Part shown: piece by piece, positions 1 to 48,834 of the stretch
Numbering within the stretch: position 1 is the stretch's first letter
Layout of the letters: every line of letters starts with the position of its first letter
Origin: Lysobacter antibioticus HS124
GTDB taxonomy: Bacteria > Pseudomonadota > Gammaproteobacteria > Xanthomonadales > Xanthomonadaceae
DNA: 48,834 nucleotides
NCBI RefSeq assembly: GCF_000336385.2
Contig: NZ_HG424465.1
Span: forward strand, 1 to 48,834
Direction of reading: 5' to 3'
Translations under genes and position numbers: made by a program
The notes under the pieces: generated by a model
The model's input: the letters and a program-made list of their open reading frames with translations, nothing else
Told to the model about the DNA's origin: nothing
Database searches by the model: none

Positions 1-1
1 G

Positions 2-79
2 CTGCGTCTTCGCCCCATGGGCCTTACCAGCTTCGTGCGGGAACTGGAGACGCACGAAGGGATCGAGGAATCCGCATGA
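2..79 (+). CDS. C-terminal end of an upstream gene (partial)
   Basis: An open frame enters from the left edge and ends in TGA at 77-79. It encodes about 25 residues ending RPMGLTSFVRELETHE-GIEESA. Its stop overlaps the ATG of the next gene in an ATGA arrangement, so the two are probably translationally coupled. The next gene belongs to a small family that usually follows large serine recombinases. This tail may therefore be the end of a recombinase or of an associated mobile-element protein, but the fragment is too short to name. Confidence 0.5.
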   Translation: MRLRPMGLTSFVRELETHEGIEESA

Positions 80-534
80 GCAAGTTCAAGGTAGAGATCG
101 CCACCGGTAGCGACGGCTCTATCGCTTTCGATGTCCCGCTTCGGATCACGAAGCGCGGCTACCGCAAGCTCGTCCAGCTCGTCGGGCCGGAAGCCGCCGA
201 GCGACCTTGGGACGCCCAGCCTACCGCCCTCCAGCGTGCGTTGGGTCGAGCGGAACGCTGGCGCCGAATGCTGGAGTCCGGCGAGGCCACGTCCATCAAC
301 GATCTAGCAGCGAGGGAGGGCACTGACTTCAGCTACATCGCCAGACTGCTCAACCTCACAACAATGGCGCCGCAGCTCGTAGCGGCGATCCTAGAAGACA
401 CGCTTCCCAGCGGAACCACCGTCAATGATTTGGCCATCAACCCGCCTCTGCTATGGACTGAACAGGTGTCGAGGCTGGAACTTAACAGAGGGCCGTTGCG
501 CAACCAGCGGTTATCGTCGCCTAAGACGGTTTAG
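76..534 (+). CDS. Serine-recombinase-associated small HTH protein
   Basis: The product has 152 residues. The N-terminal part (VPLRITKRGYRKLV) and the middle part (ALGRAERWRRMLESG, then SINDLAAREGTDFSYIARLL) match the pattern of the small protein encoded directly after many large serine recombinases. Those proteins carry a helix-turn-helix like that of KorB/ParB-type proteins, and they end in a motif like the PPLLWTEQ seen here. The role in the family is not well established; control of or partnership with the recombinase is likely. The gene overlaps its upstream neighbour by 4 bp. It marks the left edge of the window as mobile DNA. Family call by eye. Confidence 0.6.
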   Translation: MSKFKVEIATGSDGSIAFDVPLRITKRGYRKLVQLVGPEAAERPWDAQPTALQRALGRAERWRRMLESGEATSINDLAAREGTDFSYIARLLNLTTMAPQLVAAILEDTLPSGTTVNDLAINPPLLWTEQVSRLELNRGPLRNQRLSSPKTV

Positions 535-713
535 GAGTGATCGCGTAGCGCTGTAACACTTGGTCCAAGGCAAAGTGAATCGCCCAAGATTTCGCAGACA
601 TACCGTGCGGGCCCGGCGAGAAGTTCACATTACCCCTCGCTGACCGCTACTGGGCCTTACTGGCAAGCCGAAACTTACGTCAGCGCTCATATCACTAAAA
701 ACACCTACTGCGA

Positions 714-1275
714 TCAAAAACCAGAGTTGCCATGCTGCGAAAAAACGGCGCAACCGGGACTAATTGGCCTCAGCGCGAGAAAAACAGGTGCTGGCGAATT
801 GGCCAAGAGACTGCGAGTGGTCCCACCAAACACCATCCCCATGACGCTCGGGTGTCCGTAAGCTCCAGCCACGACCAGGTCGGTGCGGCTCTCCGCAGCG
901 TAGGCGCCGATTGCTTGACCTGCGTCGCCTACGGACGCACTGCAGCGAACGATCTGGGTTTCGACGCCCTGCCGGCGTAAGTGCGCGCGGATCAGCGCGT
1001 CGTGAGTGTGCGGCTAAAAGCAGCCGTCTTCAACTACCAGAATCTCCGCCACGCGCATACGCTGCAGCCAAGGGATAGCATCGTAGACCGCGCGCGTGGC
1101 CTCCCGACTAGCATTCCAAGCGATCAGCGCCCGCTCTATTGCAATCGCTCCCGAGCCGGCCGGTAGCGACAGGATCGGGCGGCCGCCGCCGGCGGCCAGT
1201 TCCCCGAACAAGCGCTTCGAGTACAGTGCGCCGGGCAGGTCAGCCTCCAGCACCGCCAAGCCGCGCAGGTCGCGC
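714..1275 (-). pseudogene. Universal stress protein remnant, in-frame stop
   Basis: On the minus strand, conceptual translation gives the second half of a UspA-type protein: LFGELAAGGGRPILSLPAGS, then ALIAWNASREATRAVYDAIP, then VVEDGCF followed by TAG (1014-1016). The same frame continues after the stop with LIRAHLRRQGVET, TDLVVAGAYGHPSVMGMVFG and GTTRSLLANSPAPVF, and closes with TGA near 714. The G-x2-G-x9-G(S/T) nucleotide-loop pattern is recognisable. It resembles the intact UspA protein at 41638-42441. The N-terminal half is missing: recognisable homology stops about where the aminotransferase gene ends (1280). It is therefore a truncated and interrupted gene at the junction of the biosynthetic operon. 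Confidence 0.75.
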
Positions 1276-1279
1276 GACC

Positions 1280-3718
1280 TCAGCTCGCCGAAGATCCGCC
1301 CGGAGCGTCCTCCAGCCGCGCGCACTCGATATTCAGCAAGCACTTCGCAAACAAGTAGAAGCAGTACGCATCGCGAAAGGTCGACCCCAGTCCGAACGAC
1401 ACCCGGATGGCGCCGCAGTTTCCCTTGTTGAGGATGTTTTCGTCGAAGGCCTTGCAGTCGAGGATCTTTTCCGTTTTGTCAAGTTCGCAGTGCTCTGCGC
1501 CCGCCGTCGTGTACGTGGCCTGCTGCACAGCACCCAAGTTGCAGAAGCATCCGTTACGCACGACGATGCCGAAGGATTCGGCGGCCCGCTTGACGAGCGC
1601 ATGCGGAAACACGGCGTTGTAGCAATCAAAGAAATTCAGCATGACGGTAGCGCCCTTGTGTTCCGCCGCAGGGCCGTAGATACGGCAAAGGGGGGTCTGG
1701 CTCTTGATGTCGTGGTGAAGTTCCTGCAGCCGCGCCTCAAGCCACCGCGCCAGCGCCCCTGATCGCGCGCCGATGCGCTCGAGCCCGATCTGGGACACGA
1801 ACTGGAATCCCTGGGCGATGGCGTCGAAGGAGGCATAGTTCGGCGTGCCAATCTCAAACCGTTTTCCGTCTTCGCGATGCAGCAGCCGGTCGGTGGGCGA
1901 CCAGGGTCCTGAGTAGTAGCACACCGAACCTCCCGCGAACGACGGCGGGGTCAGCTCGCGCAGCGCGGACCTGCGGGCGATGAGGCAGCCGGCCCCGGTC
2001 GGATGGCCGAAGATCTTGTAGAAAGAGATCGCGATGAAATCCGGCCGATGCACCGAACAATTCAGCCGGGCCTGGGGCACGAACGCGGCCGCATCGCACA
2101 GCACCATCGCCCCGCGCTCCTGCGCGAGCCCGATCCACTTCAAGTCGTGGCGGGCGCCCGTCGCATTGGACTGCGCCGGGTATGCCAACAAGTGCCGCCG
2201 CCCCGGAGCGAGCCGGTCCAACGAACGCCGCATCGAGCTTTCGAGAATCCGAAGCTCGTTGTCGAGCGGAATGTATTTCACCGACGCGCCCTTGGCTCTC
2301 GCATACTCGCGCAGGCCGTGAACCGACGTGTGGTTGTCCTTGGTGAGCAGGACCTGCGAGCCGCTTCCGAACGGGAACGACTCCGCCACCAGCCGGATCG
2401 CCCCGCTGGCGTTGGGCGTGAAAATGATTTCGTACTCGTCCGGCGCGCAGCGGAAGAACCGGTAGATTTCCTCCCGAGCCTTCTCATGCGCCGCATCGGA
2501 CGACTTCGAGCCGCTGTGCGGGTTGCCGAGAATGCTGTTCTTGAGCACCCGATAATCCTGTTCGAGCAGGCTGTCCGGAGCGATCGTGCCGCCGACATGA
2601 TCCAGGTAGGTGGCCTGCAGGGCGTCCAGCCGCGAGAACTCGCGCTTGCGCAGCGCTTCGGCCTCGGCATCCGGGTAGGCCGGATGTTCGGCCAGGAAGT
2701 CCCGCTTCATCATGCGATAAGGCCGCAGCAAGCGCTCCGCCTGCGGCGACAGCGGGCTGTCCGCGTCGCTGCCGATGAGCGCCGGAGCCATTCGGCAAAA
2801 GTCGCTCAGTTCGGAAAAATCGGGTGGCTGACTCGGGGTGGCGGCCCTCTTGCAAGCCTCATCGACCTCGCCGCGCAGAAGCCAGGCCTTGACCTGGTAG
2901 TTCCGGCTGGGAACCTGCACGTGGAATTCCTGCAGCATCGTGTCCAAGTAGGCGTCGCGCGTGGGCGCGTCGCACTGGTTGAACTCCTCAAGCAAGATGC
3001 AGGCATTGAAGAGGAATTCGCGAGTGTCGAGGTCGTCCAGGAAGAAGGAGAGCGCGCGCGAGGTCGCCACTTCGCCGACGCCTCGACTCAGCCCTTCTAG
3101 ATCGAAGGCGCGGGTGATAGCCGAGGGGTCGGCTAAGCTCAGCGCCGCGCCCATGATGGCCGATGGCGTACCAAAGTGCTTCTGCGATTGTCTCAGGGCC
3201 AGATCGAACAACTCGTTGTACTGAAAAACGGTGCCGTAGATCTTTCCGCCCGGACGCAGCACGCGCTTAAACTCGCGGGCGACCCGGACCTTGTCTGGGG
3301 GAAACATCAATCCGAAGCCGCAGACGACGACATCGAAACTGTCGTCCGCAAACGGCAGATCCGCCATATCCACGTCGGAATGGAAGGCGACGTTGCGCTT
3401 AAGCTCCGCGCTGACCGCCTGCTTGGCCATATCGATGGCGATCTTCGACAAGTCCGTCGCGACGAGCCGCAGGTTCAGCGGCTTGGCCAAGTCTTCGTAG
3501 AGGGTGGTGGTAATGCGGCCCGTCCCGCAAGCGACCTCAAGGATGCTCGCTGGAGGAGCGTCCGGACGGATGTCCTTGCGAATCTCCTGAACGAGTAGCT
3601 CCCCGTAGGGCTTGAAGAGCCGAGGACCCAAGACGCGCTCATAGAACTCCATGAACGTACTCAGGGACCACTTCTGCTCCGACACCGTCTTACACTGTTG
3701 CTGCGCAGTCTTGTGCAT
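1280..3718 (-). CDS. SAM methyltransferase fused to MoCo-sulfurase-like class V aminotransferase
   Basis: The product has 812 residues and two enzymes in one chain. Residues about 20-200 form a class I SAM methyltransferase, with motif I ILEVACGTGR near 60-68, an acidic motif II (LVATDLS) and LRPGGKIYG. Residues about 350-790 form a class V PLP enzyme related to cysteine desulfurases and molybdenum-cofactor sulfurases: TYLDHVGG, NPHSGSKSSD, FTPNASGA, PLP-binding LCDAAAF (Asp542) and SFYKIFGH (Lys568). The sulfurase-type NGCFCNLG motif gives candidate persulfide cysteines at 724 and 726. I chose ATG 3718 because AGGAA lies 8 nt upstream; the ATG at 3742 has no ribosome site. It is last in the operon, 89 bp after the NRPS gene. 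Sulfur transfer coupled to S-, N- or O-methylation is inference. Confidence 0.75.
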   Translation of the reverse strand: MHKTAQQQCKTVSEQKWSLSTFMEFYERVLGPRLFKPYGELLVQEIRKDIRPDAPPASILEVACGTGRITTTLYEDLAKPLNLRLVATDLSKIAIDMAKQAVSAELKRNVAFHSDVDMADLPFADDSFDVVVCGFGLMFPPDKVRVAREFKRVLRPGGKIYGTVFQYNELFDLALRQSQKHFGTPSAIMGAALSLADPSAITRAFDLEGLSRGVGEVATSRALSFFLDDLDTREFLFNACILLEEFNQCDAPTRDAYLDTMLQEFHVQVPSRNYQVKAWLLRGEVDEACKRAATPSQPPDFSELSDFCRMAPALIGSDADSPLSPQAERLLRPYRMMKRDFLAEHPAYPDAEAEALRKREFSRLDALQATYLDHVGGTIAPDSLLEQDYRVLKNSILGNPHSGSKSSDAAHEKAREEIYRFFRCAPDEYEIIFTPNASGAIRLVAESFPFGSGSQVLLTKDNHTSVHGLREYARAKGASVKYIPLDNELRILESSMRRSLDRLAPGRRHLLAYPAQSNATGARHDLKWIGLAQERGAMVLCDAAAFVPQARLNCSVHRPDFIAISFYKIFGHPTGAGCLIARRSALRELTPPSFAGGSVCYYSGPWSPTDRLLHREDGKRFEIGTPNYASFDAIAQGFQFVSQIGLERIGARSGALARWLEARLQELHHDIKSQTPLCRIYGPAAEHKGATVMLNFFDCYNAVFPHALVKRAAESFGIVVRNGCFCNLGAVQQATYTTAGAEHCELDKTEKILDCKAFDENILNKGNCGAIRVSFGLGSTFRDAYCFYLFAKCLLNIECARLEDAPGGSSAS

Positions 3719-3807
3719 TGTGGATTCCTGATGAGCCGGCATTAGTAGTGGCCCGCAGATTTACCGGGCATCGCCAGACGTCTGATCAGCGCAACGCGGC
3801 CAGCCGA

Positions 3808-6807
3808 CTATACCGCCACCGAAGATTCGGCCCGCTCGCGAACCCCGATGGATTTCTCGAGGTAGCGCCGAAGCTCGGGCTCGTCGAACGCCGGAGGGAG
3901 AATCCCACTGCCTTCGAGCAGGGCCGATGTGTTGTCGTGATTCCAGAGGTAGGTGTGCTGGTACATCTCGATGATGCAGTTGTCCTTGTGCATCGGATCC
4001 CGGAACAGATTTAGTACCGGATAGAGCGGGGTCTTCGGGTCGTTCATCCAGCAGGCTCGCCATTGGCGGAAAGGGACAACCTGAAATTCAAAGCCGAAGT
4101 AGCGCGCCATCAAGTCGAAGAACTGCTTCAAGGACACGTTGGCCTCTCCGGAATGAATCAGGTTGAACTTCTGCCCCAGGCAGGATGCCTGTCGACCGAT
4201 ATGGGCGATCGCCTTGGTCATGTAGTCAACCGAACTTAAACCTTCGCGAAGTTCATGCAGGTCCGGAACGAGACCGAGTGACAGACACGTCTTCACCAGC
4301 CGCCCCCACCATTGGTAACTGGCGCTCAGTCCGGTTTGGCTGTGATACGTGGCGTAACCGAGCCGAAACGTAGCCAACGGCAGACCGCGGGTCTCGGCCA
4401 GATCGGCGATCTTTTCCATGACCCATTTGCTTTTAACGTAGCCGATGTCGGCGCAAACGGCGTCCAGATTTTGGTCTATATCGTCGACTTCCGCGGCGAC
4501 GTCGCGCCCCGTGATCCAGTACCCCCAGCTGTAAACGGAAATGGTTGACAGCAGCATCAGCGCTTTCGTGCTTTTTCTGGCGGCGAAGCGAATGATGTTG
4601 ACGAGTCCATCGACGTTGTCGCGCTTCATCGCCGCATAAGGCTTGATGAAGTTGACCGAACTAGCCGAGTGGTAGATGACCTCCACGTCGCGGCACAACG
4701 CTTCGTAGTCATTCGCCTGAAGGCCAAAACCGGGCGAGGCGATGTCGCCCGGATGCGCCCGGACCCGCGCCAAGTCCGAAGGAGAGATCGGTACCTTGTA
4801 CTCTTCGACTTTTTCACGGATCCGCTGCATGGCGCCGGCCGCTGTGCGAGCGCGCACGATGCAGTGGACAATGGCGCGCGTGGTGGCGAGCAGTTCGGCG
4901 AGCAGATGAATGCCGACGAAACCCGTAGCTCCGGTAAGAACTACGTGACTGGGGCTGATCAATCGATCCGCGTCGAACGGCGCGGAAAAAACGATATCGT
5001 CCGGCAGCGTTGCATCGCGTCGCAGCATCGCAGGCGAAATGTAGTCGGAGACGTCATCGATCGCATCTTGCCGTTGCCGAATTTCCGCGGCCAGGGACTC
5101 GGCGGTTGGCCGGTTGTAGATGTCGGTAATGCGCAAAGCGAGCCCGAGTTCCTTCGACAAGGCCGCGATCACCTCAGCGGCCAACATAGAATGTCCACCG
5201 ATGTCAAAAAAATTGTCGTTGCCTTGAAAATCGGAGTGCTCGAGGGCACCTTGAAACGCGATCATAACGGCCCGTTCGACGCGATCTTCAACCTCCTCGA
5301 ACGTTCGCACCGGCGCGATCGTGCGCGCGAAGTCGGCCATGAGCGCGCCTTTGTCCGTCTTTCCGTTGGAGTTCAACGGGAAGCGATCCAGAACCGCGTA
5401 ATGCCCCGGCACCATATACTCGGGGAGTACAGCGCGTGCACCTTCACGAACGCCGGCGATGAACTCGCGATGCGGGACTTCGTCGTTACTGCGGATCAGA
5501 AAGGCGACCAATTCCTTCGGGCTTCCGTCCGTTGGTGCAGTGGCCGATACGCTGACTTGACGAACGCCAGGCAGCCTGGCCAGAACCACTTCGACCTCGC
5601 TGGGTTCGACCAAGTGCCCGCGGATCTTGACCTGCTCATCGACACGGCCGAGGAACTGGATGGATTGGTCCGGCAGCCTACGGCCCAGATCGCCCGTCCG
5701 ATAGATCCGTTGACCGGCCTCGAACGGGTGCGGTGGGAACTTCTCGGCCGTGAGTCGATGGTTATGAAGATAGCCCCGCGCCAAGCAATCGCCGGAGATG
5801 CAGATTTCACCGACATCCCCCGCCGGAACCTCGCGCATGGCCTTGTCCAAGATCCATACATTGGCGCCTTCCACTGGCGTGCCGATCGAAGGTTCGCGAC
5901 CTAACGACGCGCTGGGCACCAAATGGTACGTACACCAGATGGTGGCTTCGGTCGGGCCGTAGTAATCCACCAACGCAAAATGAATGTGATCCGTCACCAC
6001 AGGATTGAGCTTTTCGCCACCCGTAAACAAGTATTTCAGCGCAGAGGGCCGAGTGCTGTGCCGAACAACCTCCGCGGCCATGACGGTTGGAACGAAGGCG
6101 TGGGTGATTTTCTCGCGGGCAATCCATTTCACCAGTTCGCAGGCGTCTCGTCGAATGTCGTCGTTCAGCAGATAGAGTCTCGATCCGGCGCACAGCGACG
6201 ACCAGATTTCCCAGTGCGCGACATCGAAGCCCAGCGCGGCCATGGACGTGGACCGACTTTGGTAGTTGACCTGAAAACGACGGTTGTGCCAGTCGATCAA
6301 CGCGGCCACCGAATGGTGTTCGACCGCAACGCCTTTTGGAACTCCGGTCGTCCCCGAGGTGAAGATGACGTACATCAGGTCGGCCGGAGAGGGAGAATAA
6401 AGCGGTACCGGCGACGCGGTCGCGTTACGTCTCAGCGTGTCGATATCGACGACTTGGACGCCCGGATCTGTACGCGAGACGTCCGGTGCGGTCGTCAACA
6501 GCCAAGCCGCGCGGCTTTGCTCGATGATGTAGGCCTTCCGCGCCTTGGGGTAAGCGCGCTCGATCGGAACGTAGGCCGCCCCGGACTTAACGATCCCCAG
6601 CAGCCCAATAATGAAGTCCGTCGACCGCGTCGCCTCGATGGGCACCAAGTCGCCGGCACCAATGCCTTGACCGACGAGGAATGCCGCAACGGCGTCGCTG
6701 TATCGATCGAGTTCGCCATAAGTCAATGTCTCATGGTCGTCGACTATGGCAATGCGATCGCAATCTTGGCGGCGCACCGCGTCCAGAACCGTGCTTTGCC
6801 CGTTCAT
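3808..6807 (-). CDS. Free-standing NRPS: adenylation-thiolation-reductase
   Basis: The product is about 999 residues. The adenylation domain (about 1-490) shows A3 FTSGTTGVPKG, A5 YYGPTEATIW, A7 YRTGDLGRR, A8 GRVDEQVKIRGH and the A10 lysine in NSNGKTDK. The carrier domain has FFDIGGHSM, with phosphopantetheine Ser540. The terminal domain is a thioester reductase with the NADPH loop VLTGATGFVGIHL (about 623-635) and catalytic Tyr790/Lys794. There is no condensation domain, so the expected chemistry is activation and reduction of one acid to an aldehyde or alcohol, as in Lys2-type enzymes. The specificity pocket read by eye is D-V-W-F-F-G-Y-I-W-K; Asp at its first position suggests an alpha-amino acid. 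GGGGGAG precedes ATG 6807; ATG 6834 is an alternative start. Confidence 0.85.
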   Translation of the reverse strand: MNGQSTVLDAVRRQDCDRIAIVDDHETLTYGELDRYSDAVAAFLVGQGIGAGDLVPIEATRSTDFIIGLLGIVKSGAAYVPIERAYPKARKAYIIEQSRAAWLLTTAPDVSRTDPGVQVVDIDTLRRNATASPVPLYSPSPADLMYVIFTSGTTGVPKGVAVEHHSVAALIDWHNRRFQVNYQSRSTSMAALGFDVAHWEIWSSLCAGSRLYLLNDDIRRDACELVKWIAREKITHAFVPTVMAAEVVRHSTRPSALKYLFTGGEKLNPVVTDHIHFALVDYYGPTEATIWCTYHLVPSASLGREPSIGTPVEGANVWILDKAMREVPAGDVGEICISGDCLARGYLHNHRLTAEKFPPHPFEAGQRIYRTGDLGRRLPDQSIQFLGRVDEQVKIRGHLVEPSEVEVVLARLPGVRQVSVSATAPTDGSPKELVAFLIRSNDEVPHREFIAGVREGARAVLPEYMVPGHYAVLDRFPLNSNGKTDKGALMADFARTIAPVRTFEEVEDRVERAVMIAFQGALEHSDFQGNDNFFDIGGHSMLAAEVIAALSKELGLALRITDIYNRPTAESLAAEIRQRQDAIDDVSDYISPAMLRRDATLPDDIVFSAPFDADRLISPSHVVLTGATGFVGIHLLAELLATTRAIVHCIVRARTAAGAMQRIREKVEEYKVPISPSDLARVRAHPGDIASPGFGLQANDYEALCRDVEVIYHSASSVNFIKPYAAMKRDNVDGLVNIIRFAARKSTKALMLLSTISVYSWGYWITGRDVAAEVDDIDQNLDAVCADIGYVKSKWVMEKIADLAETRGLPLATFRLGYATYHSQTGLSASYQWWGRLVKTCLSLGLVPDLHELREGLSSVDYMTKAIAHIGRQASCLGQKFNLIHSGEANVSLKQFFDLMARYFGFEFQVVPFRQWRACWMNDPKTPLYPVLNLFRDPMHKDNCIIEMYQHTYLWNHDNTSALLEGSGILPPAFDEPELRRYLEKSIGVRERAESSVAV

Positions 6808-6862
6808 AGCTCCCCCTGATGATTGTGGCTCCATGGTGACTAGGCCTCGACCATTCGCATCC

Positions 6863-8242
6863 TCAGAACGCAAGATCGTGGAAGACGCCCGCCGGATCGT
6901 GGCGTTGTTTCAGTTCCCTAAGACGCTGCCAGGCCGCTTCGGAAAAGCAGCGCGCCACCTCCCGCGAGCGATACTCGAGGTCGAATTCGTTGATATAGCA
7001 GTGCGAGGCGATGGGCTGTAGGTCGTCGTACAACGATCGGAGCCATTTCTGGTTGACTTCGTCTTCGTTCGCATCGCTCCATCGAGCGTACGTAGAAAAG
7101 TACCAGCGGCCTCGGGCTGAGAATGCGCCATCCGGAAGCGACGGCGAGCCGCGCCAAATGAAGATCGGGAGCGTGGCCAACGAGGGCAAACTCGGTAGAT
7201 GCGCGATCAGTATCTCCGCCGCACGTTCCGCGTGATCGGTCAGGATGTTGTCGGCAAGATACCGTCCTGCGCCGAACGTCGCGTCGCCGTGATCGTGCAA
7301 CGCGGTGAAGCCTGTGGCATGTTCTTCGCTGGCCGGAGCCAGGGCCCACGGCAACAGTCGATCAATGATCGACGCATGCAAATCGCTGGCGGTCGTGATG
7401 CTCTCGGCGAACGCTAAAGTGGTCAGCGCCACCTCGCGGGGTGGCGCTTGCTGAGCCACGCTTTCATCGGAAGCAATCACCGCAAGCATTACTTGCAGCC
7501 GAGGATCGGGCTCGGTGCGTTCCACCGATCTCAGGGTGTCGGCCAGTCTGGTCAGCGGAAGACGCAAACTGCGCGCCGTTATCGCGGCCGGTGCGGCATG
7601 GCATTCGAGCTCGAACGATACAGCGGCAAAAAAAACCATCGGCCCACCGCCTCGGGCGGCCCAGAACAAGTCGGAGTTTTCCTCGGCGCTGGCACGACGC
7701 AGCACCCCGTCGGCGGTCACCACGTCGAGCGCTTTGATGTGGAAGGCGCTCATCGGCCCCCACTGGCCGAAGTTGATGCCCAATCCGCCCCCCAGCAAGA
7801 AGCCGCCCAGGCCGACGGTACCGCTGTGGCCGGTGGCGAAACCCAGGCCATAGGGTGCGAGCGCACGGCTCAGATCGCGACTGGTAACTCCGGGGCCGAC
7901 GATAGCGCGCTTACGCTGCGAATCGATCGTCAACGCGCGCAGCGCCGACAGATCGAGAAGCACTCCGTTCCGACGAATGAAGGCGTTGGCGAAGCTATGG
8001 CCTCCGCTGCGGAGTGCCACAGCAAGTCCATGCTCGCGGCAAGTCCGTATGACTGCGATCATGTCATCGACCGAACGGGGGCGAACGATGTAGTCGGGAC
8101 GTCGATCAACGTCTCGTTCATTCCAGCGTGCCCGGCATAACCAGGCGTCATAGCCGGGTTCGCTCCGTCGACGAACGGACCCGCTGGCGCCAAGAGCCAA
8201 CATCTGAACGGCTGATCGCAGCTGATTCAGTGGACTGGACAT
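6863..8242 (-). CDS. FAD-linked oxidase, berberine-bridge type
   Basis: The product has 459 residues. The FAD_binding_4 domain includes PDYIVRPRSVDDM and RSGGHSFANAF, in which His82 is the expected 8-alpha-histidyl FAD link. The glycine stretch GLGGFLLGGGLGI follows. In bicovalent family members a cysteine precedes this stretch; here the matching position is Ser140 (GHSGTVG), so FAD is probably held through histidine only. The C-terminal BBE module (INEFDLEYRS to KQRHDPAGVFHDLAF) is complete. Such enzymes oxidise alcohols, amines or ring carbons using oxygen. The gene starts 2 bp after the upstream gene and ends 55 bp before the NRPS start, so co-transcription is very likely. Confidence 0.85.
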   Translation of the reverse strand: MSSPLNQLRSAVQMLALGASGSVRRRSEPGYDAWLCRARWNERDVDRRPDYIVRPRSVDDMIAVIRTCREHGLAVALRSGGHSFANAFIRRNGVLLDLSALRALTIDSQRKRAIVGPGVTSRDLSRALAPYGLGFATGHSGTVGLGGFLLGGGLGINFGQWGPMSAFHIKALDVVTADGVLRRASAEENSDLFWAARGGGPMVFFAAVSFELECHAAPAAITARSLRLPLTRLADTLRSVERTEPDPRLQVMLAVIASDESVAQQAPPREVALTTLAFAESITTASDLHASIIDRLLPWALAPASEEHATGFTALHDHGDATFGAGRYLADNILTDHAERAAEILIAHLPSLPSLATLPIFIWRGSPSLPDGAFSARGRWYFSTYARWSDANEDEVNQKWLRSLYDDLQPIASHCYINEFDLEYRSREVARCFSEAAWQRLRELKQRHDPAGVFHDLAF

Positions 8243-8244
8243 CC

Positions 8245-8859
8245 CTATCCCCTTTTGGCGGCGCCTTCGCTGAGGTCGGTGTCTAGAGGACTCGCAATCA
8301 AAAACACCGCGGACGCCCTCGGCACGGAGCGGACCATAGGCGGAAAACCACTGTTAAACAGTGATAGCTCGATCAGTACATCGGCAGAGAATCTGTGAGT
8401 TTCGGTGAGCGAACAAAGGGTTTGAATCGCCCAGATCGTTGTAGACGACGGCTGTTGCTGCCGATCTGACATCCAGTTGAAGTAGTCCGTTCCTCCTAGG
8501 ATCTGCCCCTCCGAGAATGCCTCGCTTCCTTGCAAAGCGATTGATTCCATCGCGAATGTGATGGGGTCATCCAAGTCCTTTTGCAGCACCAGCTCGTGAC
8601 CCAGCCCCAGATAGGTGAAGAACTGCTTGTCGCTAGAAAATTCAACCCCTGCTGCCTGTGCTGCGCCGTCGAAGAAACCGACGATGTAGCCCCGGACCCG
8701 TTCGCTCGCGAGGATGACTTCGAAATTATCAACAGACCGGCAGAGAACAAGATTCAGTTCCAACACGGGGCTCGCGGCCGCAACGACTTGCCTAGCATGG
8801 TCAGAGATCCCCCATCCCGACTGTTTTTCCTGAGTTTTTCCCTTCAACCATCCGAACAT
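8245..8859 (-). CDS. Hypothetical protein, first gene of the biosynthetic operon
   Basis: The product has 204 residues, starts MFGWLKGK and is soluble with no signal peptide or membrane segment. I do not recognise the family. I chose ATG 8859 because GGAGGGG lies immediately upstream; a longer frame to 8922 has no such site. The body is mixed alpha/beta, with segments such as GYIVGFFDGAAQAAG and SSDKQFFTYLGLGHELVL. It is separated from the oxidase gene by only 2 bp, so it is the promoter-proximal member of the operon. It may be a partner or accessory protein, but nothing in the sequence shows a function. Confidence 0.65.
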   Translation of the reverse strand: MFGWLKGKTQEKQSGWGISDHARQVVAAASPVLELNLVLCRSVDNFEVILASERVRGYIVGFFDGAAQAAGVEFSSDKQFFTYLGLGHELVLQKDLDDPITFAMESIALQGSEAFSEGQILGGTDYFNWMSDRQQQPSSTTIWAIQTLCSLTETHRFSADVLIELSLFNSGFPPMVRSVPRASAVFLIASPLDTDLSEGAAKRG

Positions 8860-8970
8860 GCCCCCTCCAACACTGAACAGACTATTCGGCATAGAACGCG
8901 AGCGGTGAGATCGGCAGGCCATTTAACTCGACGGGCACCCAACTAGGGGGCGAGCTAGTCTTCGCCTAAC

Positions 8971-8998
8971 ACCCAACACCCAACACCCAACACCCAAC
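8971..8998. repeat. Heptamer tandem repeat ACCCAAC x4
   Basis: Four perfect head-to-tail copies of ACCCAAC are visible, preceded by a partial copy (TAAC, 8967-8970). The repeat lies exactly between the start side of the biosynthetic operon and the broken LuxR-type remnant. It is too short and spacer-free to be a CRISPR. Confidence 0.9.
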
Positions 8999-9115
8999 CG
9001 GCGGCCAACGCCCGTTGCAAGAGTTCGGCGCGGGTGCTGATGCCAAGCACTCCGGAATGCCCGGGTTCGCATCGTCTTTACCGAGTTGACCGAGATCCTC
9101 CGTTCCGCCCCGATC
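8999..9115 (-). pseudogene. LuxR-type HTH remnant, frameshifted
   Basis: Minus-strand translation gives ERRISVNSVKTMRTRAFR in one frame and then LGISTRAELLQRALAA in the next. Together they read as the C-terminal recognition helices of a LuxR/MalT-type HTH regulator. The frame changes near 9045-9050. Nothing convincing of the rest of the gene is visible upstream (9116-9200). The remnant abuts the heptamer repeat and marks the right-hand junction of the biosynthetic operon. Confidence 0.6.
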
Positions 9116-9201
9116 GCCGAGCGCTGCTGCCAGGGACAGACCTGCGGCGAACTTCCATCGCCGTGGCCGCTCGCCAACGGGCGCTACCCGCGTACGCGAT
9201 T

Positions 9202-9945
9202 TCATCGCGGGCCGGCCAACGCGATGGCGTCGGCGCCTGCAGGGAAATGGAACTGGTCCGTTTCGTCGTGGGCAGCGCGCCAGATCGCGTCAGCGACATC
9301 CAGCGGCTGCGTCGTCGCCCGCGGGTGGGCGAACGCCTCGAAGATCGGACGGGCGAAGTCCGCATAGGTCTGCGGTATCAGGCCGTTCATTCGCTCGGCG
9401 CCGTTTTCCGCGAAGCGCGTCGCCGGGCCATAGCCGGGTTCGACCAGCTTGACCCGGATGCCAAAGGCGCCGAGTTCGTGCGCCAGTGACCCCGTGAAAC
9501 CCTCGACTGCCGTCTTGCTGCCCGTGTAGGCCGCGGCGAGCGGCATGCTGGCCAGCGTGACGCTCGAGGTGACGTTGACGATCGCGCCCGACCGGCGCGC
9601 GCGCATCTGCGGGATGACGGCCTGGGTCACCGCCATGGTGCCGAACGTATTGGTGTCGAAGACCTCGCGCACCGTTTGCATCGGCGTGGCCTCGAAGGCA
9701 CCTACTACGCCGATGCCCGCATTGTTGACGAGCACGTCGATCTGGCCCGCCTCCGCGATAGCGCGCCCGATACTGCCGGCGTCGGTGACATCGAGCGCGA
9801 CTAGCTTGACCCGGTCGGATACGGGCAACAGGCCTGGGTTCGGCCGGCGCATGGTGGCGACGACATTCCATCCGCGATCGTGGAAGTAGCGGGCGGTTTC
9901 GAGGCCATAGCCGGAGGAACAACCGGTGATCAGTACCGTCTTCAT
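9202..9945 (-). CDS. Short-chain dehydrogenase/reductase
   Basis: The product is a classical SDR of 247 residues. It has the cofactor loop TGCSSGYG (7-14), an NNAG motif (74-77), the active-site serine region VNVTSSV and the Tyr140-x3-Lys144 pair in AYTGSK. MRR after the second strand suggests NADP(H), as in the family. ATG 9945 is preceded by GGAG at 8 nt. It is divergent from the AraC-type gene at 10043 across a 97-bp gap. This arrangement usually means the regulator controls the SDR. The substrate is unknown. Confidence 0.9.
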   Translation of the reverse strand: MKTVLITGCSSGYGLETARYFHDRGWNVVATMRRPNPGLLPVSDRVKLVALDVTDAGSIGRAIAEAGQIDVLVNNAGIGVVGAFEATPMQTVREVFDTNTFGTMAVTQAVIPQMRARRSGAIVNVTSSVTLASMPLAAAYTGSKTAVEGFTGSLAHELGAFGIRVKLVEPGYGPATRFAENGAERMNGLIPQTYADFARPIFEAFAHPRATTQPLDVADAIWRAAHDETDQFHFPAGADAIALAGPR

Positions 9946-10042
9946 TGCAGGAACTCCTTGATGGTGGGTGTGGCCACGATAAGGAGTCGATTCGATACTT
10001 TCGATGAGGTAGAGTCCATAAAACATTCTCTAGAGTCCGATC

Positions 10043-10963
10043 ATGAGCGACCCCCTTGCCGAGCTGATCGCCCTCCTTCGGCCCAGCAGGGTCGTCGGGA
10101 AGAGCATTTCCGGCGCCGGGCGTTGGGGCGTGAGGTACTCCCCGTTCGGATATCCGGGGTTTTGCGTGGTGACGGATGGGGCCTGCCTGCTACATGTTGA
10201 TGGCGTCGATCCGTTGCATCTGCAGGCAGGCGACTTCGTGTTCCTGCCCGCGACGCCGGGATTCGTCCTCTCGGGATTCGAGCCTGTCGAACCGGAGCCG
10301 GGCGATCCCGTCGCCATCGAGGGACAAAGCCTCGAGCTGCGCCATGGTTCCCTCGACGGGGAGCCGGACGTGCGCATGCTTGGCGGCTATTTCGTCTTCG
10401 ACTCGCCCGACACCGCGTTGCTGGTGGCGCTGCTTCCGCCGGTCGTCCATGTCCGCGGCGAGGACCGCCTTGGCGTACTGGTGCGGCTTCTGCGCGAGGA
10501 AGCACTGCAATCGCGGTTGGGGCGCGACCTCATCCTCACCCGATTGGTCGAAGTGCTGCTCATCGAGGCATTGCGTGCGGCGCCCGGTGAGACAGCGCCA
10601 GCCGGACTGCTGCGCGGCCTGGCCGACGAGCGCCTAGCACTGTCGATCCGGGAGATGCATCGCGACCCGTCGCGTGCATGGACGGTGGAGCAGTTGGCCA
10701 AGTCCGCCGCGCTGTCGCGATCGGCCTACTTCCAGCGCTTCACCCGGGCTGTGGGGATGCCCCCGATGGAATACTTGCTCGCGTGGCGAATGGCGATCGC
10801 AAAGGACATCCTCGACCGGCAGGACTTGGTGATCGAAAAGGTCGCGGAACGCGTGGGCTACTCATCGGCGAGCACCTTCAGCACCGCGTTTAACCGCTAT
10901 GTCGGCCGATCGCCGAGCGGCTATGCGCGGGAGAGGCGTCGACTGCGTGCATGCGTCGCTTGA
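10043..10963 (+). CDS. AraC-family regulator with cupin_6 sensor domain
   Basis: The product has 306 residues. The N-terminal half (about 1-190) has the cupin-like ligand domain typical of this AraC subgroup (GDFVFLPATPGFVLSG). The C-terminal half (about 205-300) carries two HTH units: WTVEQLAKSAALSRSAYFQRF, split here into WTVEQLAKSAAL and SRSAYFQRF, and VAERVGYSSASTFSTAFNR. It is transcribed divergently from the SDR gene and probably regulates it. The effector is unknown. Confidence 0.9.
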   Translation: MSDPLAELIALLRPSRVVGKSISGAGRWGVRYSPFGYPGFCVVTDGACLLHVDGVDPLHLQAGDFVFLPATPGFVLSGFEPVEPEPGDPVAIEGQSLELRHGSLDGEPDVRMLGGYFVFDSPDTALLVALLPPVVHVRGEDRLGVLVRLLREEALQSRLGRDLILTRLVEVLLIEALRAAPGETAPAGLLRGLADERLALSIREMHRDPSRAWTVEQLAKSAALSRSAYFQRFTRAVGMPPMEYLLAWRMAIAKDILDRQDLVIEKVAERVGYSSASTFSTAFNRYVGRSPSGYARERRRLRACVA

Positions 10964-11411
10964 TGTCTGCTATGGGTCGAAAGCGGGTGCTAGCGCCGCC
11001 GCCTCGCCGGCGCCGCTCGCCGACCAGCGCTTGGCCAGCGACGGCCGCGATTGGTCGGCGAGTTATCCACAAGGAGGCCGTTTGGCGATTTTTGCGCCTC
11101 TCTCCGAGCTTTTTCTCCAAGCCTGTGGTCGGTCGACCATTGCTCGCCCTTGAAAATCAGGCGCTTACAAAAGCCGGTTTTTTCTCCTTTTGACCCCGAA
11201 GCGCGGCATCAACCGCTTGATCCGACCATTGATGCTGTCCCCCCCGCTTCGGGAGCGATAGTTCAACGACACCAGCAGCTCAGCCTGGTCGTGCTCTATA
11301 TGCTGCCCTCGCTGGATGGCCAGTTGGGATGGCTTTCCACGTAGCAACTTTAAGCAGACACCGTGTCGCGGCGGGGGCTAACTGCTCATACTCAATTGCA
11401 AAGGGGAACGC
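10964..11411. other. Intergenic stretch without a supported gene
   Basis: These 448 bp hold only short overlapping frames. At about 10972-10990 there is a motif that translates as SAMGRKR on the plus strand and RFRPIADI on the minus strand. I recall this kind of peptide as a frequent misannotation of an intergenic repeat in many proteobacteria. No integron integrase and no clear attI site is visible before the first cassette gene. GC content falls towards the right end. Confidence 0.5.
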
Positions 11412-11645
11412 ATGGCCACTAAGAAAACTGCTCCTACTAAGAAGGCGGTAAAGCGCGTAGCTAAGCCCATCCGTCAACGCAAAGCGAAAGCCGATGGCTC
11501 TGTGGGCTCGCTCCAAAAGACTATCGAGCAGAATTATGGTCTTCCCACCGGGAGCATCAAGATCGTCTATCCGAGTGGTCGAAAGGCTCGCATCGATGCA
11601 GATATTGGGGCTCTGCGCGCACACTGGAAGAAGCGCGGAAAGTAA
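11412..11645 (+). CDS. Cassette gene: small lysine-rich protein
   Basis: The product has 77 residues. The N-terminus is a basic tail (TKKTAPTKKAVKRVAKP) and the rest is a compact domain (GSIKIVYPSGRKARIDADIG). It has no recognised family and could bind nucleic acid, given its charge. AGGGGA precedes the ATG. It is the first gene of the cassette-like run, and its stop codon lies inside the first attC-like site, as expected of an integron gene cassette. Confidence 0.6.
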   Translation: MATKKTAPTKKAVKRVAKPIRQRKAKADGSVGSLQKTIEQNYGLPTGSIKIVYPSGRKARIDADIGALRAHWKKRGK

Positions 11646-11695
11646 TTCATTGAATCGAAGTCGCTTCGTGGCTCGGCTTAACTCAGGCATTAGAC
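11641..11695 (+). repeat. attC-like site 1
   Basis: The site begins at the stop codon of the preceding gene (TAATTCATTG), runs through an imperfect hairpin around TCGCTTCGTGGCTCGGCTTA and ends in ATTAGAC, a one-base variant of the GTTRRRY core. The left core appears to lack the CAA of TAACAATTCATT seen in sites 2 and 3. Degenerate but clearly homologous to the others. Confidence 0.6.
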
Positions 11696-11699
11696 ACAC

Positions 11700-12242
11700 A
11701 TGACGGTTCGCGATCTGTCCGTTATAAAAGGCCTAGACCCGAAGACTATCGAGGAGGCGCTCGTTGTTCTGCGCCGGGAATCGGATCGGGGCGCCATCTT
11801 AGTGGCAATAGCAATCCTAGATAGCGTCTTCGCGGGCCGATTAGAGCAGCTTCTAAGCCATGGAAATTCGGATGCCCGCTCGCGCCTTTTGACGCGATCA
11901 TTCAATTCGTTTGCTTCGAAGGTCGATGTCGCGTACTGCATTGGGATGATCCCCAAGCTGCTGTATCAAGACATTCGCCTTCTCAATAAGCTGCGCAATC
12001 AATGCGCGCATGAGTGGGGAGATTTCCGCGTCACCCAACAGATTGTGGATGCCTACATTAAACCAATGGGCATGAAACACGCGCTCGATGCCGCAAATGA
12101 GGTCAACCCAATCCTATTTCCGCCTGGCTGCCCTCCCAGGCAAATACTTATCAGCACTCTCGCCGCACTGATTACTTTTGCGAACCTTTTCAAGCCACTA
12201 CCAAGAGCCGCAGTCACGGAGTCGACAGGTGTTGACGGCTAA
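11700..12242 (+). CDS. Cassette gene: MltR/DUF4145-type HEPN-like protein
   Basis: The product has 180 residues. FNSFASKVDVAYCIGMIP followed by DIRLLNKLRNQCAHEW matches the signature of the mannitol-repressor-like MltR/DUF4145 group. R99-NQCA-H104 is an R-x4-H motif, as in HEPN ribonucleases. In MltR the role is regulatory; in HEPN proteins the same motif can cut RNA. Which applies here cannot be read from sequence. There is no ribosome site before the ATG, which starts 4 bp after attC-like site 1, as is common in cassettes. Confidence 0.65.
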   Translation: MTVRDLSVIKGLDPKTIEEALVVLRRESDRGAILVAIAILDSVFAGRLEQLLSHGNSDARSRLLTRSFNSFASKVDVAYCIGMIPKLLYQDIRLLNKLRNQCAHEWGDFRVTQQIVDAYIKPMGMKHALDAANEVNPILFPPGCPPRQILISTLAALITFANLFKPLPRAAVTESTGVDG

Positions 12243-12296
12243 CAATTCATCCAAGCCGAAGTTGCCTCGCTGCTCGGCTTAATTCTGGTGTTCGGT
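12237..12296 (+). repeat. attC-like site 2 (best conserved)
   Basis: The site is 60 bp. The left core GGCTAAC overlaps the gene's stop codon, followed by AATTCATCCAAGCCGAAG, a short inner palindrome (AGCCGA ... TCGGCTT) and the right core GTTCGGT. Length, order and symmetry match integron attC sites of the type found in Xanthomonas integrons. Confidence 0.75.
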
Positions 12297-12312
12297 CACA
12301 ATTGGGGGCGCC

Positions 12313-12729
12313 ATGGCTCAAAGAAAAGATGAGGAAAGCACCCACTTCGAAAACTATGCGGAGTACTCCAAGACTCTACGATCTTGGCTTGTTGCATATG
12401 GCATCGGCGGACCAGTGCTGCTCCTTACGAGCAAAGATGCCCCTGCAAAGATTTCAGAATCGCCACACCTCAATTTAATAATCTCGCTGTTCGTTGCTGG
12501 CGTCGCTCTGCAAATATTTCTTGCCTTCATCAACAAGTGGGCTGCTTGGCAGATGTATAAAGGTGCTTGCATCGATGGATACCAGACCACCAAGACTTAC
12601 CGGGCCTGGGACTGGATCAATAGCCAAAGCTGGATAGATTTTCTTATTGACTTTGGAGTTCTCGTCTCGTTCTCGCTGGCAACATGGCTGATGCTTAGCA
12701 CGCTCCTCATTGTTACAGCCGCTACCTAA
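12313..12729 (+). CDS. Cassette gene: small membrane protein
   Basis: The product has 138 residues with probable membrane segments at about 27-40 (weak), 52-71 (LNLIISLFVAGVALQIFLAF) and 112-136 (FLIDFGVLVSFSLATWLML). I do not recognise a named domain. A G-rich stretch precedes the ATG. It is flanked by attC-like sites 2 and 3, and its stop codon is inside site 3. Base composition is clearly more AT-rich than the flanking chromosome, in line with acquired cassettes. Confidence 0.65.
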   Translation: MAQRKDEESTHFENYAEYSKTLRSWLVAYGIGGPVLLLTSKDAPAKISESPHLNLIISLFVAGVALQIFLAFINKWAAWQMYKGACIDGYQTTKTYRAWDWINSQSWIDFLIDFGVLVSFSLATWLMLSTLLIVTAAT

Positions 12730-12773
12730 CAATTCATTCAATCCGAAGCGGATTGGCGGCTCTATATTTAGGA
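12724..12773 (+). repeat. attC-like site 3 (shortened)
   Basis: The left core ACCTAAC is a perfect match to RYYYAAC, followed by AATTCATTCAATCCGAAG. The right half is changed: the palindrome arm is cut short and the right core reads TTTAGGA. About 50 bp. AGGAGG at its right end serves as ribosome site for the next gene. Confidence 0.6.
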
Positions 12774-12779
12774 GGCGAA

Positions 12780-13301
12780 ATGGATGTTCCCGCGGTCAGG
12801 GGTTACGGTGGCCACAATCCAGAGTCTTTTGATGACTACTACAAGCGCTGGCCAGCTGAGCTTAGTAATTTTCCTAGATGTGTCGTTGAAAACTGGGTGC
12901 ATCGGCATTGGCAAGATTTCGAGAGCCTTTGGCTTAATCGATCTATCGAGTTATTCTCGTTTGAACAAGTAAGTCTCGGAAATAGTCAAGTTATGGAGAT
13001 TGAACACACCGCGACCTGGCTTAAGACGCTCGACTGTTGGAGTGATGGACTCTTCAAGAACAAAGCGCGTCAAGAGACCTGGCTCGGAAAATATATGCTG
13101 GAAAACGGTACAACGCCTGCGCCAATGATCATTGCTCCCGACGCTAGTGGCTTAAAGCATCCTAGAGGCTGGCCAATGCACAAGAATCAACTGATCGAAG
13201 GTCACATGCGTCTTGCCTACCTCCGCGGGATGATTCGCCGCAGTCATCCGACATTAAAGTCGGCGCATATTGTCTGGCACGTGTCAATGCCAAGCGTATA
13301 G
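12780..13301 (+). CDS. Cassette gene: orphan protein with ParB-like motif
   Basis: The product has 173 residues from ATG 12780, which follows AGGAGGCGAA. The C-terminal part KNQLIEGHMRLAYLRGM resembles the EGHxRL turn of ParB/sulfiredoxin-fold proteins. The N-terminal part (FDDYYKRWPAELSNFP, ENWVHRHWQDFESLW) is not recognised. A complete ParB fold is not evident. The gene is bounded by attC-like site 3 and a weaker site after its stop. Confidence 0.6.
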   Translation: MDVPAVRGYGGHNPESFDDYYKRWPAELSNFPRCVVENWVHRHWQDFESLWLNRSIELFSFEQVSLGNSQVMEIEHTATWLKTLDCWSDGLFKNKARQETWLGKYMLENGTTPAPMIIAPDASGLKHPRGWPMHKNQLIEGHMRLAYLRGMIRRSHPTLKSAHIVWHVSMPSV

Positions 13302-13343
13302 ATTTCGCTGAAGCCACTTCCCTGCTCCACCTGATTCAGTCGA
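13298..13343 (+). repeat. attC-like site 4 (strongly degenerate)
   Basis: CGCTGAAGCCACTTC, then GCTCCACCTGATTCAGTCGA aligns in order with the palindrome and right half of the other sites, but both cores are lost. It would be the decayed recombination site between the ParB-motif gene and the DUF4259 gene. Low confidence taken alone; the position is what supports it. Confidence 0.35.
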
Positions 13344-13377
13344 GAAATTCCAATCAAAACCCAAGGAACAGCACCTC

Positions 13378-13786
13378 ATGGGTACTTGGTCGCACGAGCC
13401 ATTCGGCAATGACACCGCAAACGACTGGGCGTACGGCCTAGAGGAAAGCCAAGACTTCTCGCTCGTCGACGAAGCACTGCAGCGCGTGATCGATACTGGC
13501 GATGAGTATCTCGACGCGGATGTCGCCGCCGAAGCAGTCGCAGCAGCAGAGGTGATTGCGAAGGCCCTGGGTAGAGGAACGCAATCGGATGTCTACACCG
13601 AGAAAGTCGATAGTTGGTTAGCCTCATCCGCACCCGAACTTGAGCCAGGGCTGGCCACCAAGGCTCAATCGGCACTACTCCGCGTCCTCGGCCAGGACTC
13701 TGAGCTGCGCGAGCTGTGGGAGGAGGGGGGAGTTCGTTCTCTGGGAACGCTCAATCAATTCATTGCGATCGGCCATTACCGGCTGA
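13378..13786 (+). pseudogene. DUF4259 protein, frameshifted near its end
   Basis: The N-terminus MGTWSHEPFGNDTANDW is the hallmark of the DUF4259 family (usual start MGTWGxGPFxND). The frame stays good to DSELRELWEEGG. At the G-run 13723-13728 the original frame continues into unrelated sequence. Removing one G restores a family-like end (EGEFVLWERSINSLRSAITG, stop at 13784-13786). The gene is therefore either broken by a one-base insertion or carries a sequencing error in the homopolymer. The function of the family is unknown; members are common in cassettes and accessory DNA. Confidence 0.65.
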
Positions 13787-13788
13787 GG

Positions 13789-13881
13789 TGCGTACCGCTT
13801 TTCGAGCCCTATCGGGGACGGGCCCTCGTTGGAACGATGCCGCCACTCGGGGTTGTAGAACAGCTCGATGTAGTCGAACAC
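13789..13881 (-). mobile_element. IS3-family transposase remnant (C-terminal end)
   Basis: Minus-strand translation reads VFDYIELFYNPEWRHRSNEG then PSPIGLEKRYA. This is the well-known C-terminal end of IS3-family (OrfB, rve domain) transposases. Only about 31 codons remain, with no inverted repeats recognised. It abuts the frameshifted DUF4259 gene and closes the cassette-like region on the right. Confidence 0.75.
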
Positions 13882-13983
13882 ACCCGGTGCCGCGGTAGCC
13901 TGCGTCGGGTACGCGGCAGCGGCGTAGCCGCCGCCGGAGTCGCTTATCGGCGCCCGCACTGCGGCGGCGACACTCCGCCGTCT

Positions 13984-14997
13984 TCAGTCTGAGTAAGGCT
14001 CCGGATTCGCCAGCGCCGCGCCGCGGTGATCGGACTGAGTGGGGTCGTTGCGATAGTTGTCCACCCACTGGCTCCAGCCATAGCCGAGTCGCGCGTCCTC
14101 GTCGTACACGTAGCCGTAGCCGTAGCCGGTCACGCTGAAGCGGTTGTCGACCACGCTCAACGCGCGGCCGTAGCTATTGCCCCAGCGCGACTCCAGGATC
14201 AGTTGGTAGCCCTGGCCCTCGAACAGGTTGCCCTCGACGCGGACTTGGTCGATGTCGGCGGCGGTCTGGAAGAACAGCGAGCCGGTGTCATTGCCCGAGC
14301 GGATGTCGAGACGGTTGTTGCGGATCAGCATGCGCCGCAATGGATTGACGGCGGTGGAGAAGTCGCGCACGGTCGCAGCCGAGTTGTGCGACGCGCTGGA
14401 GCCGGTGCCGTAGGAACGCAAGCGGTGGACGTAGTTGCCGTCGGCGACGGCGTCGTATTGCGGGCCGGTGTTGTAGAAGCAGATGCCGCTGCCGGTGTCG
14501 TGAATGTAATTGCGCTCGAGGATGCCCACGCCGAGGAACGCGCACGAACGCGAGATGCGCTTTTGCGCGATCAGCGCGCCGGAGATTTCCGAGTCGCGGA
14601 TCTCAACCCGGCCCTTGGCCGGCGGGCAGCTGTCGTTGACGCAGCGCGAGTAATCGGTCGTGGTCAGCACCGCGGTGCCCTCGCTGAGCGAGGTCGGGCG
14701 GAAGCACGAGCGTTCGATGACGATGTCGCCGGCCGACAGGTCCAGCGGCGCCTCGAAGCGCACGTCGCTAATCCGCGTGCCCGCCGGAAGTTTGGCGTTG
14801 CCGGTGTAGCGAGGCAGGGAATCGCAGGTATACCGGCCCAGCGCGGCCAGGCCGGTGTTGGTGGGGGTCAGCTGCCAGCCGCGCAGCGCTTGTTGTGCGT
14901 TGGCGGTGCCGGCAAACGCGACCAGCGCGCCGCAAGCGAGGAGGTGGACGATCCGGGCAGAGCAGGCGGCGCGTGCAGGTGTTCCGACATTCATCAT
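13984..14997 (-). CDS. Secreted parallel beta-helix-like protein
   Basis: The product has 337 residues. A signal peptide is clear (hydrophobic VHLLACGALVAFAGTANA, cleavage near residue 34). The mature part shows repeating short strands with Asn/Asp turns (IRDSEISGALI, ILERNYIHDTG, LIRNNRLDIRSG, VEGNLFEGQG, VVDNRFSVTG), the pattern of a right-handed beta-helix. Such folds occur in polysaccharide-acting or adhesive proteins. No catalytic motif is recognised. Three or more cysteine pairs suggest a disulfide-stabilised exported protein. Confidence 0.7.
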   Translation of the reverse strand: MMNVGTPARAACSARIVHLLACGALVAFAGTANAQQALRGWQLTPTNTGLAALGRYTCDSLPRYTGNAKLPAGTRISDVRFEAPLDLSAGDIVIERSCFRPTSLSEGTAVLTTTDYSRCVNDSCPPAKGRVEIRDSEISGALIAQKRISRSCAFLGVGILERNYIHDTGSGICFYNTGPQYDAVADGNYVHRLRSYGTGSSASHNSAATVRDFSTAVNPLRRMLIRNNRLDIRSGNDTGSLFFQTAADIDQVRVEGNLFEGQGYQLILESRWGNSYGRALSVVDNRFSVTGYGYGYVYDEDARLGYGWSQWVDNYRNDPTQSDHRGAALANPEPYSD

Positions 14998-15292
14998 GGC
15001 TCTCTCTCGGGAAGGTGGTCGTTAAGGGGAATGCGCGTCCGCAGGCTCGACTGAGGGGGCGCTCCGCTGGGCCGGGGCGACCTTTGGCACCGCGCTGGCG
15101 AACCGTCCGGCGGTTCGGTTCTTCGCCGGCACTATGATCCGGACCGGCGGTCATTCGTCGGCTTGCTCTGCATCACGCTTGTACAGTTGATTGCGCGCAC
15201 GCAGTCGATCCAGGACAGCCTCGGTCCTTGACGCGCAAGCAACTAGACGGGAGATGCACGGGGAGCGGTGCGTCGAGTAGGCGGCGCCGGGC

Positions 15293-16045
15293 TCAATTCG
15301 CGCTCGCGGCCGACGGCGCAGCAGCTTTGCCGACCCAGGCTTCTGCGTCGACGATACGCTGCGAAGACTGCTCCCTGGCGACCCGTTCGAGCATCGCGCG
15401 ATTGCTGTAGCTGCCGACGACCATGATGCGCTTGCCCGGGTGGTCGCGGACGGCCTTCCGCACTTGGCTGGCCATGTAGCCGTCCCAGCGGGCCTGGGCG
15501 GCCGCGAAATCCGGGCCGGCCAGCGCGAACTGGGCCGACTGCAAGCCATAGGCCACCGCCGCGGTCTTTTCGTCCTGGACCTGCCCTGGCTGCTGCCAGT
15601 AGGCCAGAAGCGCTTCGTCGGTCGCCTCGTCCAGGCGAATTAGGGCTGCGGCTCCGATCGGGTTGCGTTGTTTGAGCGCTGCGAACGCCGCCCCCGCCTG
15701 GCGAGTAATTTCTGCATAAAGATCGCCGCCGGGCTCCATGGCGACGGCATTAACTCGCATCTCGGCGAGCAGCGGCCAGATCACCGCCGGATATTCCGGC
15801 CGCCCGGGAGTCGGCTTTTTCTCCGCGAGTTCGTCGGGCCTGACTTCCAGGACCAGGACGTCCGGACGGAAATCGACGATCGCCGAGCGCAGACGATCAT
15901 AGCCAAAGGCCGGCTCGCGATCGTGCAGACCATGCAGGGCGCCGATGACGACGACCCGGTCGTCGGCGTCGAATGCCTTGATCGAGCCTATCCACAGCAA
16001 CAGGACGGGGAGAGCGAACAGCAAGGCAGAGTACATGTTGCGCAC
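15293..16045 (-). CDS. Exported or anchored TraB/Tiki-like hypothetical protein
   Basis: The product has about 250 residues from GTG 16045, which has GAGG 9 nt upstream; ATG 16036 is an alternative. A hydrophobic segment follows the start (MYSALLFALPVLLLWIGSI), acting as signal or anchor. The body has VVVIGALHGLHD, VDFRPDVLVLEVRPDEL and a C-terminal GKRIMVVGSYSNRAML. This layout is like the Tiki/TraB/GumN-related proteins, in which a GxxH turn and an E-x-R strand recur. The assignment is tentative. It lies about 100 bp after a LytTR regulator in the same direction. Confidence 0.55.
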   Translation of the reverse strand: MRNMYSALLFALPVLLLWIGSIKAFDADDRVVVIGALHGLHDREPAFGYDRLRSAIVDFRPDVLVLEVRPDELAEKKPTPGRPEYPAVIWPLLAEMRVNAVAMEPGGDLYAEITRQAGAAFAALKQRNPIGAAALIRLDEATDEALLAYWQQPGQVQDEKTAAVAYGLQSAQFALAGPDFAAAQARWDGYMASQVRKAVRDHPGKRIMVVGSYSNRAMLERVAREQSSQRIVDAEAWVGKAAAPSAASAN

Positions 16046-16147
16046 GGCGAAGCACCTCGTTCCAGTACCTGGGGGCACGCTAAACCCGGGTCGGCCGCAG
16101 AAGCCAGCGCAATTCTGCGAGCGGGACCGTCCTGTCGGTGAGCGGGC

Positions 16148-16993
16148 TCAGCGGGCTAGAACGCTGGCGAGGTTGTCCCGGTACCGCCGGCTCAGGCGTA
16201 GGGTGTGGCCGCCCTGCAGGACCACGCTGGCGTCGCCCCGGCCCAAGCTGCGGATCTCGCAGATCCGGTCCAGGCGCACGATCGCGCCGCGATGGATGCG
16301 GGCGAAGTCCGCCGGGAGCTCGTCGGTCAGAGCGGCGAGCGACCGATCCATGAGCAGGCTGCGGCCGCCGGCGTGCACCTCGGCGTAGTCGCCGGCGGCG
16401 GCGATCCAGTCGATCTCGTGAAAGCGGACCAAGCGCGAGCCGGCGCCCACGCGAACCCACAACCCCTCGCTTTCGGGCCGTTCCGGCGCCGCCTCGGCGG
16501 CGCCGGGGCGCTGGCGCAGGTGCCGACGGATCAGCACGGCGATGATCAAAGCGGTATAGGCGAAGGCGGCCTTGTCCAAGTTGGCCAATACCACCGGCCA
16601 TACCATCGCCGACGGGTTCGGCAGCCCCGACCCATAAACGGGCCAGAAAACGACGACGAACAAGGCGACGTGCAGTGCGGTAGCGAACAAGTATCCGAAC
16701 ACGGCGATGGCCGCCTGCTGGACTTTGTTCAAACGGCTTGCGAATAAGCGATCGGCCGCGGCCATTATCGCCGGCGCCAAAACCGCCCAAACCGAGAATA
16801 TCGCCGCGGTATAGCCCAGCGTGCTCCACCAATCCTGAGGACGGCCCCGGTAGGCGGCGAAGGCCTGCCCTTGAGCTGCGCTGATCAAGGTCGCCAACGC
16901 CCACACCGCCACGCCCAGCAGTATCGAGCGCGCGCTGTGTGCAGGCAGGCGCGCCTCGATCTGGGTTCGAATCTTGTCCCACGCCTTTCGCAT
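16148..16993 (-). CDS. Membrane-bound LytTR transcription regulator
   Basis: The product has 281 residues. About four membrane segments fill residues 22-160 (ILLGVAVWALATLISAA, AIFSVWAVLAPAIMAA, AAIAVFGYLFATALHVALF, AAFAYTALIIAVLI). The C-terminal domain (about 180-280) is LytTR: IDWIAAAGDYAEVHAGG, ARIHRGAIVRLDRICEI and LRLSRRYRDNL. Membrane-anchored LytTR proteins are common in Xanthomonadaceae and often form a unit with a membrane partner. The partner and signal are unknown here; the Tiki-like gene downstream is the nearest candidate. Confidence 0.85.
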   Translation of the reverse strand: MRKAWDKIRTQIEARLPAHSARSILLGVAVWALATLISAAQGQAFAAYRGRPQDWWSTLGYTAAIFSVWAVLAPAIMAAADRLFASRLNKVQQAAIAVFGYLFATALHVALFVVVFWPVYGSGLPNPSAMVWPVVLANLDKAAFAYTALIIAVLIRRHLRQRPGAAEAAPERPESEGLWVRVGAGSRLVRFHEIDWIAAAGDYAEVHAGGRSLLMDRSLAALTDELPADFARIHRGAIVRLDRICEIRSLGRGDASVVLQGGHTLRLSRRYRDNLASVLAR

Positions 16994-17795
16994 CGAAGTT
17001 CGATTCTCTCGGGGAACTCGGAGCGGGAGTCTGCTGGGTTTTGCTGCGCTTGTAACCTGCCCTTGGTGGCGGCACGGCAGGGACAGCGCTCGCTCGCCGG
17101 CAGGCCCAGGCTCGCTTTCGTGGGCGCCTCGGCCCGCGGCGGTATCGCGATCCCGCCGGACGAGCTACCCGGCTCAGCCTAGCGCGTCGCCGCGCGCATG
17201 GAAGAACTCGGTGGCGGCCGCGCCCGCGCCCGATCGCCGCACGGTCCCCGCGCCTGGGCCGCCGCAGCCCCCTCGGGATCTGCTGCGCCCATGCGCGTGC
17301 TGCCGGCCGGCTGGAAGCCCTTGAGGTCGGCGAGACCTGGGATGTCCACGACGTCGAGCGGGCGTTCGACTTCCAGCGCCATTGGGCCGCACCGATGGAC
17401 CGTACGCCGCCTGGGCTGCGCGCCCATCTGCAGCAGATGGAATGGGAGGCGCGGGAAACCTCGCCGACGTTCGTGCGGCTCCATAGCTCGATGGGTATGC
17501 CTTAGATTCGCCGAGTACGACGGTGTGGAAGAGCGCCCGGTATCCGAACCGATGGGTAAGCGATTGGAGTTCCCTGCTGGGTATCGACCATCCACCAAAC
17601 TCAGGGATAGCAGCGCTCACAAAGCGAAGCACGATTTGTTTGCAAGTGAGTCAAGCCGTGCTTTATTGGTCGTAGAAACACGACACAACCCAACTCGCCA
17701 ATGGCCCGTCCGGACTCGGCCCTGAATTGCGTTTCAGGGGCGCCTTGGGTCTTTTGGTTGCGAATCCTCCTTGCCAAACTTTTCGAGTCGCAAAC
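16994..17795. other. Intergenic stretch with a possible decayed gene
   Basis: No gene is well supported in these 800 bp. A plus-strand frame from about 17305 to the TAG at 17503-17505 has plausible protein texture: RLEALEVGETWDVHDVERAF, then LRAHLQQMEWEARE and TFVRLHSSMG. It lacks a convincing start and matches nothing I recognise, so it may be the tail of a decayed gene. GC content falls to the right of 17500, before the next gene. Confidence 0.35.
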
Positions 17796-18473
17796 ATGAG
17801 CAGCGAAAACAAAATCCCCGACCCAAAAACAGCAATCTCTCTTTTAGAACGGTACAACGACGTAACTTTCGTCCTAATGATCGTCAACGCGGTTGCGGCC
17901 GCGGATCTGTTCCTGTCCTACAACCTCGGCAAGAATCTTCTAACCTTCGACTGGACGTTTGGAGTCCAGGGGCTTGGCGTCGGCTGGGTCGTACTTTTTT
18001 TCGTTTCCTTGCTACTCCTGTTCTCAGTTGGCAGCAGCGTAATAGTTGCCCTGGGCGAATATGTCTGGCGACTCTTGCCCGAGCGCGATATGCCGACTGG
18101 TGGCGGTCCAGATCCCTGGAACGTAACGCCGCGCCAACTTGAAGAACACGCCTTAGCCGAAAAGGACGCTCTCCTATTGAGTTTGGTCGTCAAGGCCAGA
18201 GAAGAGGACGACGCCAGGCGGCGTGATCATCAGCGCCGACTGTCGGTCACCGCATTGGCTTGGCCTCTACTGTTCGCCGAGTTGTACATGCCGGGGACGG
18301 TTGTTAACGGCGCCCCCACCTTTGTGCAGTTGATCTGCGGCGTTCTGGCGATCGGCTCTTTCATGCTGTTCATGGACTTGATGGAGCTTTCGCAGTACCG
18401 CCCGACCCAGATCTTCTACCCGCCGCTCGCACGTTTGTACCGACAGCGCTGGGAGAACCAGAGGGGGAGTTAG
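17796..18473 (+). CDS. Hypothetical integral membrane protein
   Basis: The product has 225 residues from ATG 17796 (MSSENKIPDP). Probable membrane segments are VTFVLMIVNAVAAADLFL (about 25-42), GLGVGWVVLFFVSLLLLFSV (about 60-80), ALAWPLLFAELYM (about 157-170) and LICGVLAIGSFMLFMDLM (about 180-198), with a charged cytoplasmic middle (KAREEDDARRRDHQRR). No family recognised. The upstream ribosome site is weak. Codon use is less GC-rich than in core genes, so acquisition is possible. Confidence 0.6.
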   Translation: MSSENKIPDPKTAISLLERYNDVTFVLMIVNAVAAADLFLSYNLGKNLLTFDWTFGVQGLGVGWVVLFFVSLLLLFSVGSSVIVALGEYVWRLLPERDMPTGGGPDPWNVTPRQLEEHALAEKDALLLSLVVKAREEDDARRRDHQRRLSVTALAWPLLFAELYMPGTVVNGAPTFVQLICGVLAIGSFMLFMDLMELSQYRPTQIFYPPLARLYRQRWENQRGS

Positions 18474-18510
18474 CCGCCGGAGGAGCCTGTAGCTGCCCCT
18501 GCATCCTATA

Positions 18511-18583
18511 GGCGCGTTCTATCGGGCTGTTTGCTCCCTTGCGTGAACCTACCAGTTCGAATCCGGTAGGCATGGGCGCGCCA
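18511..18583 (+). other. tRNA-like hairpin element
   Basis: A TTCGAAT loop (18556-18562) sits on an 8-bp stem with one mismatch (CCTACCAG / CCGGTAGG), like a lengthened tRNA T-arm. GGCGCGT at 18511-18517 can pair with GCGCGCC at 18576-18582, followed by A, as an acceptor stem would. The T-stem and acceptor are separated by five extra bases, and no clear anticodon arm is seen, so it is not a normal tRNA. It could be a tRNA relic or an unrelated structured RNA. Confidence 0.3.
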
Positions 18584-18725
18584 ATTTCCGGCGGGGAGCT
18601 CTCTCCGCGCTCCGCGCGCCCCTCTCAAAGCCTCTCTATCGGCGGGCTTCAGCGAGGGGCGTTTGGTTTTGGGAAGCCGGCACCCTGCGCGAATCCGCCC
18701 GTTTCCGCCTCACGGCGACCGATGC

Positions 18726-19475
18726 TCAACGGCGGCGGCTTATACATTGGCGCAACCGGTCCCGAGCCTGGTGGCCGCTGTGCCATTCGCCCCAGATGAA
18801 CGTCTCGTCGCCCGACGTGACCTCAAAGTCCTGCACATCCTTGATCGCATCCAGCAACGCCTGGGTTGAAGGAACCGCGAACATCACCATGCCCATCCGC
18901 TTTTCCCATGGAAAAGATCCGCGAAAAGCCTGCACCTGCTGAGTTTCTCCGGACTGTTTCAAGCTGAGGCGCTGCCGTACGATCTCTTTCGTCGGCGCAA
19001 TTCCGGCCCCATAAAAAGCGAGAAACGTGCCCGGATTCTCGCCGGCCCAGTCCATGAGCATGACGCCTCCCTGTGGCGTCAGAAAGCTGGCAAGACAAAT
19101 CTGCTTGTGATCGCTCCTGCTCGCCTCGGGATATTCCCAGTACCCCTGTTTCAGACGACGATAAGCGGGGTCCTTCATCCGCTCGGCCTCGCGCCATTCC
19201 TCGGCCTTGCGCGACCCTTCCATCAGGATCTTCCATTCTTCGGGGTCAAAACGCCGAAAAGGGAGGCCGTCGACATAGCTGCCGTTTTCTTCCTCTCGAT
19301 CACCCGCCGCCTCTTCGATGGGGCCCATCGGAGCACAGGCCTCCCACCCCGCACTTCCGCCCCCGGTCGGATAGTAGCCGGGTGGGCATCGACCCTCGGC
19401 GTGGGCCGGAGAGCCGAAGGCGCAAGCCAAAAGCGATAGGCCGGCAGAAAAGAACCAGTAAGACAACGGGCGCAT
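18726..19475 (-). CDS. Secreted hypothetical protein, DUF4189-like N-terminus
   Basis: The product has 249 residues with a signal peptide (YWFFSAGLSLLACAFGSPAHA). The mature start EGRCPPGYYPTGGGSAGWEA then CAPMG is typical of the small exported proteins often annotated DUF4189 in Xanthomonadaceae, but the usual DUF4189 core is not obvious further on. The middle is highly charged (EEWREAERMKDPAYRRLK). The C-terminal half (GVMLMDWAGENPGTFLAFYG, MGMVMFAVPSTQALLDAI) is unrecognised. No neighbour suggests a role. Confidence 0.6.
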   Translation of the reverse strand: MRPLSYWFFSAGLSLLACAFGSPAHAEGRCPPGYYPTGGGSAGWEACAPMGPIEEAAGDREEENGSYVDGLPFRRFDPEEWKILMEGSRKAEEWREAERMKDPAYRRLKQGYWEYPEASRSDHKQICLASFLTPQGGVMLMDWAGENPGTFLAFYGAGIAPTKEIVRQRLSLKQSGETQQVQAFRGSFPWEKRMGMVMFAVPSTQALLDAIKDVQDFEVTSGDETFIWGEWHSGHQARDRLRQCISRRR

Positions 19476-20323
19476 AAGAGGTCCTGTGGTTATTCGGTTC
19501 GACTTGTCAGAAGCGAACAGGTTCCGGCAGTTTCGAGATCATCGATCGCCCTCCTCTCCCCAAAAAAGGGCGCGTCCCCGTACTTCGTCCCCAAACCCGT
19601 CGGCGAGATTGCCTGCCTCCCGCTACAGCGCACTATATCGTCACAGATCGTGGTTTCGTTCAAATGGATCTTGAGCATACCGGTGGCCGACGGTCTGCCG
19701 CGTCGCGCTCGACTCAAAAGAGCGGTTTGATGGCGTGGATGAATCCACGGCCAGGAGTGGAACCATTCGTGTCCCGAACGCGACGATAGGGAGTTCCATC
19801 TGCAAGTGCGGAGTTTCCCATTCGCGAACGACTTCGGAATGCGGCGGCGGTGGGCCTGGCATTTCGGTGGTCGAAATTTGCGCAACAGCGGTGCGGTTGG
19901 CATTGGCGCCCAGGGTGCAGGGTTCCGCATTGTGGGTTCTCAAGCGATGCCGTCTTGATGGCGTTTGGCGGGATCTGCATCGGCCGCAAGATCGTCCAGA
20001 TCCCCAATCCCGGATGACACGCGTCCCAGCGGCGCCACCGAAAACGATCTGACGGTCGATCCGCCGCGGCTATGGACCGATCAGAGGGGGCGGCTACGAT
20101 CGAAACGTAGGCAAACGGTCTGGCTTGAGCTTGGCGATCCGGTCGCGGACCACGCACCGTTGTCGCCTGTGTTTTGCGACATTGCGGTGCTCGGCGAACT
20201 GCGGGTGCCGTAGCGCGTTGACCCAACGTCCAGGCGCGTTCGTCTGCCGGTCCGGTGTCTAGGGGCAGGCATCCACGGGTCCCCTTGGGCCGCAGATTGG
20301 CCGTCCAGGGGCGGGTAAATGCA
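19476..20323. other. Intergenic stretch without a supported gene
   Basis: About 850 bp with several overlapping frames on both strands. A minus-strand frame ending at 19714 (ALADGTPYRRVRDTNG, GRGFIHAIKPLF) has some protein texture but no start or family. The region may hold decayed genes. Nothing firm can be called. Confidence 0.4.
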
Positions 20324-20355
20324 TTGATATTGATGTATAGAACATCTGTTGATAT
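20324..20355. promoter_or_regulatory. Palindromic operator-like box 1
   Basis: GATGT-ATAGA-ACATC (20332-20346) is a perfect 5-5-5 inverted repeat. It is flanked by direct repeats TTGATAT at 20324-20330 and 20349-20355. The same core and right flank recur at 23936-23959 in front of an XRE regulator gene. Box 1 lies 46 bp upstream of the ATG at 20392. A binding site for that XRE protein is the simplest reading. Confidence 0.6.
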
Positions 20356-20391
20356 GCTCATTCCATCTCCCTGGCCCCTTGTGGGGCCTTG

Positions 20392-21195
20392 ATGCCGGAA
20401 GCCCCTGGAATGACATCTGCCCGACATGCCCGCGCAGCGACAAGGGCGCGAGATGCCCAGCCCGGTAGCGCCATGACCCCGGACCGAATGGCCTTTGTCG
20501 CATCCGCGCAAGGCGTGGACAGTGAGGGCGTGCCGGTGAGCGCCGTGGTCTTGTGCTGGCCCACGGTGCCGCAGGCATGGGTTGAGGTTGGGTATTGCTT
20601 GCGCGCCATGCTGGTTGAACGGGGGAGGATGCTGCCCGGCATACCTTTGCCGGCGCGAGCATCTTGGCTCCGCGATTGCGCGCCGCAACTGGCGGCTCCG
20701 TTTCAGCGAACCGCCCTGGCGGAGGAAACCTCCGTTGCGGCCCTGCTTTCTCGGGCGGCAATGCGTGTGGCCGTCACGGTGGTTGGTGTCGGTCCGTCTC
20801 GAGTTGCCGCGCCGAGTTCCCGGGCGATGCCCCTGGAGGGGTGCTTGACGACGTTTGACCGCGAAGCGAGTTCGGCATCGAAACGCGACTGTGCGTTCGT
20901 GGTCAGCGCGGCGCAGCCCGAGTCGATTCGAGCGGAGTATCTCGATTCGCTGGAGCTCGCGCGCTCCCGTATGCCGGGCTCGTCGCTGTTGCGAGACCTT
21001 CAGTTGACCTTTCTGCCGAGCGGTACGGAGCCTCTGCCGACGGAGCTGGCGAATGTGGTTGCCACTTCGGTGCTTCGCCATCTCCAGTCACACGGCGACA
21101 CCGACGCGGTGTTCGACGCCGTCAGGTCCAAGTTTGCGAACGATCCGTTCCCGCGGGGTTGGGGCAAGACCCGATTGAAACGTGCGACCCGATAA
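20392..21195 (+). CDS. Hypothetical protein downstream of operator box 1
   Basis: The product has about 267 residues from ATG 20392 (GGGG at 6 nt); ATG 20410 (GGAAG at 9 nt) is an alternative. No known family is recognised. It lacks a signal peptide and membrane segments. Stretches such as GVPVSAVVLCWPTVPQAWVE, AALLSRAAMRVAVTVVGVG and ELARSRMPGSSLLRDLQLTF suggest a folded alpha/beta protein. It is the only candidate target gene of box 1. The next small gene follows by 99 bp and may be co-transcribed. Confidence 0.5.
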   Translation: MPEAPGMTSARHARAATRARDAQPGSAMTPDRMAFVASAQGVDSEGVPVSAVVLCWPTVPQAWVEVGYCLRAMLVERGRMLPGIPLPARASWLRDCAPQLAAPFQRTALAEETSVAALLSRAAMRVAVTVVGVGPSRVAAPSSRAMPLEGCLTTFDREASSASKRDCAFVVSAAQPESIRAEYLDSLELARSRMPGSSLLRDLQLTFLPSGTEPLPTELANVVATSVLRHLQSHGDTDAVFDAVRSKFANDPFPRGWGKTRLKRATR

Positions 21196-21294
21196 AGCGC
21201 GCAAGCGATTGCGACCGCCCAATGCTCTGTGGAGCTTACGCATGTTGCGACAGCGGCTGATGGCAATGTCCTTCGGACCCAATGAGGTGATGCG

Positions 21295-21501
21295 GTGGTA
21301 GCCGGGAAGGAAGCGGATGAAATCCGACGGATGTGCATGGTGTTGTTCTGCGAATTGCAGGACATTCGTCAACGTCTCGATATCGTTCCTCTGGGCCTTC
21401 GGGATGAGGATGCTTATCGGGAGAAGGTCAAGACATACGTGAAATTGTTCGAAGATCGTATGAGTGCGGTGGAAGGGGGGCGGTCGGGTCGCGAGTTGTA
21501 G
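21295..21501 (+). CDS. Small helical hypothetical protein
   Basis: The product has 68 residues starting at GTG 21295, with GAGG 7 nt upstream. The sequence is amphipathic and helical (ADEIRRMCMVLFCELQDIRQ, YREKVKTYVKLFEDRMSAVE), with no cysteine cluster or membrane segment. No family recognised. It follows the box 1 gene on the same strand. The remaining 270 bp to the SulP gene hold nothing I can support. Confidence 0.45.
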   Translation: MVAGKEADEIRRMCMVLFCELQDIRQRLDIVPLGLRDEDAYREKVKTYVKLFEDRMSAVEGGRSGREL

Positions 21502-21770
21502 GCGACCTCGCTGCGTACTCCAGGGAGCAGAGAACGGAGCGGGCGAGACCGCCCGCGGGCGTTCAACGGCCGAAACGCGGCTGGCTGGGAAGCGGTGCGC
21601 TGGCCAGGGTGGTTGGGCATGGCCTGCGTGGCGGGTGTTCGGTTTTGAGCGTCGGGCACTCCCGCTTTACCGAAACCGCGCACCTGCCGGGCGCAGCGGC
21701 ATTCAGGGGGAATGAACTCGCTGCAACACGGTGGCTTGAGGCCGTTGTCGGCTAACGCTGTCGCGCATAC

Positions 21771-23468
21771 TCAGCTGCGCGGGCGCTGATCCGCGCGCAC
21801 CGATGCGATGGCCTCGGAAAAATCGGAGGCAAAACGCAGTTGCTGCCCATCGGGATGGATGTGCATCTGTCGCAGGATAGCCAGAGGCTGAGGGCGCAGG
21901 CCGGAAAGAATCACTCGCGTGCCCTGCAATTCGCAGCGGCGCAGAAACTGTGTCAAGGCGGTGACGCCGCTGGCGTCGATGAGCGGAACCCAGCGCATGC
22001 GCAGAATGAACACCTTCGGCGGCGTGGGCAGTTGGTTGAGCGCTTCGTCCAGGCGATTGGCCACGGCGAAGAACAAGGGCCCCGAAATCTGGAAAGCTTC
22101 GACGCCGGGCGGTAGCTGCGCGCGCTGGTCGAGCTCTTCCCCGTTGCCTTCGTCGTGATCGAGCAGCGAAATGTTCGATTGCATCTCGACGACTTCGCTC
22201 ATGCGGTGCATGAACAGGAAGCTTGCCAATACCAGGCCGACTTCGATGGCGACGGTCAGATCGAAAGCGACGGTGAGGGCGAAGGTCGCCAGCAGGATGG
22301 TTCTGTCGCCGATAGGGCCTTTCATCAGGTGAAGAAAACTTTCGACATCGGCCATCTGCCAGGCGACGACGACCAATAGGCCGGCGAGCGCGGCGAGCGG
22401 CACGTAGCCCATCAGGGGGGCGAGGACCAGCATGAAGATCAGCAGGAATCCGGCGTGGGCGATGCCCGCGACGGGTGTGCGGCCGCCGGCCCGGACGTTG
22501 ACCGCCGTGCGCGCGATCGCGCCGGTCGCCGGCAATCCGCCGAACAGCGCGCTCCCCACATTGGCCACGCCCTGCGCGACCAACTCGCCGTTGGATCGAT
22601 GACGCCCGCCAGTCATGCCGTCGGCGACCACGGCCGACAGCAAGGATTCGATGCCGGCCAGGAATGCGATCGTGAACGCGCTTGGAAACATCTCGAGCGT
22701 GCGCTCGAAAGGGATGCGTGGAATATCGAAGTCGGGCAGCGCGGCGGGTACGGCGCCGAAGCGGCGAGCGATGGTGTCCGCGGGCAGCGACAACGCCGTA
22801 CTGGCGATGGTCGCGATCAGCAACGCGATCAGAAACCCCGGCCAGTTCGGGCGCCAGCGGCGCAACGCCAGCACCAGGGCGATGCAGCCGAGTGCGAGCG
22901 ACGCGGGCGCCAGTTGCGCGCTGTCCAGGTGCTGGGCAAGGGCATGCATCCGCGCGAAGAACTCCGCCGGCAGCGCATCGATGCGCAGGCCGAGCAGATC
23001 CTTGATCTGGCTGAGGAAGATGCTGACGGCGATGCCCGCGGTGAAGCCCGTGACAACGGGTTGCGGGATGTATTTCATCAGCGCGCCGAGCCGCATCAAG
23101 CCGGCTGCGATCAACATCAGTCCTGCCAACAGGGTGCAGAGAATCAGCCCCTCGTAACCGAATTTCTGGATGACGGCGAAGACCACGGGAATGAACGCTG
23201 CGGTCGGGCCGCCAATCTGCACCCGCGAGCCACCGAGCAAGGAAATCAGCAGGCCGGCCACGATGGCCGTGTGCAGGCCCTTCTCCGGCGCGACGCCGGA
23301 GGCGATCGCCAGCGCCATCGCAAGCGGCAGCGCGACGATGGCGACAGTCAAGCCCGCGACGAGGTCGCGGCGAAAGTCCTCAAGGCGGTACCCATGCCGG
23401 AGGACCGTCAGCAGCTTCGGTTCGTACAGGCGCTGCAGCACGGAGAAGCGAGGCGACGGCGAGGCCAT
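21771..23468 (-). CDS. SulP-family anion transporter with STAS domain
   Basis: The product has 565 residues, a usual SulP length. The N-terminal 420 residues form the membrane core with family landmarks: DLVAGLTVAIVALPLAMALA, GLLISLLGGSRVQIGGPTAAF, ADGMTGGRHRSNGELVAQG and GLPATGAIARTAVNVRAGGR. The C-terminal STAS domain (about 440-555) includes LRMRWVPLIDASGVTAL. SulP proteins carry sulfate, bicarbonate or other anions, often with Na+ or H+. The gene starts 42 bp after the XRE regulator gene on the same strand, so both may share a promoter and respond together. Confidence 0.9.
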   Translation of the reverse strand: MASPSPRFSVLQRLYEPKLLTVLRHGYRLEDFRRDLVAGLTVAIVALPLAMALAIASGVAPEKGLHTAIVAGLLISLLGGSRVQIGGPTAAFIPVVFAVIQKFGYEGLILCTLLAGLMLIAAGLMRLGALMKYIPQPVVTGFTAGIAVSIFLSQIKDLLGLRIDALPAEFFARMHALAQHLDSAQLAPASLALGCIALVLALRRWRPNWPGFLIALLIATIASTALSLPADTIARRFGAVPAALPDFDIPRIPFERTLEMFPSAFTIAFLAGIESLLSAVVADGMTGGRHRSNGELVAQGVANVGSALFGGLPATGAIARTAVNVRAGGRTPVAGIAHAGFLLIFMLVLAPLMGYVPLAALAGLLVVVAWQMADVESFLHLMKGPIGDRTILLATFALTVAFDLTVAIEVGLVLASFLFMHRMSEVVEMQSNISLLDHDEGNGEELDQRAQLPPGVEAFQISGPLFFAVANRLDEALNQLPTPPKVFILRMRWVPLIDASGVTALTQFLRRCELQGTRVILSGLRPQPLAILRQMHIHPDGQQLRFASDFSEAIASVRADQRPRS

Positions 23469-23510
23469 GGGCGCGGTCCGCTTGGGCTTTGGGGGGCGTT
23501 CCCGGCGACG

Positions 23511-23774
23511 CTATCCCTGGTCGGAGGGAGGCGACTTGAGTCGCACCCCTCGACCGGTGCCGTAGCTGGGGGTGTTTTCACCGATCAGTTCGACGCCCGC
23601 CGCATCCAAGGCGTTGACGATCTTGGTCAGGGTGTCGACCACGCCGCGAACATTGCCCGGGCTGGCCTCCATGCGCTGAATCGTAGGAAGCGATACGCCC
23701 GCCTTCTCGGCCAGGGTTTTCTGATCCATGCCCAACAGAGCCCGGGCGGCGCGAAGCTGGCTGGCCGTGATCAA
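23511..23774 (-). CDS. Small XRE-type transcription regulator
   Basis: The product has 87 residues. The Cro/C1-type HTH is compact: ITASQLRAARALLGMDQKTL, AEKAGVSLPTIQRMEAS, then VVDTLTKIVNALDAAGVELI. I chose the TTG start at 23774 because AGGGG lies 7 nt upstream and the family usually begins right before ITASQLRAAR. A longer frame reaches 23879 without ribosome site or homology. A palindromic box lies 160 bp upstream, and a second copy lies at 20332. Self-control plus control of the flanking genes is likely. It precedes SulP in the same direction. Confidence 0.8.
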   Translation of the reverse strand: MITASQLRAARALLGMDQKTLAEKAGVSLPTIQRMEASPGNVRGVVDTLTKIVNALDAAGVELIGENTPSYGTGRGVRLKSPPSDQG

Positions 23775-23935
23775 CGCGGTGCCCCTGCAGACGAAATGGC
23801 GGGAGGCTGAGCAGCAGGAGCGGTAGGGCAAGTCATCGTGGCCGTCGATAGAGGGGGCAAGGCGACGAATGATCGCCAATTACGTGCAGTTCGACACCCG
23901 GCTGAGGCGCATGTCATTCTTACAGCATCTATCTT

Positions 23936-23959
23936 GATGTGCAAAACATCTATTGATAG
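23936..23959. promoter_or_regulatory. Palindromic operator-like box 2
   Basis: GATGT-GCAAA-ACATC (23936-23950) followed by TATTGATAG repeats the core and right flank of box 1 (ACATCT-R-TTGATA). It lies between the divergent XRE gene and the plus-strand gene at 24058. On the minus strand TTGCAC, 17 bp and AAGAAT could be a -35/-10 pair overlapped by the palindrome, which would fit autorepression. Confidence 0.6.
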
Positions 23960-24057
23960 GCTTTGTATATCCAATCTGATCATGGCCGAGCCGTGGGCGG
24001 GCGGTGCAAGTGCGCGCCCGTTCAGCGCATGACGCATCGTTGTCAGGAGTCCTTCGC

Positions 24058-24441
24058 ATGTCTGCGCCACTGCCCCAATTGAGCACGTTGACCTTTGTGG
24101 GCTTCCAGCTCACCGCTGCGGTTGAGATCGAACTGCAGGGCAATCTGACCTTCTTTGAGGTCTATCGGGCCATCGAGCAGGGAACCTTGTTGGACGAGGT
24201 CGCCCGAGTAGCGCCAGGGGCGTGCGACTTCAGCATTTACCCGCCAGGCGGTGAGCAGCGTGCGGGCTTGCACGAAGCGCTGCGTCGAGCCGCCGGCGGC
24301 ATCGAGGGGCGCGAGCGGCGCAAGGTCGGATTGATTTCCTCTGGCGTCCATTTGGTGTTGGCTTTGATCCTGGAGGCGATTCAGCAGTGCTATTGGATCG
24401 CACCCCGGGTGAATCTGCAGGACGCTCCCGCGGTCCAGTGA
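24058..24441 (+). CDS. Hypothetical protein divergent from the XRE gene
   Basis: The product has 127 residues from ATG 24058 (AGGAG 8 nt upstream). No family recognised. Segments: LTFVGFQLTAAVEIELQGNL, TFFEVYRAIEQGTLLDEVA, and a more hydrophobic GLISSGVHLVLALILEAIQQ near the C-terminus. It is soluble, perhaps with one amphipathic helix. It lies downstream of operator-like box 2 and 20 bp before the next small gene, so the pair may form an operon under the XRE regulator. Confidence 0.55.
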   Translation: MSAPLPQLSTLTFVGFQLTAAVEIELQGNLTFFEVYRAIEQGTLLDEVARVAPGACDFSIYPPGGEQRAGLHEALRRAAGGIEGRERRKVGLISSGVHLVLALILEAIQQCYWIAPRVNLQDAPAVQ

Positions 24442-24460
24442 CGGCAAAGAGAGGACAATC

Positions 24461-24703
24461 GTGCGGTTGGAGCCCGATCTGGAGTTGGCGGAGTTGCCTT
24501 GGCCGATCCTGGCATTCGTGGAGGACCACTTGGCGAACGACGATCGTTCGAGCGACGCGGAACTTGCGGCGCACTTCATGGCCAACGGCTTGACGCGTGC
24601 GCAAGCGATTGACGCGCTTCGCTTTCGCCAGGCGTATCAGGACGCCTTCTTCCTGACCCACGAAACCCCCATCCGCTGCGGAGCGCGTTGCCGTCGAGCC
24701 TGA
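24461..24703 (+). CDS. Small acidic hypothetical protein
   Basis: The product has 80 residues from GTG 24461 with GAGG about 5-8 nt upstream. The sequence is acidic and helical (EPDLELAELPWPILAFVEDH, SDAELAAHFMANGLTRAQAI) and has two cysteines near its end (RCGARCRRA). The middle part could be a short HTH-like or three-helix unit, but no family is recognised. It is 19 bp after the preceding gene. Confidence 0.5.
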   Translation: MRLEPDLELAELPWPILAFVEDHLANDDRSSDAELAAHFMANGLTRAQAIDALRFRQAYQDAFFLTHETPIRCGARCRRA

Positions 24704-24779
24704 CTCATCCATCCGACTGGTTGGCGCGCGGCCGCCGTTCTACGGTGCCGTTGGGTTCTCAGATTCTTTGGAGTTAAAA

Positions 24780-24992
24780 ATGATTGTGAAAGATAGTAAT
24801 GGAACGCCGCTTGCCGATGGTGATTCGGTTCTGGTGATTAAGGATCTCAAGGTCAAGGGCACCTCGGTCACGCTCAAGCGCGGGACGCTTTGCAAAAATA
24901 TCCGCTTGACCGACGACGAAGATCTCATCGAGTGCAACGTCGAAAAAGTCAAGGGCCTGGTGCTGCGCACCGAATTCCTGAAGAAGGCTTAG
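24780..24992 (+). CDS. PhnA/YjdM C-terminal-domain protein
   Basis: The product has 70 residues: VKDSNGTPLADGDSVLVIKD, KRGTLCKNIRLTDDED, LVLRTEFLKKA. This is the C-terminal domain of the PhnA/YjdM (alkylphosphonate uptake-named) family. Full-length members have about 110 residues with an N-terminal zinc ribbon, which is absent here. The start is ATG 24780 with GGAG 8 nt upstream. The family's true role is unclear; the name should not be taken to mean phosphonate use. It is a stand-alone SH3-like small domain. Confidence 0.85.
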   Translation: MIVKDSNGTPLADGDSVLVIKDLKVKGTSVTLKRGTLCKNIRLTDDEDLIECNVEKVKGLVLRTEFLKKA

Positions 24993-25041
24993 CCCGAAGG
25001 CTTTCGCGTCAATCGCCGCAGTGACTTTTGGGAGAGGCCTG

Positions 25042-25395
25042 ATGACAGACAACGATCGAAAGATCGCTGAGCTTCGGCGGCGGATTCCGTCGTTCCGCTG
25101 CATTGACGGTTGCCATGATTGTTGTGGGCCGGTGACGGCGTCTTCTGAGGAAATGGCGCGGCTTCCGATCAAGACGGCGGCCGAACACGAGGCTGCCCTG
25201 GCCGATTGGACCTGTCCTCACCTGGGCCCAAGCGGCTGCCAGGCCTATGAGGAGCGGCCGCTGATCTGTCGGCTGTTCGGGACGACGCCGCGCCTGGCGT
25301 GTCCGAATGGTTGTCGCCCCGAGCAAATGATCGACGAACACGTCGAGCGCGAGGTCCACGCCTTCCTCAGGCGTACCCGGCAAGTGTTGGTTTGA
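25042..25395 (+). CDS. YkgJ-family cysteine-cluster protein
   Basis: The product has 117 residues from ATG 25042 (GGGAGAGG just upstream). It has the family cluster C-x3-C-x2-CC (CIDGCHDCC) and the second signature CPHLGPSGCQAYEERPLICR, with LFG after it. These proteins bind zinc or an iron-sulfur centre through the cysteines; their function is not settled. A short gene follows 4 bp after the stop codon, which implies co-transcription. Confidence 0.9.
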   Translation: MTDNDRKIAELRRRIPSFRCIDGCHDCCGPVTASSEEMARLPIKTAAEHEAALADWTCPHLGPSGCQAYEERPLICRLFGTTPRLACPNGCRPEQMIDEHVEREVHAFLRRTRQVLV

Positions 25396-25399
25396 TGCC

Positions 25400-25603
25400 A
25401 TGATCGACCTCTCGCCCGACGAGCGCGCGGCCTTCTCGGTCTTGTTGAAGCGGCCACCGCTGTTCAAGTGGGAGCGAGACGTGCTCACCGAGTTGGCGTT
25501 GGCCAGCTTGGAAAAAAAGGGGCTGATCCTCCGCGACGGGCCGGGCTGGCGGGTGTCAGAGTTGGGGCGCCGACGAGCGGAACTTGCGCGCACACCGCGA
25601 TAG
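25400..25603 (+). CDS. Small winged-helix-like hypothetical protein
   Basis: The product has 67 residues. FKWERDVLTELALASLEKKG followed by LILRDGPGWRVSELGRRRA has the helix-then-wing texture of a small winged-helix domain, where a short helical unit is followed by a beta-hairpin. No specific family is recognised. It starts 4 bp after the YkgJ-type gene and is probably in the same transcript. Confidence 0.55.
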   Translation: MIDLSPDERAAFSVLLKRPPLFKWERDVLTELALASLEKKGLILRDGPGWRVSELGRRRAELARTPR

Positions 25604-25659
25604 TGAAGGTGCGTCGACGCGCGCGCCCCCTGGGCTGGCGAGCCGAACCCGGAGCTTCG

Positions 25660-25953
25660 ATGTCGCTCAGCCCGGACAAAATACAGGCCCGGTACGTCGT
25701 GAAGCTGGAAAGTGCCCGGGACTATTGGCGTCTGGAGTCGTGTCCGGATCTGGACTGTTTCGAGATTCGGGAGAAACAAGCCTCCTTCGTCTTCCGGCAG
25801 CGGCCATCGAGATTGTTTCCGGCCCAAAAAATGCCGCCGAAAGCACGGGGCCGCCGAAGGAATGAGGCGGCCCCACGACAAGCTCCGTCGGGCGGGGAGG
25901 TCGAACCTCGCCGCGCCCGGGTACTCGTACTTTTACTGGATTGCCCTGCCTGA
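25660..25953 (+). CDS. Hypothetical protein, perhaps truncated
   Basis: The frame has 97 residues, with ATG 25660 preceded by GGAG at 5 nt. The first half has good protein texture (YVVKLESARDYWRLESCPDL, DCFEIREKQASFVFRQ). After about residue 55 the frame becomes arginine- and proline-rich like an out-of-frame stretch, so the gene may be frameshifted or truncated. Its end overlaps the convergent membrane-protein gene. No family recognised. Confidence 0.4.
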   Translation: MSLSPDKIQARYVVKLESARDYWRLESCPDLDCFEIREKQASFVFRQRPSRLFPAQKMPPKARGRRRNEAAPRQAPSGGEVEPRRARVLVLLLDCPA

Positions 25954-26463
25954 GGCTTCGTGACCCGCGGCGTTCGAGTGCTTGGCCTGCCGGCGAAGGG
26001 CGATGACCTGCCATGCGGCGCCGATCAGATAGATGAGGAAGCACAAGCCGATGATCGCGGCCAGCTTCGGATCCTCCGGTCCGCTCGCCCAAGGCCGCCC
26101 GGCCGGAAGCCGGGTCAGGGTCTCGGTGAAGCCGGGAATGAAGTGGAAGAAGAACGTCAGCGAGTAGGTCAACGTCGATACGTAGGCCGCGGCGCGGCCG
26201 AACCAGCGGTAGCGCTCGGCGCCGGCGGCCACGACCAGCGCGGCCAAGGTGAGCAGGCTCAAGGCATGCGGCGGGCCGAAGCCGCCGTGATGGAAGATGA
26301 AAAGCCCGGTCACGCAGGCGGCGACGGTCAGCCAGACGTAGCCGCGGCCGCTGCGCCAGGCCAGCGCGATGCGGCCGTGGCGAAGCAGGCAGGCCACGCC
26401 TGCGATCAACGCGAGCAAGGCCAAGGCGGTGTGGAACGCTCCGAACGGGGTGATTCCCAACAT
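25933..26463 (-). CDS. Hypothetical membrane protein
   Basis: The product has 176 residues from ATG 26463 with AGGAG 8 nt upstream. About five membrane segments: FHTALALLALIAGVACLLRH, YVWLTVAACVTGLFIFHHGG, ALSLLTLAALVVAAGA, AYVSTLTYSLTFFFHFIPG and LAAIIGLCFLIYLIGAAW. Histidines lie at several segment ends (FIFHHGGFGPPH, FFHFIPG), which hints at metal or haem contact but is not proof. It follows the alpha/beta hydrolase gene by 53 bp in the same direction. Confidence 0.7.
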   Translation of the reverse strand: MLGITPFGAFHTALALLALIAGVACLLRHGRIALAWRSGRGYVWLTVAACVTGLFIFHHGGFGPPHALSLLTLAALVVAAGAERYRWFGRAAAYVSTLTYSLTFFFHFIPGFTETLTRLPAGRPWASGPEDPKLAAIIGLCFLIYLIGAAWQVIALRRQAKHSNAAGHEASGRAIQ

Positions 26464-26516
26464 GGTCGCTACTCCTGGCTGAGCCGGGCCGCGGCGCGGC
26501 CCGGCGTGGCAAGCGG

Positions 26517-27515
26517 TCAGGACTTGAGGAACTCGAGCAGGTCCTGGTTGAGCCGGTCCTTGTGGGTATCGGTGATGCCGTGCGGGCCGCCCGGATAGAC
26601 GATCAGCCGGTTGTTCTTGATCAGCTTGGCCGAGGCGCGGGCGGCGGCGTCGATCGGCACGACCTGGTCGTCGTCGCCGTGCACGATCAGCACCGGTACG
26701 TCGATCTTCTTCAGGTCCTCGGTGAAGTCGGTTTCGGAGAAGGCCTTGATGCAGTCGTAGGCGTTCTTGTGCCCCGCCCACATGCCCTGCATCCAGAACC
26801 AGTCGATCGCGCCCTGCGACTTCTTCGCGCCGGGTCGGTTGTAGCCGAAGAACGGGCCGGCGGCGAGATCCTTGTACAGCTGCGATCGGTCGGCGATCGA
26901 GCCGGCGCGCAGGCCGTCGAACACGTCGATCGGCAAGCCGCCCGGATTGGCGGCGGTCTTGAGCATCAGCGGCGGCACCGCCGAGATCAGGCCGGCCTTC
27001 TTCAGCCGTGCGGTGCCGTGGCGGCCGATGTAGCGCGCCACTTCGCCACCGCCGGTGGAGAAGCCGAACAGCGTCGCGCCCTTGAGATCGAGGTGCTCGA
27101 TCAGCTGCGCCAGATCGTCCGCGTAGTGATCCATGTCGTTGCCGTCCCAGGGCTGGCTGGATCGGCCGTGACCGCGGCGGTCGTGGGCGATGCAGCGATA
27201 GCCGTTGGACGCCAGGAAGAGCATCTGCGCCTCCCAGCTGTCTGCGCAGAGCGGCCAGCCGTGGCTGAAGACCACAGGTTCGCCGTCGCGCGGGCCCCAG
27301 TCCTTGTAGTAGATCTGCACATCGTCTTTGGTGGTGATGGTACCCATGGTCTTGGCTCCTATGGCCGGATCGGAAGAAGGTGAGGGATCGGCCGTCGCAG
27401 CGGCCGAAGGGGCTTCGGAACTGCAGGCCGCTAGGCCCAGGCCGGCGACGGCCAGTGCGGAGCCGGCGATGAGCAGTTGGCGACGGGTTTCGTCGATACG
27501 GGGCGGATTGGGCAT
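26517..27515 (-). CDS. Tat-exported lipoprotein alpha/beta hydrolase (chloroperoxidase-like)
   Basis: The product has 332 residues from ATG 27515 (GAGG 6 nt upstream). The leader carries a twin-arginine motif [12 protein letters not shown] and ends in the lipobox LAAC, so Tat export and lipid anchoring are expected. The mature enzyme is an alpha/beta hydrolase of the non-haem chloroperoxidase/esterase type: VVFSHGWPL, nucleophile elbow GFSTGGG, acid [10 protein letters not shown] and the histidine in GGPHGI. The family acts as esterases, some with perhydrolase side activity. Secreted lipid-anchored versions are less usual. It belongs to the same minus-strand run as the XapX and amidohydrolase genes. 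Confidence 0.85.
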
Positions 27516-27641
27516 GGACGGCCTCGGTGAGCGGATTGCGGTGTACGGGTTGTAGCGACGAATCTGAGTCGGCACCGGCGAGAGCCCGGAATTGCGCGAT
27601 CGCGCTGTGCGGCTCCGGATCGAGCGTCGGTACGTGCTGCT

Positions 27642-27800
27642 TCAACTCAGCCAACGTTCGCCGGCGAGGAAACCCAACGTCATCGCCAGCACGAGCAAGG
27701 CGCCTTGGAGCTTGGGCGGCGCCGGAACTGGAATATCGACCAGGCGGCAGGCTGCGCCGATCGCCAGCGCCAGGATCAGGCCGATCAAGGTAGCGGTCAT
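27642..27800 (-). CDS. XapX-domain membrane peptide 2
   Basis: The product has 52 residues: LIGLILALAIGAACRLVDIP, VPAPPKLQGALLVLAMTLGF. It is a typical XapX (DUF1427) two-helix protein with the conserved PxPAPP turn. Its ATG overlaps the stop codon of the other XapX gene (ATGA), so the two are translationally coupled. XapX proteins are of unknown function; the name comes from xanthosine-utilisation loci. Confidence 0.85.
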   Translation of the reverse strand: MTATLIGLILALAIGAACRLVDIPVPAPPKLQGALLVLAMTLGFLAGERWLS

Positions 27801-28036
27801 GGTTTGTCGCGCTCCGCGACGTCGCGGGTCAGTCCGGTGGGACCGCCGTAGTCGTGCACGCGCATCGCCGGGCGGCGTGCGAGGAAACGGTCGGCGAGCG
27901 TGTAGCCCCCGGTCATCGCCACCACCAGCAGGGCGCCGGCCAGGGCCGGCGGCGCGGGCGAAGGGATGCCCAGCGCCCGGCACCCCAGGCCGATGCCGAA
28001 GCCCAACAGCAAGCCGGCCAACAGCTTTGGATTCAT
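27797..28036 (-). CDS. XapX-domain membrane protein 1
   Basis: The product has 79 residues with two membrane helices around the PSPAPP turn (LLAGLLLGFGIGLGCRALGI, ALAGALLVVAMTGGYTLA). It carries an extra polar tail (RVHDYGGPTGLTRDVAERDKP) not present in the second copy. GGAG stands 5 nt before the ATG. Two XapX genes in tandem suggest a pair that forms one membrane complex. It follows the amidohydrolase gene by 33 bp. Confidence 0.85.
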   Translation of the reverse strand: MNPKLLAGLLLGFGIGLGCRALGIPSPAPPALAGALLVVAMTGGYTLADRFLARRPAMRVHDYGGPTGLTRDVAERDKP

Positions 28037-28069
28037 GCGAGCTCCAGCGCGAATGCGTTCGAAGAGAAG

Positions 28070-30028
28070 TCAGAATGCGAAGCAGGAGCAGCCCAATGCA
28101 CCCCAGAAGCCGCGTTCGTCGGCCAACGGCACGGCATGCCGCGCGGCATGGCCGTGCGGATGTGCGTGGCAGGCGCCGCCGTGCGCTTGGGCGTGCGCCT
28201 GGCCCAGACCCGCTACGGCCTGGATCAACGTGCCCGGCTGGTAGCCGCCGAAGCGCCCCACCGGCGACCAGTCCGGCATCGGCGCCGGCAGTTCGGGCGC
28301 CAGCGGCGCGAACTCGCCGTCGCCGTGCACCACGCGCCCGCCGAGCACGGTCAGCAGACTGGTGATCGCCGGGATCTCGGCGTCGGCGACGCTGAAGTAG
28401 TCGGCCGACAGGACGGCGAAATCGGCGAACTGCCCCGGTATCAGCGCGCCTTTGCGGGTCTGCTCCGCAGAGAACCAGGCGCTGCCCTGGGTGTACAAGC
28501 GCAGCGCCTGCTCGCGTTCGACCAGGTTGTCGTCGCCGTACATCGCCAGCCCGCCGACGGTGCGACCGGTGCTGAGCCAGTACAGCGCGACCCATGGGTT
28601 GTAGCTGGCCACGCGGGTGGCGTCGGTGCCCGCACCGACCGGTACGCCGGCGGCGAGCATGCGCCGCACCGGCGGCGTACGCCGCAGCGCGTCCGGGCCG
28701 TAGCGTTGCAGGAAGTACTCGCCCTGGTAGGCCATGCGGTGCTGGATCGCAATGCCGCCGCCGAGCGCGCCGATGCGCTCGATGTTGCGGTCCGATATGG
28801 TTTCGGCGTGATCGATGAACCAGTTCAGTCCGCGCAGCGGAATTTCGCGATCGACCCGCTCGTAGACGTCGAGGATGCGATCGATGCTCTCGTCGTAAGT
28901 GGCATGGATGCGGAACGGCCAGCGCCTTTCGCCCAACAGGCGCACCACCCGCTCCAGATCGGGCTCCAGCTCCGCCGGCAGCTCCGGACGCGGCTCGCGG
29001 AAGTCTTCGAAGTCGGCCGCGGAAAACACCAGCATCTCGCCCGCGCCGTTGTGGCGCAGCAGGTCGTCGCCCTCGCGCGGCGCCAGCAGCGCGCTCCAAC
29101 GCTCGAAATCGGCCAGTTCGCCGCCCTTGTTCTGGGTGAACAGGTTGTAGGCGATGCGCACGGTCAACTGATCGTCTGCGTGCAACTCGCGAATGATCCG
29201 ATAGTCGTCGGGGTAGTTCTGGAACCCGCCGCCGGCATCGATCACCGAGGTGATGCCGAGGCGGTTGAGCTCGCGCATGAAGTGGCGAGTGGAGTTGCGC
29301 TGATACTCGATCGGCAGTTTCGGCCCTTTCGCCAACGTGGCGTAGAGGATCAGCGCATTGGGCTTGGCCAGCAGCAACCCCGTCGGATTGCCGGCCTTGT
29401 CGCGTTCGATCCGGCCGCCCGGCGGATCCAGGCTGTTTCTGTCGTAGCCGACGGCGCGCAAGGCCGCGCGGTTGAGCAGGGCGCGGTCGTACAGGTGCAG
29501 GATGAACACCGGGGTGTCGGGCGCGGCCGCGTTGATTTCCTCGAGGGTCGGCAGGCGCTTCTCGACGAACTGATGCTCGCTGAATCCGCCGACCACGCGC
29601 ACCCACTGCGGCGCCGGGGTGCGTGCGGCCTGTTCGCGCAGCATCGCCATCGCATCGGCCAGGCTGCGCACGCCGTCCCAACGCAGTTCCAGGTGGTAGT
29701 TGAGCCCGCCGCGGATCAGATGGATGTGGCTGTCGTTGAGCCCGGGAATCAGGCGCCGGCCGCCGGCGTCGATGCGCTGCGTTCCCGGGCCGGCGAGCGC
29801 GGCGATCTGCGCATCGTCGCCGACAGCGAGTACACGGCCGTCGGCCACGGCCAGGGCCGTGGCCGACGGACGCTGCGGGTCGAGCGTGGTGACGCGCGCG
29901 TTGAGGACGATCAGGTCGGCCATGGCGGAGGAACCTCGCGGGGCGTGCACACCCCCGCCGCTTAGACAGCCCGCGAGCGGACCGGCCAGAGTGGCGGCGA
30001 GCAGGCGGCGGCGGGTGCGGTCGGTCAT
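28070..30028 (-). CDS. Tat-exported YtcJ-like amidohydrolase with His-rich tail
   Basis: The product has 652 residues from ATG 30028. The leader RTRRRLLAATLAGPLAGC has a twin-arginine motif and a lipobox, like the hydrolase at 26517. No good ribosome site is seen. ATG 29923 (MADLIVLNARV) would give a cytosolic form. The enzyme is an Amidohydro_3/YtcJ-type metal-dependent hydrolase: IPGLNDSHIHL metal motif, RIHATYDESIDRIL, WFIDHAE, GAGTDATRVASYNPW and the C-terminal GQFADFAVLSADY strand. The tail is unusual: many histidines (AHAQAHGGACHAHPHGHAA) followed by CSC near the end, probably binding metal. The isochorismatase-like gene ends 16 bp upstream. Confidence 0.85.
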   Translation of the reverse strand: MTDRTRRRLLAATLAGPLAGCLSGGGVHAPRGSSAMADLIVLNARVTTLDPQRPSATALAVADGRVLAVGDDAQIAALAGPGTQRIDAGGRRLIPGLNDSHIHLIRGGLNYHLELRWDGVRSLADAMAMLREQAARTPAPQWVRVVGGFSEHQFVEKRLPTLEEINAAAPDTPVFILHLYDRALLNRAALRAVGYDRNSLDPPGGRIERDKAGNPTGLLLAKPNALILYATLAKGPKLPIEYQRNSTRHFMRELNRLGITSVIDAGGGFQNYPDDYRIIRELHADDQLTVRIAYNLFTQNKGGELADFERWSALLAPREGDDLLRHNGAGEMLVFSAADFEDFREPRPELPAELEPDLERVVRLLGERRWPFRIHATYDESIDRILDVYERVDREIPLRGLNWFIDHAETISDRNIERIGALGGGIAIQHRMAYQGEYFLQRYGPDALRRTPPVRRMLAAGVPVGAGTDATRVASYNPWVALYWLSTGRTVGGLAMYGDDNLVEREQALRLYTQGSAWFSAEQTRKGALIPGQFADFAVLSADYFSVADAEIPAITSLLTVLGGRVVHGDGEFAPLAPELPAPMPDWSPVGRFGGYQPGTLIQAVAGLGQAHAQAHGGACHAHPHGHAARHAVPLADERGFWGALGCSCFAF

Positions 30029-30044
30029 TTCGGAGGGCCGCGGC

Positions 30045-30701
30045 TCAGTGGCCGCCTTCGGAGGCCCCGAACAACGTCTTGGCGTACTGGATGCCGATCC
30101 CGTACGCACCGCCGTATTCGCGGGCGATGCCGGTGGTCAGATCATAGGTTTGCGCCCGTGCCCAGTCGCGCTGCAGCTCCAGGAGGTATTGCACGCTGGT
30201 CATCGGCACTGCACCGGCCTGCATCATGCGCTGCATGGCGCGCTCGTGCGCTTCGTCGGAGACGTCGCCGCTGCTGTCGGCGATGACGTAGACCTCGAAA
30301 CCCTGCTCGAGGGCCGAGATCACCGGTCCGACGATGCACACGCCCGTCCACAGGCCGGCCATCACCAGCCGCGATTTGCCGCCGGCGTTGACCCGATCGG
30401 TGACCTGAGCGTCTTCCCACGCGTTCATGCTGGTGCGGTCGAGCGCCGCCACTCCGGGAAACGCGGCGGAGATCTCCGGGAACAGCGGACCGGAGAACGA
30501 CTTTTCCGCGACGGTGGTCAGGATCGTATCGACCCGGAAGCCGGCGGCGGCGCGGGCGACCAGGGCGACATTGTTGCGCAGTGCGGCGATGTCGATGGAG
30601 TGGGTGGCGAACGCCATCTGCGACTGGTGGTCGATCAGGATCAGGGTGTGGTCGGTCGGGGTCAGCAGTCGCTTGCCGGGAGTCGGGGTGGCGGTGGGCA
30701 T
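30045..30701 (-). CDS. Isochorismatase-family cysteine hydrolase (YcaC-like)
   Basis: The product has 218 residues from ATG 30701 (AGGAA 8 nt upstream). The family triad is visible: Asp24 in LILIDHQSQMAF, Lys67 in VAEKSF and Cys122 in WTGVCIVGP. The pattern is closest to YcaC-type hydrolases, whose natural substrate is unsettled. It lies 99 bp after an AraC-type regulator and 16 bp before the amidohydrolase in one minus-strand run, so a shared catabolic or detoxifying pathway for an amide or hydantoin-like compound is possible (inference). Confidence 0.85.
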   Translation of the reverse strand: MPTATPTPGKRLLTPTDHTLILIDHQSQMAFATHSIDIAALRNNVALVARAAAGFRVDTILTTVAEKSFSGPLFPEISAAFPGVAALDRTSMNAWEDAQVTDRVNAGGKSRLVMAGLWTGVCIVGPVISALEQGFEVYVIADSSGDVSDEAHERAMQRMMQAGAVPMTSVQYLLELQRDWARAQTYDLTTGIAREYGGAYGIGIQYAKTLFGASEGGH

Positions 30702-30799
30702 CGGAGGGGTTCCTGTGGCGAACGGGGACGGGGTGGCGCCGGGATCTTTCGGCGAATCGCCCATGTCGACGGCTGCCGGATTGCGCCGGCGGGCCTTCG

Positions 30800-31324
30800 C
30801 TACACGATGCAGGCAGCGCGCGCGGATGGATTGGATGCGCGTGCTGTATGCGCATCGACCCGCGATGCGACACGTCGGCGGCGGCGTGCCGCAAACCGCA
30901 GCGCCGGGTACAGCGTCGGCGTGCAGAGGCAGTCGCCGGCGGCGAAGCGCCCCGGCGACTGCCCGGTGGCCCTGCGGAACACCCGGGTGAAATGGCTCTG
31001 ATCGAAGAACCCCAGGGTCGTGGCGATGCGGCTCAGGCAGGGCGCGGGCTGGCGCAGCAAGCGCTTGGCCGCTTCGATGCGCTGCAGCTTCAGGTACTGC
31101 ATCGGGCTCAGGCCGGTGCGGGCGCGGAACACACGGGCGAAATGGAACCGGCTGATGCAGGCTTGCTCGGCCAGGTGTTGCAGCGAAATGGGCATGGCCA
31201 GGTGCGCGTCGACGAAGGCTTGCACGCGGGCCATCGCCGCATCGCTCAGGCCTTCGGCCGTTGCCGGCGGCGGCGCGCTGCGGCCGGGTGCGGGGAGGCG
31301 GGACTGGACGTCGGTGCGTTTCAC
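30800..31324 (-). CDS. AraC-type regulator, HTH domain only
   Basis: The product has 174 residues from GTG 31324 (AGGAG about 7 nt upstream); a longer frame has no support. Nearly the whole protein is the double-HTH domain: ISLQHLAEQACISRFHFARV, GLSPMQYLKLQRIEAAKRLL, ATTLGFFDQSHFTRVFRRAT. The usual ligand-binding domain is missing, so it may respond by abundance or through its short N-terminal tail. It heads the operon-like run that ends near 25933 and is its likely regulator. Confidence 0.85.
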   Translation of the reverse strand: MKRTDVQSRLPAPGRSAPPPATAEGLSDAAMARVQAFVDAHLAMPISLQHLAEQACISRFHFARVFRARTGLSPMQYLKLQRIEAAKRLLRQPAPCLSRIATTLGFFDQSHFTRVFRRATGQSPGRFAAGDCLCTPTLYPALRFAARRRRRVASRVDAHTARASNPSARAACIV

Positions 31325-31460
31325 GGCCGGCTCCTGCGGTGATCGAGGGATTGCGCGCGGCGCGAGGCCTGGCGGTCGGCGCCTATGCTCGCCACTCGCG
31401 GGCTGCGGTTGAATCCCGGATCGGGCAAGCGTCCGCTCCCTCGATCGGGGGAGGCGAGAC

Positions 31461-31835
31461 TCACGGCCTCCGTTCCGGCAGACGCAGCACGCGCCGGCCG
31501 AACAGATGCGCATCCATCGAGTAGGCGCCCGGACCGAGCAGGCTCAACGCCAGTGCAGCCAGCGCCAGCGCCAGCGCGCCCGGCGACACGGCCCATGCGC
31601 CCAGGCACCAGCCGATGCAGATCGATGCGCCGCTCAACAGGCCCAGCCATGGCGTCAACACGCCGCCGAGCAGGCCCAGGCCGATCGCGGCGGCGAACCA
31701 GTGCAAGGTCGGGGCCGCGGTGGGCCAGTAGGCGGCCGGATCGTGCTCGTACAGGCTCAATGCCACAGCCACGCGCAATCCGACCAAGCCCAGACCCGGG
31801 AGGCCATGCGGAAAAAGGGAATAGAGACGCTGCAC
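31461..31835 (-). CDS. DoxX-like membrane protein
   Basis: The product has 124 residues from GTG 31835. It has four hydrophobic segments (LGLVGLRVAVALSLYEHDP, WFAAAIGLGLLGGVLTPWLG, LLSGASICIGWCLG, ALALALAALALSLLGPG) with the DoxX-like start GLVGLRVAVA and the end DAHLFGRRVL. The function of small DoxX proteins is not settled; some take part in redox or thiosulfate metabolism. It precedes the AraC gene on the same strand with a 137-bp gap. Confidence 0.75.
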   Translation of the reverse strand: MQRLYSLFPHGLPGLGLVGLRVAVALSLYEHDPAAYWPTAAPTLHWFAAAIGLGLLGGVLTPWLGLLSGASICIGWCLGAWAVSPGALALALAALALSLLGPGAYSMDAHLFGRRVLRLPERRP

Positions 31836-31979
31836 GCATCGAGCCTAAGCGGACCGTGCAGATTCGGCCAACCGCGGTCGGGGCAGGCGCAACTACCTCT
31901 TCCGGGGGATGGAGGGGCGCATGAATGCCGTAAATTTGTCGCCCGAAGGTTCAGCCAGGTTTACAGACGAGGGCACTGC

Positions 31980-34900
31980 GTGGAGTCGAGGGCCGTGCCA
32001 GCGCGAATTTTGACCGCAGTCGCGCTTATCGCCTGGCTGGTCTGCATGCCGCGCGGCGTCTCCGCCAGGCCGCGCTTCGACGCGCCGCAGTATCACCACA
32101 GCGCCTGGAGCCTGCGCGACGGCGCGCCGGCGGATATCTGGGCGATCGCCCAGGGGCGCGACGGCTATCTCTGGCTCGGCACCGGTACCGGCCTATACCG
32201 CTTCGACGGGGTCCAGTTCGAACCCTATCGCCCGTCCGGTCCCGAGTTCGCGTCCAACAACATCACCGCCTTGACCGTCGCCGGCGACGGCAGTGTGTGG
32301 ATGGGGTTTCTGATCGGCGGCGTCAGCGTCGTCCGCAACGGCCGCGTGCACCACTACGGGCCGGCCGAAGGCGCGCCGACGCAGCTGATCATGGACTTGG
32401 CCGCGGACCGCGACGGCGTGGTGTGGGCCGCCGCCGCCAGCGGTCTGGCGCGATACGAGCGCGGGAGCTGGCGCAGCATCGGCGCCGAATGGGGTTATCC
32501 GGGCCCGCGTGCGGACGCGTTGTGGCTGGATGCCCGCGGTACCTTGTGGGTCACCACCGGCACCCGGCTGGTCTACCTGCCGCGCGGCGCGCGGCGTTTC
32601 CTGGACAGCGGCGAACCGGCCGGCCTGTACGCATCCCTGGCCCAGGACCTGCAAGGCCGGATCTGGATATCCGACGGCGAGCACGGCACCCGCGCGGTCG
32701 CCGCGACCCCCGCCCTGAGCGCGCGTTTGCGGCGCACGCCCACCGCTTATGCCCGGCTGGCGCGCATGCGCGTGGATCGTCATGGCGCGTTGTGGGGCAC
32801 CGACCGCAGTGGCGGCGGCGTGGTCCGGACATCGGCGTTGCCGCGTTTCGGAACCGGCTACAGTCTGCGCGCGAACGACCTGGACGCCGCCATCGGCAAG
32901 CGCAACGGCTTGACGTCCGACCGTGCGGTGCCGGTGTTCGAGGACCGCGAAGGCAACGTCTGGGTCGGCACCAATCTGGGCCTGCACCGCTTTCGCTTCA
33001 ACCGCATCAACGCGCTGCCCGACGAGCGCCTGAACCAGCAGAACACCTATGCCATCGGCATCGACGGCGCCTCCGGCCGCCCGCTGGTCAGCGCCGGCGA
33101 GCAGTTGTTCCGGATCGATGCCGACGATTTGGTCCCGCTGGCGCGTTCCGGCCGCGGCGAACTGTTCGATGCGATCGCGCGCGGGGACGGCGGCCGCGCC
33201 TGGATCGCGACGCGCGCGAGCCTGTGGCGCCGCGACAACGGCGCGATGACCGCCTTGCCCGCCCCCATACCCGGCGCCGGCCCGCGTCTGCTCGCGCCCG
33301 CGCCGCACTCGCAGCTGTGGGCGATCTGGGAGCCGGGCGGGCTGCAGCACTTCGACGGCGGACATTGGCGCGCCGCGGGCGCCGGCGTGCTGCGCTGGCG
33401 CGACGCGACGGTGCTGGCCGGCGCCAGCGACGGTGCGGTCTGGATCGGCTACCCGCGCAGCGAACTGGCGCGCTGGGACGGCGTCGCCCAGCGCCGCTAC
33501 GGCAGCGCCGACGGTCTGCGGATCGGCGCGCTCACCGCGATCGCCGAGCTGTCGCCGGCGCCGGGCTCGGCCGCGGGCGAGCCGGACATGCTCGTCGCCG
33601 GCGAGACCGGCCTGGCGCTGATCCGCGAGGGCCGGGTGCGGTCGTTGGCGGCGGACCGTCCGCAACGGCTGACCGGCATCACCGGCATCGTCGCCGCCGC
33701 CGACGTGGCGCTGTGGCTCAACGGCATGCGCGGCCTGGTGCGGATCGAGCGCGACGAGCTCGAACGCGCCTTGGCGAAGCCGGGCCATGCGCTGCGCACC
33801 CAGCTGTTCGACGACGACGACGGGCTGCCCGGACTGGCCCAGCAGGCGGTGGTGACGCCTTCCGCGCTGGCCACAGCGGACGGACGCCTGTGGTTCGCCA
33901 CCAACCAGGGCGTGGCGACCGTGGACCCGGCGCAAGTGCGCGCCAATTCGGTGGCGCCGCCGGTGACGATCCGCGGCCTGGCCGCCAACGGCCGCCGCTA
34001 CCCCCCCGGTCCCCGGCTGAAACTGCCCGAGCAAGCGCGCGACCTGCAGATCGACTACGCCTCGCTGAGCCTGAGCATGCCCAGGCGCGCGCAGTTCCGC
34101 TATCGCCTGGTCGGCCTGGACGGACGCTGGCGCGACGCCGGCAACCGGCGCCAAGCCTTCTACACCAACCTACCGCCGGGGGACTACCGCTTCGAAGTGA
34201 TCGCGGCCAACGAAAGCGGGCTGTGGAGCCGGCGCGCGGCGACGCAAGCCTTCTCGATCGCGCCGCGCTTCACCGAAACCTGGTGGTTCGCGATGCTGTG
34301 CGCGATGGCCGCGGCGGCGGCACTGTTCGGCGCGTACCTGCTCCGGTTGCGGCAGATTTCCGCACGGCTTCACGCACGCCTGGAAGAGCGCCACCAGGAA
34401 CGCGAGCGCATCGCCCGCGAACTGCACGACACCCTGCTGCAGAGTACCCAGGGTCTGATCCTGCGCCTGCAGGGCGTCGCCAACAAAGTCCCGCACGGCG
34501 ATCCGACCCGCGCAGCGATCGAGAGCGCGCTCGATCGCGCCGACGAAGTCATCGCCGAAGCCCGCGATCGCGTGCGCGACCTGCGCGCCGGCGGCGCCGG
34601 CCTGCCGCAAGGCCTGGCCGACGCCTTCGCCTATGTCGGCGCCGAGCTGGCCGAACAGCACCCCGCCGAGTTCAAGGTGGTGGTCGAAGGCCGGCTGCCG
34701 GAGCTGGACCCCTTGCTGCGCGACGAGTTGTTCCGGATCGGCCGCGAAGCGCTCGCGAACGCCTTCCGCCATGCCCGCGCGCGGCATATCGAAGTCGAAC
34801 TGGCCTGCGATCGCAAGCGCTTGCGCCTGCGGGTGCGCGACGACGGCCGCGGGATCGACGAGGCCGTCCAGCGCGCTGGCGGCCGCCCCGGGCACTGGGG

Positions 34901-35093
34901 CCTATCGGGCATGCGCGAACGCGCACTCGGCGTCGGCGCGCAGTTCCGGCTCTGGAGTCGCAGCGGCGGCGGCACCGAAATCGAAGTAACGCTGCCGCTG
35001 GCGGCCTGTGCGGGACGCCGCAACACCCACTGGCGGCGCTGGCTGCGGCGGATCCGCACAGCGATCCGGAGGAACCCGACCGATGCCCCCTAG
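31980..35093 (+). CDS. Membrane histidine kinase with Reg_prop beta-propeller sensor
   Basis: The product has about 1037 residues from GTG 31980 (GAGGG upstream); GTG 31995 is an alternative. An N-terminal signal segment leads to a periplasmic double propeller (about 40-660) with repeats such as GRDGYLWLGTGTGLYRFDG and REGNVWVGTNLGLHRFR. A Y_Y_Y domain follows (about 690-755), then one membrane helix (AMLCAMAAAAALFGAYLL). The cytoplasmic part has HisKA_3 with phospho-acceptor His816 (IARELHDTLLQ) and an HATPase_c domain (ALANAFRHARA, DDGRGID, GHWGLSGMRERA). There is no receiver or HTH domain in the chain. Its partner regulator overlaps it by 11 bp. Confidence 0.95.
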   Translation: MESRAVPARILTAVALIAWLVCMPRGVSARPRFDAPQYHHSAWSLRDGAPADIWAIAQGRDGYLWLGTGTGLYRFDGVQFEPYRPSGPEFASNNITALTVAGDGSVWMGFLIGGVSVVRNGRVHHYGPAEGAPTQLIMDLAADRDGVVWAAAASGLARYERGSWRSIGAEWGYPGPRADALWLDARGTLWVTTGTRLVYLPRGARRFLDSGEPAGLYASLAQDLQGRIWISDGEHGTRAVAATPALSARLRRTPTAYARLARMRVDRHGALWGTDRSGGGVVRTSALPRFGTGYSLRANDLDAAIGKRNGLTSDRAVPVFEDREGNVWVGTNLGLHRFRFNRINALPDERLNQQNTYAIGIDGASGRPLVSAGEQLFRIDADDLVPLARSGRGELFDAIARGDGGRAWIATRASLWRRDNGAMTALPAPIPGAGPRLLAPAPHSQLWAIWEPGGLQHFDGGHWRAAGAGVLRWRDATVLAGASDGAVWIGYPRSELARWDGVAQRRYGSADGLRIGALTAIAELSPAPGSAAGEPDMLVAGETGLALIREGRVRSLAADRPQRLTGITGIVAAADVALWLNGMRGLVRIERDELERALAKPGHALRTQLFDDDDGLPGLAQQAVVTPSALATADGRLWFATNQGVATVDPAQVRANSVAPPVTIRGLAANGRRYPPGPRLKLPEQARDLQIDYASLSLSMPRRAQFRYRLVGLDGRWRDAGNRRQAFYTNLPPGDYRFEVIAANESGLWSRRAATQAFSIAPRFTETWWFAMLCAMAAAAALFGAYLLRLRQISARLHARLEERHQERERIARELHDTLLQSTQGLILRLQGVANKVPHGDPTRAAIESALDRADEVIAEARDRVRDLRAGGAGLPQGLADAFAYVGAELAEQHPAEFKVVVEGRLPELDPLLRDELFRIGREALANAFRHARARHIEVELACDRKRLRLRVRDDGRGIDEAVQRAGGRPGHWGLSGMRERALGVGAQFRLWSRSGGGTEIEVTLPLAACAGRRNTHWRRWLRRIRTAIRRNPTDAP

Positions 35094-35709
35094 ACCGACC
35101 CGAATCCTGGTAGTCGACGACCATCCGCTGCTGCGCGAAGGCATCGCCAGCGTGCTGGAGAGCGAATCGGACATGCGCATCGTGGCCGAAGCGGCCAACG
35201 GCCGCGAGGCCGTCGACGCATTTCGCGGCAGCCTGCCGGACGTGGTGTTGATGGACCTGCAGATGCCGGAACTCGACGGCGTCGCCGCGATCGAAGCGAT
35301 CCGCGCCGAGTTTCCGGCCGCGCGCATCATCGTGGTGACCACCTACCGGGGCGACGCGCAGGCGGTGCGCGCGCTCAAGGCCGGAGCGCAGAGCTATCTG
35401 CTCAAGAGCTCGCTGCGCAAGGAGCTGGTCGAGACCATACGCGCCACCCTGGCCGGGCGCCGCCGCATCCCGCCGGAGGTCGCGGCCGAGATCGCCGCGC
35501 ATTCGGCCGACGCCGAGCTGACCTCGCGCGAACTCGACGTGCTCAAGGGCGTCGCCGGCGGCAACTCGAACAAACTCGTCGCCGCGCAGTTGAACGTGAC
35601 CGAGGAAACGGTCAAGGCGCACATGAAGAGCATCCTCGCCAAGCTCGGCGCCAACGATCGCACGCACGCCGTCACCATCGCCTTGCGGCGCGGCATCCTG
35701 CAACTGTAA
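35083..35709 (+). CDS. NarL/FixJ-type response regulator
   Basis: The product has 208 residues. The receiver domain has DD at 12-13, phospho-acceptor Asp58 (VVLMDLQMPELDG), Thr in VVTTYRGD and Lys in YLLKSS. The C-terminal LuxR HTH is complete: LTSRELDVLKGVAGGNSNKL, VAAQLNVTEETVKAHMKSIL. The ATG lies inside the end of the kinase gene, so the pair is translationally coupled. The MFS gene 26 bp downstream is the nearest possible target. Confidence 0.95.
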   Translation: MPPRPTRILVVDDHPLLREGIASVLESESDMRIVAEAANGREAVDAFRGSLPDVVLMDLQMPELDGVAAIEAIRAEFPAARIIVVTTYRGDAQAVRALKAGAQSYLLKSSLRKELVETIRATLAGRRRIPPEVAAEIAAHSADAELTSRELDVLKGVAGGNSNKLVAAQLNVTEETVKAHMKSILAKLGANDRTHAVTIALRRGILQL

Positions 35710-35734
35710 CCACCGCAAGAAAGGAAATGCCGCA

Positions 35735-37378
35735 ATGAGCCAAGCATCGCCTCCGGCGCCCGCCGAAGGCCCGTGGGCGCCGCTGCGCGAGCCCGACTTC
35801 CGTGCGCTGTGGCTGGCGATCCTGGCCGGCAACATAGGCACTTGGATCCACGACGTGGCCGCGGCCTGGGTCATGGCCGAAACCACCCGATCGCCGCTGA
35901 TGGTGGCCGCCGTGCAGGCGGCGACGACGCTGCCCGTGGTGGTGTTGGCCGTGATCGCAGGAACCCTGGCCGACATCGTCGATCGGCGTCGCTACCTGAT
36001 CGTCGCCCAACTGTGGATGTTCGCCGCGGCAACGGTCCTGGCCCTGCTCGCCCATTTCGACCGGCTCGGCCCCTGGGGCCTGGTCGCGCTGACCTTCCTG
36101 CTCGGTTGCGGAGCGGCGATGGCGATGCCCGCGCAGCAAGCGACCACACCGGAATTGGTGCCGCGCCGCCTGCTCGGACAGGCGGTCGCGCTGGGCTCGC
36201 TGAGCATGAACATCGCCCGCGCGATCGGGCCGGCGCTGGGCGGCCTGATCGTGGCGCAGGCCGGCGCGGGCTGGGCGTTCGCGATCAATGCCGTCAGCTT
36301 CCTCGGCGTGGCCGTGGTGCTGGCGCGCTGGAAGCGCAACGCCGCGACCGCGGCCTTGCCTCCGGAGCATTTCGGCGCGGCCCTGCGGGCCGGCCTGCGC
36401 TATGCGCGCCAAGCCACGGTGCTGCAGGCGGTGCTGATCAAGGCCGCCGGCTTCTTCTTCTTCGCCAGCGCGCTGACCGCGCTGCTGCCGATCGTGGTCA
36501 AGCAGGAACTGGGCGCCAGCGCCGGCACCTATGGCCTGTTGCTGGGTTGCATAGGCGCCGGCGCCATCCTGGGGGCGATCGGCTTGCCGCGCGTGCGCCG
36601 GCGGCTGGACGGCGACCGATTGGTGGCGCTGGCGACCTTCGTCTACGCCGGCTGCATGCTCGCGATGGCGCTGCTGCGCGACGTTCGCCTGCTGTATCCG
36701 CTCGCCGTCCTCAACGGGCTGGCCTGGATCAGCGTGCTGTCCTCGCTGCAGATCGCGGCCCAGATTTCGGTGCCGGCGTGGGTGCGGGCGCGCGCGTTGT
36801 CGCTGTACATCGTGGTGTTCTCCGCCGGCATGGCCGCCGGCAGCCTGGGCTGGGGAGCAATAGCCCAGCACTGGGGCAGCGATCGTGCGCTGACGATCGC
36901 AGCGGGCGGCGCAGCCGTCGCGGCGCTGGCGCTGCGGCGCTTTCGCCTCGGTGCGGCGGCGCAGCTCGACACCGCCCCCTCGGGTCATTGGCCGCAGCCG
37001 CTGCCGTTGGCCGAGATCGCGGGCGAGCGAGGTCCCGTCCTGGTCACCATCGAGTACACGGTGCGCCTGGATCGGCGCGGCGAGTTCCTCGAACTGATGG
37101 CCTCGCTGGGTCGAAGCCGCCGCCGCGACGGTGCGATCGCCTGGTCGGTAGTCGAGGACACCACGGCGCCCGGCGTGTATCTCGAGTACTTCGTCGGCAG
37201 CTCGTGGCTGGAGCACCTGCGCCTGCACGAACGCGTGACCGAGGACGAACGCAGCCTGCAGCAGCGCATCGCCGGCCTGCTGGAACCGGACTCGCGCCCG
37301 CTGGTACGCCACTTCGTGGGCGGCCCGCCCGGTGCGCCGGTGGCGCAGCCCGAGCTCGACGGCGGCCGCGCGGTCTGA
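35735..37378 (+). CDS. MFS transporter fused to an ABM-like C-terminal domain
   Basis: The product has 547 residues. Residues about 15-410 form a 12-helix MFS_3-type (EntS-like) exporter: FRALWLAILAGNIGTWIHDV, loop DIVDRRRYL, MPAQQATTPELVP. After a linker, residues about 435-530 (PVLVTIEYTVRLDRRGEFLE, VYLEYFVGSSWLEHLRLHER) look like a ferredoxin-like ABM/dimeric alpha-beta barrel domain. I recall the same architecture in other proteobacterial MFS proteins, but its role is not known. It may sense or bind the exported small molecule. It lies 26 bp after the response-regulator gene, so a kinase-regulator-exporter operon is likely. Confidence 0.85.
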   Translation: MSQASPPAPAEGPWAPLREPDFRALWLAILAGNIGTWIHDVAAAWVMAETTRSPLMVAAVQAATTLPVVVLAVIAGTLADIVDRRRYLIVAQLWMFAAATVLALLAHFDRLGPWGLVALTFLLGCGAAMAMPAQQATTPELVPRRLLGQAVALGSLSMNIARAIGPALGGLIVAQAGAGWAFAINAVSFLGVAVVLARWKRNAATAALPPEHFGAALRAGLRYARQATVLQAVLIKAAGFFFFASALTALLPIVVKQELGASAGTYGLLLGCIGAGAILGAIGLPRVRRRLDGDRLVALATFVYAGCMLAMALLRDVRLLYPLAVLNGLAWISVLSSLQIAAQISVPAWVRARALSLYIVVFSAGMAAGSLGWGAIAQHWGSDRALTIAAGGAAVAALALRRFRLGAAAQLDTAPSGHWPQPLPLAEIAGERGPVLVTIEYTVRLDRRGEFLELMASLGRSRRRDGAIAWSVVEDTTAPGVYLEYFVGSSWLEHLRLHERVTEDERSLQQRIAGLLEPDSRPLVRHFVGGPPGAPVAQPELDGGRAV

Positions 37379-37686
37379 ACCAGCGCATCGCGGCGCCGCG
37401 ATGCGGCGTCGACCTCGGCGAAGAGGTCGCGGATGCGCGCGCGGCCCGGGCGGAGTAGGGACCGGCCTGTCGCGCATCGAACGGCGGACGCCGAACGCGT
37501 TCGACGTCGCCGCGCGGGTGTTTCCGGCCCGGTCGGAGTGATAGCGTTGGGCGATCCCGGCGCCGCCCGACGACAGTATGCGCAGGATAGTGCCGGTGAC
37601 GATTCCGCCCCCTCCGGATCGACCGGTCCAGCCGGCCGGCGCTGGCCGCCTGCCTGCAGACATTCGACCTTCAGAGGAACTGAGCA
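37379..37686. other. Intergenic stretch without a supported gene
   Basis: About 308 GC-rich bases between the exporter and the cupin gene. Only short overlapping frames are present. AGAGGAAC before 37687 is the cupin gene's ribosome site. I see no clear terminator. Confidence 0.5.
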
Positions 37687-38190
37687 ATGTCCGACCCCGC
37701 CAAGACGCTTTCCGACCGGCTGATCCGCAACGTTCACGAGGTTCCCCTGGAACGCTTCGTGCGCGGCTCGGCGTACGCGAGCGATCGCGTGCGGATCACC
37801 GAGGGCACGGCCGCGCGCAAGCTGGCTGCGGCTTATGACGTCGTTCCGGCGGGGATGCGGGTGTGCCCTTACCACCTGCACTACGCGCAAGAAGAGATGT
37901 TCATCATCCTAGAGGGCTCAGGCACGTTGCGCGTCGCTGGCGAAATGCTCCCGGTGAAGGCCGGCGACGTCATCTGCATCCCGCCCGGGCCGGAATATCC
38001 GCACCAGCTCATCAACACGTCAGCGCAAGACCTGAAGTACATCTCGATCGGAACCACCGACGATCCGGAGATCTGCGTCTACCCCGATTCGGGCAAGTTC
38101 ATGGCCGAAGCCAATCTGGGCGGCGCGGTGCCCTTCGAAGCGATCGAGCGGGTCGGCGACGGCGTGGACTACTGGAGCGGAGAGATCTGA
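37687..38190 (+). CDS. Cupin-domain protein
   Basis: The product has 167 residues. The cupin_2 core is clear: PYHLHYAQEEMFIILEGSG (metal-binding His-x-His and Glu), TLRVAGEMLPVKAGDVICIP and PEYPHQLINTS (second-motif His). Proteins of this kind are often annotated as auxin-binding-like or mannose-6-phosphate-isomerase-like; the ligand is unknown. It stands alone, with the metal operon convergent on its right. Confidence 0.85.
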   Translation: MSDPAKTLSDRLIRNVHEVPLERFVRGSAYASDRVRITEGTAARKLAAAYDVVPAGMRVCPYHLHYAQEEMFIILEGSGTLRVAGEMLPVKAGDVICIPPGPEYPHQLINTSAQDLKYISIGTTDDPEICVYPDSGKFMAEANLGGAVPFEAIERVGDGVDYWSGEI

Positions 38191-38284
38191 TACGGCTGCG
38201 TGCAGTCGCGTCGAAGCCGGAAACGGCCGGAAGAGGGCGACCAAGCGCGCAAAAGGATCAGGGCGTCTACCGGTCCGGCGGACT

Positions 38285-38312
38285 AAAAGAGGGCGGCCGG
38301 CTGGCCGCCCTC
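38285..38312 (-). terminator. Rho-independent terminator of the metal operon
   Basis: GAGGGCGGCC (38289-38298), loop GGCT and GGCCGCCCTC (38303-38312) form a perfect 10-bp GC stem. Read on the minus strand, it is followed by TTTT (38288-38285). It lies 4 bp after the stop codon of the last gene of the minus-strand operon. Confidence 0.85.
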
Positions 38313-38316
38313 GCCA

Positions 38317-38712
38317 TCAGCTCAAGTTCGGCAGAACAAACGCAAAGACCGCGCCCAGCGCCGTGCAGGCAGCCGCCAGCGACCATAGCGCCACGCTGGC
38401 TCGGCGCAAGCGCCGGCATGCCGCAGACAGGCCAGGGTCCAATGGACAGGGCAACGTTCGTGCCCGCAGCAACGTCGCTCCGGACACGGCCAGCATCGTC
38501 GCTGCGAGCGCGAAGACCGCCGCCTTGTGTTCGGACAGCCATACGAGCTGCGGCACCGCCGTCGCCAGCCCGGCGAGCGCGGCCCCCGCGCCCAGCGCGA
38601 CCATGACCGCGGGGAGCACGCAACACACCATGGCGCCTGCGCTGGCGATCAGGGTGAGGAGCGCCATGCCGAGATTGCGGCGTAGAGGCGTTTGCGACCG
38701 GGTCTCAGTCAT
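38317..38712 (-). CDS. MerT-like small membrane protein
   Basis: The product has 131 residues and about four membrane helices. The first helix carries a paired cysteine (LIASAGAMVCCVLPAVMVAL, then GAGAALAGLA), as in MerT-type mercury transporters. Another helix carries AVFALAATMLAVSGATLL. MerT usually has a second cysteine pair on a cytoplasmic loop; here that loop has two separated cysteines (LPCPLDPGLSAACRR). Transport of a soft metal ion is the likely role. It overlaps the HMA-protein gene by 8 bp and is the last gene before the terminator. Confidence 0.7.
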   Translation of the reverse strand: MTETRSQTPLRRNLGMALLTLIASAGAMVCCVLPAVMVALGAGAALAGLATAVPQLVWLSEHKAAVFALAATMLAVSGATLLRARTLPCPLDPGLSAACRRLRRASVALWSLAAACTALGAVFAFVLPNLS

Positions 38713-39034
38713 CGCGCTTCGCCCTCTTGCGCAGTTCGTCGAGCGAGCGTTCGGTCCGCCGGATAGCGACTACGGTGTAGCCCGAATCCTTGAGCGCTTT
38801 GCGCAATACGGCGTCGTCGATATCGACGCCGTCCCTCAGCTTCACCGCCACCAGGCGGTTCTCCAGGCTGACGAACACCGCTTCTGTCGCGGGCAGTTTC
38901 TTCAGCGTCTTCTCGATGCCCTGGGCGCAGAAACCGCACACCAGTCCATTGACGTCCATCTCGACGGTACGGGCGGCGGCGAATGGAGACGCGATCGCCA
39001 GTGCGATCGCGATGAGCAGCTTGTATCGGTTCAT
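38705..39034 (-). CDS. Periplasmic HMA-domain metal-binding protein (MerP/CopZ-like)
   Basis: The product has 109 residues. A signal peptide (LLIAIALAIASPFAAA) leads to a heavy-metal-associated domain: VEMDVNGLVCGFCAQGIEKT with the metal-binding C-x2-C (CGFC), then LKDSGYTVVAIRRTER. It has a MerP-like layout and probably hands metal to the MerT-like partner, whose gene overlaps its end. The usual GMTCxxC is changed to GLVCGFC, as often found in exported bacterial HMA proteins. Confidence 0.85.
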   Translation of the reverse strand: MNRYKLLIAIALAIASPFAAARTVEMDVNGLVCGFCAQGIEKTLKKLPATEAVFVSLENRLVAVKLRDGVDIDDAVLRKALKDSGYTVVAIRRTERSLDELRKRAKRDD

Positions 39035-39053
39035 GAGTTGGGTTCCTGCCGAA

Positions 39054-39707
39054 TCAGAAATTGAACATCGCCATGGCTTGGAGCTTGCCGTCGGTCGTCG
39101 CGCCGATCTCTACCCAGGCGCCCTTCTTGAAGAAGCGAACCAGGACCGCGGTTTCGGTACCGTCGAACAGGTCTCCGGTGTAGCGGCGTCCCTGGACGAC
39201 GAACCAGGTGGCCAAGGTGTCGTAGTCGTGCTCGTACGGCGCCCATCCCAGTTGCAGCGTGTCGATGCGGTGCGAGAAGCGATCGCTTTCCTGCAGGTCG
39301 GAGCGGAAGGCCGCGTAGATGCGTCGGGTTTCGTAATCGACCTGCGTGCCCACGTTGCGAGCCGATGTGTCGCCGGCGAAGTCGTTCCCGGTCGCCTGGC
39401 CGAGGCCGCCCCAGACGAAGGCGTTGGCCTGGGCGCCCGGCAGGTTCCACCGCTTGACCAGCAGGTTCGCGCGCATGTAAGCGATGTGGCGCTGCTTCGA
39501 TCCGTCTTCGCTGGAAAGCTCCAGCCAGCCGCCGCCTACCGAGTACCAGTAGCGCGGCGCATAGAACAGCTGAGCTTCGTTCATGGTTCCGGCTCCGTAC
39601 TCGGCCATGACGGTCGTGCCTTTGGCGAACGCGATCGGTTTGGCTGCCGCGACTAACGGCAATAGACCGAGCAGCGGAAGCGCTGCCCGGAACAAGAGGC
39701 GTTTCAT
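39054..39707 (-). CDS. Exported beta-strand-rich protein of the metal operon
   Basis: The product has 217 residues from ATG 39707 (GGAG 9 nt upstream). A signal peptide (FRAALPLLGLLPLVAAA) is followed by alternating strand patterns ending in phenylalanine (LQAMAMFNF), which suits a small outer-membrane barrel. Aromatic belts are visible (AQLFYAPRYWYSVGGGWLEL, YDTLATWFVVQGRRYTG). Position between the CopL-like and HMA genes suggests a role in metal passage or sensing, but no family is recognised. Confidence 0.65.
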   Translation of the reverse strand: MKRLLFRAALPLLGLLPLVAAAKPIAFAKGTTVMAEYGAGTMNEAQLFYAPRYWYSVGGGWLELSSEDGSKQRHIAYMRANLLVKRWNLPGAQANAFVWGGLGQATGNDFAGDTSARNVGTQVDYETRRIYAAFRSDLQESDRFSHRIDTLQLGWAPYEHDYDTLATWFVVQGRRYTGDLFDGTETAVLVRFFKKGAWVEIGATTDGKLQAMAMFNF

Positions 39708-39781
39708 GGTGAGTTCTCCGTGATCGCCGCGCACGGCGGCGTGCGGACGCAATGCGTCCGAGGTCGTTCGCTACGGAGAAA

Positions 39782-40153
39782 TCAGGCGATCGGCGGCCTG
39801 AACGGAGTAGCGATCGGCTGCGTGGGGCGCCCGGGGACATTCCAGGACGCAGGCGCCATGTGCAGCGGAATGGCGGCCGCAAGCCGGGGGAGCTCGAGCA
39901 GGCAAGCCGTGCCCAGGCAGGCGGACAGGTCGCACGACGCCGGCGTGCAGCAGTCGCATGGTGGATCGCGAGAGTCCGCGGCTCGCATCCCTTCGCCGCA
40001 GGGGGGGGCCGCCATCGCGACGGCAGCCGGCATGGCCGCCGCTGGATGCAGGGCGGAGTCCATTGCCTGGACCGGCGCAGCGAACGACGTGGCGATCAGA
40101 GTGATGATCACCAGCCAATGCAGCGCCTGACGGGCAAGCGGACGGAACGTCAT
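39782..40153 (-). CDS. CopL-like cysteine-rich metal-binding protein
   Basis: The product has 123 residues. A hydrophobic leader (LHWLVIITLIATSFAAPVQA) precedes a cysteine-dense stretch (PPCDCCTPASCDLSACLG, then TACLLELP) and a proline-rich end (PFRPPIA). This matches the general look of the CopL family described as copper-responsive leader/regulatory proteins in xanthomonads. The exact metal is not certain. It is the first gene of the four-gene metal operon. Confidence 0.6.
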   Translation of the reverse strand: MTFRPLARQALHWLVIITLIATSFAAPVQAMDSALHPAAAMPAAVAMAAPPCGEGMRAADSRDPPCDCCTPASCDLSACLGTACLLELPRLAAAIPLHMAPASWNVPGRPTQPIATPFRPPIA

Positions 40154-40382
40154 GGCCGGATTCTAGCGCTATCGATGCGTCTCTCCACGCCATTGGTCGG
40201 GGCGTCCGGTCCATTCAGCCGGCGCCGGGCGGGGTCGTTTGCCTGTTCGACGGCGGGCCTCCAGTGACCTTGGGTTCCGGCACATGCCAACATGCCCCCG
40301 TTGGACGCCGCAAAGCACCGCGGGTATCGGCCCAGCTATCTTGGGAGCGTGCCGGCCGACAGAACCCGAAAACAGAAGAGCA

Positions 40383-40802
40383 ATGAGCATGTTCGATGAC
40401 TTGAAGTTGCAAGACGAAGTGGTGACGGGGACGTGCGCTCTTCATGGCGGCGTCCTGGACGTGGAGTTCGATCTGGAGCAAGACGGCGCCGATATCGGCG
40501 ACTTCGCCGAGTTGATTTCCGCTTCCGAACGCTGGATTGCGGAATTCTCGTCGGAGACGCTGAGCAAGTTGAAGGGTGCACTGGCGAAAGAACTGACCGA
40601 TTCCGCCTACGAAGGCTTGGAGGAGGGCGCAACGGATCGGGACTACGCCGGTCTGGAAAAGGAGCTGACGCTGACGAAGATCCGCTTCTTTGCCGATGAG
40701 GCCGTATCGCTGGTGTTCGAGGCGAAGCGGGAATACCCCGATATGGACATCTATTGCCAGATCGATAAGGCGTTCGAGATCGAGGACGTCATGGTGGAGT
40801 AG
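40383..40802 (+). CDS. Acidic hypothetical protein
   Basis: The product has 139 residues from ATG 40383 (MSMFDDLKLQ). Very acidic, soluble: ELISASERWIAEFSSETLSK, LTLTKIRFFADEAVSLVFEA, MDIYCQIDKAFEIEDVMVE. It has the look of a small immunity-like or DUF2004/DUF6985-type protein, but I cannot name the family. It is convergent with the BON-domain gene, with only 5 bp between the stop codons. Confidence 0.65.
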   Translation: MSMFDDLKLQDEVVTGTCALHGGVLDVEFDLEQDGADIGDFAELISASERWIAEFSSETLSKLKGALAKELTDSAYEGLEEGATDRDYAGLEKELTLTKIRFFADEAVSLVFEAKREYPDMDIYCQIDKAFEIEDVMVE

Positions 40803-40807
40803 GGGCG

Positions 40808-41458
40808 CTACCGCACCCGGACCCGGTTGTCGACCGCGCGGACCCCGGCGACCAGCCAGGCGGCGTCCTCGACGGCGTTGCGGGCCCGCCAATCGGCGAC
40901 CTTTCCTTTCAGCACCACCTCGCCCTGCTCGTCCACTTCCACGCGCACGCGCTCCGACTCCAGGTCGGCGCGGCGGCGCATGGCGTCCTTGATCGAACGC
41001 TTTACGTCTTCGCGGCAGCTCACGCGTCGAATCTCGATCCGGTTATCGATGGACGAAACGCCCGCCAGGCGACGCAAGTCGGTTTCCACGCGGTTGCGCT
41101 GGTACTGCCAGTCCACCATGCCGGTCAACAGCACCCGCCCCTTGTCGACTACGACTTTGACCGAATCCCTCGGTAGCGTGGCGTCCCAGGCCAGCACTTC
41201 GGCGGCCCTTCTTGCGATCAGTTCGTCGTCGGGACAAGTTTCCGACGCGCAGCGAACTTCCACGTCGACGACTACGCCCCGCACTCCTCTGACCCTGGCC
41301 GCCGCGTTGGCTACGGCATACTTGTCGGCCAGGCTGTGCACATGGCCGGTCAGGCGGACGAAACGGTCTTCGACGCTGACGCCGATGCCGCTGGCGTCGA
41401 CCCGCGGGTCGTAGCCCAACTCCTGCAGCACGTATCTGCGCAATTTCTCGCTGTTCAT
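40808..41458 (-). CDS. Protein of three BON domains
   Basis: The product has 216 residues from ATG 41458. Three successive BON units are seen: VSVEDRFVRLTGHVHSLADK (about 25-85), VVVDKGRVLLTGMVDWQYQR (about 85-150) and VEVDEQGEVVLKGKVADWRA (about 155-215). BON domains bind membranes or other proteins and are common in stress proteins such as OsmY. No signal peptide is seen, so this one is probably cytoplasmic. It is divergent from uspA; an FNR-type box lies in the shared 179-bp gap. Confidence 0.9.
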   Translation of the reverse strand: MNSEKLRRYVLQELGYDPRVDASGIGVSVEDRFVRLTGHVHSLADKYAVANAAARVRGVRGVVVDVEVRCASETCPDDELIARRAAEVLAWDATLPRDSVKVVVDKGRVLLTGMVDWQYQRNRVETDLRRLAGVSSIDNRIEIRRVSCREDVKRSIKDAMRRRADLESERVRVEVDEQGEVVLKGKVADWRARNAVEDAAWLVAGVRAVDNRVRVR

Positions 41459-41563
41459 GATCGCCGCCCGAGGCCAGGGACTACAGTCGGCGCCGAGACC
41501 GGCGCCCGGTCGCTGACTTTGATCAAGCCCACCCCGTTCAGCTTCGGCCGATGCGAAGATCTC

Positions 41564-41577
41564 TTGATCCAAATCAT
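41564..41577. promoter_or_regulatory. FNR/ANR-type box upstream of the UspA gene
   Basis: TTGAT-CCAA-ATCAT differs by one base from the perfect TTGAT-N4-ATCAA site. Its centre is 67 bp before the ATG at 41638. This spacing suits an activator site near -41.5. It could also act on the divergent BON gene. Confidence 0.65.
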
Positions 41578-41637
41578 GTTTCCTCTTCACCGCGGGCGTG
41601 CAATGGCTACACCCTGGACGGTATGAGGAGCGGCATC

Positions 41638-42441
41638 ATGTACAAGAGTTTGTTGCTGCCCCTGGTCGACCGCGATGGCGACACCGACGCGCTGGACTTG
41701 GCCGTTCGCTTGGCGGCATTCCACGGCGCACAGCTGTCGGTGTTGGTCATGATCGACCTGCCGCCGCCGGTGGTCGATCCTTGGGGGCTGATGCCGGACC
41801 CGGTGACCGCGCAATCGCATGCCGATCTGCGCGAACGCCTGGCCGCCGAAACGATCGATTGGGAAGCCCGCACCGTCGAAGCGATGAGTGTGGGCGCGCC
41901 GCGTGCAGCGGCGCGAGAAAGCTTCGACTGCGATCTGGTGGTGCTCGGTGGCGCGATCGGCGATACGGTGGAGTCGACGGTTCCCCGCGAATACTTCTCC
42001 AGCCTGCTGCTGGAGGCCGGTTGCCCGGTGCTGGTGGTGCCGCCGCGCTGCGCGCCGGAAGTGCCCACCCGGTGCATCACGGTCGCCTGGCAGCCGACCC
42101 GCGAGGCGGCGCGCGCAGTCCGCGCGGCACTGCCCCTGCTTCGTGCCGCAAAGACGGTGGACGTGCTGGCCATCGACGACGGCAAGACGCCCGATGCCGA
42201 GCCTTCCGGGCGGCGGCTGATCGGCTATCTTCGCCGGCACGGCGTCGAAGCGTCTTGGGTCGCGCGTCCGGCAGGCGAAGAGACCGTCGCCACGCGAGTG
42301 CTCCAGTACGCCCGCCACAGCCGTTCGCAGCTGCTTGTCGTCGGCGGTTACGGCCATTCGCGCCTGCGCGAGTGGGCGCTCGGCGGCGTTACCCGCGAGC
42401 TGCTCATCGGCGCCGACCAGCCCGTGCTCTACGCTCATTGA
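41638..42441 (+). CDS. Universal stress protein, two-domain UspA type
   Basis: The product has 267 residues from ATG 41638 (GAGG upstream). The first domain (MYKSLLLPLVDRDG to CPVLVVPP) is degenerate in its nucleotide loop. The second domain (ITVAWQPTREAARAVRAALP to DQPVLYAH) has the loop VVGGYGHSRLREWALGGVTR, fitting G-x2-G-x9-G(S/T). Proteins of this kind support survival under energy stress or low oxygen. The remnant at 714-1275 is a relative. An FNR-type box precedes it and the DUF4010 gene follows 13 bp after its stop. Confidence 0.9.
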   Translation: MYKSLLLPLVDRDGDTDALDLAVRLAAFHGAQLSVLVMIDLPPPVVDPWGLMPDPVTAQSHADLRERLAAETIDWEARTVEAMSVGAPRAAARESFDCDLVVLGGAIGDTVESTVPREYFSSLLLEAGCPVLVVPPRCAPEVPTRCITVAWQPTREAARAVRAALPLLRAAKTVDVLAIDDGKTPDAEPSGRRLIGYLRRHGVEASWVARPAGEETVATRVLQYARHSRSQLLVVGGYGHSRLREWALGGVTRELLIGADQPVLYAH

Positions 42442-42454
42442 GCAAGCCGGCCGC

Positions 42455-43711
42455 TTGAACGCCATATCGGCCGCCGCTCCGCCGTCGTTGGTCGGCCTGG
42501 GAGTCGCCCTCGGTGTCGGCCTGTTGGTCGGACTGGAGCGCGAACGCGCGCACCGCGGACGCGCCGCGCGCCAACCGGCGGGGATCCGCAGCTTCGCCCT
42601 CAGCGCGTTGATCGGCGCCACGTCGATGCAACTGGGCGATGTCGGCCTGTTGGTGGCTGGCGCGACTCTGGGCGCGCTGGTCGTCGCCGGCTATCTGAGC
42701 ACACGCGAGCACGATCCGGGACTGGCCACCGAAGCGGCTTGGCTGTTGACCTTTCTTATCGGCGCGTTGGCCATGCGCGCCGCAGCGGTATCCGCCGCGC
42801 TCGGCGTGATCCTCGCAGTGCTGCTGGCCGCGCGCGAACGCCTGCACCGCTTCAGCCGGCAACGGATAGGGCGCGAGGAACTGCGCGGCCTGCTGTTGCT
42901 GGCCGCTTGCGCCTTCGTCATCCTGCCGTTGTTGCCCAATCGTGCGCTGGACCCGTGGGGCGCGGTCAACCCGCATCAGCTGTGGACTCTGGCGGTCGGC
43001 GTGATGACGATCAGCGCCGGCGGCTATCTGGCTACGCGCGTGCTCGGCGCACGGGCCGGGTTGCCGATCGCCGGCCTGGCCGGCGGTTTCGTGTCCAGCA
43101 CCGCCACCATCGCGGCGATGGCCGAACGTGCCCGCGCCATGCCGGCGCAGGCGCCGTTGGCGGCCAGCGCCGCGCTGATGTCGAACATAGCGACCGTGCT
43201 GCAACTGGCTTTGGTGCTGGGGCTGATCTCGCCGGCCTTGCTCGCATGGGCGGCGCCGGCCCTGGTCGGCGCGGGCTTGGCCGCGCTGGCGGCGGCCTGG
43301 CTGGCTGCACGCGCCGCCGCAACGCTGAAGGACGAGACCGCGCCGGTCGTGGCGGGACGGCCCTACGACCTGTGGGCTGCGCTTCGAATCTCGGCGCTGC
43401 TGGCTACCGTGCTGGTGGCCGCCGCGCTTCTGCGCGCCTGGCTGGGGCCCGCAAGCCTGCCGTGGGTACTGAGCTTCGCCGGGCTGGCCGACGTGCATGC
43501 CGGAGCCGCCGCCGCGGCCCAATGGGTCGCCCAGGGCGGCGAGGCGCGCTTGGCGCATTACGGCCTGTTCGGCGCGTTCGCGGTCAACGGTGCCATGAAG
43601 TGCCTGCTCGCGCTGGCGCGCGGGGGCTCGGCATACGCATGGCGAGTGACGGCCGGCGTGTCGGCGATGCAGGCGGCTTTCGTTCTCGGCGCGGCGCTGT
43701 CGGCCTGGTGA
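42455..43711 (+). CDS. MgtC/DUF4010-type membrane protein
   Basis: The product has about 418 residues from TTG 42455. No ATG or GTG fits better before LVGLGVALGVGLLVGLERER, which is the conserved MgtC/SapB start. About twelve membrane segments; the C-terminal half is DUF4010 (GLPIAGLAGGFVSSTATIAA, FAGLADVHAGAAAAAQ). The substrate is unknown; MgtC relatives affect Mg2+ homeostasis and acid or phagosome survival. It follows uspA by 13 bp and is probably translated by coupling. Confidence 0.85.
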   Translation: MNAISAAAPPSLVGLGVALGVGLLVGLERERAHRGRAARQPAGIRSFALSALIGATSMQLGDVGLLVAGATLGALVVAGYLSTREHDPGLATEAAWLLTFLIGALAMRAAAVSAALGVILAVLLAARERLHRFSRQRIGREELRGLLLLAACAFVILPLLPNRALDPWGAVNPHQLWTLAVGVMTISAGGYLATRVLGARAGLPIAGLAGGFVSSTATIAAMAERARAMPAQAPLAASAALMSNIATVLQLALVLGLISPALLAWAAPALVGAGLAALAAAWLAARAAATLKDETAPVVAGRPYDLWAALRISALLATVLVAAALLRAWLGPASLPWVLSFAGLADVHAGAAAAAQWVAQGGEARLAHYGLFGAFAVNGAMKCLLALARGGSAYAWRVTAGVSAMQAAFVLGAALSAW

Positions 43712-43715
43712 CGCA

Positions 43716-44087
43716 TCAGCCTTTTCGCGTTCGTTCGGCGAGTTCTTCGTAGCGGCGACGGAACGCATCCAGGGACTCCTCGTCCAGTTCCTCGATGTCC
43801 ATCAGCGCGTTGTTGGCTTGCTTGGTGGCGCGAATGAGTTCGTCCAGCTTGATGTGGATCGCCTCGGTGTCCCGGCTCTGAGTGTTCTGTATCAGGAACA
43901 CCATCAAGAACGTGACGATGGTTGTGGCCGTGTTGATCACCAGCTGCCAGGTATCGGAGAACCCGAACAGCGGTCCGACCGCCCACCAGATGCCAATGGC
44001 CACGCCGGCCATGCCGAACGCCGCGGGCCGTCCTGCGAATCGGGCGGCGTGCTTGGCGAGACGATCGAAGGCGCGCGTCGCGGACAT
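43716..44087 (-). CDS. Low-affinity iron-permease-family protein
   Basis: The product has 123 residues. Two membrane segments (FGMAGVAIGIWWAVGPLFGF, LVINTATTIVTFLMVFLIQN) are followed by TQSRDTEAIHIKLDELIRAT and a helical tail. This is the pattern of the small bacterial proteins annotated as low-affinity iron permease. The name comes from the yeast Fet4 similarity; transport has not been shown for most bacterial members. Convergent with the MgtC/DUF4010 gene, 4 bp apart. Confidence 0.85.
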   Translation of the reverse strand: MSATRAFDRLAKHAARFAGRPAAFGMAGVAIGIWWAVGPLFGFSDTWQLVINTATTIVTFLMVFLIQNTQSRDTEAIHIKLDELIRATKQANNALMDIEELDEESLDAFRRRYEELAERTRKG

Positions 44088-44117
44088 AAGTCGCCCTCGC
44101 CGAGTCGAGCTCGGCGC

Positions 44118-44663
44118 TTACAGTACGAGTTCATGAATGATCAAACTTGCGTCGCCCGGGTCGACACGGGCGCGAAACCCCAAGTGCGACGCCAGTTCGT
44201 GCATATCGGCGTTGCCGGCGAGATCCATAGAGTACATCCGGCGCAGGCCGCGGGCTCGGGCTCGTTCGGCCAGGTCTCGGACGAGTGCCGTGCCCAGGCC
44301 CTGATCCTGCCAGTCGTCGGCGACCACTACCGCGCATTCGCCGTCGACCGCGTCCGGCGACGCCATGCTGAATCGCGCCGCACCCACGATGCGTTCGGTG
44401 CCCTCGTACGATACGACCGCCACCAAGGCGGCCTCGCGCCGGGCATCTATGTTCACCAACGAATCGAGCAGCTTGTCGTCCGGCGACTTCAGCTGGGCCA
44501 GGAAGCGACGGCGGCGCGATTCATCCGACAATCCTTCGATAAAAGCGCGCTCGGCGGACCGGTCGGACGGCGCGATGTCCCGGATGCGGACGACGCGGCC
44601 GTCCCGCAGCGTTTGCGCGTGCGGCGGACCGGAGGGGCGGGAACTGTCGGAGATCTCATTCAT
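44118..44663 (-). CDS. GNAT-family acetyltransferase
   Basis: The product has 181 residues from ATG 44663. GNAT landmarks: IRDIAPSDRSAERAFIEGLS, AVVSYEGTERIVGAARF, VVADDWQDQGLGTALVRDLA (acetyl-CoA loop Q-x2-G-x-G/A with QGLGTA) and MYSMDLAGNADMHELASHLG. It resembles the C-terminal acetyltransferase module of lysine acetyltransferases near stress loci. An FNR-type box lies about 60 bp upstream. The target is unknown; protein lysine acetylation is a possibility. Confidence 0.9.
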   Translation of the reverse strand: MNEISDSSRPSGPPHAQTLRDGRVVRIRDIAPSDRSAERAFIEGLSDESRRRRFLAQLKSPDDKLLDSLVNIDARREAALVAVVSYEGTERIVGAARFSMASPDAVDGECAVVVADDWQDQGLGTALVRDLAERARARGLRRMYSMDLAGNADMHELASHLGFRARVDPGDASLIIHELVL

Positions 44664-44717
44664 TGCATCGGCTCCGGGATCGACAAGGCGAGCGTAGCCT
44701 CCCGCGCAGCCGTGCGA

Positions 44718-44731
44718 TTGATCCGCGTCAA
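44718..44731. promoter_or_regulatory. FNR/ANR-type box upstream of the GNAT gene
   Basis: TTGAT-CCGC-GTCAA keeps both half-sites with one base changed. Its centre is about 61 bp before the ATG at 44663 on the minus strand. Confidence 0.65.
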
Positions 44732-44824
44732 ATCCGGCGCCAGTCAGTTGTGTCCCAGCTGCCGACATCGGCCCGGCCAGCGTGCCCGCGCGGGCGGCGC
44801 CCGCTGGCCGCAGCCATCGGCGAG

Positions 44825-45181
44825 CTATTGGCTGCTGGCCGGCTTCTGTTCGATCACGCGTTCCAGCACCAGGCTCGCGCCGGACGAGGGGGTGGCCGGC
44901 AGCTCCCGGACTTGCAAGACGTAGTCCGATCCCGGGCGGTAGTCGAATCCATGCACCTTGGCGCAGCGGCGTATCAAGCGGTTGCCCACGCGCTCCCGCA
45001 CTTGGTAGTGAACGTTCTCGATGCCGACGCAATCCCGGCTTTGAACTATCTGGACCTGTTTGCCGACGCCGCTCGCGATACGCGATGCATCGTGCGCGGG
45101 AGCGCCGTCCAGCAGGATTTGCGAAAAGCAGCCGATGCCGGACAACGCAAGCGCGGCGACGGCCAGTGTTCGGATTCCCAT
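44825..45181 (-). CDS. DUF4377 exported protein
   Basis: The product has 118 residues from ATG 45181 (AGGAG 7 nt upstream). A signal peptide (IRTLAVAALALSGIGC) is present; the cysteine is a possible but non-ideal lipidation site. The C-terminal part VHGFDYRPGSDYVLQVRELP matches the DUF4377 consensus. DUF4377 proteins are small envelope proteins of unknown function, some related to HslJ/META heat-shock proteins. It lies between the GNAT and UbiB genes in the same direction. Confidence 0.8.
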   Translation of the reverse strand: MGIRTLAVAALALSGIGCFSQILLDGAPAHDASRIASGVGKQVQIVQSRDCVGIENVHYQVRERVGNRLIRRCAKVHGFDYRPGSDYVLQVRELPATPSSGASLVLERVIEQKPASSQ

Positions 45182-45274
45182 GATCGATCTCCTGGGTACG
45201 TGGTAAAGCCCGGATCGCGACCGCCCCAACCAACGAACTCGATCGCAGCTTCCCGTGGCATTCCCGCGTACGCT

Positions 45275-46954
45275 CTACTTTCCGCCGCCGCTGCGGAAGA
45301 TCGCAGACAGCAACCATATGCCCAGCAGCGAAGCGCCGACGAACCCCAGCAGCCCGAACAAGGGGAGCCCCAGAAAAGTCGGTCCTCCCTTGACGGTCAT
45401 GGCGATCGACGAACCGACGATCAGGGCCGAAATCACCATGCTTCCGGCCAGTCGATTGGCCGAATGGGCCACCTGGCGACTGAATTCGCCGACTTCGTCG
45501 AGATCGATGCGCAGCCGCGCGTGGCCCGACTTCAAGGAGCGCATCAGCTTGCCCAGGTCGCGCGGCAGTGCGGCGATCAGGTTCGCGGCGTCCGTGATGG
45601 TGCGCGCGCCGCGTCGTGCGAGTGCGGCAGGGCCGAACTGGGCGGCGATCGCGCGGCGCAGAAACGGCCGCGCTTGGCTGGCCATGTCGAACCCCGGATC
45701 CAGCAGCCGTCCCAGTCCCTCCAAGGTCAGGCACACCTTGACCAGCATGGCCAGATCGGCCGGCAGGACGAGGCCGTGCCGGCGCAGTATCTGCATCGTA
45801 TCCAGCAGCATGGCGGACAGATCGAGTTGGCCCAGCGGCACCCCGTAATAGCGATCGACGAACGCATCCACGTCGGCGGACAACAGCTCTTCGTCGATAT
45901 CGGACCGTTGGGTCCAATCCAGCAAGGTTTCCGCGACCCGTTGCGCATCGCGTTCAACCAGACCGAACAGCAGGCAGACGACTTCCTCTCGCCGCTGTCT
46001 CGACAACCGTCCTACCATGCCGAAATCGATCAGCGCGATGCGGCCGCCTGGGAGAACGAGAATGTTTCCGGGGTGCGGATCGGCATGGAAGAATCCGTGT
46101 TCCAGAACCATCTTCAGCACCACCTGCGCGCCGGTGCGCGCGAGCTGCATCCGATCCGCGCCGATGGCCAGCAGCCCAGGAAGATCGGCGACCGGCACGC
46201 CATCGGCGAAGTCCTGAACATTCATGTGTTCATTGGTGTAGTCCCAATGCACCTTGGGCACCAGAATCCGATCGTCGCCGGCGAAGGCCGCGCCGACGCG
46301 ATCGGCATGCCGGCATTCGGAGGCCAGATTGAGTTCGTCCGTCAAGGCCTCGGCGAACTGGCGCACCACCTCGACCGGATGGAACCGGCGCGCTTCCACG
46401 AAGCGCGCTTCGATTTTCCTGGCCGCATAGCGCAACAACCTCAAGTCGGCGGCGACGATGGGCGAAATTCCGGGGCGACGGACTTTCGCCACCACGTCCC
46501 GGCCCTGCGGCAGCTTGGCCCGATGCACTTGCGCGATCGATCCCGCCGCCAACGGCGCGGGGTCGATCCACGCGAAGACAGCTTCCGGTTCCGCCCCCAG
46601 CGCCTGTGTCATTTCGGCCCGGATGGCTTCGAACGGCACGGGGGGCACGGTGCTGTGCAGGCGGCTGAACTCGGCGATCCAATCCGGCGGGAACAGGTCC
46701 ACGCGCGTCGCCAATACCTGGCCCAGCTTGACGAAGCTCGGTCCCATTTCTTCCATCGCGCGCCGGACCCGCGTATGCGCCGGCAAGTTCACCAGTTCTT
46801 CCAGGTGCCCCAGCGGCAATACTCTGCCCGCTCGGGCCAGCACCCGCACGAGCCCGAGGCGTCGGGCCAAGTCGCCGAATCCGTAACGGCTCAGGATCGC
46901 TACCAGGGTCTGCAGTCGGCCCAGGTCGTGCGCTGCTACCAAGGTGTCCCACAT
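45275..46954 (-). CDS. ABC1/UbiB-family atypical kinase
   Basis: The product has 559 residues from ATG 46954 (GGAG 9 nt upstream). The UbiB signature is complete: K-x-G-Q (FVKLGQVLATRVDLFP), the alanine-rich loop PLAAGSIAQVHRA, LNLASECRHAD, and kinase motifs HGFFHADPHPGN and LIDFGMVGR. Two membrane helices close the chain (MVISALIVGSSIAM, LFGLLGFVGASLLGIWLLS). Members work in ubiquinone synthesis or lipid handling, using ATPase activity. A second, non-ubiquinone role is likely in this stress cluster. An FNR-type box lies about 100 bp upstream. Confidence 0.92.
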   Translation of the reverse strand: MWDTLVAAHDLGRLQTLVAILSRYGFGDLARRLGLVRVLARAGRVLPLGHLEELVNLPAHTRVRRAMEEMGPSFVKLGQVLATRVDLFPPDWIAEFSRLHSTVPPVPFEAIRAEMTQALGAEPEAVFAWIDPAPLAAGSIAQVHRAKLPQGRDVVAKVRRPGISPIVAADLRLLRYAARKIEARFVEARRFHPVEVVRQFAEALTDELNLASECRHADRVGAAFAGDDRILVPKVHWDYTNEHMNVQDFADGVPVADLPGLLAIGADRMQLARTGAQVVLKMVLEHGFFHADPHPGNILVLPGGRIALIDFGMVGRLSRQRREEVVCLLFGLVERDAQRVAETLLDWTQRSDIDEELLSADVDAFVDRYYGVPLGQLDLSAMLLDTMQILRRHGLVLPADLAMLVKVCLTLEGLGRLLDPGFDMASQARPFLRRAIAAQFGPAALARRGARTITDAANLIAALPRDLGKLMRSLKSGHARLRIDLDEVGEFSRQVAHSANRLAGSMVISALIVGSSIAMTVKGGPTFLGLPLFGLLGFVGASLLGIWLLSAIFRSGGGK

Positions 46955-47051
46955 GGCCGGCGACTCCACTGCGCGGCGACGGCCTCGCGCGCGCCACCGC
47001 GCCGTCCGGCCGTCATCGCGGTCAGTTGAGCGCCGTGGCCCGAACCCGACT

Positions 47052-47065
47052 TTGATCTGGGTCAA
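47052..47065. promoter_or_regulatory. FNR/ANR-type box upstream of the UbiB gene
   Basis: TTGAT-CTGG-GTCAA has both half-sites with one base changed. Centre about 104 bp before the ATG at 46954 on the minus strand. Confidence 0.6.
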
Positions 47066-47138
47066 TTCATCGGCTGCGGGCGTTATCGTCCCCCAATCCG
47101 CCGCTCGTCCGTCGCCGGGCCGCCCTCTCGGCGGTGGG

Positions 47139-47152
47139 TTGACCCAGGTCAA
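47139..47152. promoter_or_regulatory. FNR/CRP-type palindrome upstream of the P-type ATPase gene
   Basis: TTGAC-CCAG-GTCAA is a perfect inverted repeat, with C/G in place of T/A at the inner base of each half. It lies about 200 bp before the ATG at 47350, or about 33 bp before an in-frame ATG at 47179. With the box at 47052 it makes a divergent control region. Confidence 0.6.
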
Positions 47153-47349
47153 GGCAGCCAGGCCGGCCCGCTAGAACCATGTCTGCCTGGGCTTGTCGCC
47201 GCGCGAGTCGCTGCGGGCTTGTCCGGCCCCGCGAGTCGGCCCCGACTCGTGCCGACGGGTCGGCAGCGGCGCATGCGGAGTTGCGCCCACGGCCAGGAAG
47301 CGCCCACCCGCCGGCTTTCCGGGCGCCGTTGGCCATCCGTGGAGCGAGC

Positions 47350-48834
47350 ATGACGATCCCTGACGCCGCCAGCGAGCCTCCCGTCCCGCCAGGGCTATCC
47401 AGCGCGGAAGCGGCGCTGCGGCTGGAGCGCAACGGCCCCAATCGCCTGCCGCAACCGGACCGACGCAACGGCTTGCGCATCGCTCTCGGCGTGGTCCGGG
47501 AACCGATGCTCCTGTTGTTGCTGGCCGCGGCCGGGCTGTATCTGCTGCTCGGCGATCCGCGCGAGGCCTCGGTGCTGCTGGCATCGGTCGGCTTGGTGAT
47601 CGGCTTGACCGTGATTCAGGAGTACAGATCCGAGCGGGCGTTGCAGGCGCTGCGAGATCTCAGCAGCCCACGCGCGCGGGTACTGCGCGACGGCGATGTG
47701 CGCGTTGTGTCGTCGCAGGAATTGGTGGTCGGCGACGTCGTCGCCGTTGCGGAAGGCGACCGGGTTCCGGCCGATGCGCGGGTACTGGACGACTACGACC
47801 TGATGCTCGACGAGTCGATGCTGACCGGGGAGTCGATGCCTGTGCGACGCCAGGCCGGCCCGGCGGCCGACGTGGAGACGAACCGGATACATGCGGGCAC
47901 GCTGGTCGTGCGCGGGCATGGCATGGCCGAGGTGGTCGCCACCGGGAGCGCCACGGCAATGGGCCGCATCGGCGATCAGTTGCGTTTCCAGCGCTCTCCG
48001 CCGACGCCGATGCAACTGGAAATACGCCGCGCGGTCGTGCTGTTCGCGACGCTCGGACTGCTGGTCAGCGGATTGATGACCGGCTTGTATGTCGCGATCC
48101 ATGGCGGATGGCTACAGGGCCTGCTGGCCGGCGTTACGCTGGCGATGGCCAATATCCCCGAGGAGTTTCCGGTGGTGTTGACCGTATTCCTGGCGCTGGG
48201 CGGATGGCGCATGGCGCGTCGCCGAGCGCTGGTCCGCCGGGCGCCCGCCATCGAGGCGCTGGGCTCGGTGACCATTCTGTGCACGGACAAGACCGGCACC
48301 CTGACCGAGAACCGGATGTCCCTGGCCGAGTGGGTCACCGAAGACGGAGCGGCGCCGCCGGACCGCTTGTCCTCTCCCTCGCAACACCGGCTGCTGGAGA
48401 TCGCCGACCGGGCGTGCCCGGATCGGCCCTTCGACCCGATGGAGCTCGCCATCCGCGCGGCCGCGACCGGACTCGGACCATCGTCGGTTCGGGTACGGAT
48501 TCACGAGTACCCGTTCGGCAAGGACTTGCTCGCGACCACGCACGTCTGGGAAGACCCGTATTCCCCTGAGCTTCTGATCGCCAGCAAGGGGGCGCCGGAG
48601 ACGATCGCCGCCCTATGCCGATTGTCGCCGGAACGGACGGACGCGGTATTGCAGGCGGTCGAGCGCATGGCCGGGCGCGGCTTGCGGGTCATCGCCGTCG
48701 CCGTGGCGGCCTGGCCTCCCGGTCCGGCGGCGCTTCCAGCGACGCCGCGCGACTTCCATTTCGAATGGCTAGGGCTGCTCGGCTTCGTCGACCCGCTCCG
48801 CGGCGGGGTGGCCGATGCCATCGGCCAGGCCCGC
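47350..48834 (+). CDS. P-type cation-transporting ATPase (partial, runs off window)
   Basis: The visible 495 residues start at ATG 47350 (GGAG just upstream); an in-frame ATG at 47179 would add 57 residues of poor texture. The cation-ATPase N domain (SSAEAALRLERNGPNRLP), actuator motif MLTGES, membrane motif ANIPEEFPVVLT and phosphorylation site TDKTGTLT (Asp313) are clear. The IPEEFPVV pattern puts it with P2-type Ca2+/cation ATPases rather than heavy-metal P1B types. The ion is not determined. Divergent from UbiB, with two FNR-type boxes in the gap. Confidence 0.92.
   Translation, partial: MTIPDAASEPPVPPGLSSAEAALRLERNGPNRLPQPDRRNGLRIALGVVREPMLLLLLAAAGLYLLLGDPREASVLLASVGLVIGLTVIQEYRSERALQALRDLSSPRARVLRDGDVRVVSSQELVVGDVVAVAEGDRVPADARVLDDYDLMLDESMLTGESMPVRRQAGPAADVETNRIHAGTLVVRGHGMAEVVATGSATAMGRIGDQLRFQRSPPTPMQLEIRRAVVLFATLGLLVSGLMTGLYVAIHGGWLQGLLAGVTLAMANIPEEFPVVLTVFLALGGWRMARRRALVRRAPAIEALGSVTILCTDKTGTLTENRMSLAEWVTEDGAAPPDRLSSPSQHRLLEIADRACPDRPFDPMELAIRAAATGLGPSSVRVRIHEYPFGKDLLATTHVWEDPYSPELLIASKGAPETIAALCRLSPERTDAVLQAVERMAGRGLRVIAVAVAAWPPGPAALPATPRDFHFEWLGLLGFVDPLRGGVADAIGQAR

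Follow-up and report, generated by a model that had tools for sequence, protein, structure and literature searches.

The window, a stretch of 48,834 nt from Lysobacter antibioticus HS124, contains three real minus-strand genes as judged from open reading frames (ORFs) and domain profiles: a flavin oxidase, a free-standing NRPS with adenylation, thiolation and thioester-reductase domains (A-T-R), and a fusion of a methyltransferase with a class V PLP domain (Table 1). The ORF ends are separated by 2 bp (ORF 8245-8922 to oxidase), an 11-bp overlap (oxidase/A-T-R) and 65 bp (A-T-R/fusion). The original prediction had described four tightly spaced genes. The tight spacing and three of the genes were confirmed, while ORF 8245-8922 turned out to be a junction artefact. 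A PPTase, a transporter and a regulator were said to be absent from the cluster, which is true of the three genes. Between positions 500 and 9500 we counted no sigma-70-like sites, as compared to 2.3 in shuffled sequences, and 10 terminator-like sites, as compared to 9.2.

Table 1. Features of the locus (positions in the window).
Feature	Position	Strand	Evidence
Segment common with sister strain G453, 99.93% identity; GC 61.0%	1..8449		Nucleotide comparison
Small ORF; directly 3' of the serine recombinase gene in G453 (L027 5092-6453)	76..534	+	Comparison with G453
Methyltransferase/cysteine-desulfurase-like (class V PLP) fusion, 820 aa; homologues suggest Met9 (3718) as likely start	1280..3742	-	Pfam, NCBIfam, family alignments, PDB sequence matches to SufS
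Class V PLP/desulfurase-like domain, residues 379-785	1388..2608	-	Aminotran_5, E 6.8e-43
Cys732 of NGCFCN (730-735), persulfide cysteine candidate	1547..1549	-	Invariant in 13/13 fusion rows and 3 standalone relatives
Lys576, PLP lysine candidate (SFYKIFG)	2015..2017	-	Invariant in 13/13 fusion rows and 3 standalone relatives
SAM-methyltransferase core, residues 67-166	3245..3544	-	Methyltransf_25, E 5.9e-19; AlphaFold and Foldseek
Free-standing A-T-R NRPS, 1021 aa; homologues suggest a start near residue 23 (6807)	3808..6873	-	Pfam, NCBIfam, ten-member alignment
Thioester-reductase domain (Pfam part; TIGR01746 reaches residue 1007)	4207..4938	-	NAD_binding_4; TIGR01746
Thiolation domain (GGHS serine)	5083..5238	-	PP-binding; motif
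Adenylation domain; ten-residue code DVWFFGYIWK	5359..6771	-	Pfam (AMP-binding); code from alignments
FAD-binding (VAO/BBE-type) oxidase, 459 aa	6863..8242	-	FAD_binding_4, E 1.3e-28; PDB matches; alignment of three orthologues
Chimeric ORF, not a cluster gene	8245..8922	-	Crosses the junction at about 8449; comparison with G453

ORF 8245-8922 showed no family match in profile searches. We compared the region to G453, a genome of a sister strain of the same species. In G453 the first ~158 residues of this ORF are part of a frame that ends with QQQPIGLLRLFHEVS*, and the last 67 residues correspond to DNA upstream of the oxidase. In G453 a distance of about 10.25 kb separates the two parts, and an hxs locus lies between them. 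Since the parts are that far apart and the N-terminal part has its own stop, ORF 8245-8922 is a chimeric frame that spans the junction of a deletion or insertion, or possibly a join made in assembling the 183-contig draft. A four-gene operon with this ORF as a pathway gene, for which the 2-bp gap to the oxidase speaks, was therefore rejected as highly improbable. Identity to G453 was 99.93% across positions 1-8449, as compared to 97.9-98.2% in the DNA past the junction, and the GC content was 61.0% versus 65.9% in the remaining window. A serine recombinase gene is located at the left end of this segment in G453. We read the segment as mobile or recently exchanged.

The A-T-R harbors its three domains in this order together with the domain motifs, as seen in Pfam, NCBIfam and the alignment. 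TIGR01746 scored 305.6 bits (cut-off 213.35) and TIGR01733 was likewise above its cut-off. No condensation domain was detected by Pfam at E 0.1, which bears out the prediction of an A-T-R without such a domain. The pocket residues of the adenylation domain, which we placed by what we take to be the GrsA numbering, were nearly fixed across ten A-T-Rs that are 44-82% identical. The resulting code is filled with aromatic residues, which suggests a substrate with a small side chain. A limited literature search for adenylation domains of the glycine-betaine-reductase type, with their aromatic cage, returned no paper.

A-T-R enzymes are a known kind and make pyrazines. ATRed of Xenorhabdus indica, a minimal A-T-R NRPS, makes a pyrazine (PMC7586950). 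It is like the A-T-R in the window in that a single protein holds the A, T and R domains and lacks a C domain, and release of an amino aldehyde was proposed. Phe is the proposed substrate of ATRed, while a small side chain is predicted for the A-T-R in the window. The latter, in contrast to ATRed, is accompanied by an oxidase and the fusion.

The flavin oxidase gene was likewise confirmed, although the BBE C-terminal model of Pfam reached only 15.6 bits and thus stayed under its cut-off of 20.6. The oxidase has the FAD_binding_4 domain and the GGHS histidine in common with EncM and 6-hydroxy-D-nicotine oxidase. The match to EncM covered 191 residues only (E 2.6e-34), while the match to 9p1o, an FAD-binding oxidoreductase, spanned residues 20-455 (E 3.8e-30). 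All three orthologues have the histidine (GGHS or GRGHS). At the position that presumably holds the cysteine for bicovalent FAD, the alignment shows Ser or Gly, and FAD would therefore be bound at most monocovalently. In G453 an additional A in a homopolymer (8/9-A run) disrupts the oxidase frame, possibly due to a sequencing error.

As predicted, one protein combines a SAM methyltransferase with a class V PLP domain. Lys576 and both cysteines of the GCFCN motif were invariant in all fusion rows and standalone relatives that were aligned (Table 1). The best solved relatives of the class V domain in a PDB sequence search are SufS-type desulfurases. The sufS subfamily model of NCBIfam gave 127.4 bits as compared to a curated cut-off of 475.1, and we refer to the domain as desulfurase-like only. 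One standalone relative is encoded amid rhodanese and sulfur-transport genes. The AlphaFold model of residues 20-320 had a mean pLDDT of 82.2 and matched methyltransferase folds in Foldseek, while the model of the whole fusion (pLDDT 64.7) was too poor for active-site geometry. GtmA and TmtA share the fold of the methyltransferase domain and account for 5 of the best 20 Foldseek rows, at 15-19% identity. GtmA is an S-methyltransferase by activity, and TmtA is so named in its PDB title. The other 15 of these rows were other methyltransferases, OxaG being the first. Most likely, as judged from sequence, the fusion would take sulfur from cysteine and methylate an acceptor or the sulfur itself. 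A defence function was rejected, since matches to SspA, DndA and mad2 domains were weak.

The combination of a methyltransferase and a desulfurase-like class V domain is, as far as shown by our limited literature search, a new domain arrangement. By its class V PLP domain and GCFCN-type motif the fusion is like the molybdenum-cofactor sulfurases MOCOS and ABA3. Unlike these, the fusion lacks a MOSC domain (none in Pfam at E 0.1), and its methyltransferase lies at the opposite side of the PLP domain. MES of Caldithrix abyssi is a metallopterin-dependent ergothioneine synthase, in which a PLP cysteine desulfurase is fused to the sulfur-using module it feeds (PMC9516567). The window fusion resembles MES in this respect. 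In MES the desulfurase is NifS/IscS-like and is accompanied by a metallopterin module, while the fusion has a SAM methyltransferase and the GCFCN motif, and Pfam gave no match to a metallopterin-binding module.

We also analysed the distribution of the three genes. As a single gene, the fusion has a patchy distribution across Lysobacter, Luteimonas, Stenotrophomonas, Paraburkholderia, Pectobacterium, Entomohabitans and Myxococcus, with over 60% identity across phyla among the loci found. One Myxococcus has two tandem copies. At E <= 1e-150 an A-T-R was present in 3 of 15 fusion-bearing genome entries, plus the window genome. In the other 12 entries (11 distinct genomes) both the A-T-R and the oxidase (E <= 1e-20) were absent. 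At this threshold 4 of 17 genomes have the oxidase, and these are the four that carry both A-T-R and fusion. Thus, at the thresholds used, fusion-bearing genomes have the oxidase exactly where they have the A-T-R. Within Paraburkholderia only 1 of 144 genomes has the oxidase (E <= 1e-90), and it is the sole genome of the genus with the fusion in the pattern scan. Genome G008 has an A-T-R and neither oxidase nor fusion, and three further Paraburkholderia have A-T-Rs (51-53% identity to that of P. humisilvae) and no oxidase.

The complete set of three was encountered in no searched genome outside the window species, L. enzymogenes ATCC 29487 and P. humisilvae. In L. enzymogenes the fusion adjoins a divergent A-T-R, and the oxidase lies elsewhere in an operon with a GNAT gene and a methyltransferase. 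Over 247 residues the latter has 81% identity to a methyltransferase beside the A-T-R. Besides the three genes, L. enzymogenes thus has a pair of related stand-alone methyltransferases as well as a GNAT/FemAB-like acyltransferase, and the full pathway may therefore exceed the set of the window. In P. humisilvae the oxidase adjoins the A-T-R (65% and 71% identity) on an 8.7-kb contig, and the fusion lies elsewhere. Co-occurrence in three lineages, a small sample with two lineages from one genus, supports a link between the three genes, but they are not conserved as a single block. Most fusion-bearing entries lack the A-T-R, which agrees with one of the two refuting outcomes named in the original prediction, genes that do not travel together. 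All three genes look to be under purifying selection, with dN of 0.05-0.45 and dS of 0.42-2.3 in seven comparisons. Between the window and P. humisilvae, dS was 0.75 for the fusion and 2.3 for both A-T-R and oxidase; fusion and A-T-R/oxidase were therefore probably not inherited as a unit.

Our tentative reading, to which we give a little less than an even chance, is that the three genes make up a small biosynthetic set, carried by a mobile-looking segment, and that the fusion acts in the A-T-R/oxidase pathway. The A-T-R would load one small amino acid and release an amino aldehyde, and the flavin oxidase would oxidise or aromatise the imine or dimer derived from it. The fusion may transfer the sulfur of L-cysteine, via PLP on Lys576, to a persulfide on Cys732, and its methyltransferase domain may methylate a sulfur-bearing acceptor or the sulfur itself. 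Oxidase and A-T-R would belong together as a unit, while the fusion gene would spread independently of them, and in the window species they would have been joined in one operon. A small sulfur- or nitrogen-heterocycle, as already suggested in the original prediction, may be the product; our limited, mostly open-access literature search found no described cluster with the same gene set. Domains, linkage, co-occurrence, purifying selection, the fixed adenylation pocket and the precedents ATRed and MES argue for one pathway. The fusion-bearing genomes without A-T-R or oxidase, the unequal dS, the A-T-Rs without oxidase in G008 and the three Paraburkholderia, the oxidase frame break in G453, the poor model of the whole fusion and the small sample of lineages argue against it.

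The same distribution gives weight to another reading, which we regard as a serious possibility on the doubtful side: the fusion is self-sufficient, using for instance cysteine and SAM to form a methylated sulfur compound, and came to lie next to oxidase and A-T-R by co-transfer on an island. The pair alone would then form a pyrazine-like or amino-alcohol product. This would explain why most carriers lack an A-T-R and have no common neighbor (14 loci), why the gene can occur as a tandem pair, and why its dS is unlike that of the other two genes. The A-T-R of G008 without fusion also fits, as do the A-T-Rs of the three other Paraburkholderia and of three plasmid records, which have no adjoining fusion or oxidase in the compared stretches. 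However, in L. enzymogenes the fusion met an A-T-R independently and in another arrangement, and among the genomes searched the oxidase occurs only together with both other genes. Class V folds are catalytically diverse, and the low SufS score would also agree with a PLP reaction of a different type (C-S lyase, transamination or epimerisation), in which case the cysteine motif would be inherited. The invariance of Lys576 and of both cysteines, the SufS-type relatives and the sulfur genes around the standalone relative speak against this, and we consider it improbable.

Beyond the reading of one pathway, the fusion may represent a one-polypeptide module for S-methyl or methylthio transfer, which would carry sulfur over from cysteine and methylate it. 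It would have spread as a single mobile gene across Myxococcota, Gamma- and Betaproteobacteria, and an A-T-R/oxidase pathway would have taken it up on at least two occasions. We regard this as rather unlikely; a precedent was not found within our limited literature search. If the fusion does couple cysteine desulfuration to methylation, S-methyl or thio-heterocyclic metabolites would be reachable by a compact route, and genome mining would gain an easy single-gene handle. The likely pathway would have separately moving parts that are dispersed in one genome and adjacent to each other in another, and cluster-based mining would miss such cases.

The comparison of fusion neighbors covered 14 loci, after removal of frames overlapping the fusion. 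A sigma-54 activator was located 2.3-4.3 kb from the fusion in three Stenotrophomonas loci, one Lysobacter and P. humisilvae, the latter two of which also have a histidine kinase. No convincing sigma-54 promoter was found upstream of the fusion at 15 start sites (the best case was equalled in 16 of 200 shuffles, and 3 sites had no core match). The A-T-R lies beside the fusion in the window and L. enzymogenes, which also share a short-chain dehydrogenase (38%). Luteimonas resembled P. humisilvae in a 700-779-aa protein (33%), Pectobacterium in transporter-like proteins (27%), and one Stenotrophomonas in a cyclopropane-synthase-like methyltransferase and another protein (32-37%). The rest were weaker pairs and antisense frames.

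The window is the beginning of one contig in an assembly of 183 contigs. The three minus-strand genes of the original prediction, coding for an oxidase, an A-T-R enzyme and a methyltransferase fusion protein, were borne out by ORF and domain analysis and are listed in the table. In a comparison with solved structures, SufS-type cysteine desulfurases were closest to the class V PLP domain of the fusion. No variation was seen at Lys576 and Cys732/Cys734 across the fusion alignment, whose 13 rows come from 12 loci (the window among them, and one locus with two copies), and 3 standalone relatives have all of these residues too. Cysteines 432, 586, 608, 686, 707, 752, 763 and 776 of the PLP part were likewise invariant in the 13 fusion rows. 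When all of these except Cys432 were compared with the three standalone relatives, only Cys586 recurred, in one of them. Just downstream of the fusion, a putative broken universal-stress-protein-like reading was noted by eye (window 762-1280, minus strand), but Pfam did not confirm it, with no universal-stress-protein match for ORF 1014-1343.

Genes of the window confirmed by ORF and domain analysis
Gene	Position	Strand	Remarks
FAD oxidase	6863-8242	minus	confirmed gene
A-T-R	3808-6873	minus	confirmed gene
Fusion	1280-3742	minus	confirmed gene; methyltransferase in the N-terminal part and class V PLP domain

The methyltransferase part of the fusion alone was modeled well (pLDDT 82.2). The best 20 Foldseek rows obtained with it, all with a sequence identity of at most 26%, included the S-methyltransferases GtmA (3) and TmtA (2), besides OxaG (2, one of them ranked first), RoqN, TTHA0223 (2), AtmM (3), RebM, JHAMT (3) and three others. 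These matches of a modeled fold would allow S-methylation by the fusion, short of proof. According to PMC9516567, the desulfurase domain of MES supplies the module fused to it, and because of this analogy we propose a sulfur hand-over within the fusion. Sulfur from cysteine would be passed on by the fusion and then methylated; alternatively, a methylated acceptor would take up the cysteine-derived sulfur. A desulfurase joined to a module that uses its sulfur is of a known kind, and the fusion appears to be a new arrangement of that kind, with a predicted function. Four of 60 relatives (own genome counted) matched the fusion, one of them, G044, in the PLP domain only. This standalone relative of the PLP domain (L016 5256-9109) has two rhodanese genes and a gene for sulfur transport as neighbors, and a protein kinase gene comes next; such a neighborhood fits sulfur handling.

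The fusion was present in 6/395 genomes of the family and in 2/398 of the phylum (own genome counted in both). A pattern scan of a collection with one genome for each of 84,980 species gave 92 matching stretches, which came down to 11 distinct fusion loci, a lower bound since one of two exact peptide patterns was required. These loci, with identities of 63-89%, were from Lysobacter enzymogenes, Myxococcus (2), Entomohabitans, Pectobacterium (2), Paraburkholderia humisilvae, S. maltophilia (2), [Pseudomonas] hibiscicola and Luteimonas. The plasmid records searched with the fusion gave two matches, neither of which reached the methyltransferase part. In the fusion tree, the root of which is a drawing aid only, Lysobacter and Luteimonas grouped with Paraburkholderia, Myxococcus and Enterobacterales, while Stenotrophomonas, a member of the Lysobacter family, stood apart (100/100 split). 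The simplest reading of this distribution is transfer between lineages. One Myxococcus genome had two tandem copies of the fusion (L044 7224-9656 and 10022-12454).

The expectation that the genes travel together held in part: the three-gene set co-occurred in three lineages, but did not form a conserved block. A-T-R was found at E <= 1e-150 in three of the 15 fusion-bearing genome handles and in none of the other 12; the handles stand for 14 distinct genomes, as G357 and G817, which share an 816,909-bp contig, are apparently the same genome. The oxidase was searched for in these 15, in the window's own genome and in G008, which has A-T-R and lacks both oxidase and fusion. At E <= 1e-20 it was present in 4/17, namely the window's own genome, the same-species sister genome G453 (in two frames), L. 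enzymogenes ATCC 29487 and P. humisilvae, all of which also carry A-T-R and the fusion. P. humisilvae has four more, weaker oxidases (26-37%). Among 144 Paraburkholderia genomes, the A-T-R family was found in four at E <= 1e-200 (best 5 or fewer candidates per genome scored, misses possible) and the oxidase in one at E <= 1e-90 (best 11 or fewer scored, misses likewise possible). Co-occurrence in three lineages supported the fusion, A-T-R and oxidase as a set of three. Compared with P. humisilvae, the window gave a dS of 0.75 for the fusion versus 2.3 for A-T-R and oxidase, with values above 1 being near saturation, and this gap counts against one shared history of the three genes.

Among the loci compared, A-T-R adjoined the fusion only in the species of the window and, divergently oriented, in L. 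enzymogenes. The L. enzymogenes oxidase lies away from that locus in a tight operon methyltransferase-GNAT-oxidase (L066 8518-11915; GNAT/FemAB-like, PF13480). The methyltransferase of this operon and its counterpart downstream of A-T-R share 81% identity over 247 residues, which ties the two loci together. In P. humisilvae, the oxidase adjoins A-T-R on an 8,681-bp contig and the fusion is on a different contig. Transposase genes lie at both ends of the 8,681-bp contig, one of DDE_3 type on the left and one of IS6/IS240 type on the right, and the contig also has arms of 135 nt on either side that are 79% complementary. Three 276-nt tandem repeats were seen in the stretch L056 (7790-8617), in an ORF that runs off the contig, beside the IS6-like transposase. 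In G008, a PatG-like subtilase gene (L026 2625-4661) lies a few kb from A-T-R. Related pairs of histidine kinase and sigma-54 response regulator were located about 5 kb or less from the fusion in Lysobacter G007 (L013 12926-15399) and P. humisilvae (L049 4783-7539), and a related sigma-54 activator was near the fusion at three Stenotrophomonas loci; this proximity may be due to chance.

The ten-residue code of the window A-T-R, read by alignment at the GrsA positions, was DVWFFGYIWK. Ten A-T-Rs with identities of 44-82%, taken from Lysobacter, Paraburkholderia, Burkholderia and Pseudomonas, gave the consensus D[VI]W[FY]F[AG][YF][IVM][FW]K. Aromatic side chains seem to fill the pocket, so the expected substrate would be a small amino acid such as Gly, Ala or Ser. 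The window A-T-R, with a putative function, is an additional member of an already known kind of enzyme. Pyrazine-making A-T-R proteins are described in PMC7586950 (see also PMC8658869). The system of PMC10979478 differs in architecture.

The fourth gene of the original prediction, ORF 8245-8922, had to be given up as a chimera, because about 10.25 kb separates its two parts in G453, where the N-terminal part is closed by a separate stop codon shortly after the junction. Window 1-8449 was 99.93% identical to G453 (5 mismatches, 1 gap); past the equivalent of this segment, G453 has the extra 10.25 kb or so, and homology picks up again at window 8446-8449, with 97.9-98.2% identity beyond the junction. 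The GC content was 61.0% in window 1-8449 versus 65.9% in the remainder, and in G453 a gene for a serine recombinase, with the domains Resolvase, Recombinase and Zn-ribbon, extends a short way into the left end of the window. We read the segment up to 8449 as a recently exchanged island. The extra DNA of G453 contains an hxs locus (L027 15848-19780) with HxsA carrying His-Xaa-Ser repeats, the radical SAM maturases HxsB and HxsC, and an HxsD-like protein; the models for hxsA, hxsB and hxsC scored above cut-off, that for the hxsD-like gene below. The assembly to which the window belongs lacks most of this DNA: 10,301 bases of it used as query gave 10 matches there, the best one of 246 bp at 91%. 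At window 8968-8998, the 7-bp unit AACACCC is repeated in tandem without mismatch (4.4 copies).
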